In this document: piece after piece, positions 1 to 64,000 of the stretch
How the letters are laid out: each line of letters starts with the position of its first letter
Numbering within the stretch: the first letter of the stretch is position 1
Source: Kineococcus rhizosphaerae
Lineage (GTDB): Bacteria > Actinomycetota > Actinomycetes > Actinomycetales > Kineococcaceae
Direction of reading: 5' to 3'
Assembly (NCBI RefSeq): GCF_003002055.1
Contig: NZ_PVZF01000001.1
Span: 558,001 to 622,000, forward strand
Length of the DNA: 64,000 nucleotides
The notes under the pieces: model-generated
What the model was told of the DNA's origin: nothing
The model's database searches: none
What the model saw: the letters and a program-made list of their open reading frames with translations, nothing else
Program-made: the position numbers and the translations under genes

Positions 1-1184
1 TCCCCGAGTCCGGTTCGGGTCAGGGCAAGGCCGCGTTCGAGGTCTCGATGCTGGTCGGGGAGCTCAACGAGTGCGCCGCCCTGGCCTCGGCGCCGTACGG
101 GGAACTGCTGCGGTCCACCAGGCCCCGGTTGTCGCTGGCCCGGCGCGTCCCCCTCGGGGTCGTCGGGGTGATCTCGCCGTTCAACTTCCCCGCGATCCTG
201 TCCCTGCGCTCGGTGGCCCCGGCCCTGGCCGTCGGCAACGCCGTCGTCCTCAAGCCCGACCCCCGCACACCGGTCTCCGGGGGCCTGGCCCTGGCCGAGC
301 TGCTGGCCGACGCCGGGCTGCCCGAAGGGCTTCTGCACGTCCTGCCCGGCGGTGCCGAGGTCGGGCAGGCGCTCGTCGCCCACCCCGACGTGCCGTGCAT
401 CTCCTTCACCGGGTCCACCGCGGCCGGCCGCGCGATCGCGGCCGCGGCCGCCCCGCTGCTGAAGAAGGTCCACCTCGAACTCGGCGGCAACAACGCCCTG
501 CTCGTCCTGCCGGACGCCGACGTCCAGGCCGCCGCGTCCGCGGCCGCCTGGGGTTCCTTCCTGCACCAGGGGCAGATCTGCATGACCGCCGGACGGCACG
601 TCGTGCACGCCTCCATCGCCGAGGAGTTCACCGCCGCCCTGGCCGAGAAGGCGCGGAACCTGCCCGTCGGGGACCCGGCCGACCCGGCCAACGCGCTGGG
701 GCCGATCATCGACGACCGGCAGCTGGCGCGGGTGCACGACATCGTGACCGCCGCCGTGGCCCACGGCGCGACCCTGGTCGCGGGCGGGGAGTTCGGCGGG
801 CTCTTCTACCGGCCGACGGTCCTGGCCGGGGTGAGCGCCGACAACCCGGCGTTCCGCCAGGAGATCTTCGGCCCCGTCGCCCCCGTCACGACCTACGAGA
901 CCCTCGACGAAGCCGTCGCGCTGATCAACGACAGCGAGTACGGGCTCAGCGTCGGCATCCTCACCGGGGACGCCTTCGCCGCCTTCGAGCTCGCCGCCCG
1001 CATCGAGTCGGGCATGGTCCACATCAACGACCAGACCGTGGACGACGAGGCGACGATTCCCTTCGGCGGGACGAAGGCCTCGGGATCGGGGGGGCACTTC
1101 GGCGGAACACGGGCGAACCTGGAGTCCTTCTGCGAGACCCAGTGGGTCACCGTCCAGTCGCAGATCGAGCGCTACCCGTTCTGA
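1..1184 (+). CDS. Aldehyde dehydrogenase, benzaldehyde dehydrogenase-like (5' end outside window)
   Basis: This NAD(P)-dependent enzyme oxidises an aldehyde to its carboxylic acid. The reading frame is open from base 3, so the N-terminus lies before the window; about 394 residues are visible. Family hallmarks are the cofactor segment PFNFP, the Rossmann motif FTGSTAAGR, the catalytic glutamate in LELGGNN and the nucleophilic cysteine in GQICM. The C-terminal FGGTKASGSGG segment is also typical. The closest flavour I recognise is the benzaldehyde/vanillin dehydrogenase subgroup. It ends 93 bases before a carotenoid/stilbene cleavage oxygenase whose products are aldehydes, so it may oxidise those products. 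The family is secure; the substrate is inferred. Confidence 0.9.
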   Translation, partial: PESGSGQGKAAFEVSMLVGELNECAALASAPYGELLRSTRPRLSLARRVPLGVVGVISPFNFPAILSLRSVAPALAVGNAVVLKPDPRTPVSGGLALAELLADAGLPEGLLHVLPGGAEVGQALVAHPDVPCISFTGSTAAGRAIAAAAAPLLKKVHLELGGNNALLVLPDADVQAAASAAAWGSFLHQGQICMTAGRHVVHASIAEEFTAALAEKARNLPVGDPADPANALGPIIDDRQLARVHDIVTAAVAHGATLVAGGEFGGLFYRPTVLAGVSADNPAFRQEIFGPVAPVTTYETLDEAVALINDSEYGLSVGILTGDAFAAFELAARIESGMVHINDQTVDDEATIPFGGTKASGSGGHFGGTRANLESFCETQWVTVQSQIERYPF

Positions 1185-1277
1185 GGCGCGAGCACGCAGC
1201 CCCCGCCCGGCCCCTGCGGGCAGCGGCCCCGGCCCGCAGCACCACCCCGATCCCCGACCGGCAGCACAGGAGTTCCG

Positions 1278-2801
1278 ATGACCGATCTTCCCCCCGTCCC
1301 GACCACCCTGCTGCCGCGCGGGCGGACCCCGCGGGAGTCGTCGCCCACCCCGGACTGGCTGACGGACAACAAGTTCCTGAACGGACCGTTCGCTCCCTGG
1401 TCCGAGGAGCAGGAGGCGTACGACCTGGAGGTGGTCGGTCAGCTCCCCGCCGACCTGGCCGGTGCGCTGTTCCGCACCTCCTCCAACCCGCGCTTCGAAC
1501 CCCGCAACACCGACCGGTACCACTGGTGGGAGGGCGACGGCATGGTCGCGGCCGTCTACGTCCGCGACGGGAAGGCGGCGTTCCGCACCCGCTGGGTGAA
1601 CACCGACTCGATGAAGGTCGAGGTGGAGCAGGGCGAGGCCGTCTACAGCGGTTTCGTCAACGGCGGCACGGCGGGACGCCTGCCGGCTGGGGCGCCCCCG
1701 GCCAAGAACGTGGCGAACACCAACGTGGGGATCTTCGACGACCACCTCATCGTGTACTACGAGGGTGGCCTCCCCCACGCGATGCACCCGGAGACGTTGC
1801 AGACGCAGGGCCAGTACGACTTCCACGGGGGGGTCGACGTCCTGTGCACCGCGCACTTCAAGATCGACCCCGCCACGGGCGACATGCTGTTCTTCGCCGC
1901 CACCGGTCCTGTCGTCACCTGGTACCGGGCCGACGTGCGCACGGGCAAGGTGATCGACTCGCACGTCCTGGAGATCGGCGTGCCGGTCCTCATGCACGAC
2001 TTCGCGGTGAGCGAGAACTACGCGGTGTTCTTCGTCACCCCCGCGCAGTTCCGCCTCGACCTCATCGTGCAGAGCCGGCCGGGCGTGGTCTGGGACGAGA
2101 GCGCCACCCCGCACGGCGTGCAGATCGTGTTGATGGACCGCCGCACGCACGAGGTCACGTGGCACGACCTGGGCGGGCAGTTCGCGAACACGCACTTCTA
2201 CAACGCCTTCGAGCTCGGCGACGAGGTCATCATCGACGGTCACCGCATCGAGCGTCTCGGCAACCCCGTCGAGCGGCTGCAGACCCCGCTGTCCTCCCAC
2301 GAGTGGTTCCCGCCCGCGCTGCCCTACCGCTGGCGGGTCGACGTCAAGACGGGCCGGGCTCGCGAGGAACGGGTCAGCGGCCTGGCCGGCGAGTTCCCGA
2401 AGATCAACGACGCCTTCGTCGGCAGGCAGCACCGCTACGGGTACTTCGTCACCACCCGCTCGCTGGAGTCGCAGACGATGACCGACGGGTTGGCCAAGCA
2501 CGACTACCTGCTGGACTCGACCACCGTGGTCGACGGCCCTGACGGGCTGACCAACCCCAGCGAACCGGTGTTCGTCCCCCGCGAGAACGCGCAGGGCGAG
2601 GACGACGGGTACGTGCTGACGCTGTGGTGGAACCGCGCGACGAACCTCAGCGAGATGCTCGTGCACGACGCCGCCGACCTGCGCCGCACCCCGCTGGCCC
2701 GGGTCAAGCTCCCGAGCCGGGTGCCGTTCGGCTTCCACGGCAGCTGGGCCGAGGCCGACGTGCTCGACAAGGCGATCGCCGCCCAGCACGACGCGACCTG
2801 A
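1278..2801 (+). CDS. Carotenoid cleavage / lignostilbene-type dioxygenase
   Basis: Non-haem iron enzyme of the RPE65/carotenoid oxygenase family, which splits an olefinic bond of carotenoids or stilbenes with O2 to give two aldehydes. The four iron-binding histidines can be placed in the expected contexts: AHFKIDP, MHDFAVSENY, the HFYNAFE region and GFHGSW near the C-terminus. At 507 residues it is normal for the family. The ATG follows an AGGAG ribosome-binding site. The preceding aldehyde dehydrogenase suggests a cleave-then-oxidise pair. Whether the substrate is a stilbene, an apocarotenoid or a phenylpropene cannot be told from sequence. Confidence 0.9.
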   Translation: MTDLPPVPTTLLPRGRTPRESSPTPDWLTDNKFLNGPFAPWSEEQEAYDLEVVGQLPADLAGALFRTSSNPRFEPRNTDRYHWWEGDGMVAAVYVRDGKAAFRTRWVNTDSMKVEVEQGEAVYSGFVNGGTAGRLPAGAPPAKNVANTNVGIFDDHLIVYYEGGLPHAMHPETLQTQGQYDFHGGVDVLCTAHFKIDPATGDMLFFAATGPVVTWYRADVRTGKVIDSHVLEIGVPVLMHDFAVSENYAVFFVTPAQFRLDLIVQSRPGVVWDESATPHGVQIVLMDRRTHEVTWHDLGGQFANTHFYNAFELGDEVIIDGHRIERLGNPVERLQTPLSSHEWFPPALPYRWRVDVKTGRAREERVSGLAGEFPKINDAFVGRQHRYGYFVTTRSLESQTMTDGLAKHDYLLDSTTVVDGPDGLTNPSEPVFVPRENAQGEDDGYVLTLWWNRATNLSEMLVHDAADLRRTPLARVKLPSRVPFGFHGSWAEADVLDKAIAAQHDAT

Positions 2802-2820
2802 CGGGGCAGCGAGGGCCGGG

Positions 2821-2859
2821 AACCCTCTGAGCGACGACGTGGCCGCCGCTCAGGGGGTT
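2821..2859 (+). terminator. Hairpin terminator after the oxygenase gene
   Basis: Two 13-base arms (2821-2833 and 2847-2859) pair with one G-U wobble around a 13-base loop, starting 20 bases after the stop codon. There is no T-run, as is common in high-GC actinobacteria. Confidence 0.6.
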
Positions 2860-2948
2860 CTCCGCACCCGCTCCGACGCGCAACGGCCCGACGGGGACGG
2901 CCACGGACACCTCATCGTCGTAGATTCCCACCATTCTCCAAAAGTAGT

Positions 2949-2977
2949 TGATTTATCGCGTCACTCTTGCTTGGATG
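2949..2977 (+). promoter_or_regulatory. Possible sigma-70-type promoter for the sugar ABC operon
   Basis: An AT-richer island upstream of the substrate-binding gene holds TTGATT and TTGGAT separated by 17 bases. It would give a leader of about 200 bases before the start at 3185; nothing else was recognised in that leader. The -10 box is weak, so this is tentative. Confidence 0.3.
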
Positions 2978-3184
2978 AGCACAGCGGGGAACGGAACCTC
3001 GACCACTTCGCGAAGCGCAGCAACGACGCAGCCCGCCCCACGACGCCGCTGGTCGAACCTCCCCCTGCACGGGCCGCCTCACCGCGGCACCACCTCGATC
3101 CGAGGCAGGCGCCGCCTCGCGGCCCGCGCTCGCAACCCGCTCCGGCCGCCGGCCGGGGCGACGACGACGTCCGGGATGTGACTC

Positions 3185-4441
3185 ATGACGAGGAAGACCA
3201 GCACCAGGCGCGCGGCGCTCGTGGCCGCCGCCACGATGACCGCCGGTGTGCTCACCGGGTGCTCGGCGAACGTGGCCTCGCCGAGCGACGGCGCCATCAC
3301 CTTCGCCTACCCGAAGGCGAGCCAAGTCCTCGTCTGGGAGGACATGGCCAAGAAGTACACCCAGGAGACGGGCGCCGAGGTGAGCGTCCAGGCCATCCCG
3401 ATCGACGCGTACTCCTCGACCCTCAACACCCGCCTGCAGGGCGGTGACGCCCCCGACCTCTTCCTCACCAAGCCGGGGACGTCCGAGTACGGGATCGAGA
3501 CCCTTGGAGCGTCCAAGAAGCTCGGGGAGATCACGGGTTCGGCAGCCGACCTGGTCCCGTCGGACAAGACCGCCTACGAAGCCGACGGCACCGTCTACGG
3601 GTTCCCCCTCATGCACGTCCCGCGGGCAGCGGTCGTCATCGACGGGAACCTGGAGAAGACGGGGGTGACCTGGCCGACGACGATCTCCGAGATGCTGGCC
3701 GACTGCCAGGCGACGCAGGCCGAGGGTGAGGCCTTCACGCTCGGGCAGTTCGGCGCGCCGTTCACCGCCGACGGGCAGACGCTGCTCGTCGCCGCCAGCT
3801 CGGTCTACGCGCAGGACCCCACCTGGGACGCCCAGCGCGCCGCCGGCACGGTGAAGTTCAGCACGACGGAGGGCTGGAGGTACGCCGTGCAGACGGTCGC
3901 CGACATGGTCAAGGCGAACTGCTTCCAGCCCGGGGCGGTGGCCGCGAAGGGCGAGACCTTCCAGAGCGTCTTCACGGGCAAGAACCCGGACGTCATCTCC
4001 TTCGCCACCGGCGAGTCGGACGTCTGGAAGGACTTCTCGATGGCTCTGAAGGACCAGACGATCTCCGTGCGCCCCTTCCCGGGTCAGACCGCGGACACCG
4101 CCCGGGTCATCAGCTCGGTGAAGTTCACCCTCTCCTACAGCGCGGCCACCAAGAACAAGACCGCCGTGCAGAAGTACATCGACTGGCTGACGCAGCCGGC
4201 GCAGCAGAAGTCCATCGCCGACGAGCTCGGCGTCCCGGTCGGGCAGTTGTCGGCCGACGGGATGACCGGTTCGTACGCACCCCTGAAGCAGCTGGTCGCC
4301 GAGGACAAGGTCATCCCCACCCCCGGTGAGACGTGGCCGGCACCCGTGCTCGCGGCGCTGCAGCAGGACACGCCCGGCCTGTTCACGGGTCAGACGACGG
4401 TCGACGAGATCCTCGCCGACATGGATGCGGCCTGGAAGTAG
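3185..4441 (+). CDS. Carbohydrate-type ABC transporter substrate-binding lipoprotein
   Basis: A 418-residue extracytoplasmic solute-binding protein of the MalE/SBP-1 class. It has a lipoprotein signal: basic N-terminus, hydrophobic stretch and lipobox LTGC with the lipidated cysteine at residue 26. The mature part shows the usual sequence of this class, with a ligand-binding region around GGDAPDLFLT and a C-terminal segment rich in aromatic and acidic residues. It is followed at once by two permease genes, so it should deliver solute to them. The ligand is unknown; a sugar or a degradation product linked to the neighbouring catabolic genes is possible. Confidence 0.88.
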   Translation: MTRKTSTRRAALVAAATMTAGVLTGCSANVASPSDGAITFAYPKASQVLVWEDMAKKYTQETGAEVSVQAIPIDAYSSTLNTRLQGGDAPDLFLTKPGTSEYGIETLGASKKLGEITGSAADLVPSDKTAYEADGTVYGFPLMHVPRAAVVIDGNLEKTGVTWPTTISEMLADCQATQAEGEAFTLGQFGAPFTADGQTLLVAASSVYAQDPTWDAQRAAGTVKFSTTEGWRYAVQTVADMVKANCFQPGAVAAKGETFQSVFTGKNPDVISFATGESDVWKDFSMALKDQTISVRPFPGQTADTARVISSVKFTLSYSAATKNKTAVQKYIDWLTQPAQQKSIADELGVPVGQLSADGMTGSYAPLKQLVAEDKVIPTPGETWPAPVLAALQQDTPGLFTGQTTVDEILADMDAAWK

Positions 4442-4512
4442 CACGTCCGCAGAACGGGGTGCCGTGACGACCGTCAGGGCACCCCACGATCGCCCGAGGG
4501 AAGGAGCCTGAC

Positions 4513-5463
4513 ATGGCGGGCTACGACACGACCAGCGCGGTGCGCGTCGAGCACCCGGCACGGGGTGGGACGGGCGCCGTCGCCCGGCGCCGGGACGGGA
4601 AGCTGCTCCCGTTCGGGCAGTGGTGGTGGGTCCTGCCGGCGGTGGTGCTGGTGCTGACCGTCCAGTACGCCGCGACGATCGCCGGGGGCCTCTTCGCCTT
4701 CACGGACTACAGCGGCATCGGCAGCTTCCACTTCGTCGGCTTCGACAACTTCACGCAGGTCTGGCGCGACCCGGCCGTCAGGGACGCGATCGGCAACACC
4801 CTGCTGTACGCGTTCGCGCAGATGATCGGCACGACCGCGATCGGGCTGCTGTTCGCGCTGCTCCTGAACCGCGGGGTGAGGACGCGCTACGTGCTGCGCG
4901 CCCTCGTCTTCCTGCCGATCGCGCTCAGCCCCCTCGCGGTCTCGTACATCTGGAAGTACGTGTTCCAGTACGACGGGATGCTGAACCAGGCCCTGCGGGC
5001 CGTCGGGCTCTCGCGCTTCGAACGCGTCTGGCTGGGCGACCCGAGGACGGCGATCTGGACGGTCGTGAGCGTCATCGTCTGGCAGGGTGTCGGACTGTCC
5101 ATGGTGGTGTTCCTCGCGGGCCTCGCGCGCATCCCGCCCGAACTGGAGGAGGCTGCGGCGCTGGACCGGGCCGGCGTGTGGCAGCGGTTCCGCTTCGTGG
5201 TCCTGCCGTCGCTGCGCCCGTCGGTGACGGTGGTCACCATGCTCTCGCTCATCTTCGGGCTGCGGCTCTTCGACCCGATCCTCTCCCTCACGGGAGGCGG
5301 ACCCGTCGGCTCCTCCGCCAACCTGGCCCTTCTCGTCTACCAGCAGGCGTTCACGCTGGGGCACTTCGGGTACGGCGCAGCGCTCTCCCTCGTCCTCACG
5401 GTGATCATCCTCGCCTTCGCACTCGTCCAGCACCTCATCACCCGCGACCGGACCGGAGCGTGA
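4513..5463 (+). CDS. ABC transporter permease, MalF/UgpA type
   Basis: A 316-residue integral membrane subunit with about six predicted helices. It carries the cytoplasmic EAA loop (ELEEAAALDRAG followed by FRFVVLPSLRP), which docks the ATPase. The ATG is preceded by GGAG. It forms a heterodimer with the product of the next gene, seven bases downstream. No ATP-binding subunit is encoded nearby, so a shared MsmK/MalK-like ATPase elsewhere in the genome is probably used, as known for many actinobacterial sugar importers. Confidence 0.9.
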   Translation: MAGYDTTSAVRVEHPARGGTGAVARRRDGKLLPFGQWWWVLPAVVLVLTVQYAATIAGGLFAFTDYSGIGSFHFVGFDNFTQVWRDPAVRDAIGNTLLYAFAQMIGTTAIGLLFALLLNRGVRTRYVLRALVFLPIALSPLAVSYIWKYVFQYDGMLNQALRAVGLSRFERVWLGDPRTAIWTVVSVIVWQGVGLSMVVFLAGLARIPPELEEAAALDRAGVWQRFRFVVLPSLRPSVTVVTMLSLIFGLRLFDPILSLTGGGPVGSSANLALLVYQQAFTLGHFGYGAALSLVLTVIILAFALVQHLITRDRTGA

Positions 5464-5469
5464 ACCGCG

Positions 5470-6306
5470 TTGTTCCGATACACCAGAGGCACTCTCGTCC
5501 GTGAGGTCGTCGCGATCCTCGCGTGCGCCCTGTTCTGCCTGCCGCTCTACGTCCTGCTCGTCGGGTCGCTGAAGTCGGCGTCGGAGATCGCCAACGGTTC
5601 GGCGTTCTCCCTGCCCAGGAGCCTGCACTGGTCGAACTTCACCGACGTGCTGTCGGCCACCGGCGGGAACAGCGTCGTCACCGGGTTCGTCAACAGCCTG
5701 ATCGTCACCCTTGGTTCGGTCGCTCTCCTGATCGGACTGGGGTCGGTCTGCGCGTACGTCCTCGTCCGCTCGACCCGGCGGTGGGCCAGGACGACGTTCG
5801 TCCTGTTCGTGGTCGCGATCGTCCTGCCGACGCAGCTCGGTGTCGTCCCGCTGTACGTCGGTGCCCGCACCCTCGGGGTCACCGGTTCGCTGCCCGGTCT
5901 GATCCTCATCGACACCGGCACGTTCCTCCCGCTCGCGGTGTTCCTCTACGCCACCTTCTTCCGCAACCACCCGCGCGACTGGGAGGAAGCTGCCGCCCTC
6001 GACGGGGCCGGGGCGTTCGCCACGTTCCGGCACGCCGTGCTGCCGCTCGTGGGGCCGGTGACGGGGACCGCCGGGATCCTGACCGGCGTCGTCATCTGGA
6101 ACGACTTCTTCACTCCGCTGATCTTCGTCGGCGGGACGAACTTCCCGACCCTGCCGGTGGTGATGTACCAGTACGTGGGGGCCCTGAACTCGGAGTGGAA
6201 CAAGATCTTCGCAGTCGTGGTGATCGCCTTCATCCCCGTGATGGTCTTCTTCGTCTTCGCGCAGCGCCGTCTCATGGAGGGGTTCTCCGGCGGAGTGCGC
6301 GGCTGA
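5470..6306 (+). CDS. ABC transporter permease, MalG/UgpE type
   Basis: A 278-residue partner permease with about six membrane helices and the EAA loop (DWEEAAALDGAG ... FRHAVLPLVGP). The frame is closed by the upstream gene's stop, and the first possible initiator is TTG at 5470, seven bases after that stop; a start further in cannot be excluded. It completes the membrane part of the importer. Confidence 0.88.
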   Translation: MFRYTRGTLVREVVAILACALFCLPLYVLLVGSLKSASEIANGSAFSLPRSLHWSNFTDVLSATGGNSVVTGFVNSLIVTLGSVALLIGLGSVCAYVLVRSTRRWARTTFVLFVVAIVLPTQLGVVPLYVGARTLGVTGSLPGLILIDTGTFLPLAVFLYATFFRNHPRDWEEAAALDGAGAFATFRHAVLPLVGPVTGTAGILTGVVIWNDFFTPLIFVGGTNFPTLPVVMYQYVGALNSEWNKIFAVVVIAFIPVMVFFVFAQRRLMEGFSGGVRG

Positions 6307-6559
6307 GGTCGATCTCCGGTACCTCGGAACGCTCAGGGGAGGGACCACCGCGAGCACGGACACGACTCGACCGGGGTGGGCACGAGCGGCCGGCGTCCCG
6401 GGCCGGGTGGTGGCGGGCGTGCTCGGTGAGCACCGAGCGGGATGTGCCTGGGGACCTTCGCCGGTGGGGCCGGAGAACCGGTCTGGACGATCGTCGTCAG
6501 CGTCGCCGCGATCAGCCAGGGCCCGCTGCTCGTCGACTCCTCCGGCGTCGACGGTCGGA

Positions 6560-7195
6560 GTCGTACGGGCGGATCGTCCAGGCGGGCGGGTCCGCCGCCG
6601 ACGTGTCGGGTGGCGCCCACGAGGGCCCCTCCCGGCCCCTCGTCACGCAGGACCCGGAAACGTTCCAGCGCAGCGCGTTCGTCGCGATCACCGCGGCGGT
6701 GGGCGGGTCGGTCGTCGTGCTCGCGGTGGTGGCGGCGCAGCCACCCGGCCGAACGCCGGCACTGCGAGCGTCGGGACTCGATCGAGCATTCCAGGCCCCT
6801 CGTCGGTTCCGTGGACCGCACGCGCCTGGACGCGCTCCCGACGGCCGTCCGCAGCAGCGGCCACGCCGCGTCGGTCGACGGCGAACCCAGGGCGCGGTTC
6901 CACCGGCCGGTCGACGACGAGGGCGTCGACCGCGCGTCGAACGCCCGCGTCTGGAGCGAGTTCGCAGCGCAGACGGTCGAGACCGTCGACGGCGCCGGTG
7001 GATCGTCGGACGTCGCGGCGATCGAGGTCCCCGGGTTCGCCGCGAACGGCCGTGTGGTCCTGGGACTCGTCGTGAGCGGTCTCGACCACGTCCTCGAGCC
7101 GGGGGCGGTCCACGACATCGCGGAACGTCTCCTGCGCCGCCGAGGCCATGGAGGACGAACCGCCCGTCCGCCCGCTCGCGGCGGTGGCGGACACG
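6560..7195 (+). pseudogene. Possible remnant of an IclR/GAF-type transcriptional regulator
   Basis: No intact gene fits the 908 bases between 6307 and 7214. On the plus strand two fragments in different frames look protein-like: one around 6650-6790 with a hydrophobic beta-like stretch (AFVAITAAVGGSVVVLAVV), and one around 6810-7140 that resembles the C-terminal ligand-binding part of actinobacterial IclR-like regulators (for example IEVPGFAANGRVVLGLVVSG). A frame change near 6770-6810 would be needed to join them. It abuts an intact convergent IclR regulator. This is a weak reading; the rest of the gap shows nothing I can name. Confidence 0.35.
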
Positions 7196-7214
7196 GGCTT
7201 CGGCGGGTGGGCGC

Positions 7215-8018
7215 TCAGCCCGGAGCGGAGGTGAGCGCCTCGCGCGAGGTCTCGTCCGCGGTGACGAGGAGCAGGTCGATCGCGCGCTGCACGACCTGCG
7301 CGTCGTCCCCGGTGCTCGCCAGCGCCAGGCTGAGGCTGCCGGCGGTGCCGAAGTCGGGGTGACGCAGCGGCACGGAGACGTGGAGGACACCCGGATCGGG
7401 GTCGTCGAGCCCGACCGCGTACCCCGCTGAGCGGACTGCCCGCATCCGGCGCTTGACCTCCAGCCACTCCTCGCCGTCACCGCCACCGGCGCGCTGGAAC
7501 AGGGCGCGGGCCGCCCGCACCTCCAGGAAGGAGAGGATCGCGTAGGCGGGTGCGCCCCCGAACAGCGGGGCCAGTCGCCCGCGGGCGTAGGTGCCCTCGG
7601 GGAACGGCTCGGTCCCCAGCGGGTGCTCGTGCATCGACATCACCGAGTCGCGGTGGACCCGGCTGATGAAGACGACGCCGGGGCCCTCGAACTCCGCGGC
7701 CAGCCGGAGCATGTGGGGGGAGACGGCGCGGATGAGCGGGTCGGAGGTCCGCAGTTGCCGCTCGTAGTGCACGATGCCGGGACCGAGGAGGTACCGGCCC
7801 GGCCGGATGCTGAAGATCAGGCCCGCCGCGGACAGGCTGCGGAAGTAGCGGTAGACGGTGCTCTCGGACTGCCCCATGACCGCGCACGCCTGCTCGACGG
7901 TCCACTCCGGCCGCTCCGGGGTGAACAGGTCCATGACCGAGAGCGTGCGGTCGGAGCTCGTGTCGCCGCGGGCCGGCTTGGCCCCCCCGTCAGCCATCGG
8001 CGAACCGCTCAGCGTCAC
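7215..8018 (-). CDS. IclR-family transcriptional regulator
   Basis: A 267-residue DNA-binding regulator. The N-terminal winged helix-turn-helix (WTVEQACAVMGQSESTVYRY, residues about 38-58) is followed by a GAF-like effector domain typical of IclR proteins. The GTG start overlaps the stop of the DUF8021-like gene by four bases (GTGA), so it is the last gene of the minus-strand run; a further ATG lies seven codons in. Family knowledge says such proteins sense a pathway metabolite and control catabolic operons, so it is the natural candidate regulator for the island up to about 15 kb. Confidence 0.85.
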   Translation of the reverse strand: MTLSGSPMADGGAKPARGDTSSDRTLSVMDLFTPERPEWTVEQACAVMGQSESTVYRYFRSLSAAGLIFSIRPGRYLLGPGIVHYERQLRTSDPLIRAVSPHMLRLAAEFEGPGVVFISRVHRDSVMSMHEHPLGTEPFPEGTYARGRLAPLFGGAPAYAILSFLEVRAARALFQRAGGGDGEEWLEVKRRMRAVRSAGYAVGLDDPDPGVLHVSVPLRHPDFGTAGSLSLALASTGDDAQVVQRAIDLLLVTADETSREALTSAPG

Positions 8019-8827
8019 CAGCCCGACGCAGCGCCGAGCGGCCTGATCTCGCGTACCTCATCGACGATCCGAAGCTCCCCGTCCACGACCTTGAAGATGC
8101 CGAGCATATACATCGCTCCGGCGTCCGGCCGGGGATGGTCCGGGATCGGGTGGAAGTCGACGACGACCAGGCTGGCGGCGACGCCCAGTTCGGTGTCCAG
8201 CACGGGGAAGCGCCGGTCTCGCGCCAGCGGCCGCGCGGCCCGGGTGTCGTTCAGCGCGGAGGCGGGCGTGTGCACCTTCGCGTCCGGGGACAGCAGCGTG
8301 CGCAGCGTGTTGGTCGTCTTGGCCCCGTTGTCGTACTTGTCGCAGCGGTGGTTGAACCGCGGGATGGTGCCGTCGCTCTGCTGCAGACCTTCCCAGTAGC
8401 GGTTCGCCGCGTCCTGCAGTCCGTCCCGACCGACCCGGCGGTGTTCGGGCACCACGGCCGAGTAGATGACGTCGGGCTTCAGCAGCTGCTCGACGTCGGC
8501 GAAGTGGCCCTTCCCGTCGGTGCTGACGATGGCCTCGGCCTCGGCGACGGCCCCGTCCCGCACGAGCACCCGCTGCGCGAACGGCCGGGGTTCGTCGTCC
8601 ACGTACGCGACGCCCAGGCAGACCGCCTGGCCGGTCTCGGGGTCCGCAAAACCCTGGATGCCCTCGAAGCGGGTCGACCGCCCCCAGAGCCCCCGGCCGA
8701 TCTCGGTGACGTCACCGTTCTCGGTGGACCGGAACGTCGGGTCGAGCCGCACGGCACCCGGCGTCCCCGCGGCGACCGCCGCCAAGTACTCGTCGAGGAC
8801 CGCGAGCAGTTCGTCCCGGCCCGTCAC
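8015..8827 (-). CDS. DUF8021-like protein of unknown function
   Basis: A 270-residue soluble protein. Its order of motifs (a FRSTENGDV segment, then GLWGRSTRFEGIQGFADPETGQAVCLG, an R-rich middle, and RFNHRCDKYDNG) matches my memory of the DUF8021 family, which occurs in fungi and some bacteria and is thought to have a SnoaL/NTF2-like fold. The GTG start overlaps the stop of the monooxygenase upstream, suggesting translational coupling. Its role may be an accessory or isomerase-like step, but this is inference. Confidence 0.6.
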   Translation of the reverse strand: MTGRDELLAVLDEYLAAVAAGTPGAVRLDPTFRSTENGDVTEIGRGLWGRSTRFEGIQGFADPETGQAVCLGVAYVDDEPRPFAQRVLVRDGAVAEAEAIVSTDGKGHFADVEQLLKPDVIYSAVVPEHRRVGRDGLQDAANRYWEGLQQSDGTIPRFNHRCDKYDNGAKTTNTLRTLLSPDAKVHTPASALNDTRAARPLARDRRFPVLDTELGVAASLVVVDFHPIPDHPRPDAGAMYMLGIFKVVDGELRIVDEVREIRPLGAASGW

Positions 8828-10068
8828 GCGATCCCGACCGGGGGGTGACCGAAGTGCGTGCGCCCGTAGTTGACGGCCGCGCTGTCGGACTGGTGGGCGA
8901 GGTGGCCGCGCAGGACGCCCACGTTGCGCCAGTACCGGCCGATCATCGAGTCCTTCCTGGACGCGGACGAACCGGCCGTCCGGAAGACGATGTCGACCGC
9001 CTCGTGGGCGAGGTGGATGCTCTGCAGCAGGACGAGGACCATGCGGCGCACGTCGTCGTCCGGGCAGGGCTCGCCCGTCTCCTGCGTCCGCTGCGCGGCC
9101 GCCGTGAAGTCGACCGCGGTCTGCAGCAGGGCCGCTCTCGCGGTGTCGACGAGGGCCCGGCACCGGCCGAAGTTCAGCTGGTACTCGGCCAGGTCCGCCC
9201 GGGCCCCGCCGGCCGGACCGGAGGCCTTGCGCGAGTGGAAGGTCTCCTCGTACAGGTCGAGGGCACCCTCGGCGGCGCCGACGATCACGGCCGCGGACTC
9301 CATGACGATGAAGGGACGCGCGGGACCGTGGAACAGCGTGCTCCGGGCGTAGACCTCCGACGGGACCTCCAGCCCGATCGGCGGGTACGGCTTGGTCAGG
9401 TGCTCGGGCACGAAGACGTCGGCGAGGACGACGCGGTTGGACCCCGTGCCCTGCATGCCGATGACGTCCCAGTTCTGGACGACCTCGAAGTCCTCCCGGC
9501 CGAAGACGCCCATGCGCGTCGCCGGCTCCCCGGACCGCGGGTCCTCGAGCACGAACGTCAGCAGGACGTGGGTCGCGAACGTGGACCCGGAGGCGTAGTC
9601 CCACGCCCCGCTCACCAGGTACCCGCCGTCGACCCGTCGTCCCTTCCCCTGCGGCGCCGCGACTTCCGGCGCCCGGAAGTCGCCGGACCGCCCGTACGCC
9701 GCCCGTTGCCCCTCGAGCGGGAAGGTCGCCAGCTGGTACACGTGCCCGGACACGATGGACAGCACCCACGCGGTCTCGGGGCACCCCCGGGCGACCGAGG
9801 TCATGACCCGGGCGAACGTCGGGAGGTCGAACTCGTACCCGCCGAACGCCCGGGGCTGCACGGCCCGGTAGAAACCCGCGTCGACGAGCAGCTGGTTGGT
9901 GTCCGCGGAGACGTTGCCCGACGCCTCCGTCTCGGCCTGGCGCTCGCGCAGGACCGGACGGAGCGCGTCCGCCCGGCGGACGAGCTCCTCGGGGGTCAGT
10001 GCGGGTTCCGGCGGCGTGAGCGGAGCACTGGACGCCACGGCGTCGGGTGAGAGCGTCGAACTGATCAC
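8824..10068 (-). CDS. Acyl-CoA dehydrogenase-like flavin-dependent monooxygenase
   Basis: A 414-residue member of the acyl-CoA dehydrogenase fold, closest in character to the reduced-flavin hydroxylases (HsaA/HpaB-like group) rather than true fatty-acid enzymes: it has the helical N-terminal domain, a central beta domain with SGAWDYASGS and IGMQGTGSNRV, and a C-terminal helical bundle. The GTG start is set by AGGAG 12 bases upstream; the frame is open further up but the longer form would run into the SDR gene. It probably hydroxylates an organic substrate with FMNH2/FADH2 supplied by the flavin reductase at 15937. The substrate is unknown. Confidence 0.75.
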   Translation of the reverse strand: MISSTLSPDAVASSAPLTPPEPALTPEELVRRADALRPVLRERQAETEASGNVSADTNQLLVDAGFYRAVQPRAFGGYEFDLPTFARVMTSVARGCPETAWVLSIVSGHVYQLATFPLEGQRAAYGRSGDFRAPEVAAPQGKGRRVDGGYLVSGAWDYASGSTFATHVLLTFVLEDPRSGEPATRMGVFGREDFEVVQNWDVIGMQGTGSNRVVLADVFVPEHLTKPYPPIGLEVPSEVYARSTLFHGPARPFIVMESAAVIVGAAEGALDLYEETFHSRKASGPAGGARADLAEYQLNFGRCRALVDTARAALLQTAVDFTAAAQRTQETGEPCPDDDVRRMVLVLLQSIHLAHEAVDIVFRTAGSSASRKDSMIGRYWRNVGVLRGHLAHQSDSAAVNYGRTHFGHPPVGIA

Positions 10069-10087
10069 GGTGTGCCTCTTCTCCTGG

Positions 10088-10990
10088 TCAGGACCGCGTC
10101 GTGAGCGCGTCGACGGCGCGCTGGGCGGCCGCGGTCTCGGCTCGCCGGGCCTCTTCGAGCATGAGACGACCGGGGTCGATCTCCTGCGGCGGCGGGAAGG
10201 ACGCGATGACCGACGCGAAGTGTTCCTCGAGCTCCCCGCGGAACTCGGAGTGGGTGAGGATGTTCGCCTGGTTGTCGAGGATCCCGCGGACGACGATCTC
10301 GCCCAGCTCCCGGGGGTGCATCCCCGAGTTCGGCGGCGGCGCCACCGGGCCACCCTCCGGCCTCGAGGTCGGGACCTCGCTGCGGAACTGCGCCTGCCGG
10401 TTCTGCTCGGACTGCAGCATGCGGCTCTGCGTGAGTCCGGGGAAGACGACCGAGACGCCGATCCCCCGGGGGGCCAGCGTGAGGCGCAGGGACTCGCTCA
10501 GGCCCCGGACGGCGTACTTCGACGCCGCGTAGATGTAGTTGTTCGCCGTGGGCAGGATGCCGGCCATCGACGCGGTGTTGACGATGTGCCCCTCGCCCTG
10601 CGCGAGCAGCGTCGGCAGGAAGGACATGATCCCGTTGACCGTGCCGCCCAGGTTGACCGACAGCACCCAGTCCCAGTCCGCGTACGTCACCTCGTCCACC
10701 GACGGGTTCGCCCCGACGCCCGCGTTGTTCACGACGATGTCGCAGCGCCCGAACACCTCGAGCGTTCGCTGAGCCGCGGCCGCCATGCCGTCGCGGTCGA
10801 TCACGTCGACCGCGACGGTGGCCACCGTCGTCGTACCCTCGAACCGCGCTGCCGCCTCGTCGAGGTGGTCCTGTCGCAGGTCCGCGATCATCACGGACAC
10901 CCCGCGATCGACCAGCGCCTCCACGATGCCCAGACCGATACCGCTGGCACCCCCGGTGACGAACGCCACCTTGCCCGTCAGATCGCGCAC
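10088..10990 (-). CDS. Short-chain dehydrogenase/reductase
   Basis: A 300-residue NAD(P)-dependent SDR. The cofactor motif is TGGASGIG, the structural motif NNAG, and the active site has Ser in NTASMAG and Tyr/Lys in YAASK. The GTG at 10990 is preceded by AAGGAG at good distance; a longer form from GTG 11008 would include the ribosome-binding site itself. It is 19 bases upstream of the flavin monooxygenase and probably in the same transcript, oxidising an alcohol or reducing a carbonyl in the same pathway. Confidence 0.9.
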   Translation of the reverse strand: MRDLTGKVAFVTGGASGIGLGIVEALVDRGVSVMIADLRQDHLDEAAARFEGTTTVATVAVDVIDRDGMAAAAQRTLEVFGRCDIVVNNAGVGANPSVDEVTYADWDWVLSVNLGGTVNGIMSFLPTLLAQGEGHIVNTASMAGILPTANNYIYAASKYAVRGLSESLRLTLAPRGIGVSVVFPGLTQSRMLQSEQNRQAQFRSEVPTSRPEGGPVAPPPNSGMHPRELGEIVVRGILDNQANILTHSEFRGELEEHFASVIASFPPPQEIDPGRLMLEEARRAETAAAQRAVDALTTRS

Positions 10991-11062
10991 AGCCGCGACT
11001 CCTTCCACACCTCGTCGTGTCCAGCCCGACTCGTCGTCGGCGTGCCCAGCTTCCCCGAACGG

Positions 11063-12169
11063 TCAGACGGCCTGCAGGCGACGGCTCTCACCGTCGAGCG
11101 TGCTCTCGCTCGGCCAGCTCTTGATCTCGGGCAGGCACTTCTCGGCGAACAGGCGCATGTTGCGCCGGGCCTCGTCGCGGGGCATCCCACCGAAGTGGAA
11201 GTGCGGGAAGAAGCCCTGCAGCGCGAGGTCGTCGTTGATGCGCTCGAGCTGCTCGAGCACCTCGGCCGGAGTGCCGGCGGGCATCACCGATGCCGTGGTC
11301 TCGGCCATCTCCTCGATCTTCTCGGGCGAGATGCGCATGTTCTTGTAGAACTCGTTGCCCTTGGTGGTGCCGAAGCCCTCCTCGGCCATGCCGTAGTTGC
11401 GCACCGCGGCCCGGAAGTTCACGCGGTGGTACTCGATGGACTTCTCCTTGGCGCGGTCGCTGCTCTCGTCGACGAAGATCGTGCCGGACAGCAGCGGGGC
11501 CGGAGCCGGACGCGTCGGGTGGTTCTCGGCCCAGACCCGGTTGTAGGTCTCGGTGTCGACGCCGAGGTTGGCGCGCGGCTCGGGGTTGACGATGGCGATG
11601 CCGATGCCCAACTCCGCGACGGTCTGCACCGACTGCGGGGAACCCGCCGAACCGAAGATGCGGCCCTCGAAGGTCTTGAAGGGGCGCGGACGCAGCTCGC
11701 GGCGCGGCTGCTTCGTGATCTCGCCGCCCTCGATGACGCCGGTCTCCAGCGCCGCGATGATGAGCTCCGCGTGCTCGCGGTACAGCTCGCGCGTCTGGTT
11801 GATGTCGACGCGCAGGCCCTCGTACTCGAACCCGCCGAGGCCGCGGCCGAAGCCGAGCAGCAGGCGGCCGTCGGTGACGTTGTCCAGCCAGAGCGCCTGC
11901 TCGGCGACGCGGACCGGGTCGTTCCAGGGCAGGACGATGACCTGGGTGCCGAGCTTCACGTGCTTGGTACGGCCGGCCAGGTAGGCGAGCTCCTGCAGCG
12001 GTGAGGGCGAGATCGAGTAGTTCGAGAAGTGGTGCTCGGTGACCCAGATCGACTCGAAGCCCAGGTCCTCGGCCTCGATCGCCATCTCGAGGTCGTCCTT
12101 GATGAACGTCCGGTCGTCGATCTCGTCGCCGCTCTGGTGCTGGAAGCCGGTCGCGATGCCAACGTGCAT
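11063..12169 (-). CDS. Luciferase-like (LLM) flavin monooxygenase
   Basis: A 368-residue bacterial-luciferase-family TIM-barrel enzyme. The N-terminal WVTEHHFSNYSISPSP segment and the later LLLGFGRGLGGFEYEG are typical of the alkanal-monooxygenase group. Such enzymes use FMNH2 (or F420 in a related branch) to oxygenate aldehydes, ketones or other substrates. A strong AGGAG precedes the ATG. It heads the gene run LLM-SDR-monooxygenase-DUF8021-IclR. A motif shared with the divergent promoter at 13876 lies about 70-90 bases upstream. Confidence 0.85.
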   Translation of the reverse strand: MHVGIATGFQHQSGDEIDDRTFIKDDLEMAIEAEDLGFESIWVTEHHFSNYSISPSPLQELAYLAGRTKHVKLGTQVIVLPWNDPVRVAEQALWLDNVTDGRLLLGFGRGLGGFEYEGLRVDINQTRELYREHAELIIAALETGVIEGGEITKQPRRELRPRPFKTFEGRIFGSAGSPQSVQTVAELGIGIAIVNPEPRANLGVDTETYNRVWAENHPTRPAPAPLLSGTIFVDESSDRAKEKSIEYHRVNFRAAVRNYGMAEEGFGTTKGNEFYKNMRISPEKIEEMAETTASVMPAGTPAEVLEQLERINDDLALQGFFPHFHFGGMPRDEARRNMRLFAEKCLPEIKSWPSESTLDGESRRLQAV

Positions 12170-12236
12170 GACTCACTCCTCTAGATCGTCAATGACCCGC
12201 GCGCGCCATCCGACCGCGCATCCTGAGAGTAGTCCG

Positions 12237-12256
12237 TCACATCGTGACAATCAATG
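12237..12256 (+). promoter_or_regulatory. Operator-like motif, copy 1 (TCAC-N5-GACAATC-N-ATG)
   Basis: The motif sits between the stop of the double SDR gene and the start of the LLM gene. The same arrangement of conserved blocks recurs, inverted, at 13876-13895 in the only divergent promoter region of this island. Two occurrences at exactly the two promoter-bearing gaps suggest a regulator binding site, most simply for the IclR protein; this is not proven. Confidence 0.45.
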
Positions 12257-13834
12257 CTTTTTTTCGGCGAGTTGCTGACCAGCCGCAGCCTCCCGGTACA
12301 CCTCGCCCTGCGGGCCGAGCGGCGGCAGCGCGACATCGGAGATGGTCCGCGACAGCTCGTCGAGCCACGGCGCGAAGATCTCGTCGATCCGTGCGGACGT
12401 GAACGAGGGAGGCAGGGAGTACATCGGACCGTCCGCGACCGCCCGGTCGATGCGGTCCGCCAGAGCATCGTCGGGCTCGTCGTCCCCCGCCAGCACGACG
12501 GACACGAGGACCCCGCCGCCCAGCAGCTCGGCCCTGAGTCCTTCTGCGAGCCCGAGCACCGTCCGGCCGCTCACCGAGTCGGCGCACCGACCGGGATCCG
12601 CGGACAGCGCGCTGACCGGAAGCACGATCGCGACACGGCCTCCTTCCGGCCGCTCCACCAGCTGCGGGACCAGTCCACGAAGAGTGGTGAAGCACCGTTG
12701 CACCCGCTCGTGCACCTGCTCGACCCAGTCGACCGCCGCGATGCCACCCTCGGCGAACGAGTCGAGCGCGACCACCACGCTCGATGCGTCCTGCCGTGCG
12801 GCGCTCAGGCGCGCCGGGTCGTCCGCTTCCCCGTCGATCGCGATCACGTCGAGCACCTCTGCCGCATGACCGAGGTCGCGCAGCAGCCGAGGGACTGCCG
12901 TCGGCCCGTCCGGCTCCGCCACCAGGATCCGCTGCCGCTCCCGGAGCGACATGCGGTGCGTGCTGGGGGCCGCGGCTCGCCTCAGCGCGTCCCGCCGCAG
13001 CTCGAGGACGGATCGGATCCCGCCGTCGGTGAAGACGTGGGACGCGGACCGGTCGAGTGCGGCGAGGACGCGCCTGCCGACGTCGGCGGGATCGGCAGCC
13101 CGGGCGAGCACGCGGCGGGCCGCCTCCTGCTGCTGGTGCAGCTCCTCGTCGTTCCCGCGGACGCCGCTGTCGGCGAAGGCCGGCGGCCGCATCGTCTCGT
13201 GATCGTGGATGTTCGTGTTCACCCCGGCGGGGTAGAGCGTGGTGACACCGATGCCGTCCGGCGCGAGCTCTGCGCGCAGGCAGTCCATGAGCGCGACCAC
13301 GCCGAACTTCGATGCCGAGTAGACGCCACCGTCGGGGGCCACCACGAGACCACCGGCCGAGGAGGTCGCCAGGATGCGCCCACCCGATCCCCTGGCCCGC
13401 ATCGCCGGCAGCACCGCCTCGACGCCGTTCGTCACGCCGGCGAGGTTGACGCCCAGCAGCCAGTGCCAGTCGGCCCGGCTGCTGCGCAGGATGGTCCCCA
13501 GCACGCCGATGCCGGCGTTGAGGCAGAGCAGGTCGATCCCGCCGAAGCGTTCGACGACGACCTGGGCGACCCGTCTCCACTGCTCCGGATCGCTCACGTC
13601 GAGCCGCTGGGCCTGCAACCGTGCACCGTGGTGGCGCAGACGGTCACCCGCGTGCTCGAGGTGGTCGCCGCGCACATCGGCGATGACGACGTTGAGTCCT
13701 CGATCGAGGAGCGCCTCGGCGATGCCGAGGCCGATGCCGCTGGCGCCTCCGGTCACCACCGCTGTGTCACCCGGCGACACGGGCCGTACCGGCCGTGGTG
13801 CTCCGCGATGCGGGGTCAACCAGTCCTGACTCAT
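12251..13834 (-). CDS. Double-domain SDR: active N-terminal SDR fused to a degenerate second SDR
   Basis: A 527-residue protein, twice the usual SDR length. Residues about 20-270 form a complete classical SDR (TGGASGIG, LNAGIG, Ser in TSSAGG, YSASK). From about 300 onward a second Rossmann-like domain can be followed: a strand with ILVAEPDG, a helix-rich middle, IVLPVSALSADPGR where the catalytic serine would be, and no YxxxK. So the second half looks catalytically dead and may be structural or regulatory. ATG start with GAGGAG. It is the first gene leftward from the divergent promoter region at 13835-14056. Confidence 0.8.
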   Translation of the reverse strand: MSQDWLTPHRGAPRPVRPVSPGDTAVVTGGASGIGLGIAEALLDRGLNVVIADVRGDHLEHAGDRLRHHGARLQAQRLDVSDPEQWRRVAQVVVERFGGIDLLCLNAGIGVLGTILRSSRADWHWLLGVNLAGVTNGVEAVLPAMRARGSGGRILATSSAGGLVVAPDGGVYSASKFGVVALMDCLRAELAPDGIGVTTLYPAGVNTNIHDHETMRPPAFADSGVRGNDEELHQQQEAARRVLARAADPADVGRRVLAALDRSASHVFTDGGIRSVLELRRDALRRAAAPSTHRMSLRERQRILVAEPDGPTAVPRLLRDLGHAAEVLDVIAIDGEADDPARLSAARQDASSVVVALDSFAEGGIAAVDWVEQVHERVQRCFTTLRGLVPQLVERPEGGRVAIVLPVSALSADPGRCADSVSGRTVLGLAEGLRAELLGGGVLVSVVLAGDDEPDDALADRIDRAVADGPMYSLPPSFTSARIDEIFAPWLDELSRTISDVALPPLGPQGEVYREAAAGQQLAEKKH

Positions 13835-13875
13835 CCACCGTCTCCTCGCTCCACTGCGTGAGTCGCAAATAATGA

Positions 13876-13895
13876 CATGGATTGTCTTATCGTGA
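13876..13895 (-). promoter_or_regulatory. Operator-like motif, copy 2, in the divergent promoter region
   Basis: Read on the minus strand this matches copy 1 at 12237 in the blocks TCAC, GACAATC and ATG at identical spacing. The plus strand also shows GACA-N5-TGTC dyad symmetry at 13874-13886. The surrounding 13860-13915 is the most AT-rich part of the region, as expected for promoters of the double SDR gene (leftward) and the esterase (rightward). Confidence 0.45.
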
Positions 13896-14056
13896 GATAG
13901 CTTGTACGATCAAACTCGCCGCAGGTGCTCAACAGCACTGACCAGCAGGGCGGAGCGAGGGTTCCCGTACGACGAGGCGCTCGGGGTCGAGCGCAGAACG
14001 ATGGAGTTCGAAGCGATGACGACCTACCGTGCGCCTTTCCGCACATCCACGTGGCG

Positions 14057-15001
14057 ATGACCGGCATCAGCGCCGACGCCTTCGGACCGGCTGCGATCTC
14101 CGAGGACGTCGCCCGGTTCAACGCAGCCTCGGCCGCGGTTCTGGCCGGCGCCCCCGACCTCTTCGAGGTGGGTGTGGAGAGTGCTCGCGATGGGGGCTTC
14201 ATGCCCAAGCCGCCGCCGTCGCCGCGCTCGTACGACCTGCAGGTCGACGGCGGTCCCTCGCTGCACGTCGTACCCGCCGAGAACCCGCGCGGTGTGCTGC
14301 TGCACGTCCACGGCGGCGGGTTCGTGCTGGGCAGTGCCGCAGGGCAGGACGTCTGGCTCGAGCAGATCGCGGACGCCGTACAGGTGACCTGCGTCAGCGT
14401 GGAGTACCGGCTCGCACCCGAGAATCCCTACCCAGCGGCCTGGGACGACTGCGAGGCCGCGGCGATCTGGTTGATGGAACACGCCGTGGAGCGGTTCGGG
14501 GCCGAGTTGCTGCTCATCGCCGGTGAATCGGCCGGCGCGCTCTTGTCCGTCGCGACGATGCTGCGCCTGCGCGAGCGCGGGCTCACCATCCCCTTCCGCG
14601 GCGCGGCGCTGAGCTTCGGTGTCTTCGACTCGACGATGACGCCCAGCCAGACGCTCGCCCGCGAGGGGGTCCTGAAAGCGACCGGCATCGCGCGCATCGT
14701 CGACAACTACGCGCCGGACGCCGGCCTGCGACGAGGCAGCGACCTCTCGCCCCTCTACGCCGACCTCACCAGCCTGCCTCCCGCGTTGTTCACGGTGGGA
14801 ACCCTCGACGCGATGCTCGACGACTCCATGTTCATGCACTGCCGCTGGCTCGCCGCCGGCGGGAACTCCCAGATCGAGCTCTACCCCGGCGCGGACCACG
14901 CGTTCATCGAAACGCCGCACCCGCTCGCGGAGGCGGCCAACGCGCGGATCCGCGCCTTCGCGGCGCAGACCGTCGCCGCCGCCACGTCGACACGCGAGTA
15001 G
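14057..15001 (+). CDS. Alpha/beta hydrolase, hormone-sensitive-lipase family esterase
   Basis: A 314-residue HSL-type esterase. The oxyanion motif HVHGGGFVLGS, the nucleophile serine in GESAGA, the aspartate near GTLDAMLDD and the histidine in DHAFIE make a complete triad. The frame is open back to 13925, but the family N-terminus (MTGISADAFGPAAIS...) fits a start at ATG 14057; no strong ribosome-binding site decides it. It is transcribed away from the SDR genes out of the shared regulatory region and could hydrolyse an ester or lactone produced by Baeyer-Villiger-type oxygenation. Confidence 0.85.
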   Translation: MTGISADAFGPAAISEDVARFNAASAAVLAGAPDLFEVGVESARDGGFMPKPPPSPRSYDLQVDGGPSLHVVPAENPRGVLLHVHGGGFVLGSAAGQDVWLEQIADAVQVTCVSVEYRLAPENPYPAAWDDCEAAAIWLMEHAVERFGAELLLIAGESAGALLSVATMLRLRERGLTIPFRGAALSFGVFDSTMTPSQTLAREGVLKATGIARIVDNYAPDAGLRRGSDLSPLYADLTSLPPALFTVGTLDAMLDDSMFMHCRWLAAGGNSQIELYPGADHAFIETPHPLAEAANARIRAFAAQTVAAATSTRE

Positions 15002-15095
15002 GAACCGCGGGTCCTCCCACCGACCGTGCCTCGCGCGCGGTGCACCACCGCTGCAGGAGAAGAGCTCTCCACCCGAGGACCAGGAAGGAGAACCG

Positions 15096-15578
15096 GTGAG
15101 CACACCCTCGACCGCCCCGGCGATCGACCGCACCGACGTCGTGACCGGGGTCGTCGTCCCCGGGGACCAGCGCGGCCGGTTGCTGGGTTTCCCCACCGCC
15201 AACGTGGCGGTCCCCCACCACGCCCTGCAGGACGGGGTGTGGGCCGGCACGGTGCTCCTGGACCCCGCCCCGGACGGGACCCCCGGCACCCTGCACGTCG
15301 CCGCCGTCTCCGTCGGACACCGCCCCACCTACTACGGCAAGGACGGCGAACGGCTGCTGGAGGCCAACCTCCTCGACTTCGACGGCGACCTGTACGGGCG
15401 CCGCGTGCAGATCGACCTGCACGTCAGGCTGCGGCCCCAGCGCCGCTACAGCGGGTCGACCGAACTGGTCGAGCAGCTGCACCGCGACGTGCAGGACACC
15501 CGGCGCTGGGCCCACGAGACCGGTCTGGGCCACCTGCTGACCGGCCGGGCCCGCTCTGACCGGGCCCGGCCGCGGTGA
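15096..15578 (+). CDS. Stand-alone riboflavin kinase (flavokinase domain)
   Basis: Phosphorylates riboflavin to FMN. The 160 residues correspond to the C-terminal kinase half of bifunctional RibF only: GVVVPGDQRGRLLGFPTANV at residues 18-37 is the signature loop, followed by the VSVGHRPTYYG segment and the helix with LRPQRRYSG. The FAD synthetase half is missing, so the product should be FMN, not FAD. GTG start with AAGGAG. It is coupled by a four-base overlap to the HTH gene and then to a flavin reductase, so it probably supplies FMN to the monooxygenases of this island. Confidence 0.85.
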   Translation: MSTPSTAPAIDRTDVVTGVVVPGDQRGRLLGFPTANVAVPHHALQDGVWAGTVLLDPAPDGTPGTLHVAAVSVGHRPTYYGKDGERLLEANLLDFDGDLYGRRVQIDLHVRLRPQRRYSGSTELVEQLHRDVQDTRRWAHETGLGHLLTGRARSDRARPR

Positions 15579-15940
15579 GGCCCCCCACAGGCCCCCACGC
15601 CGGCCGTCGCCGACCGGTGCACCGCTCTCCCCACCGCCGCGCCGTGCGCGCCGACCCCGCAGCCGCCGCGATCGAACGGGCCGCGGAACTGGCCCACCTC
15701 CGTTCCCGGCGCGAGGAACGACGAGCGCGTCTCGTCGCCGACGCCGTCGACGACCTGCGCCGCCGAGGACTGCTGCACCACGAGCAGCCCTCGCACGCCG
15801 ACGTCGCCGAGCGCACCGGACTGTCCCTGGGGCAGGTGCTGTGGGCCTACCCCACCACCGACGACCTGCTCCACGCCGTCCACCCGACAGCTCCCGACCA
15901 CCCGACGTCGTCCGACCACCCGAAAGGACACCTGCCGTGA
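15575..15940 (+). CDS. Small TetR-like helix-turn-helix protein without effector domain
   Basis: A 121-residue protein. Residues about 50-98 look like a TetR-type DNA-binding domain: a basic helix, then HADVAERTGLSLGQVLWAYP and DDLLHAV, the usual hinge into the regulatory domain. The protein stops about 20 residues later, so there is no ligand-binding/dimerisation domain. The N-terminus is very arginine-rich. GTGA overlaps at both ends tie it to the riboflavin kinase and flavin reductase. It may be a local regulator or a truncated relic kept by coupling. Confidence 0.6.
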   Translation: MRPPTGPHAGRRRPVHRSPHRRAVRADPAAAAIERAAELAHLRSRREERRARLVADAVDDLRRRGLLHHEQPSHADVAERTGLSLGQVLWAYPTTDDLLHAVHPTAPDHPTSSDHPKGHLP

Positions 15941-16497
15941 CCGACCTGCACACCGATCCTGGAACCCCCACCCTGGTCCCGTTCGCGGACGACCCCCTGG
16001 CGCTGCGCACGACGTTCGCGCTGTTCCCGACCGGTGTCGCGGCGCTGTCGGCCGTCGTCGGGGGCGAGCCGGTCGTCCTGGTCGCCTCCTCCTTCCAGGT
16101 CGGCATCTCCCTGGACCCCCCGCTGGTCCTGTTCGCCGTCCAGCACACCTCCACCAGCTGGCCCAAGCTGAAGCAGGCCGCCGAGGCCGGCGGCCGCATC
16201 GGCGTCTCGGTCCTGGGCGAGGCCCACGACCTCGCCGCCCGCCAGCTCGCCTCCAAGGCCGCCGACCGCTTCGCCGGCATCGAGACCACGACGACCGACT
16301 CCGGCGCGAACTTCATCCACGGCGCCCCCGTCTGGATCGAGACCTCCATCCACTCCCAGTTCCCCGCCGGCGACCACGACGTGGTCCTGCTGCAGGTCCA
16401 CGCCTCCGGCACCGCCCCGGACACCGAACCCCTCGTCTGGCACTCCTCGGGCTTCCGCACCCTGACCCCCAAGCCGACCCCCCAGGCCGGGGCCTGA
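15937..16497 (+). CDS. Flavin reductase (HpaC/RutF-like)
   Basis: A 186-residue split-barrel flavin:NAD(P)H reductase. The N-terminal FALFPTGVAALSAVV, the VASSFQVGISLDPPLVLF flavin-binding stretch and the C-terminal HDVVLLQVHA are characteristic. It makes free FMNH2/FADH2 for two-component monooxygenases. GTG start overlapping the previous stop, with AAAGGA upstream. Likely partners are the monooxygenases at 8824 and 11063. Confidence 0.88.
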   Translation: MTDLHTDPGTPTLVPFADDPLALRTTFALFPTGVAALSAVVGGEPVVLVASSFQVGISLDPPLVLFAVQHTSTSWPKLKQAAEAGGRIGVSVLGEAHDLAARQLASKAADRFAGIETTTTDSGANFIHGAPVWIETSIHSQFPAGDHDVVLLQVHASGTAPDTEPLVWHSSGFRTLTPKPTPQAGA

Positions 16498-16568
16498 CGC
16501 CGGCCCCGCCCTGCGGGACCCCGACGTCACCGCTGCGGTCCTGCGACCCCGGAGCCCCCGACGGGGAA

Positions 16569-17288
16569 CTACCGGGCCAGCAGGTCCTCGTGGGGGACGA
16601 CGGCGCTCACCACGTCCGGCACGGGGACCCCCGCGGCCCCGAACCAGCCGGCGGCCCAGGCCGACAGCAGCGGGGAGGCGGACAACCGCCACGGGGTCGC
16701 CTCCCGCTCGACCGCCCAGCCCCGCTCGGCGAACCGGTCCGCGACGAACCCGGTGGCGTCCGGACCCAGACCGCGGGAGCGCTGGTCGGCGTCGAACGCC
16801 TGCGCCACCCCCGACGCCGGAGGTTCCACCTCGGCACCGCCGGAGACCGTCAGGGCGAACAGCACCACCGGGCGGGGGTCGAGGGCCGACAGTTCCTCCA
16901 CCAGGACGGTGGCGACCTCGGCGGGCAGCACGTCGAGCAGCGCGGAGCCCACCACGAGGTCGGCCCCGGACAGCGCGGTGCGCAACGCCTCCCGGTCGCC
17001 CAGGTCCAGGCGCGCCGTCCGCACCCCTCCCGGGGCGCGCGCGAGCAGGGCCTCGTCGTGGTCGACGAACAGCCAGTCCTGCTCGGCGTCCACCCCGAGC
17101 TCGACCAGCCGGGGCGCCAGGTGCCGGTACGTGGACCCGGACCCCGCGCCGAGGTCGACGATCCGCAGCCGGGCCGCCCCCGCGCACCGCGCCGCGAGGA
17201 GTTCCTCCAGCCGGCGCGACCGGGCCGCGTGGTCGGCGGGTTCGCGCAGCGCCAGCCAGTCGGGGTCGAAGTTCTCCAGCTCGTTCAC
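16569..17288 (-). CDS. Class I SAM-dependent methyltransferase
   Basis: A 239-residue methyltransferase. Motif I is IVDLGAGSGSTYRHLA at about residues 42-57, followed by an acidic loop (FVDHDEAL), the DLGD motif and VVGSALLDVLP. The GTG overlaps the stop of the glycosyltransferase gene (GTGA). It is the last gene of the minus-strand run with glycosyltransferase, pterin-synthase-like protein and dehydrogenase. The acceptor is unknown. Confidence 0.85.
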   Translation of the reverse strand: MNELENFDPDWLALREPADHAARSRRLEELLAARCAGAARLRIVDLGAGSGSTYRHLAPRLVELGVDAEQDWLFVDHDEALLARAPGGVRTARLDLGDREALRTALSGADLVVGSALLDVLPAEVATVLVEELSALDPRPVVLFALTVSGGAEVEPPASGVAQAFDADQRSRGLGPDATGFVADRFAERGWAVEREATPWRLSASPLLSAWAAGWFGAAGVPVPDVVSAVVPHEDLLAR

Positions 17289-18172
17289 AGCACCCTCTCC
17301 ACGGTCTGCGCGGTCTGCGCCCACGTCGGCAGGTTCCTGGCGAGCGCCGCGCGCCGCAACCGGTGCCGCACCCGCGCGTCGGCGGACCACCCCCGCAACG
17401 CGTCGGCCACGGCGTCCACCGTGCGGGGCACGACGAGCCCGGCGTCGGCGACCAGGGAGGGGAGTTCCCCTTCCGCCGAGACGAGCGAGGGAACTCCCCG
17501 GCGCAGCCCCTCGGCGACGGCCATGCCGTACGGTTCGGCCGCCGACAGCAGGACGTGCAGGTCGGTTCGGTCCCACTCGCGCTGCAGCGCAACTCCCTCG
17601 ACCGGCCCCAGCAACCGCGTGCCGGAGGCGGTGAAACCCTCCTCGACCCGCCCCGCGCACCGCAGGCTCCACGGCGCCCCCAGCCGCTGCACGGCCTCGG
17701 CGACCAGCCGCTGGCCCTTGCGCTCACCGACCGTCCCCACGCACAGGAGCCGGTGGGCCCCCCGGGCGGCCGAGGGCGGCGCCGGGTCCGTCCCCGGTTC
17801 GGCGACGACCGCCTCGACGCCGGCGACCTCGCGGACCCGCCGCGCCGAGCTGCGGCTGGTGACCACGACGGTGTCCACCAGGCGCAGCGAGCGCACCTCG
17901 TCGGCCAGCAGCCCGGGACGGTCGTCGTCGGCCCGCAGCAGGTGCACCAGCAGCACGAGCCGCAACCGCCGGGCGTGGGCGGCCAGGGCGTCGGGGAACG
18001 CCGAGGCGACCAGGCCGTCGAGCAGCACGGTGGACCCGGCGGGCAGCTCGGGCAACCGGTCCGGGTCCTGCGCCCGGACGTGGGTGAGGCCCTCGACCCG
18101 GTCGAGCAGTTCCCGGTCGTAGCGGTTGCCGCCCGTCGGGGCGGACAGGTCCGGGGCCAGGAGGAACCTCAC
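17285..18172 (-). CDS. Glycosyltransferase family 4-like protein, short
   Basis: A 295-residue GT-B-type enzyme, shorter than the usual 360-400. The C-terminal domain is clear: a strand and loop with LLCVGTVGERKGQ, then the donor-binding segment with AAEPYGMAVAEGLRRGVPSLVS, which carries the conserved EX7-like pattern. The N-terminal domain is trimmed. It lies between the methyltransferase and the pterin-synthase-like gene in one transcript, so it probably transfers a sugar onto the pathway's small molecule. Confidence 0.82.
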   Translation of the reverse strand: MRFLLAPDLSAPTGGNRYDRELLDRVEGLTHVRAQDPDRLPELPAGSTVLLDGLVASAFPDALAAHARRLRLVLLVHLLRADDDRPGLLADEVRSLRLVDTVVVTSRSSARRVREVAGVEAVVAEPGTDPAPPSAARGAHRLLCVGTVGERKGQRLVAEAVQRLGAPWSLRCAGRVEEGFTASGTRLLGPVEGVALQREWDRTDLHVLLSAAEPYGMAVAEGLRRGVPSLVSAEGELPSLVADAGLVVPRTVDAVADALRGWSADARVRHRLRRAALARNLPTWAQTAQTVERVL

Positions 18173-18185
18173 GGCGTCGGGGACG

Positions 18186-18563
18186 TCACAGCGTCACGTC
18201 GTACGCGGCCCACGCGACGTCGGACTCGCGCAGCAGCACCGAGATCTGCTCCAGCCCCGTCGCGGGCAGCGCCTCGGCCAGCCGACCCGCGATCCAGCCG
18301 CAGAGGAACTCCGTCGTGGTGTTGCGGCCCGCGAGCTCCGGCACGTCGTCGAGGTTGCGGTAGTCCAGCTGCGCCAGCACCTCGCGCAGCACCCGCGAGG
18401 CCACCCCGATGTCGACGACGAGCCCGTCGGCGTCGAGCGCGGAACGGCGGAACGTGGCCTCCACGACGAACGTCGCCCCGTGCAGGCGCTGCGCCGGGCC
18501 GAACACCTCCCCCGTGAAGCTGTGGGCGACCATGACGCGGTCCCGGACGGTCAGCGAGTACAC
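18186..18563 (-). CDS. 6-pyruvoyl-tetrahydropterin synthase/QueD-fold protein lacking standard ligands
   Basis: A 125-residue T-fold protein. It retains the family framework: AHSF near the start, [27 protein letters not shown] and the terminal glutamate segment [11 protein letters not shown] that binds the pterin. However, the HxH zinc pair is reduced to one histidine (LHGA in place of LHGH), the usual LDH histidine is tyrosine, and I see no catalytic cysteine before LHG. I recall a conserved actinobacterial subfamily with the same changes next to the same genes. So it probably binds a GTP-derived or pterin-like compound but does different chemistry. Confidence 0.8.
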
Positions 18564-18599
18564 GGACGGACTCCTCTCGAGGCGGGGATCACCAGGGGA

Positions 18600-19577
18600 T
18601 CAGTAGCTGAAGCGGTGGCACAGGGCGTCCCCGCCGGCGGCCGCGACCCGGGGCAGCACCTCGGCGGCCTCCGCGAACGGGCTGACGCCGTCGAGCAGCG
18701 CGTCGAACGTCTCGTCGGCGAGCAGGTCCAGGGCGAGGGCCAGCCGGCGGCGGGTGGTCCAGCGCGGCGCCCGCGCCGGGGGGACGCGCCCCACCTGGGA
18801 GGCGCGGATGGTCAGGCGGCGCGCGTGGAACCCCTCGCCCAGCCCGACCTCGACCGTGCGGTCGCCGTACCAGCTGAGCTCGGTGAGCAGCCCCTCGTCG
18901 CCCAGCAGCTGCAACCCGGTCGTGAGCCCGGGCCCCGTCCCGCTGGTGTGCAGCACGACGTCGCGCTCGCGGCGGGCGTCGTCGGGGGCCACCAGCCGGA
19001 ACCCGAGGCGCTCGGCGGTCCCGGCGCGCTCGGTGCGCACGTCGACGGCCTCCACGTCGGTGCCGGGCACCCGGGCGGCCAGCGTCGCCACGAGCAGGCC
19101 CAGCACCCCGGCGCCCACGACGCTGACCCGGTCGCCGATGCCCAGCTGCGCGTCCCACACCCCGTTGACCGCGGTCTCCAGCATCCCCGCCAGCACGGCC
19201 CGCCCGGCGGGGACACCGGCCGGGACGGGCAGCACCGCCGAGGCGGGCACGACGTAGCGGTCCTGGTGCGGGTGCAGGCAGAACACCCTGCGCCCCACGA
19301 GGTCCTGCGCGCGCGGGCCGGCCTGCTCGACGACCCCGACGGACAGGTACCCGTACTTCACCGGGTAGGGGAACTCCCCGGACTGGTAGGGGGCGCGCAT
19401 GGCGTCGTGCTGGCTGGGGGGAACACCCCCGGACAGCACCAGCGCCTCGGTCCCCCGGCTCACGGCGGAGAACTCGGTGCGGACCTCCACGTCGGCGGCG
19501 CCGATGACGGGCAGGAACTCCTCGCGGAGCTCGGCCCGGCCGGGTCCGGTGGTCCACAGGGCCTGCGCGACGCTCAC
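18600..19577 (-). CDS. Zinc-type medium-chain alcohol dehydrogenase-like protein
   Basis: A 325-residue MDR-superfamily protein. The NAD(P)-binding motif is VSVVGAGVLGLL, the substrate domain has EFSAVSRGTEALVLSG and KYGYLSVGVVE, and LHPHQDRYVVPA marks the catalytic-domain core. No structural zinc cysteine cluster is seen, so it belongs to the zinc-light branch. The GTG start overlaps the hydrolase stop. Position directly before the pterin-synthase-like gene suggests a redox step in the same pathway. Confidence 0.85.
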   Translation of the reverse strand: MSVAQALWTTGPGRAELREEFLPVIGAADVEVRTEFSAVSRGTEALVLSGGVPPSQHDAMRAPYQSGEFPYPVKYGYLSVGVVEQAGPRAQDLVGRRVFCLHPHQDRYVVPASAVLPVPAGVPAGRAVLAGMLETAVNGVWDAQLGIGDRVSVVGAGVLGLLVATLAARVPGTDVEAVDVRTERAGTAERLGFRLVAPDDARRERDVVLHTSGTGPGLTTGLQLLGDEGLLTELSWYGDRTVEVGLGEGFHARRLTIRASQVGRVPPARAPRWTTRRRLALALDLLADETFDALLDGVSPFAEAAEVLPRVAAAGGDALCHRFSY

Positions 19578-20764
19578 GGGACGACCTCCAGTTTCGACCT
19601 GACGAACTCGGCGACCTCCGACTCCCAGCGCGCGGGGTCGACGTTCCACTCCTTGGTGTGCCGCGCCGTGCTGCTCGCGACGTACGTCACCAGGTCGGGG
19701 CGGGCCTGCGCCAGCCGCTGCGAGGGACCCGACGGCACGTAGTCGTCGGCGTCGGAGTGCAGCAGCAGGACCGGCAGGAGGAGTTCCTCCGCGCGCGTCA
19801 CCCAGTCCATCGTCCGCAGGTCCACCGGCCCCTCGAGGCCGACCAGGCGCCGCCCGAGCGGGTGCCCGAGGAGCTGCAACCCGTAGCGCCCCAGCCGGAT
19901 CGGCACCCCCCGCCGGCGCGCCTGGTGGTCCAGGACGTCGTACCAGTCGACGACGGGGCCGTCGAGCACGAGGGCGACGACCGTGCCGGCCAGGTCCGAG
20001 CGGGCCACGAACTGCAGCAGGATCGCCCCGCCCATCGACCACCCGACGACCAGCAGCCGGCGGGCCCCGTGGTCCAGGGCGTGTCGCGCGGCGGCCTCGA
20101 CGTCGCGCCACTCGGTGTCGCCCAGCCCGTACCGGCCGGGTCTCGCCTCGGGGGCCTCGGCGTCGTTGCGGTAGCTCGGCACCAGGCACGGCAGGCCCAG
20201 GCCGTGCAGGACGGGGATCGCGCGCAGCGCCTCCTCGCGGGTGGCGCCGCGACCGTGGACGAGGAGCGCCCAGGTGTCCCGGTCCTCCTGCTCCGCCGCG
20301 CCCCCCGCGGCGGGGGCCGGCACGAACCAGCAGGGCAGGTCGCCCACCGCGCTGGTGATCGTCAGGTCCTCGTGCTCGAGCCCGAGCGCCGTGGTGGGGT
20401 CGCCGGCGTAGTAGTACTGGTTCCACCGCGCGTGCCCCGGCGCCGGGGTCCCCGCGTCGACGCCCAGCAGTTCCCGGGTGACGCGCTCGGGCGTGACCTC
20501 CAGGACCCGCCCGACGCGGAAGTGCCCCCGGCCGCCGTCGGTCCACACGCCGTAGCGGCCCGGGACGACCGAGTCGGCGGTGGCCGACAGGACGACGCGG
20601 CGGGGCCCGACCTGCAGGACCTCGACGTCGTCGGGCTTGTGCCGGCGCGGGGTGACGACCGCCCGGGCGAAGGAGACCGCCGTCGCGGTCAGCACGGCGC
20701 CGGTGACGGTCGCGGCGGCGGTCGTGGCCACGGCCCCCACGAGCGCGGCGCGGCGCCCGTTCAC
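19574..20764 (-). CDS. Membrane-anchored alpha/beta hydrolase
   Basis: A 396-residue protein with one N-terminal membrane helix (residues about 8-35, alanine/threonine/valine-rich), so probably tethered to the membrane. The hydrolase core has LLVHGRGATREE (oxyanion loop), the nucleophile in VVGWSMGGAI, an acidic residue in LLLHSDADDYVP and a histidine in ARHTKEWN. It starts at GTG overlapping the stop of the DoxX-like gene. Peptidase, esterase and acyltransferase roles are all possible. Confidence 0.8.
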   Translation of the reverse strand: MNGRRAALVGAVATTAAATVTGAVLTATAVSFARAVVTPRRHKPDDVEVLQVGPRRVVLSATADSVVPGRYGVWTDGGRGHFRVGRVLEVTPERVTRELLGVDAGTPAPGHARWNQYYYAGDPTTALGLEHEDLTITSAVGDLPCWFVPAPAAGGAAEQEDRDTWALLVHGRGATREEALRAIPVLHGLGLPCLVPSYRNDAEAPEARPGRYGLGDTEWRDVEAAARHALDHGARRLLVVGWSMGGAILLQFVARSDLAGTVVALVLDGPVVDWYDVLDHQARRRGVPIRLGRYGLQLLGHPLGRRLVGLEGPVDLRTMDWVTRAEELLLPVLLLHSDADDYVPSGPSQRLAQARPDLVTYVASSTARHTKEWNVDPARWESEVAEFVRSKLEVVP

Positions 20765-21129
20765 CGGCCGGCCCGCGCGACGAGCCGGATCAGCGGGACC
20801 TGCAGCGGCAGCCGCGCGGTGGTCACGGCCCGGCGCACCCCGGACCCACCGCGCCAGGCGTCGAGCGCCATCTGCCCGTTGGCGGGCCAGACGGCGAGCA
20901 GGAGGGCGACGGCGGCGCGCGCGGTCGCGGGCCGGGCGGCGGGGACGGTGAACCCCAGCGCCAGGGCCAGTTCGAGGGCGCCGGAGACGTTCGTCCAGGT
21001 GCGCGCGCGCCCGGGCAGGGCCCGGGGGACGATGGCGTCGAAACCGGCGGGCCGCAGCAGGTGGGCGAGCCCGGCCGCGCCGAAGAGGGCCGCGGGGGCG
21101 GCCCAGCGCAGCGGCGCGGTGCTGATCAC
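20761..21129 (-). CDS. DoxX-like small membrane protein
   Basis: A 122-residue protein with about four short hydrophobic segments. LFGAAGLAHLLRPAGFD and LPGRARTWTNVSGALELALALGF resemble DoxX/DUF4267-type proteins. GTG start. It heads the minus-strand run that continues into the hydrolase. Function unknown. Confidence 0.65.
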   Translation of the reverse strand: MISTAPLRWAAPAALFGAAGLAHLLRPAGFDAIVPRALPGRARTWTNVSGALELALALGFTVPAARPATARAAVALLLAVWPANGQMALDAWRGGSGVRRAVTTARLPLQVPLIRLVARAGR

Positions 21130-21189
21130 GCCCCGATCCTGCCCGACACCGCGCGCCCGCCCGCGAGCGCCCCCGATATCGTCGCCAGG

Positions 21190-21711
21190 GTGCCGACCGC
21201 AGACACCCAGCCCTGGACCGTCGTCGTCCTGACCGAGGAGGCCTTCGGGGACGTCGACGCCCGCAACGTCGCCGCGCTGCACGCCGCCGAGCGCGCCGAG
21301 GGCCAGGACGTGCGCCACCTCGTGCTGGTGCCCGCCGACTCCCGCCGCAACCTGCTCGCCGACGTCCTGGACCACGTGAGCCTGGGCGAGTTCCGGGAGG
21401 CGGTCGCGGACCTGCGCGCCGGGCAGCCGAGCGCCGACGCGGCCCGCGCCGACGCCGAGGCGGCCCTGCGGGCGACGCTGGAGGCGTTGCGGGCCGAGGG
21501 CCTGACGGCCGAGGGGCGCACCACCGACGACGACCCGCTGCCGGCCGTGCGCCGGGCCCTGGCCGACGAGCCCGACGCGCGCGAGCTCGTCGTCGTGACC
21601 CGCCCGCACGCGGTCGAGGACACCTTCCACGCCGACTGGGCCTCCAAGGCCCGCGACACCCTCGGCGTGCCCGTCCTGCACGTCTACGCCGGCACGACGC
21701 GGCTGGGGTGA
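21190..21711 (+). CDS. Universal-stress-like/Rossmann-type conserved protein
   Basis: A 173-residue soluble protein with alternating strands and helices: WTVVVLTEEAF, HLVLVPADSR, and ELVVVTRPHAVEDTFHADWASKARDTLGVPVLHVYAGTT, which reads like an indole- or nucleotide-binding alpha/beta fold of the stress-protein sort. GTG start 60 bases from the divergent DoxX-like gene. I do not recognise a catalytic motif. It is followed by msrB, consistent with a stress role. Confidence 0.6.
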   Translation: MPTADTQPWTVVVLTEEAFGDVDARNVAALHAAERAEGQDVRHLVLVPADSRRNLLADVLDHVSLGEFREAVADLRAGQPSADAARADAEAALRATLEALRAEGLTAEGRTTDDDPLPAVRRALADEPDARELVVVTRPHAVEDTFHADWASKARDTLGVPVLHVYAGTTRLG

Positions 21712-21747
21712 CGGAACACCCGCCCCCCCGGAGAGGTTGGACCTGAC

Positions 21748-22185
21748 ATGACTGCGCACACGCCCGAGACCAGCCGCAAGACCTACGACGTCACGAAGAC
21801 CGACGAGCAGTGGCGCGCCCAGCTGGACCCGATGGAGTACCACGTGCTGCGCCAGGCCGGCACCGAGCGCCCCTTCACCGGCGAGTACGAGGACACCGAG
21901 ACCGAGGGCGTGTACGCGTGCCGCGCGTGCGGGGCCGAGCTGTTCACCAGCGACGAGAAGTTCAACGCCCACTGCGGGTGGCCGGCGTTCTACGACCCCA
22001 AGGACTCCTCGGCCGTGGAACTGCTCGAGGACGACTCCCTGGGCATGCGCCGCGTGGAGGTGCGCTGCGCCACGTGCGGTTCGCACCTGGGGCACGTGTT
22101 CGAGGGCGAGGGTTTCCCGACCCCCACGGACCAGCGGTACTGCATCAACTCGATCAGCCTCACCCTGCGGCCCACGCAGGCCTGA
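21748..22185 (+). CDS. msrB: Peptide-methionine (R)-S-oxide reductase
   Basis: Repairs the R-epimer of methionine sulfoxide in proteins. The 145 residues include two CxxC zinc pairs (CRAC, CATC) and the catalytic RYCINSIS at the C-terminus; GHVFEGEG and HCGWPAF are also family hallmarks. A GAGAGG sequence precedes the ATG at a longer than usual distance. It is a normal-length single-domain MsrB, cytoplasmic, without signal peptide. Confidence 0.96.
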   Translation: MTAHTPETSRKTYDVTKTDEQWRAQLDPMEYHVLRQAGTERPFTGEYEDTETEGVYACRACGAELFTSDEKFNAHCGWPAFYDPKDSSAVELLEDDSLGMRRVEVRCATCGSHLGHVFEGEGFPTPTDQRYCINSISLTLRPTQA

Positions 22186-22200
22186 GGCAGGCTGGGCTGC

Positions 22201-22518
22201 ATGAGCGAGCAGCCCTACGAACCCCGTGACCCCGACGTCGACCCGCTGGCGGACCCCGACCTCCAGCAGGTCGACTCGGACGCCTCCCCCTCGGCCGACG
22301 ACCCCGAGGTCCTGTCGAACGACACGCTCATGCGCGACGACCAGGACGACCAGGGGTGGGAGCCGGAGAACCACCTGAGCAGCTTCACCGCCGAGATCAT
22401 CGCCGACGGCGACCGGGACGACGAGACGCTCGAGGAGCGCCTCGCCCAGGAGGAGCCCGACGTGGACGCCTCCTCGGGCGCGGAGCTCGACTCCGAGCAG
22501 GACTACCGCCAGGTCTGA
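22201..22518 (+). CDS. DUF5709-like acidic protein
   Basis: A 105-residue, strongly acidic, probably disordered protein. The segment DETLEERLAQEEPDV is the recurring DUF5709 signature that I associate with actinobacteria. ATG start 15 bases after msrB, so probably co-transcribed. Function unknown. Confidence 0.7.
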   Translation: MSEQPYEPRDPDVDPLADPDLQQVDSDASPSADDPEVLSNDTLMRDDQDDQGWEPENHLSSFTAEIIADGDRDDETLEERLAQEEPDVDASSGAELDSEQDYRQV

Positions 22519-22538
22519 GCGGACCCCGCTCGGTCCGC
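22519..22538 (+). terminator. Hairpin between convergent DUF5709 and hemQ genes
   Basis: A perfect 7-base GC-rich stem (22519-22525 with 22532-22538) and six-base loop directly follow the stop codon, in the gap between two convergent genes. It could end transcription from both sides. Confidence 0.5.
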
Positions 22539-22551
22539 GGCCGGGCCGGGG

Positions 22552-23253
22552 TCAGGGCAGGGTGGAGACCAGTTCCCCCAGCTCGACCCGCGGCCCGGTG
22601 AAGAACGGGACCTCCTCGCGGACGTGGCGTCGGGCCTCGGTGTTCCGCAGCTCGCGCATGAGGTCGACGATGCGGTGCAGCTCGTCGGCCTCGAAGGCGA
22701 GGATCCACTCGTAGTCGCCCAGGGCGAACGCGGAGACCGTGTTGGCCCGCACGTCCTCGTAGGGACGCGCCGCCAGTCCGTGGTCGCGCAGCATCTTCCT
22801 GCGCTCGTCCTCGGGCAGCAGGTACCAGTCGTAGGAGCGCACGAACGGGTAGACGCTCATGTAGTCGCGGGCCTCCTCCCCGGACATGAACGCCGGGACG
22901 TGGCCGCGGTTGAACTCGGCGGGGCGGTGCAGCCCGACGACGGACCAGACGGGCGTCAGGTGCTTGCCGAGGCGGGTGGTCCGGAAGCGGCGGTAGGCCT
23001 CCTGGACCAGTTCGACGGTCGGGGCGTACCACCAGAACATGAGGTCGGCGTCGGCGCGCAGACCGGCGACGTCGTACAGGCCGCGGACGACCAGCCCCTT
23101 GCCGGTGAGCTCGTCGAGCAGGTCCTGGACCTCCTGGGCGTAGGCGGCCCGGTCGGCCTCGCCCAGGGTGGTCTCGACGGCGAAGACGGACCACATGGTG
23201 TAGGCGATGGTGTCGTTGATCTGGTCGGCGGTGGGTGCTGCGTGCTCGGACAT
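22552..23253 (-). CDS. hemQ: Coproheme decarboxylase (HemQ, chlorite-dismutase-like fold)
   Basis: Last enzyme of the coproporphyrin-dependent haem route: converts iron-coproporphyrin III to haem b with peroxide. The 233 residues show the actinobacterial pattern [28 protein letters not shown], containing the reactive tyrosine region (YPF) and the proximal histidine (RDHG). It lacks the residues expected in a true chlorite dismutase and sits directly downstream of hemY and hemE, which settles the call. ATG start. Confidence 0.93.
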
Positions 23254-23267
23254 GCGGCGATTCTCCC

Positions 23268-24677
23268 TCAGCGCCCCGCGAGCCCGGCGGCGACCTCCCG
23301 TGCGGCGCGACGGGCCGCGCCGATGCAGGCGGGCACGCCGACGCCGTCGAGGACCGACCCGCACAGCGCCAGGTGACCGGCGGCCGCGACGGCCGAGCGG
23401 ATCCTCGCGACCCGGTCCAGGTGCCCCACGGCGTACTGGGGCAGGCCGTCGACCCAGCGGACGACGGCGTGGTCGACGGGGTGCAGGTCGCGGCCCAGCA
23501 GTTGGCCGGCGTCGGCCGCGGCCCAGCGCAGCACGTCGGCGTCGTCGGCCTCCAGGGCCTCGGTCTCCCCCGCCCGCCCCAGCGAGACCCGCAGCACGGC
23601 CAGGTCCGGGCTCTGGTGCCCCACCCAGTCCCACTTGTTGCCCGACAGGGTCAACGCCTTGGCGCGCAAGCCCTCGGCGGCCGCGATGACGGGCGGGACG
23701 AGGACCCCCGAGCCCTGCAGACCGACGAGGTCGGCGGCGGGGACGGCGAGCGCGGTGATGACCATGCTCGCGGTCTCGACGGCGCCCAGCTCGGCCGCCG
23801 CGGCGGGCACGGCGGTGCCCAGCAGCCGCGCGGCGGCGGGGGCGGGCACCGCGAGGACGACGGCGTCGGCCGGGCGGCCGTCGACGAGCCAGCCGGTGGG
23901 GGTGCGCTCCAGGCGGGTGACGCCGGTGCCGGTGCGGAGCGTGACGCCGCGCGCGCGCAGCCGGTCGGCCAGGGCCAGCGGCAGGCGGGCCAGGCCGCCG
24001 TCGAGGCCGGCGAAGACGGGCCCGGTGACCTGCGGCGCCGGTCCGAGCCCGCGCAGGAGCGAGCCGCCGCGGCGGGCGTGGGCCCACAGGGCCGGCACGG
24101 TGGCCTGCAGGGACAGCCGCCGGGCGTGGCCGGCGTAGACCCCGCCGAGCAGGGGCTCGACGAGGCGGTCCACGACGGCGTCCCCGACGCGGTCGGCGAC
24201 GTAGTCCCCGACGCTGACGTCGTGCGCGAGGGGCTCGGCGGGGTGCTCGGGTTCGGCCGCGACGCGGTCGGCGTCGGCGGCGGGCAGGAGGTCGCGGACC
24301 GACTCCGCGCTGCGGGGCACCCCCATGACGGTCCCGGCGGGCAGGGGGCGCAGACCGGTCCCGGTGGCCACGGCGGCGCGCGTGGTGGCGGGGTGGACGA
24401 GGTCGAGGCCGAGCTCACCGGCCAGGTCGGTGCCCTCGGGACGGCGCGCGAGCATGGACTCGGCGCCCAGGTCGACGGTGAGGCCGCCGACGTCGGCGCG
24501 CTGCAGGACCCCGCCGAGGACCGGGGAGGCCTCCAGGACCTCGACGTCGACCGCGACGTCGAGGCCGTGGCCGTCGTCGAGGCCGCCCGACAGCTCCCAG
24601 GCGGCGACGAGACCGGACAGGCCACCGCCGACGACCACGACCCGGGGAACGACCCGCGGGACGGCCCGGGGGGTCAT
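23268..24677 (-). CDS. hemY: Coproporphyrinogen III oxidase (HemY/CgoX, FAD-dependent)
   Basis: FAD enzyme that aromatises coproporphyrinogen III to coproporphyrin III in Gram-positive bacteria. About 469 residues; dinucleotide motif [16 protein letters not shown] at the N-terminus, [20 protein letters not shown], and the C-terminal FAD motif around [15 protein letters not shown]. The ATG at 24677 overlaps the hemE stop (ATGA); a GTG three codons earlier is possible. Second gene of the hemE-hemY-hemQ operon. Often named protoporphyrinogen oxidase in annotations. Confidence 0.92.
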
Positions 24678-25717
24678 CCCCGCCACGCGTGGACCTCCTC
24701 GACGACGCGCTGCAGGACGTCGGGGTCGGCGGTGGGCGGCACGCCGTGGCCGAGGTTGACGACGTGCCCGGCCCCGGCGCGCTCGCCCTCGGCGAGGATG
24801 CGGTGCAGGTCGGCGCGCAGGACGTCCCAGGGGGCGAACAGCAGGGCCGGGTCGAGGTTGCCCTGCACGGCGACGGGGCGCCCGGCGCCCGCGCGGCCGC
24901 GGGCGGCGCCGACGTCGAGGGGCACGCGGAAGTCGACGCCGAGGACGTCGACGCCGCCGTCGATGGCGGCCATGGCGCCCAGGAGCTCACCGGTGCCGGT
25001 GCCGAAGTGGGTGCGGGGCACGTCGAGGTCCGCGACGTGGGCGAGGGCGGCGGCCGAGTGGGGGGCCACGAGGTCGGTGTAGGTGGTCAGCGGCACCGAG
25101 CCCACCCAGGAGTCGAACAGCTGCACCGCCGAGGCGCCGGCCAGGACCTGCGCGCGCAGGAAGGTCCCGGTGATCCGGGCCAGGCGGGCGGCGAGGTCGT
25201 GCCACAGCTGCGGGTCGGCGTGCATGAGGGCCTTGGTGCGCAGCAGGTCCCGGGACGGGCCGCCCTCGACGAGGTAGCTGGCGAGGGTGAAGGGGGCCCC
25301 GGCGAACCCGATGAGCGGGACGTCGCCCAACTGGGCCGTCGTGAGCCGGACGGCGTCGGTGACGTGCTGCAGCTGCTCCAGGGACAGCTCGGGGATGCGG
25401 TCGAGGTCGGCGCGGGTGCGCACGGGCTCGGCGATCACGGGGCCGGTGCCGGGGACGATCTCGACGCCGACGCCGGCGGCCTCCAGGGGCACGACGATGT
25501 CGGAGTAGAAGACGGCGGCGTCGACGTCGTAGCGCCGCACGGGCTGCAGGGTGATCTCGGCGACCAGCTCGGGGCGGCGGCAGGACTCCAGCATGGTCGT
25601 CCCGGCCCGCACCCGGCGGTACTCCGGCAGGGAGCGCCCGGCCTGGCGCATGAACCACACGGGGGTCCTGGAGGGGGTGGTCCCGCCACGGGCGGCGTGC
25701 AGGTAGGGCGAGTTCAC
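24674..25717 (-). CDS. hemE: Uroporphyrinogen decarboxylase
   Basis: Removes four carboxyl groups from uroporphyrinogen III to give coproporphyrinogen III. The 347-residue protein has the N-terminal signature FMRQAGRSLPEYR, the central FAGAPFTLASYLVEGG and the C-terminal NLGHGVPP. GTG start chosen to match the family N-terminus (SPYLHAARG). First gene of the haem operon; divergently oriented from the DUF3000 gene 64 bases away. Confidence 0.96.
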   Translation of the reverse strand: MNSPYLHAARGGTTPSRTPVWFMRQAGRSLPEYRRVRAGTTMLESCRRPELVAEITLQPVRRYDVDAAVFYSDIVVPLEAAGVGVEIVPGTGPVIAEPVRTRADLDRIPELSLEQLQHVTDAVRLTTAQLGDVPLIGFAGAPFTLASYLVEGGPSRDLLRTKALMHADPQLWHDLAARLARITGTFLRAQVLAGASAVQLFDSWVGSVPLTTYTDLVAPHSAAALAHVADLDVPRTHFGTGTGELLGAMAAIDGGVDVLGVDFRVPLDVGAARGRAGAGRPVAVQGNLDPALLFAPWDVLRADLHRILAEGERAGAGHVVNLGHGVPPTADPDVLQRVVEEVHAWRG

Positions 25718-25781
25718 GCGAGCGATGCTCCCACGGCGTGGCAGCGCCTCGACCGGGGCGTGCGTGCCTACGCTCGCTGCC

Positions 25782-26375
25782 GTGAGCGTGCGCCGAGGAC
25801 GACCGGGACCGGCTGCGCCCGTCCTCCCGTCAGCCTTCGAGGCGGCGGTGGCGGCGGTGCGCGAGGTCCGCCTGCGCTCGGAGGTCGTGCTGACCGAGGT
25901 GCCGGCCCCGGCGCGGATCGCCCCGCACGCGTGGGCGGTGGCCGGTGACGTCGTGGTCGACGGCGACGAGCTCGCGACGGGGCGCTTCATCCTGCTGCAC
26001 GACCCCTCCTCCCCGCAGGAGTGGGGTGGGCCGTTCCGCGTCGTGACCTACGCCCGGGCCGACCTGGAGGCCGAGCTGGGCGCGGACCCGATGCTGGGTG
26101 CGGTGGGCTGGTCGTGGCTGGAGGACGGGCTCGCCGGGGCCGGGGCCCTGGCCTCGGAGGTCGGCGGGACGGTCACGCGGGTGCTCTCGGAGGGCTACGG
26201 CGCGCTGGCCGACCGGGAGGCGTCGGTGGACGTGGAGCTGCGGGCGTCGTGGACGCCGCAGGACCCCGACCAGCTGCCCGCCCACCTGCGCGCGTGGGGC
26301 GAGCTGGTGTGCACGGTGGCGGGTCTGCCGCCCCTGCCGGACGGCGTCGCCTCCCTCGGTCGCCGCACCCGCTGA
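25782..26375 (+). CDS. DUF3000-family protein
   Basis: A 197-residue actinobacterial protein of unknown function. FILLHDPSSPQEWGGPFRVVTYARADLE and GWSWLEDGL are the family signature as I know it. The GTG at 25782 is the likely start (another GTG follows two codons later). Its place between hemE and a response regulator/RNase D pair is common in actinobacteria. Confidence 0.8.
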   Translation: MSVRRGRPGPAAPVLPSAFEAAVAAVREVRLRSEVVLTEVPAPARIAPHAWAVAGDVVVDGDELATGRFILLHDPSSPQEWGGPFRVVTYARADLEAELGADPMLGAVGWSWLEDGLAGAGALASEVGGTVTRVLSEGYGALADREASVDVELRASWTPQDPDQLPAHLRAWGELVCTVAGLPPLPDGVASLGRRTR

Positions 26376-26521
26376 CCGCTCCCGGCGGACGGCGCGGGCA
26401 ACGGCTGGGACACCAACACGCGCGAATCGTTCAAGACCACCCCCCGGGTGGCCGATCACCTCCTCAGCAACCAGAGGCGTGCCCGCGAGGGGCGCGCCCT
26501 TTCGCCTGCAGGAGGACGACG

Positions 26522-27124
26522 GTGACTGCGCTCGTCGAACGCCCCGGGATGGCCGTACCTTCCCGTCTCGGCCGCTTCGCGGCCCTGGTCGCCGTCGCGG
26601 ACCCCGCGGTGCGCGAATCCGTGACGCGCACGCTGCGCATGCTCGGCGCCGTGAACGTCGAGCACGCCACGAGCGTGGCCCAGGCGCGGGCGATGGCCCG
26701 CACCGGCCCGCGCGCGCTGTTCATCGCCGACGCGGGTCTGCCCGACGGTTCGGGGGCCCAGCTGGTCTCCGAGCTGCGCTCGGCGGGCTGGAACCGCTGC
26801 GTGGTGCTGTCCTCGAACGCGGACCCGTTCGCGGTGCGCGGCGCGGTCGCGGCCGGGGTGCGCTGCTACCTGGTGACCACCCGGCCCGAGGGTGTCGGGT
26901 TCGAGGGCCGCGGCGGGGAGAACGGCGTGGACTCGCTGTCCGAGCGCGAGGTCGAGGTGCTGCAGCACGTGGCCGACGGCCGCTCGAACAAGGACACCGG
27001 CGCCCTGCTGGGGCTGTCCGCGCTGACGGTCAAGAGCCACCTGGCCCGCATCGCCCGCAAGCTCGGCACCGGTGACCGCGCCGAGATGGTGGCCATCACG
27101 CTGCGCGCCGGAGTGATCCAGTAG
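26522..27124 (+). CDS. LuxR/NarL-type response regulator
   Basis: A 200-residue two-domain regulator: receiver domain (residues about 20-125, with the phospho-acceptor region FIADAGLPDGSG) and a LuxR helix-turn-helix (LSEREVEVLQHVADGRSNKDTGALLGLSALTVKSHL split over residues about 137-172). The GTG start follows GGAGG. No sensor kinase is adjacent, so the partner is elsewhere or the receiver acts unphosphorylated. The target genes are unknown. Confidence 0.88.
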   Translation: MTALVERPGMAVPSRLGRFAALVAVADPAVRESVTRTLRMLGAVNVEHATSVAQARAMARTGPRALFIADAGLPDGSGAQLVSELRSAGWNRCVVLSSNADPFAVRGAVAAGVRCYLVTTRPEGVGFEGRGGENGVDSLSEREVEVLQHVADGRSNKDTGALLGLSALTVKSHLARIARKLGTGDRAEMVAITLRAGVIQ

Positions 27125-27148
27125 GTCCGCGACCCCCGTCGCCCGACG

Positions 27149-27176
27149 CGCCGCCCACCCCCCCCGGTGGGCGGCG
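27149..27176 (+). terminator. Strong hairpin terminator after the response regulator
   Basis: A perfect 11-base GC stem (27149-27159 / 27166-27176) with a six-C loop, 25 bases after the stop codon and followed by a T/C-rich tract. Confidence 0.7.
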
Positions 27177-27313
27177 TTCGTCGTTCCCGTCCTCGTTCCC
27201 CTCCTCGCGCCCGGATGCCGCGGGCCCGCGGTCGAGGTGGTCGGCCGCGACGGCCGGGAGCGACACCGCTGGTCCTGCGCCGCCCCACCTGGGGGGTCCC
27301 GTACGGTGGGGCG

Positions 27314-28603
27314 GTGACTTCGACGCCGACAGAGCCGGACCAGGTCGACGAGCCTGAGCTCCCGCTGCTGTCGGCACCCTCCGGCGGTCTGCCGCCGGTC
27401 GTGACCGACGAGGCCGCGCTGGCGCAGGTGGTCGCCGCGTTCGCGGCCGGGTCCGGGCCGGTGGCCGTGGACGCCGAGCGGGCGTCGGGGTACCGGTACG
27501 GGCAGCGCGCGTTCCTGGTCCAGCTGCGCCGCGAGGGCGCGGGGACGGCGCTGATCGACCCGGCGGCGCTGCCGGACCTGTCGGCGCTGGGCGCGGCGCT
27601 GGAGGGCGTCGAGTGGGTGCTGCACGCGGCCAACCAGGACCTGCCGTGCCTGGCCGAGCTGGGGATGCGGCCGACGTCGTTGTTCGACACCGAACTCGGC
27701 TCGCGCATCGCCGGCCTGCCGCGGGTGGGTCTGGGGGCGGTCGTCGAGGAGCTGCTGGGGTTGCGGCTGGCCAAGGAGCACTCGGCGGTGGACTGGTCGA
27801 CGCGGCCGTTGCCCGAACCGTGGCTGACGTACGCGGCCCTCGACGTCGAGGTGCTCGTGCGCCTGCGCGACGTGCTCGCCGAGCGCCTCGCGGCGCAGGG
27901 CAAGCTGCAGTGGGCGCTGGAGGAGTTCGCGGCCGTCGCGGCCGCTCCCCCGCCGACCCCGCCGGCCGAACCCTGGCGGCGCGTCTCGGGGCTGCACGCG
28001 GTGCGCTCGCGCCGGCAGCTGGCGGTCGTGCGGGAGCTGTGGTCGGCCCGGGACGCCGAGGCCCGGCAGAAGGACACCTCCCCGGGCCGGTTGCTGCCGG
28101 ACTCGGCGATCGTGGCGGCGGCGCGGGCGGTGCCGCGCACGCCGCAGGCGCTGGCCGCGACGCCGGGCTTCACCGGCCGGGCGTCGCGCTCGCGGCTGGA
28201 CGTGTGGTTCGAGGCCGTGGCCCGGGGGGCGGCGCTGCCCGAGGCCGACCTGCCGGCCCACACCCCGCGCAGCGACGGACCGCCACCGCCGCGGGCCTGG
28301 GCGGCCAAGGACCCGCTGGCCGCGGCGCGGCTGAGCGCGGCGCGCGCGGTGGTGACGGACCTGGCCGCCGGGCACGGGCTGCCGGTGGAGAACCTCCTGC
28401 AGCCGGACGCGCTGCGGCGGGTGGTGTGGGCCCCGCCGTCGCCGTTGGACGCCGACGGGGTGCGGGCTGCGCTGGCGGCGCGCGGCGCCCGCGCGTGGCA
28501 GCTGGACCTCGTGAGCGCTCCCGTGGCGCGGGCCATGGCCGAGGCCACCGTCGAGACCCCCGTCGAGGCCGGCACCGATCCCCAGGTCGCCCAGGAGTTC
28601 TAG
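27314..28603 (+). CDS. rnd: Ribonuclease D-like 3'-5' exonuclease with HRDC domain
   Basis: A 429-residue DEDD-family exonuclease thought to trim stable RNA. Exonuclease motifs are VAVDAERASGYRYGQ (DxE), HAANQDLPCL and LTYAALDVEVL (YxxxD), all intact. An HRDC nucleic-acid-binding domain follows (around WRRVSGLHAVRSRRQLAVVREL), then a second HRDC-like C-terminal region. GTG start. This gene next to the response regulator and near dxs is a conserved actinobacterial arrangement. Confidence 0.9.
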   Translation: MTSTPTEPDQVDEPELPLLSAPSGGLPPVVTDEAALAQVVAAFAAGSGPVAVDAERASGYRYGQRAFLVQLRREGAGTALIDPAALPDLSALGAALEGVEWVLHAANQDLPCLAELGMRPTSLFDTELGSRIAGLPRVGLGAVVEELLGLRLAKEHSAVDWSTRPLPEPWLTYAALDVEVLVRLRDVLAERLAAQGKLQWALEEFAAVAAAPPPTPPAEPWRRVSGLHAVRSRRQLAVVRELWSARDAEARQKDTSPGRLLPDSAIVAAARAVPRTPQALAATPGFTGRASRSRLDVWFEAVARGAALPEADLPAHTPRSDGPPPPRAWAAKDPLAAARLSAARAVVTDLAAGHGLPVENLLQPDALRRVVWAPPSPLDADGVRAALAARGARAWQLDLVSAPVARAMAEATVETPVEAGTDPQVAQEF

Positions 28604-28703
28604 ACAGTTCCGGACAGGGACACGTTCCACCTTGCCGGGGCGCGCGTCGTGCGTCATCGTCGTCAGGTCACGACGCGGTGACGAGGAGTCGACGGAGGTG
28701 GAC

Positions 28704-29132
28704 GTGGAACGTCTCACCCTTGACGCGCACCTGTCGGCCGCGGCGATGGCGCGGCACTGGGTCTGCGACCACTGCCCCGACGAGCACCTGCCCGCTGCGC
28801 GCCGGTGGATCGCCGAGCTGCTCACGAGCGAACTCGTCCAGAACGCCCTCGACCACGGCCGCGCCCCGGTGACGCTGTCGTTGACGCACGACGACGAGGG
28901 CATCCTCGTGGGCATCACCGACGGCGAGGGCAGCGGGCCGCGCCTGCTGCCGCAGACGCCGCAGGCCGTGGACGGACGTGGGATCGCCCTGGTCGACGCG
29001 CTCGCGACGGCGTGGGGCGTCTACGGCAGCGACGACGGGGTCGAGGGGACCGACGGGTCGCACGGGTGGCCGCAGCCGCGCGACGACGCCCCCGCGGCGA
29101 AGACGGTCTGGTTCCACCTCGCGACACGCTGA
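28704..29132 (+). CDS. Anti-sigma-factor-type ATP-binding protein (HATPase_c)
   Basis: A 142-residue GHKL ATPase domain of the RsbW/SpoIIAB-like group. The N-box is SELVQNALDHG, the G1 box ITDGEGSG and the G2 box DGRGIALVDALATAWGV; KTVWFHL closes the fold. Two in-frame GTGs (28698, 28704) are possible, the second better placed behind GGAGG. It may bind a sigma factor or an anti-anti-sigma factor, but no such gene is adjacent. Confidence 0.82.
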   Translation: MERLTLDAHLSAAAMARHWVCDHCPDEHLPAARRWIAELLTSELVQNALDHGRAPVTLSLTHDDEGILVGITDGEGSGPRLLPQTPQAVDGRGIALVDALATAWGVYGSDDGVEGTDGSHGWPQPRDDAPAAKTVWFHLATR

Positions 29133-29188
29133 GCCGTCCGGGCGACGATGCCGGGGCCCGGGAGGCGGTGTCGCCTACGGTCGGTGGG

Positions 29189-30004
29189 GTGAGCACCGAT
29201 CAGTCGCCACCCGTCCGGGCTCTCCTGCGACGCTGCGTGCTCGCCACGAGCGTCCTGGACGACCTCGACGTGGACCTGGACGACGACGGTGTCCGCCTGC
29301 CCGGGTGCACGCCCCTGGAGTGGGCCGACCTCGCCCGGGCGGCGGGTGAGAGCCCCGAGGAGGTCGCCCGCCTGCGGGTCTCCGAGCTCCTGCACGCCCA
29401 CGTGGAGCTGCACCGCGACGGTGCCCGTCTCGTCCCGCTGGCGGTCCCGGCCGGCGCCGACCGCCACCCGGAGTCCGGGTGGACGCACACCGTCTTCCTC
29501 GGCGGGGCGATGCGGCTGGGGATGGGGGTCGTCGTCCCCCGGGGGCTGTCCGAGCGGGTCCTGCCGGTCCCCGTGGTCTCGGCCCGCGTCACGGGGCACG
29601 CCAGCGCCGTGACCGCGCCCGACCTGGCGCGGCTGGAGGAGATCGGCGCGCTCGTCGTGCAGCGGCTGCTGCGCGACGCCGGTGGCCGGACCGACGGGCT
29701 CCTGCGGCCCGTCGGCGGCTGCGACGTCCCCACCCTGCTGGCCTCGCGGACCCTGCGCGAGCACCTCGTCGCCGGGCCGGACCGGACCCCGGGCAACGTC
29801 CTGCGCGCGGTCGCGGTCCCGGACCGGACGCGCGGCTGGTTCGACCTGGCCCGCATCGACCCCGCCTACGTGGGGGCGGCGTGGATGGCGAGCAATCCCG
29901 CCGAGCGGGGTTTCCGGCGGCCGGTGCTCGTGACGCGCGAGGAGGTGGCGCTCGCGCCGACGAGTCCCCGGCTCGTGGAGGACGTGCTGGCGGAGAACCA
30001 GTAG
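29189..30004 (+). CDS. Conserved hypothetical protein
   Basis: A 271-residue soluble protein that I do not recognise. It has a leucine-rich helical N-terminus (ALLRRCVLATSVLDDLDVDLDDDG), a basic-to-acidic mixed middle (HTVFLGGAMRLGMGVVVPRGL) and a segment with two possible strands (VLRAVAVPDRTRGWFDLARID). No signal peptide, membrane helix or cysteine motif. GTG start. Codon use is like the neighbours, so it is a genuine gene. Confidence 0.7.
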   Translation: MSTDQSPPVRALLRRCVLATSVLDDLDVDLDDDGVRLPGCTPLEWADLARAAGESPEEVARLRVSELLHAHVELHRDGARLVPLAVPAGADRHPESGWTHTVFLGGAMRLGMGVVVPRGLSERVLPVPVVSARVTGHASAVTAPDLARLEEIGALVVQRLLRDAGGRTDGLLRPVGGCDVPTLLASRTLREHLVAGPDRTPGNVLRAVAVPDRTRGWFDLARIDPAYVGAAWMASNPAERGFRRPVLVTREEVALAPTSPRLVEDVLAENQ

Positions 30005-30133
30005 CCCGGCTCACCCGCCCGCGCCGGGTGTGCGCTCGCGCCACCGGCGACGACGACCCGGCGACACGCCCGGCGCTCGTGGGGGTTTGGTAACGAATGT
30101 GACACGGGGCCGTTCGTCCGCTGAAATGGACGG

Positions 30134-30493
30134 GTGCAGCTCGGAGCCACAGCCGCTGAGTCGGTGTCCATCGTCGGCAACGACGTCTTCCTGCGCGCCG
30201 AGGGGCGCACCGAGGTCTACGACCTGGCCTACGCACGGATGCTCGTGCCCTACCTGCTGGGTGAGAAGCACGTCCCGCCGATGCGGATGGCGCACTTCCG
30301 CCCGGGCATCAAACCGTGGATCTGCCTGAGCGTGATCGAGGACGACGGCCACGAGCCGAACCTGTCCGGGATCGCGATCTACTCCGGCCTCGGCACGCAC
30401 CGCGAGATGGGTTTCCACCTCACCCGGGCCGAGGCGTGGCGGCTGGCCGAGATGCTCGAGCACGCCGTGCGCGAGCGCGAGGCCGCCGCCTGA
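30134..30493 (+). CDS. Conserved hypothetical protein, 119 residues
   Basis: Small soluble protein of unknown function, with strand-rich N-terminal part (VSIVGNDVFLRAEGRTEVYDL) and a C-terminal amphipathic helix ending in AREREAAA-like sequence. GTG start behind the AT-richer stretch 30085-30130, which may hold its promoter. No known motif. Confidence 0.65.
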   Translation: MQLGATAAESVSIVGNDVFLRAEGRTEVYDLAYARMLVPYLLGEKHVPPMRMAHFRPGIKPWICLSVIEDDGHEPNLSGIAIYSGLGTHREMGFHLTRAEAWRLAEMLEHAVREREAAA

Positions 30494-31065
30494 GCGGTGG
30501 GACACCGGGGCGTTGGGACCAGCCCCCGCGCCGCTGGCACCGCCCGACCCGCTGGGGACTGCTGGAGCTGCTGTGCCGCGTCGTCGCCGTCGTGGGGCTG
30601 GTGGCCGTCCTGTTCGGCGAGTGGGGACGGGCGCTGGTGGGTGTGGGCGCCGTGCTCGGCGGGGCCGTCGGGTCGCTGTACCGCGCCGAGGACACCGACC
30701 CACCCGTGGTCGCCCGCTTCGGCACGCCCCCCGACGCGGCGACGCAGGAGGCGGTGCACCGCGCCGTGACCGCGGGTCGGCTGCCCGACGAACCCGCCCT
30801 GGCCCCCGTGGCCGTGGAGTACGCGGCCGGTTGGGTGCGTCAATCGCGCCGGGCCCTGGCCGCCGTCGGCGGCGGGGCCCTCGCCTGGTGCACCTTGACC
30901 GCTGCGCTGACGGTCTGGTTCGTGCACCGGTGGCCGGACAGCGCGACCACGCGCACGAGCGCCCTGGTGGTGAGCGTCGCCGGAGCCGTGGCGTGGGCCC
31001 TGCTGGTCGTGGTGCCCGGTCGGGGCCGCCGTCGCCGGCTGCGCGCACTGGCCGGGCAGCGCTGA
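30436..31065 (+). CDS. Predicted four-helix membrane protein (start uncertain)
   Basis: The clear coding part runs from about 30540. It shows two membrane segments (LLCRVVAVVGLVAVLFG and ALVGVGAVLGGAVGSLY), a soluble loop of about 60 residues, and two more segments (LAAVGGGALAWCTLTAALTVWFV and ALVVSVAGAVAWALLVVV), ending in a basic tail. The upstream frame has no good initiator between the previous gene's stop and the first helix: GTG 30436 overlaps that gene, CTG 30490 would not. Function unknown. Confidence 0.6.
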   Translation: MAAGRDARARRARARGRRLSGGTPGRWDQPPRRWHRPTRWGLLELLCRVVAVVGLVAVLFGEWGRALVGVGAVLGGAVGSLYRAEDTDPPVVARFGTPPDAATQEAVHRAVTAGRLPDEPALAPVAVEYAAGWVRQSRRALAAVGGGALAWCTLTAALTVWFVHRWPDSATTRTSALVVSVAGAVAWALLVVVPGRGRRRRLRALAGQR

Positions 31066-31084
31066 CCCGCGCCATCCTGCGGGG

Positions 31085-31465
31085 ATGACGACGATCAGCG
31101 CGACCACCCGGCCGGTGGCCGGCACCGCCACCGCGATCGGCAGCTGCGGCGGGCACTCGCTCGTGGTGGACCGTCCCGAGGGAGCCGCCGGCGGCACCGG
31201 CACGGGGTTCAACGGCGGCCAGCTCCTGGCGCTTGCCCTGGCGGGCTGCCTGGCCAACGACCTGCGCTACGTGGCCGACGACCCGCACGACCCGCGGCTG
31301 GACACCGTCGAGGTCCACGTCGACGTGGAGGTCGAGGACGGCACGGTCACCGGCGCCCGGGTGCGGTTCGGGGGCGAGGCGGACCCGGACGTCGTGGCCG
31401 CCGCCGTGCGGCGTTCGACGGTGCTGGCCGCCCTGCGGACCGGGTTCGCGGTGGACGGCGCGTGA
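31085..31465 (+). CDS. OsmC-family protein
   Basis: A 126-residue protein of the OsmC/Ohr peroxidase superfamily. FNGGQLLALALAGCLANDL is the core with one of the two redox cysteines; the second cysteine expected near the N-terminus may be the SCGG motif at residues about 20-23. It may act on peroxides or as a thiol carrier. ATG start. The stop overlaps the start of the hydrolase-kinase fusion, and a rhodanese follows, hinting at sulfur/thiol chemistry in one operon. Confidence 0.78.
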   Translation: MTTISATTRPVAGTATAIGSCGGHSLVVDRPEGAAGGTGTGFNGGQLLALALAGCLANDLRYVADDPHDPRLDTVEVHVDVEVEDGTVTGARVRFGGEADPDVVAAAVRRSTVLAALRTGFAVDGA

Positions 31466-32874
31466 CGGTCCTGCTCGTCCCGGGCGGCCCGCTGCTCGAC
31501 CCGTCGTACTTCCCCCTCGACGGGGCGCTCGTCGCCGACCTGCGCCGGGCCCCGGCCCGCCGCTGCGACCAGCTCGTCGACGCGCTGGAGGAGGTCCGGG
31601 CCGTGCACGGGCCGCCCGTCGTGGACCTCGTCGCGCACTCGGCGGGCGTGAACGTCGTGCAGCGCTACCTCGAGCGGTTCGCCCACCGGGTGCACCGCCT
31701 CGTGCTCGTCACGCCGAGCGTGTTCGCGGTGGGGATCGACGTCCCGGCGGTCTCACGGCTGCGCACCGCCGGGCTGAGCCGCGCCGAACCCTGGTTCGGC
31801 GACGCCTGGGCCGCGCTGCAGCGCCTCACCTCCGGCCGGGCCGAACCCGGCGACGCCGAGGCGATCGGGCCGTTCACGGGCCGGCGCCCCGGCGAGGACC
31901 CCGATCCGGCGCTGGCGGCGGAGTTCGCGGCCGACGGCGCGTTCGACCCCGCTGCCACCCGCGCGGCGCTCGCCCGGTTCCCGGGCCGGACGCTGGTGGT
32001 CGCCGGGGAGCTCGACGTCGCCAGTCCCCCGGACGTCGCGCGCCAGGTCGCGGACCTCTTCCCGCACGGGCGGCTCGTGCAGGTGCCCGGGGCCCGCCAC
32101 TTCCCCTGGCGCGACGACCCGCGGAGTTTCCGGACCCTGCTCGAGGAGTTCCTCGCCCCCGAACCCGAGGTCGCGCTGCCGGGGGGCAGGAACCTCGGTG
32201 CGGTGCGGGTCGGGCGCACCGTCCGCAAGGCGGCGGGGGCGCAGACGCCCACCGCCCAGGCGCTCCTGCAGCACCTGCGCGACCACGGCTTCGACCGGGT
32301 CCCCCGCCCCCTCGGCCTGGACGAGGCGGGCCGGGAGGTCTGGGAGCACCTGCCGGGCAGCACGATCGGCGGGGCCGACCCCTGGCCGGACTGGGTGTTC
32401 GACGACGCGCTCCTCGCCGACGTCGGCCGGTGGCTGCGGGCGTTCCACGACGGTTCGCGGGAGTTCTGGGAGCAGGACGGGCAGGTCCTGGGCCACCAGG
32501 ACCTGGCGCCGTACAACGCCGTGGTGGACCGCGCGCGCCGTGAGCTCGTCGGCTTCGTCGACTGGGACCTGCTCGCCCCGTCCCCGCCGCTGCGCGACCT
32601 CGCGTTCGTCGCGCTGCGCTGGGTCCCCCTGATGGGCCCGGACGGTCGGGACCGGGCCGAGCACCGCCGCCGGCTGGGGATCCTGCTCGCCGCCTACAGG
32701 TGGACCGGTGCGCAGGACGAGGTGGTCGCGGCCGTGCGCGTGCGCGCGCAGGAGCACGCCGACGGGCTGCGGCGGGCGGCGGCCGACGGGTGGGGGCCGG
32801 CGGTGGACCTGGTCGCCGAAGGGGTGGCGGAGGAGTTCGACCGGGCGGCCGCCGGGCTGGGGGACCTGCTGTGA
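31462..32874 (+). CDS. Alpha/beta hydrolase fused to an aminoglycoside-phosphotransferase-type kinase domain
   Basis: A 470-residue two-domain protein. Residues 1-230 form an RBBP9/esterase-like hydrolase: nucleophile in LVAHSAGVN, acid in VVAGELDVASPP and histidine in ARHFPW. Residues about 245-450 form an APH/choline-kinase-like domain: catalytic LGHQDLAPYN (HxDxxxxN) and metal-binding VGFVDWDLLAP, followed by the family helix DLAFVALRWVPL. Both active sites look complete. The kinase N-lobe is short. GTGA overlap with OsmC upstream and the rhodanese downstream. Possibly it phosphorylates and deacylates related small molecules; antibiotic modification is conceivable but unproven. Confidence 0.82.
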   Translation: MTVLLVPGGPLLDPSYFPLDGALVADLRRAPARRCDQLVDALEEVRAVHGPPVVDLVAHSAGVNVVQRYLERFAHRVHRLVLVTPSVFAVGIDVPAVSRLRTAGLSRAEPWFGDAWAALQRLTSGRAEPGDAEAIGPFTGRRPGEDPDPALAAEFAADGAFDPAATRAALARFPGRTLVVAGELDVASPPDVARQVADLFPHGRLVQVPGARHFPWRDDPRSFRTLLEEFLAPEPEVALPGGRNLGAVRVGRTVRKAAGAQTPTAQALLQHLRDHGFDRVPRPLGLDEAGREVWEHLPGSTIGGADPWPDWVFDDALLADVGRWLRAFHDGSREFWEQDGQVLGHQDLAPYNAVVDRARRELVGFVDWDLLAPSPPLRDLAFVALRWVPLMGPDGRDRAEHRRRLGILLAAYRWTGAQDEVVAAVRVRAQEHADGLRRAAADGWGPAVDLVAEGVAEEFDRAAAGLGDLL

Positions 32875-33269
32875 GCGTCGAGGAGCACCTGGAACGGGTC
32901 CGGGCCGGGCTGGACCGGCTGACGCCGGCCGGGCTGGCGGCCGAACTGGCGGGCGGGGACGTCCTCGTCGTCGACACCCGCACGCCCGCCCACCGCGCGG
33001 AGCAGGGCGAGTTCCCCGGCGCGCTCGTCATCGACCGGACGGTGCTGGAGTGGCGGCTGGACCCGGCGTGGCCCTGGCGCATCCCGGAGGCGACGGGGCC
33101 GGACCTGCGGGTGGTCGTGGTCTGCCGGCACGGGTTCAGCTCGTCACTGGCGGCGAAGTCGTTGCGGGACATCGGGTTGCACCGCACGACGGACCTCATC
33201 GGCGGCGTCGAGGCGTGGGTCGCGGCGGGGTACCCCGTGCACGACGGACCGGTCGACCTGCGGGAGTGA
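32871..33269 (+). CDS. Rhodanese-like sulfurtransferase
   Basis: A 132-residue single rhodanese domain. The strand VLVVDTRTPAHRAEQGEFPGAL and the active-site loop VVVCRHGFSSS, with the persulfide cysteine, are intact; GGVEAWVAAGYPV is the typical C-terminus. The N-terminal 25 residues add a helix. GTG start overlapping the fusion gene's stop. It may move sulfane sulfur in concert with the OsmC protein of the same operon. Confidence 0.88.
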   Translation: MSVEEHLERVRAGLDRLTPAGLAAELAGGDVLVVDTRTPAHRAEQGEFPGALVIDRTVLEWRLDPAWPWRIPEATGPDLRVVVVCRHGFSSSLAAKSLRDIGLHRTTDLIGGVEAWVAAGYPVHDGPVDLRE

Positions 33270-33291
33270 GGCGGCCCGGGAGCCGCGACGC

Positions 33292-35256
33292 CTACCGGGA
33301 GGGGAACTCCTCCGAGCGCGGGACGCCCGAGGTCGGGGACGCGGCGTCCTCGGGGTCCTCGCTCGAGCGGACCTGCTGACCCGAGCCCTGGGCGACGGCC
33401 TCGACGATCGCGCGGGCGACGTCCTGCGGGGCGAGCCCGGCCTCGTCGAGGATCGCGCCGCGCTCACCGACGTCGAGGAACTCCTGCGGCAGGGCGAACA
33501 CGTGCACGGGCGTGAGGCAGTGGCGTTCGCGCAGCCGGGCGGCCAGCGCCCAGCCGAACCCGCCGACCTCGCAGCCGTCCTCCAGGACCGCGACGTGGCG
33601 GTGCCCGAGGGCGAGGTCGACGAGGGCCTCGTCGACGGGCACGACCCAGCGCGGGTCGACGACGGTGACGCCGACGCCGTGGGCGCGCAGGCGCGCCGCG
33701 ACGTCCAGGGCCCGCGGCACGAGGGAGCCCACCGCGACGAGCAGGACGTCGTCGCCGGTGGCCCAGGCCGGGCCCTCCAGGACGTCGGCGTGCCCGACGC
33801 GGGCGATCGCCGGGATCGGCGCGGGGACCTTGCCCTTGCTGTAGCGCACGACCGTGGGCGCGTCCTCGACGGCGACGGCCTCGCGCAGCTCCTCGCGCAG
33901 CGTCGGCGCGTCGCGGGGGGCGGCCAGCCGCAACCCGGGGACGAGCCGGCACATCGCGAGGTCCCAGACGCCGTGGTGGCTCGGGCCGTCGGGGCCGGTG
34001 ACCCCGGCGCGGTCCAGGACGAGGGTGACGCCGGCCCGGTGCAGCGCCACGTCGAGCAGCAGCTGGTCGAAGGCGCGGTTGAGGAAGGTGGCGTAGACGG
34101 CGACGACGGGGTGCAGGCCCCCGGCGGCCATCCCGGCCGCCGACGTCAGGGCGTGCTGCTCGGCGATGCCGACGTCGAAGACGCGCTCGGGGAAGGCCTG
34201 GGCGAACTTCTCCAGCCCCACCGGGATCCGCATGGCCGCGGTGATGCCCACGACGTCGCGGCGCGTGGCGGCGATCTCGACCACCTCGTCGGCGAAGACG
34301 CTGGTCCACGACGCCCCGGAGGTGGCCTGGGCCTCGCCCGTCTCGGGGTCGATGACCCCGACGGCGTGGAAGTGGTCGGCGTCGTCGGCCAGGGCCGGCT
34401 GGTAGCCGCGGCCCTTCTGGGTGATGACGTGGACGATGACGGGGCCGCCGAAGGACCGCGCCCGCCGCAGCGCGTGCTCGACGGCGTCGGTGTCGTGCCC
34501 GTCGACGGGCCCGACGTACTTCAGGCCCAGGTCCTCGAACAGCCCCTGCGGGGCGACGATGTCCTTGATCCCGCGCTTCATGCCGTGCAGCGTCTCGTAG
34601 GCCAGCCGGCCCGGGACCCCGCCGCGCCCCAGGGACCGCTTGCCCCAGTCCATGAGCTTCTCGTACTCGCGGGTCGTGCGCAGGGTCGCCAGGTGCGAGG
34701 CCATCCCGCCGATGGTGGGGGCGTAGGAGCGTTCGTTGTCGTTGACGACGACGATGACCGGCCGGTTGGCGGCGGCGATGTTGTTCAGGGCCTCCCAGGC
34801 CATCCCGCCCGTCAGGGCCCCGTCGCCGATGACGGCCACGACCCGGCGGTCGGTCTCCCCGCGCAGCTCGAACGCCTTGGCCAGCCCGTCGGCCCACGAC
34901 AGCGACGTCGAGGCGTGCGAGTTCTCCACGACGTCGTGCTCGCTCTCGGCGCGCGCGGGGTAGCCGGACAGGCCCCCGGCCTCGCGCAGCCGGCTGAAGT
35001 CCTGCCGGCCCGTCAGGAGCTTGTGGACGTAGCTCTGGTGACCGGTGTCGAAGACGAGCCGGTCGCGCGGGGAGTCGAAGACGCGGTGCAGACCGATGGT
35101 CAGTTCCACGACGCCGAGGTTGGGGCCCAGGTGGCCGCCCGTGCGGCTGACGGCCGCGACGAGGAAGTCGCGGACCTCCGCGGCCAGGGCCGGCAGGCGC
35201 TCGGCGGGGAGCGCCTTGAGGTCCTCGGGCCCCTGGATCGTCTCGAGCAGCCCCAT
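33292..35256 (-). CDS. dxs: 1-deoxy-D-xylulose-5-phosphate synthase
   Basis: Thiamine-diphosphate enzyme that condenses pyruvate and glyceraldehyde-3-phosphate in the first step of the MEP isoprenoid pathway, feeding carotenoids and quinones. 654 residues with [16 protein letters not shown] (TPP/Mg binding), [10 protein letters not shown], and the [15 protein letters not shown] transketolase motif. The last 25 residues are a low-complexity acidic/serine tail. ATG start. Single gene, convergent with the rhodanese. Confidence 0.96.
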
Positions 35257-35304
35257 GCGGGGTGGCCTCCTGTGTCGCCGGGGTCGGGCAGTCTGACTCG
35301 GGCG

Positions 35305-35310
35305 AGTGTA
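35305..35310 (-). promoter_or_regulatory. Possible -10 element for dxs
   Basis: TACACT on the minus strand, about 50 bases before the dxs ATG. No convincing -35 box is paired with it. Confidence 0.3.
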
Positions 35311-35372
35311 GGAGCCCGCCCGGACGGTAGCGCCCCGAACCCGCCCGGGCGGGCCAAGCGTGCACCGGTGGT

Positions 35373-35762
35373 TCACAGTCGCGGCACGAACTTCCGGCCG
35401 TCCAGCGCCTGCTGCAGCAGGTCCACCGCGCGGGCGAGCCGGCGCAGGCGCAGGTCCTCGCGCTCGAGGACGTCGAAGACCGCCGGTGCGACCTCGGGCG
35501 GCAACCGGTGGGCGAGGTCGCGCCGGGCGGTGCCGAGGGCCCGCCGGACGGCCTCCTGCTGGGCGGCGACGTGGTGCCCGACGAGCCAGGCGAGCAGGAC
35601 CGGGTGGTGCCGCACGGCGGGGTAGCCGCGGAACTCCGGCGGGGCCTGGTCCAGCAACCAGGCGACGGCGTCGACGCGCCAGTCCTCGACGTCCTCGGCG
35701 TCCGGGGGCGGCACCTCGCGGGGCCAGCCGGGCGGGCCGTGGCGGCGCGGGCGTTCGAACAC
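35373..35762 (-). CDS. Conserved hypothetical protein, predicted SOS-regulated
   Basis: A 129-residue, mainly helical protein ([43 protein letters not shown], and a closing segment [17 protein letters not shown]). I have a weak memory of similar conserved actinobacterial proteins near dxs, without function. The GTG at 35762 lies inside a perfect LexA-type palindrome, and a TACTCT -10 box at 35775-35770 ends seven bases before it, so the transcript is probably leaderless and repressed by LexA. An alternative GTG at 35714 would give a shorter protein with the box wholly upstream. Confidence 0.65.
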
Positions 35763-35770
35763 GTGTTCGA
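35755..35770. promoter_or_regulatory. SOS box (LexA operator)
   Basis: TCGAACACGTGTTCGA is a perfect 16-base palindrome and an exact match to the actinobacterial LexA consensus TCGAAC-N4-GTTCGA. It overlaps the start region of the minus-strand gene at 35762 and abuts its predicted -10 box. The plus-strand ABC operon begins 138 bases away and is a less likely target. Confidence 0.8.
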
Positions 35771-35858
35771 GAGTACGTCCACCCGAGGGACGCCACCCGG
35801 CGGTCCCCGGGTCCCCGGCCTCTTGAAACACCGGGGAAACACGAGAAGAGTACGGTGC

Positions 35859-35877
35859 CCGAATTGTATACGTTCGG
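35859..35877. promoter_or_regulatory. Operator-like inverted repeat upstream of the peptide ABC operon
   Basis: CCGAA and TTCGG arms flank a core containing TTGTATAC. FadR-subfamily GntR regulators commonly bind TTGTATACAA-like sites, and a GntR gene closes the operon. The site is 31 bases before the substrate-binding gene and overlaps the AT-rich promoter region (TTGAAA at 35823, TATACG at 35867). Confidence 0.5.
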
Positions 35878-35907
35878 TGCTCGAGTTCGACCTGCGAGAG
35901 GTTCGCG

Positions 35908-37575
35908 ATGACCGCCCGACCAGCACTGCTCCGGCTCCTGGCCCGCCCCCTGCTGCCCGCCGCCGCGCTCGCACCGCTCCTGGGCCTGGCGGCCTGCGTG
36001 CCCGTCCAGCCCGTCGGCGAGGCCCCCGAGCGCGAGGACGTCACCGGCGTCGCCGTCGGCGACCGGCCCGTCCGCGACGGCGGCGACCTCGTCATGGCCC
36101 TGTCGGCCGAACCGGACCGGCTCGACCCCACGACGTCGTCCTCGCTCTACACGCGGTACGTCATGAACGCGATCTGCGAGAAGCTCTACGACATCGACGC
36201 CGGGGGGAACCTCGTCCCGCAGCTCGCCGCGGCCCTGCCGACGACCTCCCCCGACGGCCTCACCGTGACGATCCCCGTGCGCTCCGGCGTCCGGTTCGCC
36301 GACGGCACCCCGCTGGACGCCGCGGCCGTCGTCACGACGCTGGAGCGCAACCTCACCCTGGAGACGAGCAGCCGCAAGAGCGAGCTCGGGCCCGTGGACA
36401 GCGTCGAGGCCGCCGACCCGGCGACCGTCGTGGTCCGCTACAAGACCCCGTTCGCCCCGCTCACCGCCGCCCTCGCCGACCGCGCCGGGATGGTCATGTC
36501 CCCGACGGCGCTGGCCGAGCGCGGGAAGGACTTCGGCGACCACCCGACCTGCGTCGGGCCGTTCAAGTTCGTCGAGCGCGTCCCGCAGACCTCGATCACC
36601 GTCGAACGGGACCCGGAGTACTACGCGGCCGAGGAGGTCCACCTCGACCGCATCACCTACCGGATCATGACGGACGCCACCATCCGGGCCGCGAACCTGC
36701 GCTCCGGCGACGTCCAGGTCGCCGACAGCCTGTCCCCGCAGGACGTCGACGCGCTGCAGCGGGAGAAGGGCATCGGCCTGCTGCAGACCGGCTCGTTCGG
36801 GTACCAGGGGGTCACGTTCAACCTCGGCAACACCGACGGGGTCGGCAAACCGCCGGGCCGCATCGACACCCCGCTGGCGACCGACCCCCGCATCCGCGAG
36901 GCGTTCTCCCTCGCCGTCGACCGGCAGGCGCTGGTGAACTCGGTGTTCAACGACTGGTACGAACCAGCCTGCTCGTTCGTCTCCCCCGACAGCGTCTACG
37001 CCACGCAGGCCTCCGACGCCTGCCCGCCGCACGACCCGGCGCGCGCCAGGCAGCTGCTCACCGAGGCCGGGGTGGAACTGCCGTACCGGATCAAGGTGTC
37101 GGCGTCGAACACCGCGGACACGCTCCGGCTCTCGCAGGCGCTGCAGGCCAGCGTCCTGGAGGCCGGGTTCCAGCTGGAGATCGAACCCGTGGAGTACTCC
37201 ACGCTGCTCGACCAGCAGTCCTCCGGGGACTTCGAGGCCGTCCAGCTCGGCTGGTCCGGGCGCGTCGACCCGCACGGGAACTCCTCGACCTTCCTCACCA
37301 CGGGGGCCGGGAACAACTACTCCGGCTACTCGAACCCCGAGGTGGACGCGCTGCTCAAGCGGGCCGCGCAGAGCACCGACCCCGCCACGCGCGCCGACCT
37401 CTACGGGCAGGTCGTCACGACCGTGCAGCGGGACAACCCGATCGTCTACCTCTACCGCGTGCGCAGCATCACCGGGTACGTGAGTTCCGGCGAGGACGCC
37501 GTCGCCGGGGTCGAGACCTTCGCCGACGGTGTCGTCCGCCTCGGACGCGCCGCCTTCCTCCAGGAGAGTGAGTGA
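35908..37575 (+). CDS. Dipeptide/oligopeptide-type ABC substrate-binding lipoprotein
   Basis: A 555-residue SBP family 5 protein. A lipoprotein signal ends in LAAC with the lipidated cysteine at residue 30. [24 protein letters not shown] split over residues about 70-95 and [16 protein letters not shown] are family landmarks, as is the C-terminal NPIVYLYRV. First gene of an operon with two permeases, gamma-glutamyltransferase and a fused ATPase; the ligand is therefore likely a gamma-glutamyl peptide or glutathione-like compound. Confidence 0.9.
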
Positions 37576-38531
37576 TGGGACGTTTCCTGCTGTCCCGGCT
37601 GGGCCAGAGCGTCGTGACGCTCGTGCTCGCCTCGATGGTCGTCTTCGCCGGGGTGCGCGCCCTGCCCGGTGACCCCGCCCTCGCCGTCGCCGGCGAGGAG
37701 GCGACGCCCGAGGCGCTGGCCGCCGTGCGCGCCGACCTCGGCCTGGACCAGCCGGTCTGGGTGCAGTACTGGAAGTTCCTCACGAACGCCCTCACGGGCG
37801 ACCTGGGGACCTCGGTGCGGACGGGGACCCCGGTCACCGAACTCATCGGGGCCACGCTGCCGGTCACGATCTGGCTGTCCGTGTTCGCCATGCTCTTCGC
37901 CGTCGTGTTCGGCCTGGCCACGGGGGTCGTCGCGGCGGTCCGCCGCGGCACCTGGGCCGAGGCCGGGGTCAACGGCCTGTCGCTGCTGGGGTTGTCGGTC
38001 CCGAGCTTCTGGCTGGGGCTGCTGGCGATCCTGTACCTCGCCGTCGGCCTCGGCTGGTTCCCCGCCTCCGGGTACGTCTCGCCCGGTGAGGACCCGCTGC
38101 GCGCGCTGCACCACCTGACGCTGCCCGCGGTCATCCTCGGTGCCGGGATCGCCGCCGTCGTCATGCGTCAGACCCGCGCGTCGATGCTGCAGAACCTGTC
38201 CGCCGACTACGTCCGCACGGCCCGCGCCAAGGGCGCCTCGCGCTCGGCCGTCGTCCTGCGGTTCGCGCTGCGCAACTCCCTCGTCGTCGTCGTGACCCTC
38301 GTGGGCCTGCAGCTCGGCGGGCTCATCTCCGGCGCCGTCGTCACCGAGCGGATCTTCGGGCTGCCCGGGTTCGGCAAGCTGACGCTGGACTCGGTGTTCA
38401 GCCGCGACTACCCCGTCATCGAGGGCGTCGTGCTCGTCGTGACGCTCGCCTACGTCGTCATCAACCTGGTGGTGGACCTGTTGTACACCGTCCTCGATCC
38501 CCGCATCCGCGTCGCCGGAGGTGCCCGGTGA
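37575..38531 (+). CDS. Peptide ABC transporter permease, DppB type
   Basis: A 318-residue permease with about six membrane helices. The family signatures [13 protein letters not shown] and the EAA-type loop ([25 protein letters not shown]) are present. The ATG overlaps the upstream TGA (TGATG); GTG one codon earlier is possible. Works with the DppC-type protein that follows. Confidence 0.92.
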
Positions 38532-39415
38532 GCCAGACCGTCCAGGCCGCCGACCGGCTCGAGGTCGACCTCGGGTCCAGCCGCGGGGTCGTCCTGCGGC
38601 GCGTGCTGCGCGACCCCGCCGGCGTCGTCGGCACGGTGCTCGTGCTGCTCGTGGTGCTCGCCGCCGCGCTGGCCCCCGTCCTCGCGCCGTACCCGCCGAC
38701 GCAGGTCCACTTCGAGACCCCGTTCCAGGTCCCGCGCACCGTGGGGTTCTGGCTCGGGACCGACGACCTCGGCCGCGACGTGCTGTCCCGCATCCTCTTC
38801 GGCCTGCGCGCCTCCCTGCAGGTGGCGCTGCTGGCCGTCGCGCTGTCCGTCGTCGTCGGCACGCCCCTGGGCCTGGCCGCGGGGTACTGGCGCGGGCTGG
38901 ACGTCGTGGTGTCCCGCGTCACCGACGTGGTCCTGGCGTTCCCGTTCCTCGTGCTGGCCGTCGGGCTGGCCGCCGTCCGCGGCGCGAGCCTGGGCAACGC
39001 GGCGATCGCGCTGGGCGTCGCGCACGTGCCGCAGGTGATCCGCGTCGTGCGGGCCGAGACCCTGCGGTTGCGCGGCGCGGAGTACGTGCTGGCCGCGCGG
39101 ACGATGGACGCCTCCGGGGTCCGGGTCCTGGCCACCCACGTGCTGCCCAACGCGGTGCCCTCGATCGTGGTGCAGGCCACGGTGATCGTGCCGGCGGTCG
39201 TCATCGGCGAGGCGCTGCTGTCCTTCCTCGGCCTCGGCATCCAGCCGCCCACGCCGAGCCTGGGCATCATGCTGTCCGACGCGCAGCAGTACATCTTCCG
39301 GGCGCCGACGGCGGCGCTGTTCCCGGGCCTGGCGATCGTCCTGGTGTGCCTGGCCTTCAACCTCTTCGGCGACGCGCTGCGCGACGCCCTCGACCCGAGC
39401 GGAGACCACCGGTGA
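38528..39415 (+). CDS. Peptide ABC transporter permease, DppC type
   Basis: A 295-residue permease. The N-terminal extension before the first helix, FWLGTDDLGRDVLSRILFG, the EAA loop (EYVLAARTMDASGVRVLATHVLPN) and the C-terminal FNLFGDALRDALDP are standard for DppC/OppC. GTG start overlapping the previous stop. Confidence 0.93.
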   Translation: MSQTVQAADRLEVDLGSSRGVVLRRVLRDPAGVVGTVLVLLVVLAAALAPVLAPYPPTQVHFETPFQVPRTVGFWLGTDDLGRDVLSRILFGLRASLQVALLAVALSVVVGTPLGLAAGYWRGLDVVVSRVTDVVLAFPFLVLAVGLAAVRGASLGNAAIALGVAHVPQVIRVVRAETLRLRGAEYVLAARTMDASGVRVLATHVLPNAVPSIVVQATVIVPAVVIGEALLSFLGLGIQPPTPSLGIMLSDAQQYIFRAPTAALFPGLAIVLVCLAFNLFGDALRDALDPSGDHR

Positions 39416-41214
39416 GCTTCACGCCCCCGACCGACCACACCACCCGCCCCACGCTGCGGGGCACGTTCGGCATGACGGCCTCCACGCACTGGCTCGCCTC
39501 GGCCACGGGGCAGTCGGTGCTCGAACGCGGCGGGAACGCCTTCGACGCCGCCGTCGCCGCCGCGTTCGTCCTGCACGTCGTCGAACCCCACCTCAACGGG
39601 CCCGGCGGGGACATGACGGGTGTGTTCGCCACCGCGGCCGACCCGACGCCCGTCGTGCTCAACGGCCAGGGCCCGGCACCGGCGGCCGCGACGATCGCGC
39701 ACTACCGCGCCGAGGGTCTCGACACCGTCCCCGGCGCCGGCGGCCTCGCGGCGGCCGTCCCCGGCGCCGTCGACGCGTGGATGGTGCTGCTGCGCGACCA
39801 CGGCACGTGGGAACTCGCCGACGTCCTCGAACCCGCCCTCGGGTACGCCCGCGACGGGCACCCGGTCGTGGGTCGGGTCGGCACGACGATCGCGTCGGTG
39901 GCCGACCTGTTCCGCGAGCACTGGCCGAGTTCGGCGGCGCTGTGGATGCCGCAGGACCGCATCCCGCGGCACGGGGACGTCATCACGAACCCGGCCTGGG
40001 CGCGGACGCTGCAGCGCCTCCTCGACGCGGGCAAGGACGCCGGGTCGCGCGTCGAGCGGATCGAGGCGTTCCGCCGCGAGTGGCGCGAGGGTTTCGTCGC
40101 CCGCGAGGCCGTGGAGTTCCTGCGCACCCCGCACCGGCACTCCTCCGGCACCGACCACGCCGCCGTCCTGGAGGTCTCGGACTGGGCCGCGTTCTCCGCC
40201 GGGTACGAGGAGGCGACGACGATCGGGTTCCGCGGGACGACGGTCGCCAAGACCGGCCCGTTCGGCCAGGGACCCGTGCTGCTGCAGGCGTTGCGGATCC
40301 TCGACGGGTTCGACGACGCCGACCTCGACCCCTCGACCGTGCGCGGTGCGCACACCGTCCTGGAGGCCCTCAAGCTCGCGCTGGCCGACCGCGACGCCTG
40401 GTACGGCTCGGGGGCCGACCCCGACGTCCTGCGCGAACTCCTCTCCGAGGAGTACGCCGCCGGCCGCCGCGCGCTCATCACCGACCGCGCCTCGCACGAG
40501 TTCCGCCCCGGCACCGTGGGCGGCCGGGCACCGCACGTCCCGCCGCTGCGCACCGAGGCGCCCTCCGCGGTGGGCGTCGGGGAACCCACCGTCGGCGAAC
40601 CCACCGTGGAGAGCACCGGCACCACGCGCGGTGACACCTGCCACGTCGACGTCGTCGACCGCTGGGGCAACGTCGTGTCCGCCACACCGTCCGGCGGCTG
40701 GCTGCAGTCGTCCCCCGCCGTGCCCGAACTCGGGTTCTGCCTCGGCTCGCGCCTGCAGATGACCTGGCTGGACGAGGACTCCCCGTCCGCGCTGCGCCCG
40801 GGGGAACGGCCCCGCACGACGCTGACCCCGACGCTGCTGCTGCGCGACGGCGAACCCGTCGAGGCGCTGGGAACCCCCGGCGGCGACCAGCAGGACCAGT
40901 GGCAGCTGCTCTACCTGCTGCGCACGCTCGTGGGCGGGTACGAACCGCAGCAGGCGATCGACGCGCCCGCCCTGCACACGACGTCGATGCCCGGCTCGTT
41001 CTGGCCGCGGACGTGGACGCCCGGCGGGGCCGTCGTCGAGGGCCGGATCGGGGACGACGTCATCGCCGGGCTGGAGGAGCGCGGGCACGTCGTGACCCGC
41101 GCGGGCGACTGGTCGCTGGGCCGGTTGTCCTGCGCCGGGCGCGATCCCGGGACGGGTGTGCTGCACGCCGCCGCGAACTCCCGCGGCGCCCAGGGCTACG
41201 CGGTGGGGCGGTGA
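39412..41214 (+). CDS. ggt: Gamma-glutamyltransferase
   Basis: Cleaves or transfers the gamma-glutamyl group of glutathione and gamma-glutamyl peptides. 600 residues; GGNAFDAAVAAAFVLHVVEPH and GPGGDMTG near the N-terminus are family features. The autoprocessing/catalytic threonine is in GDTCHVDVVDRWGN and the GTPGGDQQ region is the substrate loop. No signal peptide is evident, unlike secreted homologues, so the protein is probably cytoplasmic and acts on imported substrate. It lies inside the peptide importer operon with GTGA overlaps on both sides. Confidence 0.9.
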   Translation: MSFTPPTDHTTRPTLRGTFGMTASTHWLASATGQSVLERGGNAFDAAVAAAFVLHVVEPHLNGPGGDMTGVFATAADPTPVVLNGQGPAPAAATIAHYRAEGLDTVPGAGGLAAAVPGAVDAWMVLLRDHGTWELADVLEPALGYARDGHPVVGRVGTTIASVADLFREHWPSSAALWMPQDRIPRHGDVITNPAWARTLQRLLDAGKDAGSRVERIEAFRREWREGFVAREAVEFLRTPHRHSSGTDHAAVLEVSDWAAFSAGYEEATTIGFRGTTVAKTGPFGQGPVLLQALRILDGFDDADLDPSTVRGAHTVLEALKLALADRDAWYGSGADPDVLRELLSEEYAAGRRALITDRASHEFRPGTVGGRAPHVPPLRTEAPSAVGVGEPTVGEPTVESTGTTRGDTCHVDVVDRWGNVVSATPSGGWLQSSPAVPELGFCLGSRLQMTWLDEDSPSALRPGERPRTTLTPTLLLRDGEPVEALGTPGGDQQDQWQLLYLLRTLVGGYEPQQAIDAPALHTTSMPGSFWPRTWTPGGAVVEGRIGDDVIAGLEERGHVVTRAGDWSLGRLSCAGRDPGTGVLHAAANSRGAQGYAVGR

Positions 41215-42803
41215 GCGCGGTGGACCCGAACCCGGCGGAGGGCACCGACCTGCTGCGGGTCGAGGGCCTGCAGGTCGCCTACGGCGCCACGACCGTGCTG
41301 CACGGCGTCGACGTGACGGTCCGGCGCGGGCACCGCGTCGCCGTCGTGGGGGCCTCGGGGTCGGGCAAGTCGACGACGGCGGCCGCGGTCCTGGGCCTGC
41401 TCCAGGGGGCCGGGCGCGTCACCGGTGGCCGGGTCGTCGTGGCCGGCGACGACATCACCGCCGCCCTGGTCGGCCGGGACGAGAACCGGTTGCGACGGTT
41501 GCGCGGACGGCGGATCGGGCTCGTGCCGCAGGACCCGATGTCGAACCTCAACCCCTCGGCGCGCGTGGGCCGGCAGGTCGCGGAGACGCTGGCGATGCAC
41601 GGGCTGGCGAAGGGGTCCACCGCGCGGGCCCGGGCCGTGGAACTGCTGGAGGAGGCCGGCATCCCCGACGCCGGCCGCCGCGCCCGGCAGTACCCGCACG
41701 AGTTCTCCGGCGGGATGCGCCAGCGCGTCCTCATCGCGATGGCGCTGGCCGCCGAGCCGGAACTCCTCATCGCCGACGAACCCACCTCGGCGCTCGACGT
41801 GACGGTGCAGCGGCAGATCCTCGACCACCTCGACCGGCTCACCGCCGCGCGCGGGGCGTCGCTGCTGCTCGTGACCCACGACCTGGCCCTGGCCGCCGAC
41901 CGGTGCGACGACGTCGTGGTCATGTCGGAGGGCCGGGTCGTCGAGACCGGGCCGGCGGCGCGGGTGCTGCGCGCGCCCGCGGCGGAGTACTCCCGGGCGC
42001 TCGTCGCCGCCGCCCCCGCCACGGCCGGGCGGACCGCGCCGCGCGAACTGCCCCAGCGGACGCGCGAGGACGTCCTCGTCGTGCAGGACCTCGTGAAGGA
42101 GTACCGGGTCCGGGGCCAGCGGGAGCGGCTGCGCGCCGTCGACGGGGTGTCGTTCAGCGTGCCCGCGGGGACGACGACCGCCGTCGTGGGCGAGTCCGGG
42201 TCGGGCAAGACGACGACGGCCCGGCTCGTCCTCGGGCTCGAGGACGCCACGAGCGGGACGGTCGTCGTCGACGGCGGCCGGCGCGACGTGCAGCCGGTGT
42301 TCCAGGACCCGTTCGGCTCGCTGGACCCGACCAAGACCCTGGAACGCCTCATCGACGAACCCCTGCGCATCGCCCGCGCCGGTGACGCCCGCAGCCGCCG
42401 GGCCCGCGTCGGGGAACTGCTCGACCAGGTGTCGCTGAGCCGGTCGCTGGCCCAGCGGCGTCCGGCGGAACTGTCCGGCGGGCAGCGCCAGCGCGTCGCG
42501 ATCGCCCGGGCGCTGGCGCTGAACCCGAAGGTCGTCGTGCTGGACGAGGCGACGTCCGCGCTCGACGTGCTCGTGCAGCAGCAGGTGCTCGGGCTGCTGG
42601 AGCGGCTGCAGGAGGACCTGGGCCTGACGTACCTGTTCATCACGCACGACCTCGCCGTCGCCCGGCACCTGGCCCACCAGGTCCTCGTCATGCGCTCCGG
42701 CCGGGTCGTGGAACAGGGCATGATCGGGGACGTGTTCGACCACCCGCGCGAGGAGTACACCGCCCAGCTGCTGTCGGCCATCCCCGGCCGCGCCGCGGCC
42801 TGA
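41211..42803 (+). CDS. Fused DppD-DppF ATP-binding protein of the peptide ABC importer
   Basis: A 530-residue protein with two ABC ATPase domains. Domain 1: Walker A GASGSGKST, signature FSGGMRQRV, Walker B LLIADEPTSALD. Domain 2: Walker A GESGSGKTT, signature LSGGQRQRV, Walker B VVVLDEATSALD. Many systems have two separate proteins; the fusion makes the importer self-sufficient. GTG start overlapping ggt. Confidence 0.94.
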   Translation: MSAVDPNPAEGTDLLRVEGLQVAYGATTVLHGVDVTVRRGHRVAVVGASGSGKSTTAAAVLGLLQGAGRVTGGRVVVAGDDITAALVGRDENRLRRLRGRRIGLVPQDPMSNLNPSARVGRQVAETLAMHGLAKGSTARARAVELLEEAGIPDAGRRARQYPHEFSGGMRQRVLIAMALAAEPELLIADEPTSALDVTVQRQILDHLDRLTAARGASLLLVTHDLALAADRCDDVVVMSEGRVVETGPAARVLRAPAAEYSRALVAAAPATAGRTAPRELPQRTREDVLVVQDLVKEYRVRGQRERLRAVDGVSFSVPAGTTTAVVGESGSGKTTTARLVLGLEDATSGTVVVDGGRRDVQPVFQDPFGSLDPTKTLERLIDEPLRIARAGDARSRRARVGELLDQVSLSRSLAQRRPAELSGGQRQRVAIARALALNPKVVVLDEATSALDVLVQQQVLGLLERLQEDLGLTYLFITHDLAVARHLAHQVLVMRSGRVVEQGMIGDVFDHPREEYTAQLLSAIPGRAAA

Positions 42804-42815
42804 GGGGCCGGCGCG

Positions 42816-43481
42816 GTGGGGGCGTCGGCCGAACGCGTCGTCGCGCAGTTGCGGCGCGACGTCCTCGGCGGGTTCTTCCCGCCGGGGGCGCGGCTGACCG
42901 AGACGGTGCTCGTGCAGCGGTACGGCACCTCCCGGGTGCCGGTGCGCGAGGCGCTGCGGGCGCTGGCCGGTGAGGGGTTCGTCGAGCTGCGCCCCAACGC
43001 CGGCGCCCGCGTCGCGCAGGTCCCCGTCGACGACCTCGCCGACCTGTACGCGGTGCGCTGCGTCGTCGAGGAGATCACCGCGAGCCGGTGCGCGCGGCGC
43101 GTGGCGGCGGGCGAGGCCGCGGTCGTCGCCGAGCTCACCGGCATCGTCGACGCGGGTTTCGCCGCCCTGGACGCCGGCGACGCCGTGCTGGGGGCGGAGC
43201 TGAACTCGCAGTTCCACGGAACCGTCGCCCGCCTCTCCGGAGCGCACAGCATGACCCTCGTCCTGCGCCGGGTCAGCGAGCAGATCCAGTGGGCCTACGC
43301 CACGACCGTCCCCCAGCAGGGCCACCGCGCGTGGACCGAGCACCGCCGGATCGTCGCCGCGATCGCGACGGGCGAGGAGGCGAGCGCCGGGCGGGCGATG
43401 GTCGAGCACGTCGAGGCGTCGCGGCGGGGGTTCACGCGCAGCGTGGGTCAGGGGGTGGCGCAGGGGGTGGCGCAGGGGTAG
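42816..43481 (+). CDS. GntR-family regulator, FadR/FCD subgroup
   Basis: A 221-residue regulator with N-terminal winged helix (YGTSRVPVREALRALAGEGFV) and an all-helical FCD effector domain with metal-binding-type residues (D/H pattern around AELNSQFHGTVARLSG and TEHRRIVAAI). GTG start 12 bases after the ATPase gene, so it is the last gene of the operon. The C-terminus carries a short in-frame repeat (GVAQGVAQG). The repeat at 35859 is its likely operator. Confidence 0.88.
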   Translation: MGASAERVVAQLRRDVLGGFFPPGARLTETVLVQRYGTSRVPVREALRALAGEGFVELRPNAGARVAQVPVDDLADLYAVRCVVEEITASRCARRVAAGEAAVVAELTGIVDAGFAALDAGDAVLGAELNSQFHGTVARLSGAHSMTLVLRRVSEQIQWAYATTVPQQGHRAWTEHRRIVAAIATGEEASAGRAMVEHVEASRRGFTRSVGQGVAQGVAQG

Positions 43482-43499
43482 GCCGGGGCCGCGTACCGG

Positions 43500-44777
43500 T
43501 CACCGTCCCCGCGACGGGTCCGCGGTCGCCGGGTGAGCGCCGCCTCGCACCGCCGGACCGTCCCCGCGCTCACCTCCGACGACGACGAGCAGGGCCGCCG
43601 TCGCGCAGCCGGCCGCCATCAGCAGCAGCACCACCGCGAACGGCAGGACACCCACCAGCAGGGCGCCCACCGCGATCGAGGCCGTGGTGGGCACGGAGCT
43701 GACCATCTCGTACCCGGCCGCGACCCGGCCCATCACGTCGTTCGGGGTCCGGCGCTGCAAGGACGTGGCCGCCGCCACCGCCAGCACCGGCAACCCCGCT
43801 CCGAGGACGAGGAAACCGGCCAGCACCACCGGCAGGACCGCGGTGGCGCTCAGCGCGGCGCCGAGCGCGACCAGCGCCATCCCCGACCCGATCAGGGGGG
43901 TCTCGCGCACCCGGGCGACGAGCAGGCTGACGCTCACCCCGCCCGCGAGCGCCCCCGCGCCCTGGACGCTGACCAGGACGCCGACGAACTCCGGCGGCCG
44001 GTGCAGCCCGTCCCCGACCAGGGCGTAGACGGTGGCTTCGGCCAGCCCGACGGAGGCGGAGAAGACGAGCGTGGACCGGGCCAGCCGGCGCAGCGGCGCG
44101 ACCCGCCACAGGTGGACCAGGCCGGCGGCCACCTCGGTCCGCCACCGCGCGGCGACTGCTCCCCCGCGTCGTCCCGCGCGTCGTCCCGTGCGTCGTCCTG
44201 CACGGGGTGCGGGTTCCCGGAACCGCACCCTCACCAGGACGGCGGTGGCCAGCACGAAGGCGGCGGCGTCCACGGTGGCGACCCACCGCCCGCCGACGGC
44301 GGCGAACAGTCCCGCGCCGACGAGCGGGCCGAGCAGGCGCAGTCCCTGCCGGACCGTGTTCAGCGCCCCGTTGGCCACCCCGAGCAGTTCCGCCGGCAGC
44401 AGCACCTGGACCAGCCCGGACGTGGCGGCGTTGGTGGTGACGCTCGCGATGCCGTACCAGGCCGCGACGGCGAACAGCAGCCACAGCTGCCCGCGGTCGT
44501 GCACCAGCCACAGCGAGGACACGACGACGGTGCTGGCCAGGTTGAGCCCCAGCAGCACCGTGCGCCGGGGCAGCCGGTCCACCAGCACCCCCGCCACCGG
44601 GGCCAGGACACCGGGAGCGGCCATCGCGAACACCGTCAGCCCGGCCACGGCGTCGCTGCCGGTCAGGGTCTTGGCCCAGATGCCCAGGACCAGCAGCAGC
44701 GTCCAGTCCCCGAACATCGACAGGGTCTGAGCGGCCAGCAGCAGCCGGAAGTCGCGGTGCCGCAGCAGGTCACGCAT
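43500..44777 (-). CDS. MFS exporter (DHA-type)
   Basis: A 425-residue transporter with about 12 membrane helices; the loop between helices 2 and 3 has the DRLPRR motif. The central cytoplasmic loop is arginine-rich (GRRTGRRAGRRGG), encoded by three degenerate 12-base repeats at about 44165-44203. Its ATG overlaps the end of the ArsR-type gene by eight bases, so the regulator probably controls its expression. The substrate is unknown; drug or metabolite export is likely. Confidence 0.88.
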   Translation of the reverse strand: MRDLLRHRDFRLLLAAQTLSMFGDWTLLLVLGIWAKTLTGSDAVAGLTVFAMAAPGVLAPVAGVLVDRLPRRTVLLGLNLASTVVVSSLWLVHDRGQLWLLFAVAAWYGIASVTTNAATSGLVQVLLPAELLGVANGALNTVRQGLRLLGPLVGAGLFAAVGGRWVATVDAAAFVLATAVLVRVRFREPAPRAGRRTGRRAGRRGGAVAARWRTEVAAGLVHLWRVAPLRRLARSTLVFSASVGLAEATVYALVGDGLHRPPEFVGVLVSVQGAGALAGGVSVSLLVARVRETPLIGSGMALVALGAALSATAVLPVVLAGFLVLGAGLPVLAVAAATSLQRRTPNDVMGRVAAGYEMVSSVPTTASIAVGALLVGVLPFAVVLLLMAAGCATAALLVVVGGERGDGPAVRGGAHPATADPSRGR

Positions 44778-45381
44778 CGGCGGCGGGGGCGTCGGGGCGC
44801 GGCAGCAGGTAGGTCAGGACGTCGACGAGGCGCGAGCCGTCCGGCACGACCCCGTCGAAGGTGCGCTTCTGCAGCGGGACGATCAGCGCGGTGATGGCCT
44901 GCACGAGGTCGGCCAGCTCCTGCTCGGTGAGCCGCAGCGTCCAGTCCGAGGCGTCGGCGGCCTCGCGCCACGGGTCGTTCGCGCGGCGCTGGGACCAGCC
45001 GCGGATGCGCTCGAGGTTGCGGGCGTCCAGCACCGCGCCGAGGGCCTCGGCCGCGGCGCGTTCGGCCGGCGACCCGCCGGCGCTGATGTGGTTGCCGATG
45101 GGCGCCCACCGCCACGGCCGGTTCCTGCCCGCACCCCCCTCGGCCTCGACGACGAACCCGAAGCGGGCCAGCTGACGCAGGTGGTAGGAGCACGACGCGG
45201 CGGAGTCGCCGAGCCGTTCGGCGCACTGGCTGGCGGTCAGCGGGCCCTCGGCCACCAGCAGGTCGAGCAGCTGCATCCGGCGGGGGTGGGCCAGGGCCTT
45301 GAGGTGCTCGGGGCGGCGCAGCTGCCGCAGCGGCAGTCCCCGTTCGTCGCTGACGACGGGTTGGTCATCTCGGGTCACCAC
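44770..45381 (-). CDS. ArsR-type winged-helix regulator
   Basis: A 203-residue regulator: wHTH with LKALAHPRRMQLLDLLVAEGPLTASQCAERLGDS split over residues about 23-57, then YHLRQLARFGFVVE, typical ArsR. The C-terminal half (residues 100-200) is longer than classic metal sensors and has no metal-binding cysteines, so another ligand is likely. GTG at 45381 (or the next codon, also GTG). The start sits directly at the predicted transcription start of the promoter at 45385. Confidence 0.88.
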   Translation of the reverse strand: MVTRDDQPVVSDERGLPLRQLRRPEHLKALAHPRRMQLLDLLVAEGPLTASQCAERLGDSAASCSYHLRQLARFGFVVEAEGGAGRNRPWRWAPIGNHISAGGSPAERAAAEALGAVLDARNLERIRGWSQRRANDPWREAADASDWTLRLTEQELADLVQAITALIVPLQKRTFDGVVPDGSRLVDVLTYLLPRPDAPAADA

Positions 45382-45384
45382 GGT

Positions 45385-45416
45385 CGAAAGATATCTTTCG
45401 CAAGGTCTCTTTTCAA
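45385..45416 (-). promoter_or_regulatory. Leaderless promoter with perfect palindromic operator for the ArsR-MFS operon
   Basis: On the minus strand TTGAAA (45416-45411), a 17-base spacer and TATCTT (45393-45388) make a strong sigma-70-type promoter. The -10 ends six bases before the GTG start, predicting a transcript that begins at the start codon. The 16-base palindrome CGAAAGATATCTTTCG (45385-45400) covers the -10 box, an ideal place for autorepression. Confidence 0.7.
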
Positions 45417-45596
45417 GAGGTCGCCGCTCGACGTCGCCGGGGGTGGGCGGCGTCGCCGAGCAGGGCGGCACCGGGGACGCGGTCCCAGGAGCGCTGCACC
45501 GGCAGGGGGCAGGTGACCCGGCCGTCTGACCTGGCCGTCGAGCGGGGGCAGGCCGTGCGCCACGCCCCGACCGGGCACCTCAGCGGGACGGTGACG

Positions 45597-48095
45597 TCAC
45601 TGCGGGACGGTCGTGTCGAAGCGACCGCCCGGGAGGTCCGCCACCAGAGCGCAGAGCTGGTCGACGGGCAGGGCCGGGCTCCACAGGTAGCCCTGCGCCG
45701 CATCGCACCCCAGGCTCGTCAGCAGGGTGCACTGCTCCAGGGTCTCGGCCCCTTCGGCGATGGTCTTCAGGCCGATGGCGTGGGCGAGCTGCACCACGGA
45801 CGTCACGATGGCCAGGTCCTCGGGGTTCTCGGCGATGCCCCGGATGAAGCTGCGGTCGATCTTCACGTGCTGAGCGGGGAGGAGACGCAGGTAGGTCAGG
45901 GACGAGTGCCCGGTCCCGAAGTCGTCGATGGCGATGTCCGACCCCAGCGCGCGGATGGCGTTCAGGACGCGCTCGGAGTGCGCGAGATCGCGGATCACGA
46001 CCGTCTCGGTGACCTCCACCATGAGGTTGCGGTGCGTCATCGCGGGGCCGGCGGCGCGGATGGCCGCGTCGATCGTCTGCTCCACCCCGGAGTCGGCGAT
46101 GTCGTGCGCCGAGAGGTTGACGGCGATGTGGGCGTCAGCGGGCAGGACGCCCGCCGACAGCAGACGTGCGCCGTCCCGGCAGCCGCGCGCGAGCGCCCAC
46201 CGGTCCACCGCGGTGATGAGGCCGGTGTCCTCGGCCAGGGGGATGAAGACGTTGGGCGGGACCGCGCCGCGCTCGCGGTGCGTCCAGCGGATGAGGGCTT
46301 CGACGCCCCTGACCGCTCCGGTGCGCAGGTCGACGACGGGCTGGTAGTGCAGGGCGAGGTCACCGGCGGTGAGGGCGTCCTGGAGGTCGGCCGCCAGCGC
46401 GAGCCGCCCCCGCGCGTGGGCGTCCAAGCTGTCGTCGAAGAGCTGCACGCGCCCGCGGCCGCGCGCCTTGGCCTCGTGCATCGCCAGGTCGGCCTGCCGC
46501 AGGAGGTCGCCGCTGAGGCCCGGCGCCGACACCACCACCCCCACCGAGGCGGACACGTACGCCCGGCGACCCACGACCTCGAACGGCTCGGACAGCACGG
46601 CGAGCACGTCGCGGGCGAGCGCGAGCGCCTGGTCGGTGCCGGTGTCGGTGCACAGGACCACGTACTCGTCGCTACCGAAGCGGGCGACGGTGTCACCGGA
46701 GCGCACCACCTGCGACAACCGCTGCGCAACCTGCACGAGCAGCACGTCGCCGGAGTGGTGCCCCGAGGCGTCGTTCACCATCTTGAACCGGTCGAGGTCG
46801 ACGAACAGCACGGCGACGGCGTGGTCGGGCGACGGCCCCTCCTGCCGGGTGCGTTCGAGCCGCTGGAGGCGCTCCAGCAGCAGCGCCCGGTTGGGCAGCC
46901 CCGTCAGGGAGTCGTGCAGCGCCTGGTGCTCGAGCCTCTGCTGGAACCGGCGTCGCTCGCTGACGTCGCGACCGATCGTCGACACGGCGACCACCCGCCC
47001 CCGGGGGTCGAGCACGGGTGAGACGGTCCAGGCGACGTCGACGGTGGACCCGTCCGGTCGTGCCGCCGTCGACTCCAGCGACAGCACGACCCCGTCGCGG
47101 GCGACGGCGGTGATGGTGCCCAGGACCTCCTCGGCGCGGTCCGACGGCACGAGCTCGGTGATCCGGCGGCCCGTGGCGCCCTCGGCGGGGTAGCCGTGCA
47201 GCTCTGCCGCGGCCCGGTTCCAACCGGTGATCACGCCGTCGACGGTCAAGGACGTCACCGCGTCGGCGGTGGACTCGACGAGCTGGCGGTAGCGCTCGGC
47301 GCTCTGAGCGATGACCTGGCTCTGCCTCTCGAGCTCTTCCACCAGGTCGGTCCGCGGCGCGAGGAACAGCTCCTGCAGCCGCAGCGGAACCTCGCGGTAG
47401 GCGGCCAGGTCGCGCCGGAAGACGAGCAGGTAGAGCAGGAGCGGCCCGCTGAACGCCGCGGAGATCACGAGCTTGGACGTCAGGCCCGCGCTGATCGCCG
47501 GTGAGAGGTCGGGTGAGGTCGGCGCTGCCAGCAGCGGGAACAGGACACCGTCGAGGCACAGCACCGCGATGTAGAAGACGACGCACGCGAGGGCCAGCGC
47601 GAGACCGCTGCGCACGCGCGTCTTGAGGGCCTCGAACGTCATGAGCAGCAGGACCAGCTCGGTGACGATGAGGACGCCACCGAGAGCCACGACGAGCAGG
47701 GACACGTCGAAGACGCGGGGTGAGGTGCCGAAGCGGTTGACCACGGCGGTGTCGCGCAGCGCGGCCGCGGTGACCGAGAGGACCCCGACCTTGATGACGT
47801 TGACCGCGATCACGATCTTGATGATGTTGCGCACCACGTGGCTGTCGCGGGCGGTGACGACGGCGAGCAGACTGGCGAGCACCAGTGCCCCGTACAGGAC
47901 GCTGCCGGCTGACACGACCAGGCCGTCGGCGAGCGGGAGGGCGTAGATCGAGCCCATGAAGCCCCCGAAGACGAGCACCACGGCGATGTAGGTGTACGAC
48001 AGCAGGAGGCGCAGGGGCTTGCGGAAGAGCGCGAAGGCGAAGGGGAACACGGAGTACAGCAGGATCTGCGCGACGAAGAGCGACCAGGGACCCAC
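45597..48095 (-). CDS. Membrane PAS-GGDEF-EAL cyclic-di-GMP protein
   Basis: An 832-residue protein. Residues 1-235 hold about six or seven membrane helices forming a sensory module I do not recognise by name. A PAS domain (about 265-385) precedes a GGDEF domain (about 395-555) with the motif GSDEY instead of GGDEF, and an EAL domain (about 570-820) with EALIRW, VNLSAHDI, EVTETVV and DDFGTGHSSL. The EAL site looks complete, so phosphodiesterase activity is likely; cyclase activity is uncertain. GTG start with GGAGG. Confidence 0.9.
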   Translation of the reverse strand: MGPWSLFVAQILLYSVFPFAFALFRKPLRLLLSYTYIAVVLVFGGFMGSIYALPLADGLVVSAGSVLYGALVLASLLAVVTARDSHVVRNIIKIVIAVNVIKVGVLSVTAAALRDTAVVNRFGTSPRVFDVSLLVVALGGVLIVTELVLLLMTFEALKTRVRSGLALALACVVFYIAVLCLDGVLFPLLAAPTSPDLSPAISAGLTSKLVISAAFSGPLLLYLLVFRRDLAAYREVPLRLQELFLAPRTDLVEELERQSQVIAQSAERYRQLVESTADAVTSLTVDGVITGWNRAAAELHGYPAEGATGRRITELVPSDRAEEVLGTITAVARDGVVLSLESTAARPDGSTVDVAWTVSPVLDPRGRVVAVSTIGRDVSERRRFQQRLEHQALHDSLTGLPNRALLLERLQRLERTRQEGPSPDHAVAVLFVDLDRFKMVNDASGHHSGDVLLVQVAQRLSQVVRSGDTVARFGSDEYVVLCTDTGTDQALALARDVLAVLSEPFEVVGRRAYVSASVGVVVSAPGLSGDLLRQADLAMHEAKARGRGRVQLFDDSLDAHARGRLALAADLQDALTAGDLALHYQPVVDLRTGAVRGVEALIRWTHRERGAVPPNVFIPLAEDTGLITAVDRWALARGCRDGARLLSAGVLPADAHIAVNLSAHDIADSGVEQTIDAAIRAAGPAMTHRNLMVEVTETVVIRDLAHSERVLNAIRALGSDIAIDDFGTGHSSLTYLRLLPAQHVKIDRSFIRGIAENPEDLAIVTSVVQLAHAIGLKTIAEGAETLEQCTLLTSLGCDAAQGYLWSPALPVDQLCALVADLPGGRFDTTVPQ

Positions 48096-48581
48096 TGCCC
48101 GCCTCCTTCACCGCCTGTGATCAACCTGTACGACAGCGTAGGGGTCTGTCTCCACCGTGGTCCCCGGATCTGAGACCCGGGGCTGGTGGTCGCACGCGTC
48201 GCCGTGGATCCGTGCCCTGCGGGCAGCACGCCGCTCCGGACCCGGGACGGAGCGGCCGCGTGGCCGTCGCTACGACCGGGTGGCGGGTGTCCTGTGCATC
48301 AGGGGCGACAGCTGTCACTGCCGAGACGGGCAGATGGTGGTAGCCCATCGCGAGCCTGGCTCTTGTCGCCCTGCTGTACGGGAGCTCGTGGTGGGTACTC
48401 CGACGGCACCGCCGATCCCACGCCGTTCGATCCCACACCGTTCGATCCTCAGCCGCGCGCACCGCAGGATGACCGCGCGCCTCCACGCATCCGACTTACG
48501 CTTCTGCAGCAGTGAGCACGGTGGGTCGACGGAACTGGACCAGCTCGTCCACGGGCTCGCCGTCGACTGGACGGAGCGACG
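48096..48581. other. Gene-poor stretch with a short tandem repeat
   Basis: No convincing gene. It probably holds the leftward promoter of the GGDEF-EAL gene near 48120-48140. At 48413-48457 there are three degenerate copies of a 15-base unit (CGATCCCACRCCGTT). Base composition is a little less GC-rich than the surroundings. Possible remnants of proline-rich or membrane-protein coding sequence were seen but have no start. Confidence 0.4.
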
Positions 48582-48770
48582 ATGTCGGGTGCTGGACGTC
48601 ACCTGCGACGCGCGGCAGCCATCTTCCTGGTGGCAACGATCGGCTTCGCGGTATCGGCTCTGCTGAGGCGGGATCGGACGTCGGCGATCCTCCTGTGGGT
48701 CTTCGCCGTCCTCGCGGCCGTAGGAGCTGGTGGGCTCTTGACGGCGTTGAGAGGTGCGCGCCGCCGGTAG
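48582..48770 (+). CDS. Small two-helix membrane protein
   Basis: A 62-residue product with basic ends and two hydrophobic segments (AAAIFLVATIGFAVSALL and AILLWVFAVLAAVGAGGLL). GGAG five bases before the ATG supports translation. Function unknown. Confidence 0.5.
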   Translation: MSGAGRHLRRAAAIFLVATIGFAVSALLRRDRTSAILLWVFAVLAAVGAGGLLTALRGARRR

Positions 48771-48890
48771 CGCCCGTGACCTGGAACGCGACGGGGCTGC
48801 CTTCCCGCGCGCCCATCTCCGATGCCTCCCAGGCTCGGCCGAAGTCAAGGCGATCCGCCCCTCGACAGGACCGCGACAGCGGTCATCGGG

Positions 48891-49095
48891 ATGAGCGCGA
48901 CGTCTCCGACTCGCCCTGATCTCTCACTGAGCTCCGGACGATCCGGATGCCGGCCGAGGTGTGCACGGAGGCTGCACAGCGCGAGAGCTGAGGACCGTCG
49001 GGGGGTGAACACGGTCGACGTCACAACGTCATCGTGAGCACGACGTCCCCGACCCACCGTGATCATGCACTGAGTGCGGGGATGAGCGTGACGTC
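48891..49095 (+). repeat. Degenerate tandem repeat, period about 48 bases
   Basis: Segments starting at 48891 and 49034 match over 47 bases (about 75 percent identity, counted by eye), and a third partial copy begins at 49082, 48 bases after the second. The 143-base distance between the first two is three periods; the two copies between them are barely recognisable. Core: RTGAGCRYGACGTCYCCGAC. The whole gap 48771-49198 has no gene. Confidence 0.5.
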
Positions 49096-49198
49096 GCGCC
49101 GGGCGTCACGACCGCGCCCGGACTACGCCGTGACTAGGTGACCAACGCCCGCGCCGCCGCCTGCTCCACGTGTCGTAGGCGAGGGGGACGATGCCCGG

Positions 49199-50284
49199 GT
49201 GTCCTCCAACGATCATGAACCCCTGCCGCCTGGTTTCTCACGGCAGCTGGAAGCGGGCGCCTCTGGAGAAGTCCACGAGACATCGACGATGGCTGACGCG
49301 GTCGACCGCTTGCGAGCCGCAGCCCGCACGGGGGGCCACGCGGTCCCAGTTCCACCCTCGGGGTCTCTCGACCCCGTCCTTGAAGAGTTGCAGGCACGGA
49401 TCGCGCCCCTGCGTCTGCCTCAGCAACTCGTGGACTTCTGGCGGCTCGTACGCCCGTCCTCACTCGACCCCGTCCCCTCGCCTCCTCTGGTGGACCCTGA
49501 AGATCTGCTCAGCCTGTTCGACGGTGAGAGGTACTCCACCGGTCCCCGTACCGAGCCCGGGTTCCCACCCCGGGCGCTGTGGGAGATCGGGTACGAGAGC
49601 CACGTGATGTGGTTCATCGAGCTGGTCGACGACGCCCAGCCGGGCTCGACGAACGGGGCCCTGTGGACGTGGGGCTTCAGCGACCCGGAGTACCGCCTCA
49701 CCCACCTCAGCCTGATCGACTACGTCGAGCAGCTCGCCGAGGCGTACGAGCAGGACCGGGTCGATCGCAGGATCAGGGGGTGGGACGGGCAACCGACCTG
49801 CGACATCGACCAGAAGGCATGGGTCGAGCGGGCTGACGCCGCACTGGATCAGGCGGACGAGGAAGTCCTGCAGGGGCGCAAGAGACGGGTTGACGCTTCC
49901 GGGGAGTACTGGCCGGACCAGTGGTTGATCTCTCAGGGCATCGACCCTGACGCGCGGGCCATCCGAGGGGCCGACGTCACCATCGCCCAGCTCCGCGCCT
50001 GGCGTGAGGAGGGGCGGATCGCCGCGGGAACGGTGCATGCCCGCGTGCGAGCGGGCAAGTACTCACCTGGTGTGGAAGTTCTGACCTTGGACGACGGCAC
50101 CGGTTCGCTGCGTGTCCTCTGCACCACGGAGGTCATGCCGTTTCCGCTGATCCACCGGGCTCGGGCTGAGTTCGAGGTGACGCTCTTGCCGTGGGCGGCG
50201 GAGATCGCGGCTGGGGAGTTCGTAGGACGAGAGGCACCACTGGAAGAAGCGTGGGCGTCGGCGGTGAGGCCCCTGCCGGGTTGA
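49199..50284 (+). CDS. SUKH/SMI1-like protein with extra C-terminal domain
   Basis: A 361-residue protein. Residues about 60-215 resemble the SMI1/KNR4 (SUKH) fold, common in bacterial toxin-immunity proteins: LRLPQQLVDFWRLV at the front, a WEIGYESHVMWFIEL strand pair and a closing YVEQLAEAYEQDR helix. Residues about 250-345 form a separate strand-rich domain (GTVHARVRAGKYSPGVEVL, DDGTGSLRVLCTTE) that could be OB-like. GTG start. No toxin gene is adjacent. Confidence 0.55.
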   Translation: MSSNDHEPLPPGFSRQLEAGASGEVHETSTMADAVDRLRAAARTGGHAVPVPPSGSLDPVLEELQARIAPLRLPQQLVDFWRLVRPSSLDPVPSPPLVDPEDLLSLFDGERYSTGPRTEPGFPPRALWEIGYESHVMWFIELVDDAQPGSTNGALWTWGFSDPEYRLTHLSLIDYVEQLAEAYEQDRVDRRIRGWDGQPTCDIDQKAWVERADAALDQADEEVLQGRKRRVDASGEYWPDQWLISQGIDPDARAIRGADVTIAQLRAWREEGRIAAGTVHARVRAGKYSPGVEVLTLDDGTGSLRVLCTTEVMPFPLIHRARAEFEVTLLPWAAEIAAGEFVGREAPLEEAWASAVRPLPG

Positions 50285-50466
50285 GCAGCCGTGTCTACAC
50301 CGCGGGCGGCGAGGCGAGGCACTGCCCGTGGTGAAGTCGCCCATCAGCCGCCATCGGCGGGGCGCGGTCACGGCTCAGCTGTGACGTGAGCACACAAGCC
50401 ACTCGGTCCTCCTCCGAGCGGTCATCGCCGTGACCGTGGAGTCGCCCCACGATCCGCGGGACAACC

Positions 50467-51288
50467 CTAGGCGAGCCGGACGAGGCCGCTGCCGTCGTCG
50501 GACGGCAGCGCACCGTCCGTCACGGCCAGCACCGACAACCGGGTCAGGGTCACCGGACCTGCCGTCGTGAGGAAGGCCGTGTCGGCCGTGTCGCGACCGC
50601 TCGCGATCCGCACCAGGCTCTGGCGCGGGGCCAGCCCGGTGGCGTCCACGACCTGCCAGCGGCCGTCCGGGGCGGCCTCGGCGACGGCGTGGAAGTCCAT
50701 GGGCGACAGGCCCGGCGCGTAGACCGCGGCGACGCGCGCGGGGACGTCCAGGGCCCGCAGCAGCGCGACCACCAGGTGGGCGAAGTCGCGGCAGACGCCC
50801 TGCCCGCCGACGAGCGTCTCCAGCGCGGAGTCGCTCGGCCCGCTGGAGCCGCTGACGTAGTCGGTGTGCATGCGCACCCACGCGGCCACGGCCCGCGGCT
50901 GCTCGGCGCGCGGGAAGCGGGCGAACTCGCGCGCGGCGAGGTGGGAGAACCGGTCCGAGGGGCAGAACCGGCTCGGCCGGGCGAACTCCCACCGCTCGGC
51001 GGCCGTCAGGTCCGCGCTCGCGGCGGCGCCGTCCACCCGCACGTCGGCCTCGTACTCCACGGCCGTCGACCCGGCCGGGACCTCGAACTCGTGCAGCCGC
51101 GTCCCGTCGGGCAGGCGGACCTCCTGAACGGGGAGCGGCCCGCCGGGGCCGGTGAGGGTCAGCCGTTCGGCGTGGACCTCGACCCCCGGGCGGGCGGCGA
51201 CGCTCACGAGCAGCGCGGCGGAGGTCGGACGCTCGGCGTCCAGGAGCAGGTCGGCGCGCACGGAGGTGGAGGGCACGAGCGCGATCAT
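50467..51288 (-). CDS. Transglutaminase-like cysteine protease family protein
   Basis: A 273-residue cytoplasmic protein with N-terminal beta domain and transglutaminase core. The catalytic triad is Cys in GGQGVCRDFAHL, His in MDFHAVAE and Asp in VVDATG. Such proteins cleave or cross-link peptides; many bacterial members are of unknown substrate. ATG start. Confidence 0.88.
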   Translation of the reverse strand: MIALVPSTSVRADLLLDAERPTSAALLVSVAARPGVEVHAERLTLTGPGGPLPVQEVRLPDGTRLHEFEVPAGSTAVEYEADVRVDGAAASADLTAAERWEFARPSRFCPSDRFSHLAAREFARFPRAEQPRAVAAWVRMHTDYVSGSSGPSDSALETLVGGQGVCRDFAHLVVALLRALDVPARVAAVYAPGLSPMDFHAVAEAAPDGRWQVVDATGLAPRQSLVRIASGRDTADTAFLTTAGPVTLTRLSVLAVTDGALPSDDGSGLVRLA

Positions 51289-51384
51289 CGTCGACGCCGA
51301 GGGGGGACGTCGAGCGGGGCGGGCGCCACGGCCGGTTCCCGGAGACGACCTCGCGCGCCCGGCCGTCCCGCTAGCGTCACCGTC

Positions 51385-52071
51385 GTGAGTCGCCGTCGCA
51401 CGCTCCCCCCGGGCTGGGGCGCGTGGTTCCTGGTCGCCGCCGCCGCCGCCCCCACGGCCGCCACCGCACGGTCGGCGTGGACGGTCATGGGCGGTTCCCT
51501 GGACCAGGTCTTCGGGCTGGACCAGAGCACGTACCCCGACGGCGCGCTCCTGGGCAACCGGTGGTCGGTGATGTGGACGCAGTCCGCGACGCCGTCCCTG
51601 CTGAGCGCCACGGTGCTGCCGGTCGTGGTGCTGGCCGGCCTCGTCCTGGCCGGGCGCCCGCGCGCCGTCGTCCCCGCCGGCCGCGGCCGGGTGCTGGCCA
51701 CGGTCGTCGCCGCGGCGACCGCGCTCCTGGGGCTGGGCGGGATCGTCGGCTTCCTCGCCCAGGCGTCCGGTCTGCTGACGGTGACGCAGTGGAGCGGGTT
51801 CACCAGCTCGCAGCTGGACGTCTTCGCTCCCCCGGCCGTCGCCAGCCTCGTCGCGGCCGTCCTCGGCGGGGTCGCCACCGGCGTGCTGTGGCCCCGCGCG
51901 GACCTCGAGGAGACCGCCGAACCGGAACCCGAACCGGAACCCGAGGCGGACCCCGAACCGGGACCCGTGGTGGACCCCGAACCCGAACCCGAACCCCTGG
52001 TGACGGTGTCCGCCCGGGGTTTCCCCACCCCGTCGGCGGCCGAGGTGCAGCGGTACCGCCGGGACCTCTAG
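51385..52071 (+). CDS. Membrane protein with Glu-Pro repeat tail
   Basis: A 228-residue protein with four predicted membrane helices (residues about 11-28, 74-92, 103-128 and 148-170), then a tail of EPEPEP-type repeats of about 30 residues. Such stiff acidic tails can span cell envelope or act as spacers. GTG start. Function unknown. Confidence 0.7.
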   Translation: MSRRRTLPPGWGAWFLVAAAAAPTAATARSAWTVMGGSLDQVFGLDQSTYPDGALLGNRWSVMWTQSATPSLLSATVLPVVVLAGLVLAGRPRAVVPAGRGRVLATVVAAATALLGLGGIVGFLAQASGLLTVTQWSGFTSSQLDVFAPPAVASLVAAVLGGVATGVLWPRADLEETAEPEPEPEPEADPEPGPVVDPEPEPEPLVTVSARGFPTPSAAEVQRYRRDL

Positions 52072-52131
52072 GACGGTGCGTCGCCCGAGCGGGCGATCCA
52101 GCCGGAGCCGCGCGCACCCGACCTCATCAGC

Positions 52132-52527
52132 ATGTTCACGTCCGCGCTCACCGCGGCCCGCGTCGTCGGGTTCTCCCGCGAGGGAGGCTGGTGCCAGGCC
52201 CCGGGGTGCCACCACCCGCTGCCGGACGGTGCCGCCCTCGTCCGCGACCACGTCGGAACGGTGCGCCACTTCGGCCCGGCCTGCGCCCGCGCGCTGCTGG
52301 GGGTCGCGCTGACGGCCAACGACCTGCTGGCCATCGAGGCGCGCCGGCACGCGGCGTTCGTCATGGACCTGGCCTCCGTGCACGCGGCCTTCGTGGCCGA
52401 GGACGGCCCGTTGTGCGCGCACCTGCTCGCGGTGCTGGAGACGCTGGCCCCGGCGACCGTCGCCGAGCGGATCGTCCTGGAGTCGGCGCGCAACCGTCTC
52501 GAACTGGCCTGCCGGGCGGACGCGTAG
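52132..52527 (+). CDS. Hypothetical protein with clustered Cys/His
   Basis: A 131-residue protein. The N-terminal third holds GGWCQAPGCHHPLPDG ... DHVGTVRHFGPACA, a Cys/His pattern that could bind one metal. The rest is helical. ATG start. Unknown function. Confidence 0.6.
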   Translation: MFTSALTAARVVGFSREGGWCQAPGCHHPLPDGAALVRDHVGTVRHFGPACARALLGVALTANDLLAIEARRHAAFVMDLASVHAAFVAEDGPLCAHLLAVLETLAPATVAERIVLESARNRLELACRADA

Positions 52528-52537
52528 TCTCCCCCGG

Positions 52538-53008
52538 GTGGCCCTGCCGATCTCCCACCCCCACCAGCGGTACAGCGTCAGCGGGTACCAGGAGACCGAA
52601 CTGCCCGACGGCGCCGTCGCCTGGTCGGTCGGCCTGCTGCGCTACGGGCAGAGCTTCGGGATGGCGACCGACCACGGTCGCGGCGGGCCCGTGGACTGGA
52701 CCTTCACAGACTCCACGCACGGCCAGGAGTTCCTCACCGCCGCAGCCGGTCTGCTGCCGGACGCCGAGCACCCGGCGGACGTCCTGGTCGAGCAGCTCAT
52801 CACGATCCGGCAGCTGAACTCCCTGGACCAGGTCGCCTACTGCTTCGACGGGGACCGGTTCGAGGAGTCCGGCGGGCACCGCCTCGCCGAACCGGGCCGC
52901 AGCTTCGCCGAGGTCCGCCGCGAGCTCGCGGCCGAGCACGCCGACCGGAACCCCCGGATCTGGGACAGGAGCGTGTCCGCGATGGTGCCCGTCACCCCCG
53001 AGGGGTGA
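52538..53008 (+). CDS. Hypothetical protein, 156 residues
   Basis: Soluble protein with strand-rich start (RYSVSGYQETELPDGAVAWSV) and helical end. Not recognised. GTG start 11 bases after the previous gene, so likely co-transcribed. Confidence 0.6.
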   Translation: MALPISHPHQRYSVSGYQETELPDGAVAWSVGLLRYGQSFGMATDHGRGGPVDWTFTDSTHGQEFLTAAAGLLPDAEHPADVLVEQLITIRQLNSLDQVAYCFDGDRFEESGGHRLAEPGRSFAEVRRELAAEHADRNPRIWDRSVSAMVPVTPEG

Positions 53009-53032
53009 CGGGCGGCCGGCGCGACGGCCGGC

Positions 53033-53584
53033 TCAGGCGGCCTCGACGGCGGCCACGAGGCCCCCGAGCACGACCTGGATCTTCTCCACGACCTCGGCGT
53101 CGTCCTTGGGGTGGACGTCGGCGAAGCGCACGACCGAGCCGGGGATCGAGAACGTGACCTCGGTCAGGACGTTCGCGCCGGCGATGCCGAGGGCCTTGCG
53201 GGCGTCGTCCTGGGCCCAGACGCCGCCGTACTGGCCGAAGGCGGACCCGGCGACGACGAGCGGCTTGCCGGTCAGCGGGCTGGCGCCGTAGGGGCGCGAG
53301 GCCCAGTCGATGGCGTTCTTCAGGACGGCGGGGACGGTGCCGTTGTGCTCGGGGGTGACCACGAGGATCGCGTCGGCGGCGGTGATGGCGGCGCGGAAGT
53401 CGAGCGCGGCCTGCGGGACCGAACCCTCGACGTCGACGTCCTCGTTGTAGAAGGGCAGGTCGGCCAGACCCTCGTAGATGCTGAGCTCGACGCCCTCGGG
53501 CGCGTGCGCGACGGCGGTCTCGGCGATCTGGCGGTTGGTGGAGCCGGCGCGCAGGCTGCCGACCAGGACCAGGACGGTGGTCAT
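53033..53584 (-). CDS. NADPH-dependent FMN reductase family protein
   Basis: A 183-residue flavodoxin-like quinone/azo/chromate-type reductase. VLVGSLRAGSTNRQIA binds the FMN phosphate, and VTPEHNGTVPAVLKNAIDWASRP is the family signature. ATG start. Divergent from a TetR gene with an inverted repeat between them, so it is probably induced by an electrophile or quinone through that regulator. Confidence 0.9.
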   Translation of the reverse strand: MTTVLVLVGSLRAGSTNRQIAETAVAHAPEGVELSIYEGLADLPFYNEDVDVEGSVPQAALDFRAAITAADAILVVTPEHNGTVPAVLKNAIDWASRPYGASPLTGKPLVVAGSAFGQYGGVWAQDDARKALGIAGANVLTEVTFSIPGSVVRFADVHPKDDAEVVEKIQVVLGGLVAAVEAA

Positions 53585-53636
53585 CGGGGAACTCCTCGGG
53601 TGACGGGTCGGGCCCGCGGTCCGCGCGCCCTTCAAC

Positions 53637-53669
53637 CGGACTGTAGTCCGCTTCTCCTGTCGGCTTCAA
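53637..53669 (-). promoter_or_regulatory. Promoter of the FMN reductase with overlapping TetR-type operator
   Basis: Minus strand TTGAAG (53669-53664), 18-base spacer and TACAGT (53645-53640). The inverted repeat CGGACT-N2-AGTCCG (53637-53650) covers the -10 box. It lies between the reductase and the divergent TetR gene, the typical place for a shared operator. Confidence 0.5.
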
Positions 53670-53705
53670 GCACTTCCCGGTCCGCGAGGGCCTAAGGTGC
53701 CTCCC

Positions 53706-54311
53706 GTGGCACGGATGCTGACCCGCTCGGGCACCGCGGGGGCGCCCGAGCGCTCGGACGCCTCCCGCAACCGCGAACTGCTGCTGCGCACCGCCCGCCG
53801 GCTCGTCGACGAGCTCGGGGTCGCGGCCCTGAGCATGGACGTCCTGGCCGCCGAGGCGGGCCTGGGCAAGGGCACCGTCTTCCGCCGCTTCGGTTCTCGC
53901 GCAGGGTTGTTCACCGCCCTGCTCGACGAGTACGAACGCGACTTCCAGGCCGCCTGCCTGAGCGGTCCGGCGCCCCTGGGCCCCGGCGCCGACCCCGTGG
54001 ACCGGCTCATCGCCTTCGGCCACGAACGCCTGCGGTTCACCGCCGAGCGCGGTCACCTCCTGCGCGAGGCCAACGCCCGTCCGACGACCGTGAACCCCGC
54101 GTCCGGGTTCAGCCGGTTGCACCTGCGCGTCCTGCTGCAGGCCCTGGACGCGGGCGGTGACGCGGAGGTGCTGGCGTACCAGCTCCACGCCGCCCTGGAG
54201 GTCCCCCTGCACTTCCACCTCGACGGCCACCTCGACGGCGTCGCGCCCCTGACGGCTGAGCGGTTCGCCGCCGGGTGGACCGACCTGGTCCTGCGCGTCG
54301 CCCGCCGCTGA
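53706..54311 (+). CDS. TetR-family transcriptional regulator
   Basis: A 201-residue repressor: TetR helix-turn-helix LSMDVLAAEAGLGKGTVFRRFGSRAGLFTALL split over residues about 43-75, then an all-helical ligand domain. GTG 53706 is chosen because AAGG stands eight bases before it; GTG 53697 is possible. It probably represses itself and the divergent FMN reductase. Confidence 0.88.
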   Translation: MARMLTRSGTAGAPERSDASRNRELLLRTARRLVDELGVAALSMDVLAAEAGLGKGTVFRRFGSRAGLFTALLDEYERDFQAACLSGPAPLGPGADPVDRLIAFGHERLRFTAERGHLLREANARPTTVNPASGFSRLHLRVLLQALDAGGDAEVLAYQLHAALEVPLHFHLDGHLDGVAPLTAERFAAGWTDLVLRVARR

Positions 54312-54355
54312 CCCCGACGAGTCCACCGGCCCGCCCGGGTCGAAGGGGCGCGGGA

Positions 54356-54981
54356 CTCGTCCACCTGGAACTGTTCGCCACCCTCGACCTCGTCGCCCAG
54401 GCCCCCGGCGGGCCCGAGGAGGACCCCGACGGCCTCGCCCACGGCGGCCGGCAGGCACCGCTGCTGGACGACGTCGCCGGAGCGCAGGTGGCGGCCGCCC
54501 ACGAGGGCACCGACGCCCTCCTGCTGGGCCGGCGCACCTGCGACGTCTTCGCCGCGCACCGGCCGCACCAGGAGGGCGGTCCGGACGACTCGATCGCCGC
54601 CCTCTTCAACCGCGTCCCCGAGCACGTCGCCTCGCGCGGCACCCCGACCTGCCCCGGGCGGGGTCCACGCAGCTGGGGCCGGACCTGGCCGCCGCCGTGC
54701 GCGCGGTCCGCGACCGGCACGAGCACGTGGAGGTGGTGGGCAGCCTGGACCTGGTGCAGACCCTGCCGCGGGACAGGCTGTTCGACCGGCTCGACCTGTG
54801 ACTGCACCCGATCGTGCCGGGGACGGCCGACAAGGTGTTCGACGGCGGGGCGGTCCCCGCGAACCTGAGACTGCTCGAACCCCCGGCGGCCTCGCCGACG
54901 GGGACGGTGTTCCTGCGGTACGCGCTGGCCGAGGGGGTCCCCGCCGCCGGGGGCGTGACGGCCCCCGGCCGCGGGCTCTGA
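54356..54981 (+). pseudogene. Broken RibD/dihydrofolate-reductase-family gene
   Basis: The first fragment reads HLELFATLDLVAQAPGG and LLLGRRTCDVFA, typical of YwjB/RibD-C-like reductases. Near 54650-54665 the frame shifts; the second frame continues with TQLGPDLAAAVRAVRD, EVVGSLDLVQTL and FDRLDL, then a TGA at 54799-54801, then LHPIVPGTADKVF and the expected C-terminus. No good start is visible. One frameshift and one nonsense codon argue for a decayed gene unless the sequence has errors. Confidence 0.7.
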
Positions 54982-54985
54982 GCCC

Positions 54986-55528
54986 TCAGAGCGCGGCGAC
55001 GAGCTGGTAGAGCACGTGGTCCTGCCAGCGGCCGGCGATCCGCAGGTACCGCCGGGCCACTCCGATCCGCTCGAAACCGTTGCGCTGCAGGACGGCCTGC
55101 GACGCCGAGTTCGACAGCAGGGTGCCCGCCTGCAGGCGGTGCAACCCCAGCCCGGCCGGGTCGAAGGCCGTCTCGGCGACCGCGGCGACGGCGGCCGTCG
55201 CCACTCCGCGGCCGTTGACGGCCTCGGCGACGAAGTAGCCGACGTCGGCGGACTGGAACGGCCCGCGCACGACGCCCGACAGCGTCAGCCGGCCCACCAG
55301 CTCCCCGCCGAACTCGATGACGTAGGGCACCGCCCGCCCGGCCGCGTGCTCGGCGAGCAGGCGCGTCAGGACCTCGGCCTGGCCGTCGGTGGTGAAGTAC
55401 GCCTCGTCCCGTTCGGGCTCGTACGGCTGGAGGAAGGGCCAGTTCTCGCGCAGCAGGGCCGCGACCGCCGCGGCGTCCTCGGGCCGGGCCAGCCGCAGCG
55501 TGGTGGCGGGTCCGGCGGGTCCCGTCAC
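54986..55528 (-). CDS. GNAT-family N-acetyltransferase, RimJ type
   Basis: A 180-residue acetyltransferase. DVGYFVAEAVNGRGVATAAVAAVAE binds acetyl-CoA, and HRLQAGTLLSNSASQAVLQRNGFERIG is the RimJ/RimL hallmark; the end YLRIAGRWQDHVLYQL is also typical. The GTG overlaps the stop of the ATP-binding protein gene. Substrate may be a protein N-terminus or a small molecule. Confidence 0.9.
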   Translation of the reverse strand: MTGPAGPATTLRLARPEDAAAVAALLRENWPFLQPYEPERDEAYFTTDGQAEVLTRLLAEHAAGRAVPYVIEFGGELVGRLTLSGVVRGPFQSADVGYFVAEAVNGRGVATAAVAAVAETAFDPAGLGLHRLQAGTLLSNSASQAVLQRNGFERIGVARRYLRIAGRWQDHVLYQLVAAL

Positions 55529-55926
55529 GAGATCACGAACCAGACCGTCTTGCCGTTCTCGTCGTGCTCGACGCCCCACCGGTCGGAGATGATGTCGACC
55601 AGCGCGACCCCCCGGCCGCCCTCCGCCTCCGGCGCCACGTCGCGGCGCACGGGCGGGTGCGGGTTGCCGTCGCGGACGGCGACGTGCAGCGCCGGACCCT
55701 CGCCGTCGCACGAGACGCGGACCAGGACCGGCGGACCGCCGTGGCGCACGGCGTTGGTCACGAGCTCGGACACCAGCAGCTGGGCCTCGTCCAGGACCCG
55801 GGCGTGGTGCTTCGCGCAGTACGCCTCCGTCAGGAACGCCCGGGCGCGTCGTGCGGAGTGCTCCTCGTCCGGCAGCGTGATCTCGGCCGCCGGGGTCGCC
55901 TCGCACACCAGGCCATCCAACACCAT
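55525..55926 (-). CDS. Anti-sigma-type ATP-binding protein
   Basis: A 133-residue GHKL domain: N-box SELVTNAVRHGG, G1 box VRDGNPHPP, G2 box EGGRGVALVDIISDRWGV and KTVWFVI. Second such protein in the window. ATG start. Three bases from the HDOD gene stop, so in one transcript with HDOD and GGDEF-EAL genes, suggesting a signalling unit. Confidence 0.85.
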   Translation of the reverse strand: MVLDGLVCEATPAAEITLPDEEHSARRARAFLTEAYCAKHHARVLDEAQLLVSELVTNAVRHGGPPVLVRVSCDGEGPALHVAVRDGNPHPPVRRDVAPEAEGGRGVALVDIISDRWGVEHDENGKTVWFVIS

Positions 55927-55929
55927 GGC

Positions 55930-56814
55930 TCAGCTGGTCAGCAGCTGGACCAGCTCCGCCGCCGTCCGCGTCACGGCGGCCCGCACCGCGTCGACCTCGG
56001 CGTCGCGCACGTGACCGGCCGACAGCTGCTCGGCCGGGGCGGGCCGGCGGGTGGGGTCGAGGATCCGCTCGGACAGCTCCACGCCCAGGCGCACGGCCGT
56101 GGCCAGCGGCGTCGCCCAGCCGGGACGGTCGACCTGCGCGAGGGCCTCGGCCAGCTCGTCCGGGAACGACCAGGCCGCGAGCGCCTCGGCCGAGACCCGC
56201 GTGTGGTGCGCGCCGTAGCGACGGCTCTCGGCGGCCAGGAGCTCCTCGCGGTCGGCGGACCCGGCGATCATCGCGGGGTACTCCACGGGGTCGCAGCGCA
56301 CGAGCAGCGCCTGTCCCAGCCGGGCGAGCAGACCCACGGAGAACGCGTCGGGGGCCTCGGCGCCCAGGCGCGGGGCGAACTCGGCGGCCGCGACGGCCGT
56401 CAGGACGCTGCGGTCCCAGAAGTCCGCGAGGGCCTCGGGGACGTCCTCGAGCCCGGCCATGGCCGCGACCGCCAGGCTGCGCACGGTGGCGAACCCCACG
56501 ACGGTGACGGCGAACGCGGGGGCGGACACGCGCCCGGACAGCCCGAAGTAGGCCGAGTTGGCCAGCCGCAGCACCTTCGCGACGAGCGCGGGGTCGCAGC
56601 TGAGGGTCTGCCCCAGGGACCTGGCGTCCGAGCGGTCGTCGTCGGCCGTGGCGATGACCTTCGCCGCGACGGGCCGGTGGGCCGGCAGGTCGTCCAGGGC
56701 GGCCGAGATCCGGCCGAGCACCTCCACGGCACCCGGCGGGGCGGTGGAGACGGGGGCGGTGGAGACGGCGGTGGAGACGGGGGTGGAGACGGCCACGGTG
56801 ACGTTCTCGCTCAC
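55930..56814 (-). CDS. HDOD-domain signalling protein
   Basis: A 294-residue protein. After a repetitive V-S-T-rich N-terminus (residues 8-27), the HDOD domain runs from about 30 to 230: LPAHRPVAAKVI, LGQTLSCDPALVAKVLRLANSAYFG split over that region, and AFAVTVVGFATVRSLAV. HDOD proteins accompany c-di-GMP signalling and act without hydrolase activity. GTG start overlapping the GGDEF-EAL gene stop. Confidence 0.85.
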   Translation of the reverse strand: MSENVTVAVSTPVSTAVSTAPVSTAPPGAVEVLGRISAALDDLPAHRPVAAKVIATADDDRSDARSLGQTLSCDPALVAKVLRLANSAYFGLSGRVSAPAFAVTVVGFATVRSLAVAAMAGLEDVPEALADFWDRSVLTAVAAAEFAPRLGAEAPDAFSVGLLARLGQALLVRCDPVEYPAMIAGSADREELLAAESRRYGAHHTRVSAEALAAWSFPDELAEALAQVDRPGWATPLATAVRLGVELSERILDPTRRPAPAEQLSAGHVRDAEVDAVRAAVTRTAAELVQLLTS

Positions 56815-59039
56815 GCCGGCACCTCCCGGGGGGTCGGGACGGCCGGCCGGGGCACGAGTTCGCCGCCGCCGCGCAGGACCTCGATGAGGGCCTCGCGGGT
56901 CAGGGGGCGGGAGTACAGGTACCCCTGGACGGCCTCGCAGCCGAGGTCGGTGATGACCTCGTCCTGCTCGAACGTCTCCACGCCCTCGGCCACGACGCCC
57001 AGCCCGAGGGTCCGGGCCAGCGAGACGACGGCCGCGGCGACCGCGCGCGCGGGTCCCCCGGCGACGCCCTCGTCGCGGCCGTGCAGGTCGCGGACGAAGG
57101 ACCGGTCGACCTTGAGGTGGTCGACGGGCAGGTCCTTGAGGTAGGCCAGCGAGGAGTAGCCGGTCCCGAAGTCGTCGATGGCGACCCGGGCGCCGTCGCG
57201 GCGCAGTTCCTCCAGGACCTGCCGGCAGGCGCGCAGGTCGCTGGCCAGCGCGGTCTCGGTGACCTCCAGGCACACGTCGCGCAGTTCCAGGCCGGCGCTC
57301 GCGACCGCGCGGCGCACCCCGTCGGAGAACCCGTCGGCGGCGAGGCTGACGGCCGAGACGTTGACGGCGACGTGGTCGGGGCTGGTCGCCAGCTCCCCCG
57401 CCGCGTGCGCGGCGCGCCAGGACGCGAGGTCGCGCAGCGCGACCGTCAGGACGTGGTGGTCCAGCGCGGGCACGAGGTTCGCGCGTTCGGCCAGTTCGAC
57501 GAACGTCTGCGGCGAGACCGGCCCGAGCTCGGGGTGCGTCCAGCGGCACAGCGCCTCCAGGCCGCGCAGCTGCGCGGGCCGGCCCGGACGCACGATCGGC
57601 TGGTAGTGGACGTCGACGCCGCCGCGGGCGATGGCCTCGCGCAGGTCGGCCACCAGGCGCAGCGCGCGCCGGGCACGGGTGCGCACGCCCTCGTCGAGCA
57701 GGGTCCAGCGGCCCCCGCCGGCGGCCTTGGCCTCGTGCACGGCGATGCCGGCGTCGCGCACGACCTCCTCGGCGCTGCAGGTCAGCCCGTCGAGCAGGAC
57801 GACGCCGATGCTGGCCACCAGCCGCAGCCGCAGCCCGTTGACCTCCACCGGGACCAGGACCGCGTCCAGGACGCGGCGGGCGGTGGCGCGCACGGCGTCC
57901 AGGTCGTCGACGTCGTGGCACACGAGCACGAACTCGTCCCCGCCGGGGCGGGCGACCATGTCCCCGGAGCGCACCGTGCGGGCCAGCCGGCGCGCGACCT
58001 CGACGAGGACGGCGTCGCCGGCCTCGGGACCGAGCCCGTCGTTGACGGTCTTGAAGTCGTCGAGGTCGACCATGAGGACGCCGACGCCGCGGCTGGGCCC
58101 GATGAGGTCGGCGAGCCGTTCCAGCAGCGCCAGCCGGTTGGGCAGACCCGTCAGCAGGTCGTGCTGGGCCTGGTAGGCCAGACGGTGCTCGCGGGCGAGG
58201 CGGTCGGTGACGTCCTCGACGGTGCCGATGAACCCCGCGCCGTACCCGGGGGTGCGGCTGGGGTTCAGGCGCACCGTCACCCACCGGACCTGACCGGCCG
58301 CGTTGCGCAGCCGGGTGTCGAGCACGACCCGTTCGCCGGCGAGCACCCCGGCGATGGCCTCGACGACGCCGGCGCGCTCGTCGTCGACGACGTGGGTCAG
58401 CCAGCCGGTGCCGCACAGCTCCTCGGCGGGCAGCCCGACGAGCTCGGCGAAGGCGTCGTTGACCCGGGACAACCGCGCGCCCACGTCGGAGACGATCGTG
58501 GGGACCGGTGAGCTCTGGGCCAGGGTCGCGAAGCGCTCCTCGGCGGCGCGCAGGGCGGCCTGGGCGCGCTCGTCCTCGGGCAGCACCACCGCCAGGACCC
58601 AGAAGTGCTCGCGGGGGTCGCGCTCGGGGACGGGCCAGGCGACGACCTCGACGTGCCGCAGCCCGCCGCCGGCGGTGACGGCGTCGACGGCGTAGCGGGT
58701 GCGGCGCTCGCGGGCCAGCCGCTCGATGTCGCCGTCGGTGCGCAGCAGACGGGTCACGGCGAGGTCGACGAGGTGGTCGGCCTCGATCCCGAACAGGTCC
58801 GAGGAGGCGTGGTTGGCCCACCGGACCCGGGGGACCTCGAACCCGGCCGGGGCCTTGGGGCGCGAGATCACCAGCACGGGCTGGTCCGCCGCTGCCGCGT
58901 AGTGCAGCAGGGCAGCGTCGACTCCCGCGGGGGTTTCACTCCCCCCGGGGTGGTGGCTGCGCCACGCCTCGTTCAGCACTGGTTCCGTCCACGGTGGTTC
59001 CCGGCCGTCCCCTCCGTGGGACCGCATCGGTGAGTACAT
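56811..59039 (-). CDS. PAS-GGDEF-EAL cyclic-di-GMP protein (cytoplasmic)
   Basis: A 742-residue protein without membrane helices: two PAS-like domains (about 30-150 and 165-285), GGDEF (about 300-460) with intact GGDEF, and EAL (about 475-720) with GLEALCRW, VNVSAVSL, EVTETAL and DDFGTGYSSL. Both catalytic cores look competent. The frame is open to GTG 59120; ATG 59039 is preferred but unproven. First gene of a run with HDOD, ATP-binding protein and GNAT. Confidence 0.9.
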   Translation of the reverse strand: MYSPMRSHGGDGREPPWTEPVLNEAWRSHHPGGSETPAGVDAALLHYAAAADQPVLVISRPKAPAGFEVPRVRWANHASSDLFGIEADHLVDLAVTRLLRTDGDIERLARERRTRYAVDAVTAGGGLRHVEVVAWPVPERDPREHFWVLAVVLPEDERAQAALRAAEERFATLAQSSPVPTIVSDVGARLSRVNDAFAELVGLPAEELCGTGWLTHVVDDERAGVVEAIAGVLAGERVVLDTRLRNAAGQVRWVTVRLNPSRTPGYGAGFIGTVEDVTDRLAREHRLAYQAQHDLLTGLPNRLALLERLADLIGPSRGVGVLMVDLDDFKTVNDGLGPEAGDAVLVEVARRLARTVRSGDMVARPGGDEFVLVCHDVDDLDAVRATARRVLDAVLVPVEVNGLRLRLVASIGVVLLDGLTCSAEEVVRDAGIAVHEAKAAGGGRWTLLDEGVRTRARRALRLVADLREAIARGGVDVHYQPIVRPGRPAQLRGLEALCRWTHPELGPVSPQTFVELAERANLVPALDHHVLTVALRDLASWRAAHAAGELATSPDHVAVNVSAVSLAADGFSDGVRRAVASAGLELRDVCLEVTETALASDLRACRQVLEELRRDGARVAIDDFGTGYSSLAYLKDLPVDHLKVDRSFVRDLHGRDEGVAGGPARAVAAAVVSLARTLGLGVVAEGVETFEQDEVITDLGCEAVQGYLYSRPLTREALIEVLRGGGELVPRPAVPTPREVPA

Positions 59040-59215
59040 CGGCACGTCGCGCCACGAACTGATCTCCCCGGGTGAGGCGGGCGCCCGGACGGGACGGCGC
59101 CCGGGGGTACCTGCGACCACTGCGGGTCACCACCACCCCCGCGCTGCGCGGGGGGCTAGGGTCGGGACAAACGTCCGGTCCCCAGACCGGTCCGCCCCTG
59201 CAGACAGGACGCGCC

Positions 59216-60328
59216 GTGCTGACGGCGTTCTTCGCCGCGGCCGCGTGGGGGCGGGTCGGACTGGCCATGACCCCCCTCGCGCTGCTGTGGTCCGTGCACG
59301 AGCGGACCGGTTCCTGGGCGCAGGCCGGGCTGGCGGGCGCCGGGCTCGCCCTCGCCGAGGGCCTGGCCGGACCGCAGACGGCCCGGCTCGTCGACCGGTC
59401 CGGTCAGACGCGGGTGCTGCCGCCCCTCGCGGCGGCCCACGTCGTCGCCGTCGTCGCCGGGACCGTCGTGGAGGTGCCCCCGTTCGCGTGGGGCGTCGCC
59501 GTCGGCGCGACCCTGCCGCAGCTGGGCGCGTTCTCGGCGGCGCGCTGGTCGCACCGGCTCGGCCCCGCGACGGGGTTGTCGCGCGCCTTCGGCTGGGAGG
59601 CCGTGGTGAACTCCACGGCGTTCCTGCTCGGCCCCGTGCTGGTCTCGGCGCTCGCGGCCGCGGGGCACCCCGCGGCCGGGGTCCCGACGGCCCTGGCGCT
59701 CGTCGGCTCCGGGACGCTGGTGCTGGCCGCGCTGCGCGGGTCCGCGCCGCCGCCGGCGCCCACGGCGGGCCGCGCGCGGCGGAGCCCGCCCCGCGGGATC
59801 CGGGTGCCGTTGCTCGTGAACGCCTGGCTCGGGGTGCACTTCGGGGCGCTGCCGGTGGCCGTGGCGGCGGGCGCGGCGGCGGCCGCCCCGACGCTGTTCG
59901 CGGTCTCGAGCGCCGGTGGCCTCGTGGCGGGCCTGGTGATGACCCGCCGGCCGGGGGTCGCGCTGCACCGCGCGGCCTGGGTGCTGGGCGGCGCGGGGGC
60001 CCTGCTCGCCCTCCCGTGGCCGACGCCGGCCCTGGGCGCCGTGCTGTTCGCCGTCGGGGCGGCGGTCCCGCCCGTCGTGGTCGCTGCGGCGGTGCGCACC
60101 CGCCGCGACGCCGCCGCGCACCGGCTCACGAGCGCCTTCGCCTGGCTCGCCTCGGCGTCCGCGGCGGGTTCGGCGGCCGGGTCCGCGCTCGCGGGGCAGG
60201 GCGCCGAGCGCCTCGGCCCGGCCGCGGTGTTCGCGCTCGCGGCGGCGGCGCTCGCGGCCGTCCCGCTGACGGTGCTGGTGTGCGGGAGGATCACCCGGTG
60301 CGAGCGCTGCGCCCGACCCGACTGCTGA
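59216..60328 (+). CDS. MFS-type transporter
   Basis: A 370-residue membrane protein with about 11-12 helices. TARLVDRSGQTRVLP is the loop 2-3 motif. It starts at GTG, 176 bases from the divergent GGDEF-EAL start. Shorter than usual at the C-terminus, which ends in a Cys-rich tail (CGRITRCERCARPDC). Substrate unknown. Confidence 0.8.
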   Translation: MLTAFFAAAAWGRVGLAMTPLALLWSVHERTGSWAQAGLAGAGLALAEGLAGPQTARLVDRSGQTRVLPPLAAAHVVAVVAGTVVEVPPFAWGVAVGATLPQLGAFSAARWSHRLGPATGLSRAFGWEAVVNSTAFLLGPVLVSALAAAGHPAAGVPTALALVGSGTLVLAALRGSAPPPAPTAGRARRSPPRGIRVPLLVNAWLGVHFGALPVAVAAGAAAAAPTLFAVSSAGGLVAGLVMTRRPGVALHRAAWVLGGAGALLALPWPTPALGAVLFAVGAAVPPVVVAAAVRTRRDAAAHRLTSAFAWLASASAAGSAAGSALAGQGAERLGPAAVFALAAAALAAVPLTVLVCGRITRCERCARPDC

Positions 60329-61659
60329 GCCTGGACTCGGGGCTGTGGGCGCTGGACGAGACCCAGCCCGTGGCGGCCGTCCTGGACCGGCGCACGGGCC
60401 GCGTGGAACGGGTCGTCAGCTGGCCCGAGGTGCCCGCCGAGCCCGTCCCGGCCCCGTGGCCGCCACCGCGGCTGCTGCCGGACGGCCCGGCGTTCTGGAC
60501 GCACCCGCACGGCGAGGCCCCCCTGGTGCGGATCGGTCCCGGTGGGGTGGAGCTGGCGGTCTGGACGCACGGCCTGCGGCTGGCCGCCGTCGGCCCCGAC
60601 GGGGTGTGGTGCGTCCCGCCCCCGCCGCCGCAGGACGTCGTCCGCTCCGCCGACGGCCGTCCGAGCTGGGGGCTGCACCCGGCGCAGCTGCTGCACGTCG
60701 CCCCCGGCGGGCAGCCGCGCCGCACGACCGTCGACGCCCCCGTCCGGGCCGCGCAGGCCGAGGAGTCGGGGTTCTTCCTCGCCCTCGACGCCGAACCCTG
60801 GCACCTCGAACCGCTCGGCGCCGACCTGCACGAGGTCGTGTGGAGCACGCGGTGGTTCCGGGTGCCCTGGCACGCGCCGATCGGCGACGAGCTGCGCGAC
60901 GTCGCCGAACCCGTCGCCCACGGCCCCGAACCGCGCACCGAGGACGGCCGCGGGACCCACTCCTGGCTCGACCCGTGGAACGCGGGCGCCGACCGGCACG
61001 GCGTGCGGCTCGAAGGGGCCCGCTGGGGCTTCGGCTGGCGCGCCGACGCGGCGGCCGCCGCCGCCGGTCGCCTCGTGGTGCTGACCCACACCTCCGACGG
61101 CGAGCCGTCGCGGCGCGTCGACCTCGGCCGCGGGACCACGACGTCGGCGGCGCTGGTGGGCCGGGGCGGCTCCGAGCGCCTCGTCGTCGCGGTGCGCCGC
61201 GACGAACCCGGTCTGCTGCGCCCGCCGGTCGACCTGCTGACCGTCCAGCGCAGCGGGGACGTGACGCCGCTGCTGCGGGGCGGCTCGGTCGACGTCGCCG
61301 AGCACGTGCGCCCGCTCGCGCCGCGGCCGCTGGAGGCGGGGTCCTACGTGCGTCAGGTGCTGGCGGCGAACGGGAGGCTCGGGGAGTTCTGGCGGACCGA
61401 CGAGGGGTTCTCCCCGTTGATCGAGGGCATGTCGGCGGCCCGCGCCCGGCTCGTGGGCGACTGGCCGGACACGGTGCTGGAGTGGACGTTCGAGCACCCC
61501 GACCGGCCGGGGGTCCGGTTGCGCCGACGCACCCGGCTGTTCGACGAGCTGGGGCGGATCACCCCGCCGGACACCGCGGCGGTGGAGGCGGTGGAGGACT
61601 TCCAGACCGGCCAGGTCCCGGCGGTGGAGGCGGCCGTCGGCGGGTTCCTCGACTTCTGA
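60298..61659 (+). CDS. Conserved hypothetical protein, 453 residues
   Basis: A large soluble protein with repeated W/G-containing strands that may form a beta-propeller-like fold (GLWALDETQPVAAVLDRR; VRLEGARWGFGWRADAAA), proline-rich loops and no signal peptide. It overlaps the transporter gene by 31 bases, so both are probably co-expressed. I do not recognise it. Confidence 0.65.
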   Translation: MRALRPTRLLSLDSGLWALDETQPVAAVLDRRTGRVERVVSWPEVPAEPVPAPWPPPRLLPDGPAFWTHPHGEAPLVRIGPGGVELAVWTHGLRLAAVGPDGVWCVPPPPPQDVVRSADGRPSWGLHPAQLLHVAPGGQPRRTTVDAPVRAAQAEESGFFLALDAEPWHLEPLGADLHEVVWSTRWFRVPWHAPIGDELRDVAEPVAHGPEPRTEDGRGTHSWLDPWNAGADRHGVRLEGARWGFGWRADAAAAAAGRLVVLTHTSDGEPSRRVDLGRGTTTSAALVGRGGSERLVVAVRRDEPGLLRPPVDLLTVQRSGDVTPLLRGGSVDVAEHVRPLAPRPLEAGSYVRQVLAANGRLGEFWRTDEGFSPLIEGMSAARARLVGDWPDTVLEWTFEHPDRPGVRLRRRTRLFDELGRITPPDTAAVEAVEDFQTGQVPAVEAAVGGFLDF

Positions 61660-61735
61660 GCGCCGCGCGCGGTCCTCGGGGCCGCCGTTCGTCGTCTACC
61701 GTTCCCCGAGCACGACAGCACCCGGAGGACCTTCT

Positions 61736-63217
61736 GTGAGCAGCATCCGCGACGACCTGGCGCGCGCCCACCAGGCGTTCACGCGGCCCACGCTCACCCT
61801 CCTGCGCCGCCCGTCGGGTCCGCTCGTCGTGGCCCTCCTGACCTGCGCGTTCGGCGGTCCCGGCGCCGCGCGGCGGATCCCGGCCGAACGCTTCCACGCC
61901 CAGGTCCAGGGCCTGCTGGCCGAACTGGCCCTGCACGGGCACGAGGTCCCCGACGCACCGGCGCGCGAGCTCGTGCGCGGCTGGGTGCGCGAGCAGTGGC
62001 TGTCGCTGACGCCGGTCCCCGACCCCGACGAGGGCGAGGACGGCGAGGAGTACGCGCTGACCTCCCACGCCCGCGACGCCATGGACCACGTCAGCCGGGT
62101 CTCCGGCGAGCGCGTGCTGCTCGGGGAGTCGCGCATCCGCACGATCCTGGACGCGGCCCGCCGCTGCGCCCTGGAGGCGACCCCGGACCGGGACCGTCGC
62201 GTGCAGCGGCTGGAGGAGCAGATCGCGCAGCTGAGCGCCGAACGCGACCGGCTGCTGGCCGGTGGGGAGTCCCCACCGGCCAGCGACGAGCGCGTGCTGG
62301 GCCAGTACCTCGACCTCGAGGACCTGCTCTCGGCGCTGCCCGGCGACTTCCTGCGCGTCTCCGAGGAGGTCCGGCGCATCCACCGCGAGATCGTCGGCGA
62401 CTTCCGCGCCGAGCAGCGCCCGTCCGGGGAGGTCCTCGACGACTACCTGCGCCGCGCCGCCGGGATCCTCACCGAGTCCGTCTCCGGGCGCGCGTTCGCC
62501 GGGGCGGTCGACCTGGCCCGCGACGAGGACACCCTGCAGGCGTTGCAGTCCGACCTGACGACGATCCTCGAGCACGGGTTCGCGGCGGGGCTGAGCCCTG
62601 AGCAGCGCAGCGCGCTGCGCCGGACGCTGGAGACCATCGGCGAGGGCGTCGAACTGGTCCTGGAGCAGCGCCGGCGGCTGTCGGCGTCGTTGCGCTCGCA
62701 CATCCTGCGCCACGACCCGCTGCGCGACCGCGAGCTCGACGAGGCGCTGCGCGCGGCCGCCGACCAGCTGACGCAGTGGATGGCCACGACGGGCCCGCGC
62801 GCCACGCTCGACCTGGACGCCCCGATCCCCTCGGCCCGCATCGCGGTCACGACGATGCGCACGCGGCTGCACGACCCGGCCGACGACGCCAGCCCCCCGC
62901 CCCTGCGCGAGCACGACGACGACGCCGCCGAGGTGTCCTCCCTGGAGGAGCTGCGCCGCTTCGGCGGCCCCGACTTCGAACGGCTGCGCGCGGCGATCCC
63001 GTCCGGGGCCGGCACCGCGGAGGTCTTCGACGACCTGCCCGACGACCTGCGCCGTCCCGCGGACCTGATGGGCCTGCTGCACCTGGCGGTCGCGGTGACG
63101 GGCGCCGACCCGCACACCACGACGCGGCAGGCCGTCTACACGACCACCCGCCCCGACGGGACCGTCCACCGGTTCCTGGGCCCCGACCTGTCGCTGACCG
63201 CCGGAGGAGACGCGTGA
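61736..63217 (+). CDS. jetA: Wadjet anti-plasmid system protein JetA (DUF3375)
   Basis: A 493-residue protein of the DUF3375 family, the MukF/kleisin-like subunit of the type I Wadjet system that cleaves circular plasmid DNA. Landmarks are the N-terminal HQAFTRPTLTLLRRP, LTSHARDAMDHVSRVSGERV and the long coiled-coil middle (VQRLEEQIAQLSAERDRLL). GTG start with GGAGG. It overlaps jetB by four bases, the standard order. Confidence 0.88.
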   Translation: MSSIRDDLARAHQAFTRPTLTLLRRPSGPLVVALLTCAFGGPGAARRIPAERFHAQVQGLLAELALHGHEVPDAPARELVRGWVREQWLSLTPVPDPDEGEDGEEYALTSHARDAMDHVSRVSGERVLLGESRIRTILDAARRCALEATPDRDRRVQRLEEQIAQLSAERDRLLAGGESPPASDERVLGQYLDLEDLLSALPGDFLRVSEEVRRIHREIVGDFRAEQRPSGEVLDDYLRRAAGILTESVSGRAFAGAVDLARDEDTLQALQSDLTTILEHGFAAGLSPEQRSALRRTLETIGEGVELVLEQRRRLSASLRSHILRHDPLRDRELDEALRAAADQLTQWMATTGPRATLDLDAPIPSARIAVTTMRTRLHDPADDASPPPLREHDDDAAEVSSLEELRRFGGPDFERLRAAIPSGAGTAEVFDDLPDDLRRPADLMGLLHLAVAVTGADPHTTTRQAVYTTTRPDGTVHRFLGPDLSLTAGGDA

Positions 63218-63867
63218 CCGACGAGACCACCGAGGCGGTCGCCGAACTCGCCGAGGACGGGTTGTTCCCCGGCGACACCGGAACGCTCAGCGAACCCGTG
63301 CGCGCCGTCCTGGTGCAGCTGCTCAAGCGCCGCTACGTCTCCGCGGCCCAGCACCCCCAGTCCTGGCGCCTGCTGGTGGAGAACCAGCGCTCGCTGCGCA
63401 GCCGCCTCAACGACGTGTTCCTCGACCTCGTCGTCAACCACGACTACCAGGTCGCCTACAAGCAGCAGGCCGCCGCGCCGACGGCGGACCGGTTCCCGAC
63501 GCTGCTGTTCGACCAGCCCTGGAGCCGGGAGGAGACCGTGCTGCTGGTCTGCCTGCGCCGCCTCGCCCGGTCCCGGTCGGCGGCCGGCGACACCGAGGTG
63601 TTCGTCGAGCGCGCCGAGCTCATCGACGAGGTGGGCCACTTCCGGCCCCTGTCGAGCACCAACCAGGCCCGCGACGAGCAGCAGGCCGCGCTCGGCGTCG
63701 ACAGCCTGCTGCGCCAGGAGGTGCTGCTGCGCACCGGGACCGAGAACCGCTACCGCGTCTCGCCCATCCTCGAGGTGCTGCTGCCCGTCGACGTCGTGCA
63801 GCGGCTGGTCACCGAGCTCACCGCGCACAACGCCGCCCACCGCAACCCCGTCGAGGAGAACGCGTGA
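63214..63867 (+). CDS. jetB: Wadjet protein JetB (DUF4194)
   Basis: A 217-residue DUF4194/MukE-like winged-helix protein that joins the kleisin JetA to the SMC-like JetC. VLVQLLKRRYVSAAQHPQSWRLL, SRLNDVFLDLVVNHDYQVAYK and ETVLLVCLRRLARSRSA are characteristic. GTG start behind GGAGGAG; GTGA overlaps on both sides. Confidence 0.9.
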   Translation: MTDETTEAVAELAEDGLFPGDTGTLSEPVRAVLVQLLKRRYVSAAQHPQSWRLLVENQRSLRSRLNDVFLDLVVNHDYQVAYKQQAAAPTADRFPTLLFDQPWSREETVLLVCLRRLARSRSAAGDTEVFVERAELIDEVGHFRPLSSTNQARDEQQAALGVDSLLRQEVLLRTGTENRYRVSPILEVLLPVDVVQRLVTELTAHNAAHRNPVEENA

Positions 63868-64000
63868 ACGACGGCCCCACCCTCCCCGGTCTGGCCCTGG
63901 CCGGGGCCGGACGCCAGCAGTGGCACGTCGCGCACGCGCAGCTCGTGAACTGGGGCGGTTTCGACGGCTACCACCGCGTCGAGTTCGACCCGCGCGCGAA
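63864..64000 (+). CDS. jetC: Wadjet protein JetC, SMC-like ATPase (first 45 residues; cut by window end)
   Basis: Only the N-terminus is present. QWHVAHAQLVNWGGFDGYH matches the start of MukB/SbcC-like JetC proteins, where a Walker A loop follows shortly, beyond the window. GTG start overlapping jetB. The nuclease jetD would be expected next but cannot be seen. Confidence 0.85.
   Translation, partial: MNDGPTLPGLALAGAGRQQWHVAHAQLVNWGGFDGYHRVEFDPRA

Follow-up and report, generated by a model that had tools for sequence, protein, structure and literature searches.

A described relative of the T-fold protein analysed here is SCO6650 of Streptomyces coelicolor, which reportedly bound no zinc and had no PTPS activity in the structure study of 2008. 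Among COG0720 proteins, the signature FGPAQ marks the PTPS-IV subfamily, whose gene neighbourhood with PF00925 and PF01872 was printed in 2017 (PMC5445326). Other members of the fold differ in their motifs: QueD (6-carboxytetrahydropterin synthase, PTPS-I) carries CxxxHGH with an Asp-His pair, PTPS-II (biopterin) CxxxxxHGH and PTPS-III (folate) ExxHGH. Our literature search, with most subscription papers outside its coverage, returned no function for PTPS-IV or its cluster besides one sentence on coenzyme F420 in PMC5041015.

A second system for comparison is the archaeal-type early riboflavin/F420 route (GCHIII ArfA, ArfB and a reductase), together with the bacterial protein BrbF. It uses a separate formyl-leaving cyclohydrolase and an amidohydrolase, and its reductase has no deaminase domain, features that the pathway proposed here would share.

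Organization of the operon

The window, that is, the whole stretch of 64,000 nucleotides of Kineococcus rhizosphaerae that was analysed, contains the genes listed in Table 1. The original prediction had described the last four of these as packed in one transcript; we confirmed that they lie tightly packed on the minus strand, and the predicted span of 16569-19577 is exact. The dehydrogenase and PTPS genes are 36 bp apart, the PTPS and glycosyltransferase genes 13 bp, and the glycosyltransferase and methyltransferase genes overlap by 4 bp. Because an alpha/beta hydrolase gene overlaps the dehydrogenase gene by 4 bp and is itself preceded by a gene for a small predicted membrane protein, the transcription unit probably comprises six genes. 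An ORF at 18589-19557 in the program-made list is in the wrong frame, and the label "DoxX-like" was dropped for the membrane protein, which has no Pfam match.

Table 1. Genes of the probable transcription unit, with positions in the window.
Product	Position	Strand	Length	Remark
Small predicted membrane protein	20761-21129	minus	122 aa	Gene 1 of 6 in the probable unit
Alpha/beta hydrolase	19574-20764	minus	396 aa	
Zinc-type (MDR) dehydrogenase	18600-19577	minus	325 aa	
PTPS-IV-type T-fold protein	18186-18563	minus	125 aa	
GT4-type glycosyltransferase	17285-18172	minus	295 aa	
Class I SAM-type methyltransferase	16569-17288	minus	239 aa	

Both upstream genes recur in all four congeneric clusters; the hydrolase was undetected in the 97 loci surveyed and in 10 loci of other genera. 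The glycosyltransferase is shorter than most members of its family, and sequence searches with it (E up to 0.001) and with the methyltransferase (E up to 0.01) found no solved relative.

The dehydrogenase scores 61.6 bits against its nearest curated model, bchC (BchC, TIGR01202), which has a cut-off of 291.25. Its AlphaFold model has the MDR fold (pLDDT 93.9), and E44, H104, E134 and H251 are invariant among 42 aligned sequences. Polyol dehydrogenases occupy top rows in the structure comparison of this model, tied with others, so the comparison points to a general MDR fold and does not single out polyol specificity.

A PTPS-IV protein with an altered active site

The T-fold protein matches Pfam PTPS (E=6.7e-25) and retains two zinc histidines (H14 and H28) and the pterin-binding glutamate (E113). 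The third zinc histidine is replaced by A30 (HGA instead of HGH), the catalytic loop reads FGPAQ at residues 21-25 and has no cysteine, and LDH has become LDY, with the aspartate kept and Y68 in place of the histidine. The altered site had thus been read correctly in the original prediction, which would have been overturned by neighbouring histidines that compensate for the losses. None is present: with histidines only at 14 and 28 and a single cysteine at 88, the chain holds nothing else that restores the site.

These features are shared by the aligned members of the subfamily. H14, F21-G22-P23-A24, H28, A30, Y68, N70-L71-D72, E85 and E113 are identical in all 83 aligned members, a conservation above chance, and Q25 is found in 80 of the 83. 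The protein bears the PTPS-IV signature, it matches SCO6650 (PDB 3d7j) with a phmmer E-value of 5.8e-41, and it has the T-fold and shows no difference in kind from this subfamily, in whose wider neighbourhood cyclohydrolase II and RibD_C are found (PMC5445326).

The fold, the retained glutamate and the Pfam match could also suggest an ordinary QueD, PTPS or folate enzyme that acts on dihydroneopterin triphosphate and tolerates a few changes. We regard this as very improbable. The protein scores only 45.7 bits against QueD (TIGR03367, cut-off 89.25) and 33.4 against another model (cut-off 125.5), and A24, Y68 and A30 stand at the positions of the catalytic cysteine, dyad histidine and third zinc histidine in 83 of 83 members. 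Where a PTPS-III protein has ExxHGH, it reads QRLHGA, and it has neither the cysteine nor the HGH of PTPS-II. An ordinary FolE is encoded in 19 of the 20 genomes examined, yet the clusters carry cyclohydrolase II. QueD, biopterin and folate roles were all rejected on these motifs, scores and the presence of FolE. Although the fold, the glutamate and two zinc histidines are common to QueD and the protein in the window, the PTPS-IV clusters also differ from QueD in having cyclohydrolase II rather than I and no identified queuosine neighbours.

Conservation of the gene set

The original prediction mentioned a similar set in other actinobacteria, and our neighbourhood analysis bears this out: the genes are conserved together, and across Actinobacteria, Proteobacteria, Gemmatimonadota and Acidobacteriota. 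The dehydrogenase is present in all 80 loci, on the same strand and within 302 bp in 78, and the glycosyltransferase in 76. The methyltransferase has only a weak Pfam match under the cut-off, yet relatives occur in 71 of the 80. Dehydrogenase, PTPS and glycosyltransferase are consecutive on one strand in 75. In a phylum sample, a dehydrogenase lies within 2.5 kb of every complete PTPS that lacks both the cysteine and the dyad histidine (33/33) and of none of the canonical PTPS (0/18). Three separate degenerate PTPS clades each have a dehydrogenase. No close relative was confirmed in the viral contigs scanned.

Fuller clusters also carry GTP cyclohydrolase II (GCHII), a RibD-type reductase or a creatininase, a CDP-alcohol phosphotransferase and a flippase-like protein. 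Among the 56 well-covered loci (more than 6 kb on both sides), we found the glycosyltransferase in 53, the CDP-alcohol phosphotransferase in 53, the methyltransferase in 52 and the flippase-like protein in 51; GCHII is present in 43, the creatininase in 35, RibD_C in 21, and either GCHII or RibD_C in 50. The frequency of the membrane-lipid type genes (51-53 of 56), together with an invariant pocket that has lost its classical catalytic residues, would fit a T-fold protein that is a subunit for binding or scaffolding, without catalysis of its own. The glycosyltransferase, the CDP-alcohol phosphotransferase and the flippase-like protein would then make a glycolipid as the true product, and the cyclohydrolase branch would contribute no more than a head group or a regulator. 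We consider this rather unlikely. The two sister clades (Rubrobacter-like and a third clade) recurrently keep RibD_C, dehydrogenase, PTPS and glycosyltransferase, and the profiles used detected no lipid genes in them; the lipid part therefore resembles an add-on.

The cyclohydrolase switch residue and the creatininase

We take the residue at position 105 of E. coli RibA to decide whether cyclohydrolase II releases a formylated or a deformylated product; the tyrosine of the YLRGHEGR loop was wrongly considered for this role. One of the S. coelicolor cyclohydrolase II paralogues (SCO6655 type) reportedly leaves the formyl group on, according to a study of 2006. The residue is not tyrosine in 33 of the relatives' 53 clusters, and it is coupled to the creatininase: this gene is present in 32 of the 33 non-Tyr clusters and absent from 18 of the 20 Tyr clusters. 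Conversely, 32 of 34 clusters with a creatininase are non-Tyr and 18 of 19 without one are Tyr. In two Tyr clusters (L091 and L099) the creatininase present belongs to a different subtype, and the gene is likewise absent from five more Tyr clusters, which come from the order to which the window belongs. One Streptomyces genome (G412) has methionine in its cluster copy and tyrosine in its two other copies. Because the non-Tyr cyclohydrolases form one clade in the GCHII tree, with the switch arising once, the coupling counts as one event, not 32. The cluster cyclohydrolases as a whole come from several branches of this tree, which suggests that their product, and not one gene lineage, is required.

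The creatininase-family members have intact EQHG, TD, HGGN and H-x-G..ET motifs (13 aligned, chosen from 41 ORFs) and are putative BrbF-like formamide hydrolases; BrbF itself was annotated as a creatininase (PMC9478397). None of the 44 cluster RibD_C ORFs has the deaminase motif, which is present in the full RibD of the window's genome. RibD_C is missing from 31 of the 33 non-Tyr clusters, so the reductase step may not be universal; a RibD_C search in creatininase-type genomes was uninformative, since even the known copy in the cluster of G413 escaped it. The coupling, the wider gene set and the sister clades are new additions of this work.

A probably dispersed pathway in Kineococcus rhizosphaerae

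In the window's genome, GCHII and RibD_C do not adjoin the PTPS-IV gene; a pathway-type pair lies some 500 kb away (C1:75.2-76.6 kb), besides the riboflavin pair. Both cyclohydrolases have tyrosine at the switch position, and neither is of the non-Tyr, formyl-leaving SCO6655 type. A CDP-alcohol phosphotransferase of this genome shares 51% identity with its counterpart in cluster L111, and a search run without a positive control found no flippase-like orthologue. PTPS-IV is absent from six of ten congeners, and the pathway is thus dispensable. The distant GCHII/RibD_C pair and the phosphotransferase speak for the pathway proposed below; the separation of the early genes, the flippase-like orthologue missed in that search, the tyrosines and the congeners lacking PTPS-IV weigh against it.

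Proposed pathway

From the gene set, its conservation, the residue changes and the switch-residue/creatininase coupling, all of which are observed, we infer the reactions as follows. With a probability of about 0.6, the operon is the core of a PTPS-IV pathway fed by GTP via cyclohydrolase II, not I, that yields a glycosylated and methylated 2-amino-4-oxo-pyrimidine or pterin. Cyclohydrolase II would open GTP to 2,5-diamino-6-ribosylamino-4-pyrimidinone phosphate. The switch-residue variant of many actinobacteria would instead keep the formyl group, to be taken off by the creatininase-family amidohydrolase. Where present, the RibD-type reductase would reduce the ribosyl chain and, having no deaminase domain, leave the 2-amino-4-oxo edge intact. 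Glu113 of PTPS-IV could grip this edge. As its cysteine and dyad histidine are lost, and in the window's clade one zinc ligand too, PTPS-IV would be incapable of the usual side-chain cleavage; more likely it binds or channels the intermediate or closes a ring in it, acting alongside the dehydrogenase encoded next to it, which would oxidise a side-chain alcohol. The glycosyltransferase and methyltransferase would decorate the product, and in fuller clusters the CDP-alcohol phosphotransferase and flippase-like protein would bring it onto or across the membrane, to which it is perhaps linked. Unlike in the archaeal-type route, a GCHII homologue would perform the first step, and the pathway would continue into PTPS-IV, dehydrogenase, glycosyltransferase and methyltransferase.

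The original prediction had left open a pterin-like or a deazapurine-like product. The recurrent GCHII and RibD-type partners support the pterin or aminopyrimidine type; a deazapurine is not supported, as no queuosine-type gene is among the recurrent neighbour families identified, some minor families being unnamed. Dihydroneopterin triphosphate, proposed as assay substrate, is probably the wrong choice because the clusters have GTP cyclohydrolase II rather than I.

A role of PTPS-IV in F420 biosynthesis seems improbable to us. A single sentence in PMC5041015 (unpublished) assigns it there, and chemistry of the cyclohydrolase II and RibD_C kind does lie upstream of F420, but the sentence concerns the archaeal cofactor. 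The F420 gene cofH is over the cut-off in 17 of 30 PTPS-type genomes (27 or so of the HGA form, the rest from sister clades). The 13 where it is not include the window's genome and G008, estimated to be 100% complete, and we rejected an obligate F420 role on this count; seven genomes gave no CofH match at all, among them G397 and G408, both MAGs titled "chromosome". Nor is any F420 gene among the identified recurrent neighbour families.

Within the cyclohydrolase II-fed pathway, a more specific version is tentative and in our view doubtful: a third route to the dihydropterin ring in which GTP cyclohydrolase I plays no part. Together, cyclohydrolase II (helped by the creatininase-family deformylase if needed) and the deaminase-free RibD-type reductase would give 2,5-diamino-6-ribitylamino-pyrimidinone phosphate; the dehydrogenase would oxidise the ribityl C2' alcohol to the ketone that cyclohydrolase I makes by Amadori rearrangement, and the zinc-free T-fold protein would close the ring before glycosylation and methylation, followed in fuller clusters by lipid attachment and transfer to the outer leaflet.

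PTPS-IV was named and its structure solved years ago, yet no accepted product was found; the word "uncharacterised" in the original prediction fits the product but not the subfamily, given its name, the solved relative 3d7j and the neighbourhood in print since 2017. The extended gene set, the three clades, the dispersed copy and the tie between switch residue and creatininase turn it into an ordered, testable pathway. Such a pathway would account for the formyl-leaving cyclohydrolase that S. coelicolor is said to retain. If true, a glycosylated pterin-type compound would be a widespread, unseen metabolite of many soil bacteria.

Gene organization and neighborhood conservation

The four genes that the original prediction placed in one set at 16569-19577 are real, all on the minus strand, and their span is exact. 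They are preceded by genes for an alpha/beta hydrolase and a small membrane protein, joined by 4-bp overlaps, so that the transcription unit probably starts near 21129; a simple scan of 16400-22500 found no sigma-70-type promoter or terminator. The operon, hydrolase and membrane-protein genes included, is present in four of 10 congeners. It is flanked by a divergent MsrB/SelR gene, with chlorite-dismutase-like (HemQ-type) and uroporphyrinogen decarboxylase genes further upstream, and by a convergent flavin reductase-like gene, beyond which lies a luciferase-like monooxygenase gene.

Genes of the four-gene set and its surroundings in the window
Gene	Position	Strand
Zinc-type (MDR) dehydrogenase (DH)	18600-19577	-
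PTPS-like protein P0001	18186-18563	-
GT4 glycosyltransferase (GT)	17285-18172	-
Methyltransferase (MT)	16569-17288	-
MsrB/SelR protein	21748-22185	+
Chlorite-dismutase-like (HemQ-type) and uroporphyrinogen decarboxylase	22552-24087 and 24674-25990	-
Flavin reductase-like	15841-16497	+
Luciferase-like monooxygenase	11063-12169	-

One collection scan gave at least 557 relatives, the best 80 of which were taken: judged by record titles, 65 are actinobacterial and 15 come from Proteobacteria, Gemmatimonadota, and Acidobacteriota. As had been suspected, the genes are conserved together: profile searches of the ORFs, with profiles iterated on the very loci counted and hence tuned to them, found DH in 80/80, GT in 76/80, and MT in 71/80. 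Among the 56 of these 80 loci with more than 6 kb on both sides, we detected a CDP-alcohol phosphotransferase (53), a flippase-like LPG_synthase_TM protein (51), GTP cyclohydrolase II (GCHII, 43), creatininase (35), the reductase RibD_C (21), and a membrane sulfatase-like gene (18); 46 carry the full set of DH, PTPS, GT, MT, phosphotransferase, and flippase-like genes. DH lies on the PTPS strand in 96 of 97 loci (L031-L127), and 95 of them have it no more than 302 bp away; only L040 (other strand, about 5 kb off) and L101 (2.5 kb) depart from this pattern.

An altered but conserved active site

Canonical PTPS-fold enzymes carry an HGH motif, a Cys residue in a loop, and an Asp-His pair. P0001 (125 aa) has instead HGA, a Cys-free FGPAQ loop, and LDY, in which Asp is retained and His is replaced by Tyr; E113 is kept, in agreement with the altered site originally described. 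A compensating histidine was looked for and none was found, as the only histidines are 14 and 28 (the single cysteine is 88). Across 83 aligned members (L031-L112 and the window), A30, Y68, FGPA, H14, H28, and E113 are invariant, which argues that the altered site is under selection and not in decay. At the Asp position, 64 of them have N and 11 have T, and Asp itself occurs in only 5.

The closest solved structure is 3d7j, SCO6650 of Streptomyces coelicolor, which is reportedly zinc-free and without PTPS activity, with its pterin site retained. FGPAQ is given as the PTPS-IV signature in a passage of PMC5445326, which also reports PF00925 and PF01872 near PTPS-IV genes. It labels PF00925 as FolE2, a cyclohydrolase I, but this Pfam family is that of GTP cyclohydrolase II. 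A passage of PMC5041015 states, as unpublished, that PTPS-IV is involved in F420.

In a phylum sample of 396 genomes, 87 had a match; 53 loci were read, some with a flank of only 1.5 kb, and the remaining weaker matches were left out. With two truncated copies of one gene set aside, DH was found within 2.5 kb of 33/33 proteins lacking Cys and dyad His versus 0/18 canonical ones (Fisher p = 3.6e-14, kinship ignored); a weak glycosyltransferase match lies near 2/18 canonical genes. In the tree, the canonical group separates from all others (support 98/93). The HGA clade, a second clade that keeps HGH and that we tentatively call Rubrobacter-like, and a third clade form one group each, and the tree gives no mutual order. 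Cys and dyad His are absent from all three, and loss of the zinc ligand is confined to the HGA clade. The third, very diverged clade (L129, L146, L156) has HHH, HSH, or HAH and no Cys; its neighbors are RibD_C, dehydrogenase, and glycosyltransferase genes, with cyclohydrolase II in 2/3. The Rubrobacter-like loci (L113-L127) often have nearby a divergent acyltransferase-like gene, a PHP-type hydrolase-like gene, and an alanyl-tRNA editing-like gene, all named by eye.

Cyclohydrolase type and creatininase

SCO6655 is said, from 2006 work by Bandarian, to give a formylated product, a Met in place of Tyr being decisive; the cluster enzymes were compared at the corresponding position, E. coli 105. 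Of the 97 loci, 53 have a cyclohydrolase that could be read there; the fragments of L034 and L057 were excluded. Where the residue is not Tyr, creatininase is present in 32 loci and absent in one (L033, whose contig ends shortly past the methyltransferase). Where it is Tyr, creatininase is absent in 18, in some of which the contig ends shortly past the cluster, and present in two, both with another creatininase subtype. Five further clusters, from the taxonomic order to which the window's organism belongs, have Tyr and lack creatininase. Because the non-Tyr enzymes form one clade (support 99/93), this coupling is statistically a single event, and p = 5e-11 is to be read so. In the Streptomyces genome G412, the cluster copy has Met and both other copies have Tyr. 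The second creatininase subtype occurs in non-actinobacterial clusters (L052, L053, L089, L091, L092, L099), with RibD_C in 6/6. A precedent for the deformylation that may be assigned to the cluster creatininase is BrbF, described in a passage of PMC9478397 as a formamidase formerly annotated as creatininase.

RibD_C is absent from 31/33 non-Tyr clusters and present in 19/20 Tyr clusters. Either the reductase of the non-Tyr clusters is encoded at another place in the genome, or shared steps are entered in different ways by the two kinds of cluster.

Candidate pathway genes elsewhere in the genome and a proposed function

PTPS-IV is the sole PTPS homolog in the window's genome (E <= 1e-6). A stand-alone GCHII/RibD_C pair without deaminase lies at C1:75.2-76.6 kb, its RibD_C being closest to those of the L053, L105, L052, and L107 clusters; a second pair has a full RibD and evidently serves riboflavin. 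The genome also encodes a CDP-alcohol phosphotransferase with the family motif (C1:375444-376169), FolE, and one creatininase, on contig C14, which may be unrelated to the pathway. CofH/FbiC-like matches at G000:C9:82685-85925 fall under the CofH cut-off.

We propose that the pathway is fed by GTP cyclohydrolase II, and that the amino group would be kept, since RibD_C has no deaminase domain. The T-fold Glu reads the 2-amino-4-oxo edge of the ligand, and because it is invariant here, PTPS-IV probably binds a 2-amino-4-oxo-pyrimidine or pterin. As DH has an MDR fold and almost always adjoins PTPS-IV, its obvious role would be to oxidize a side-chain alcohol, C2' of a ribityl chain being the most attractive, if unproven, target.
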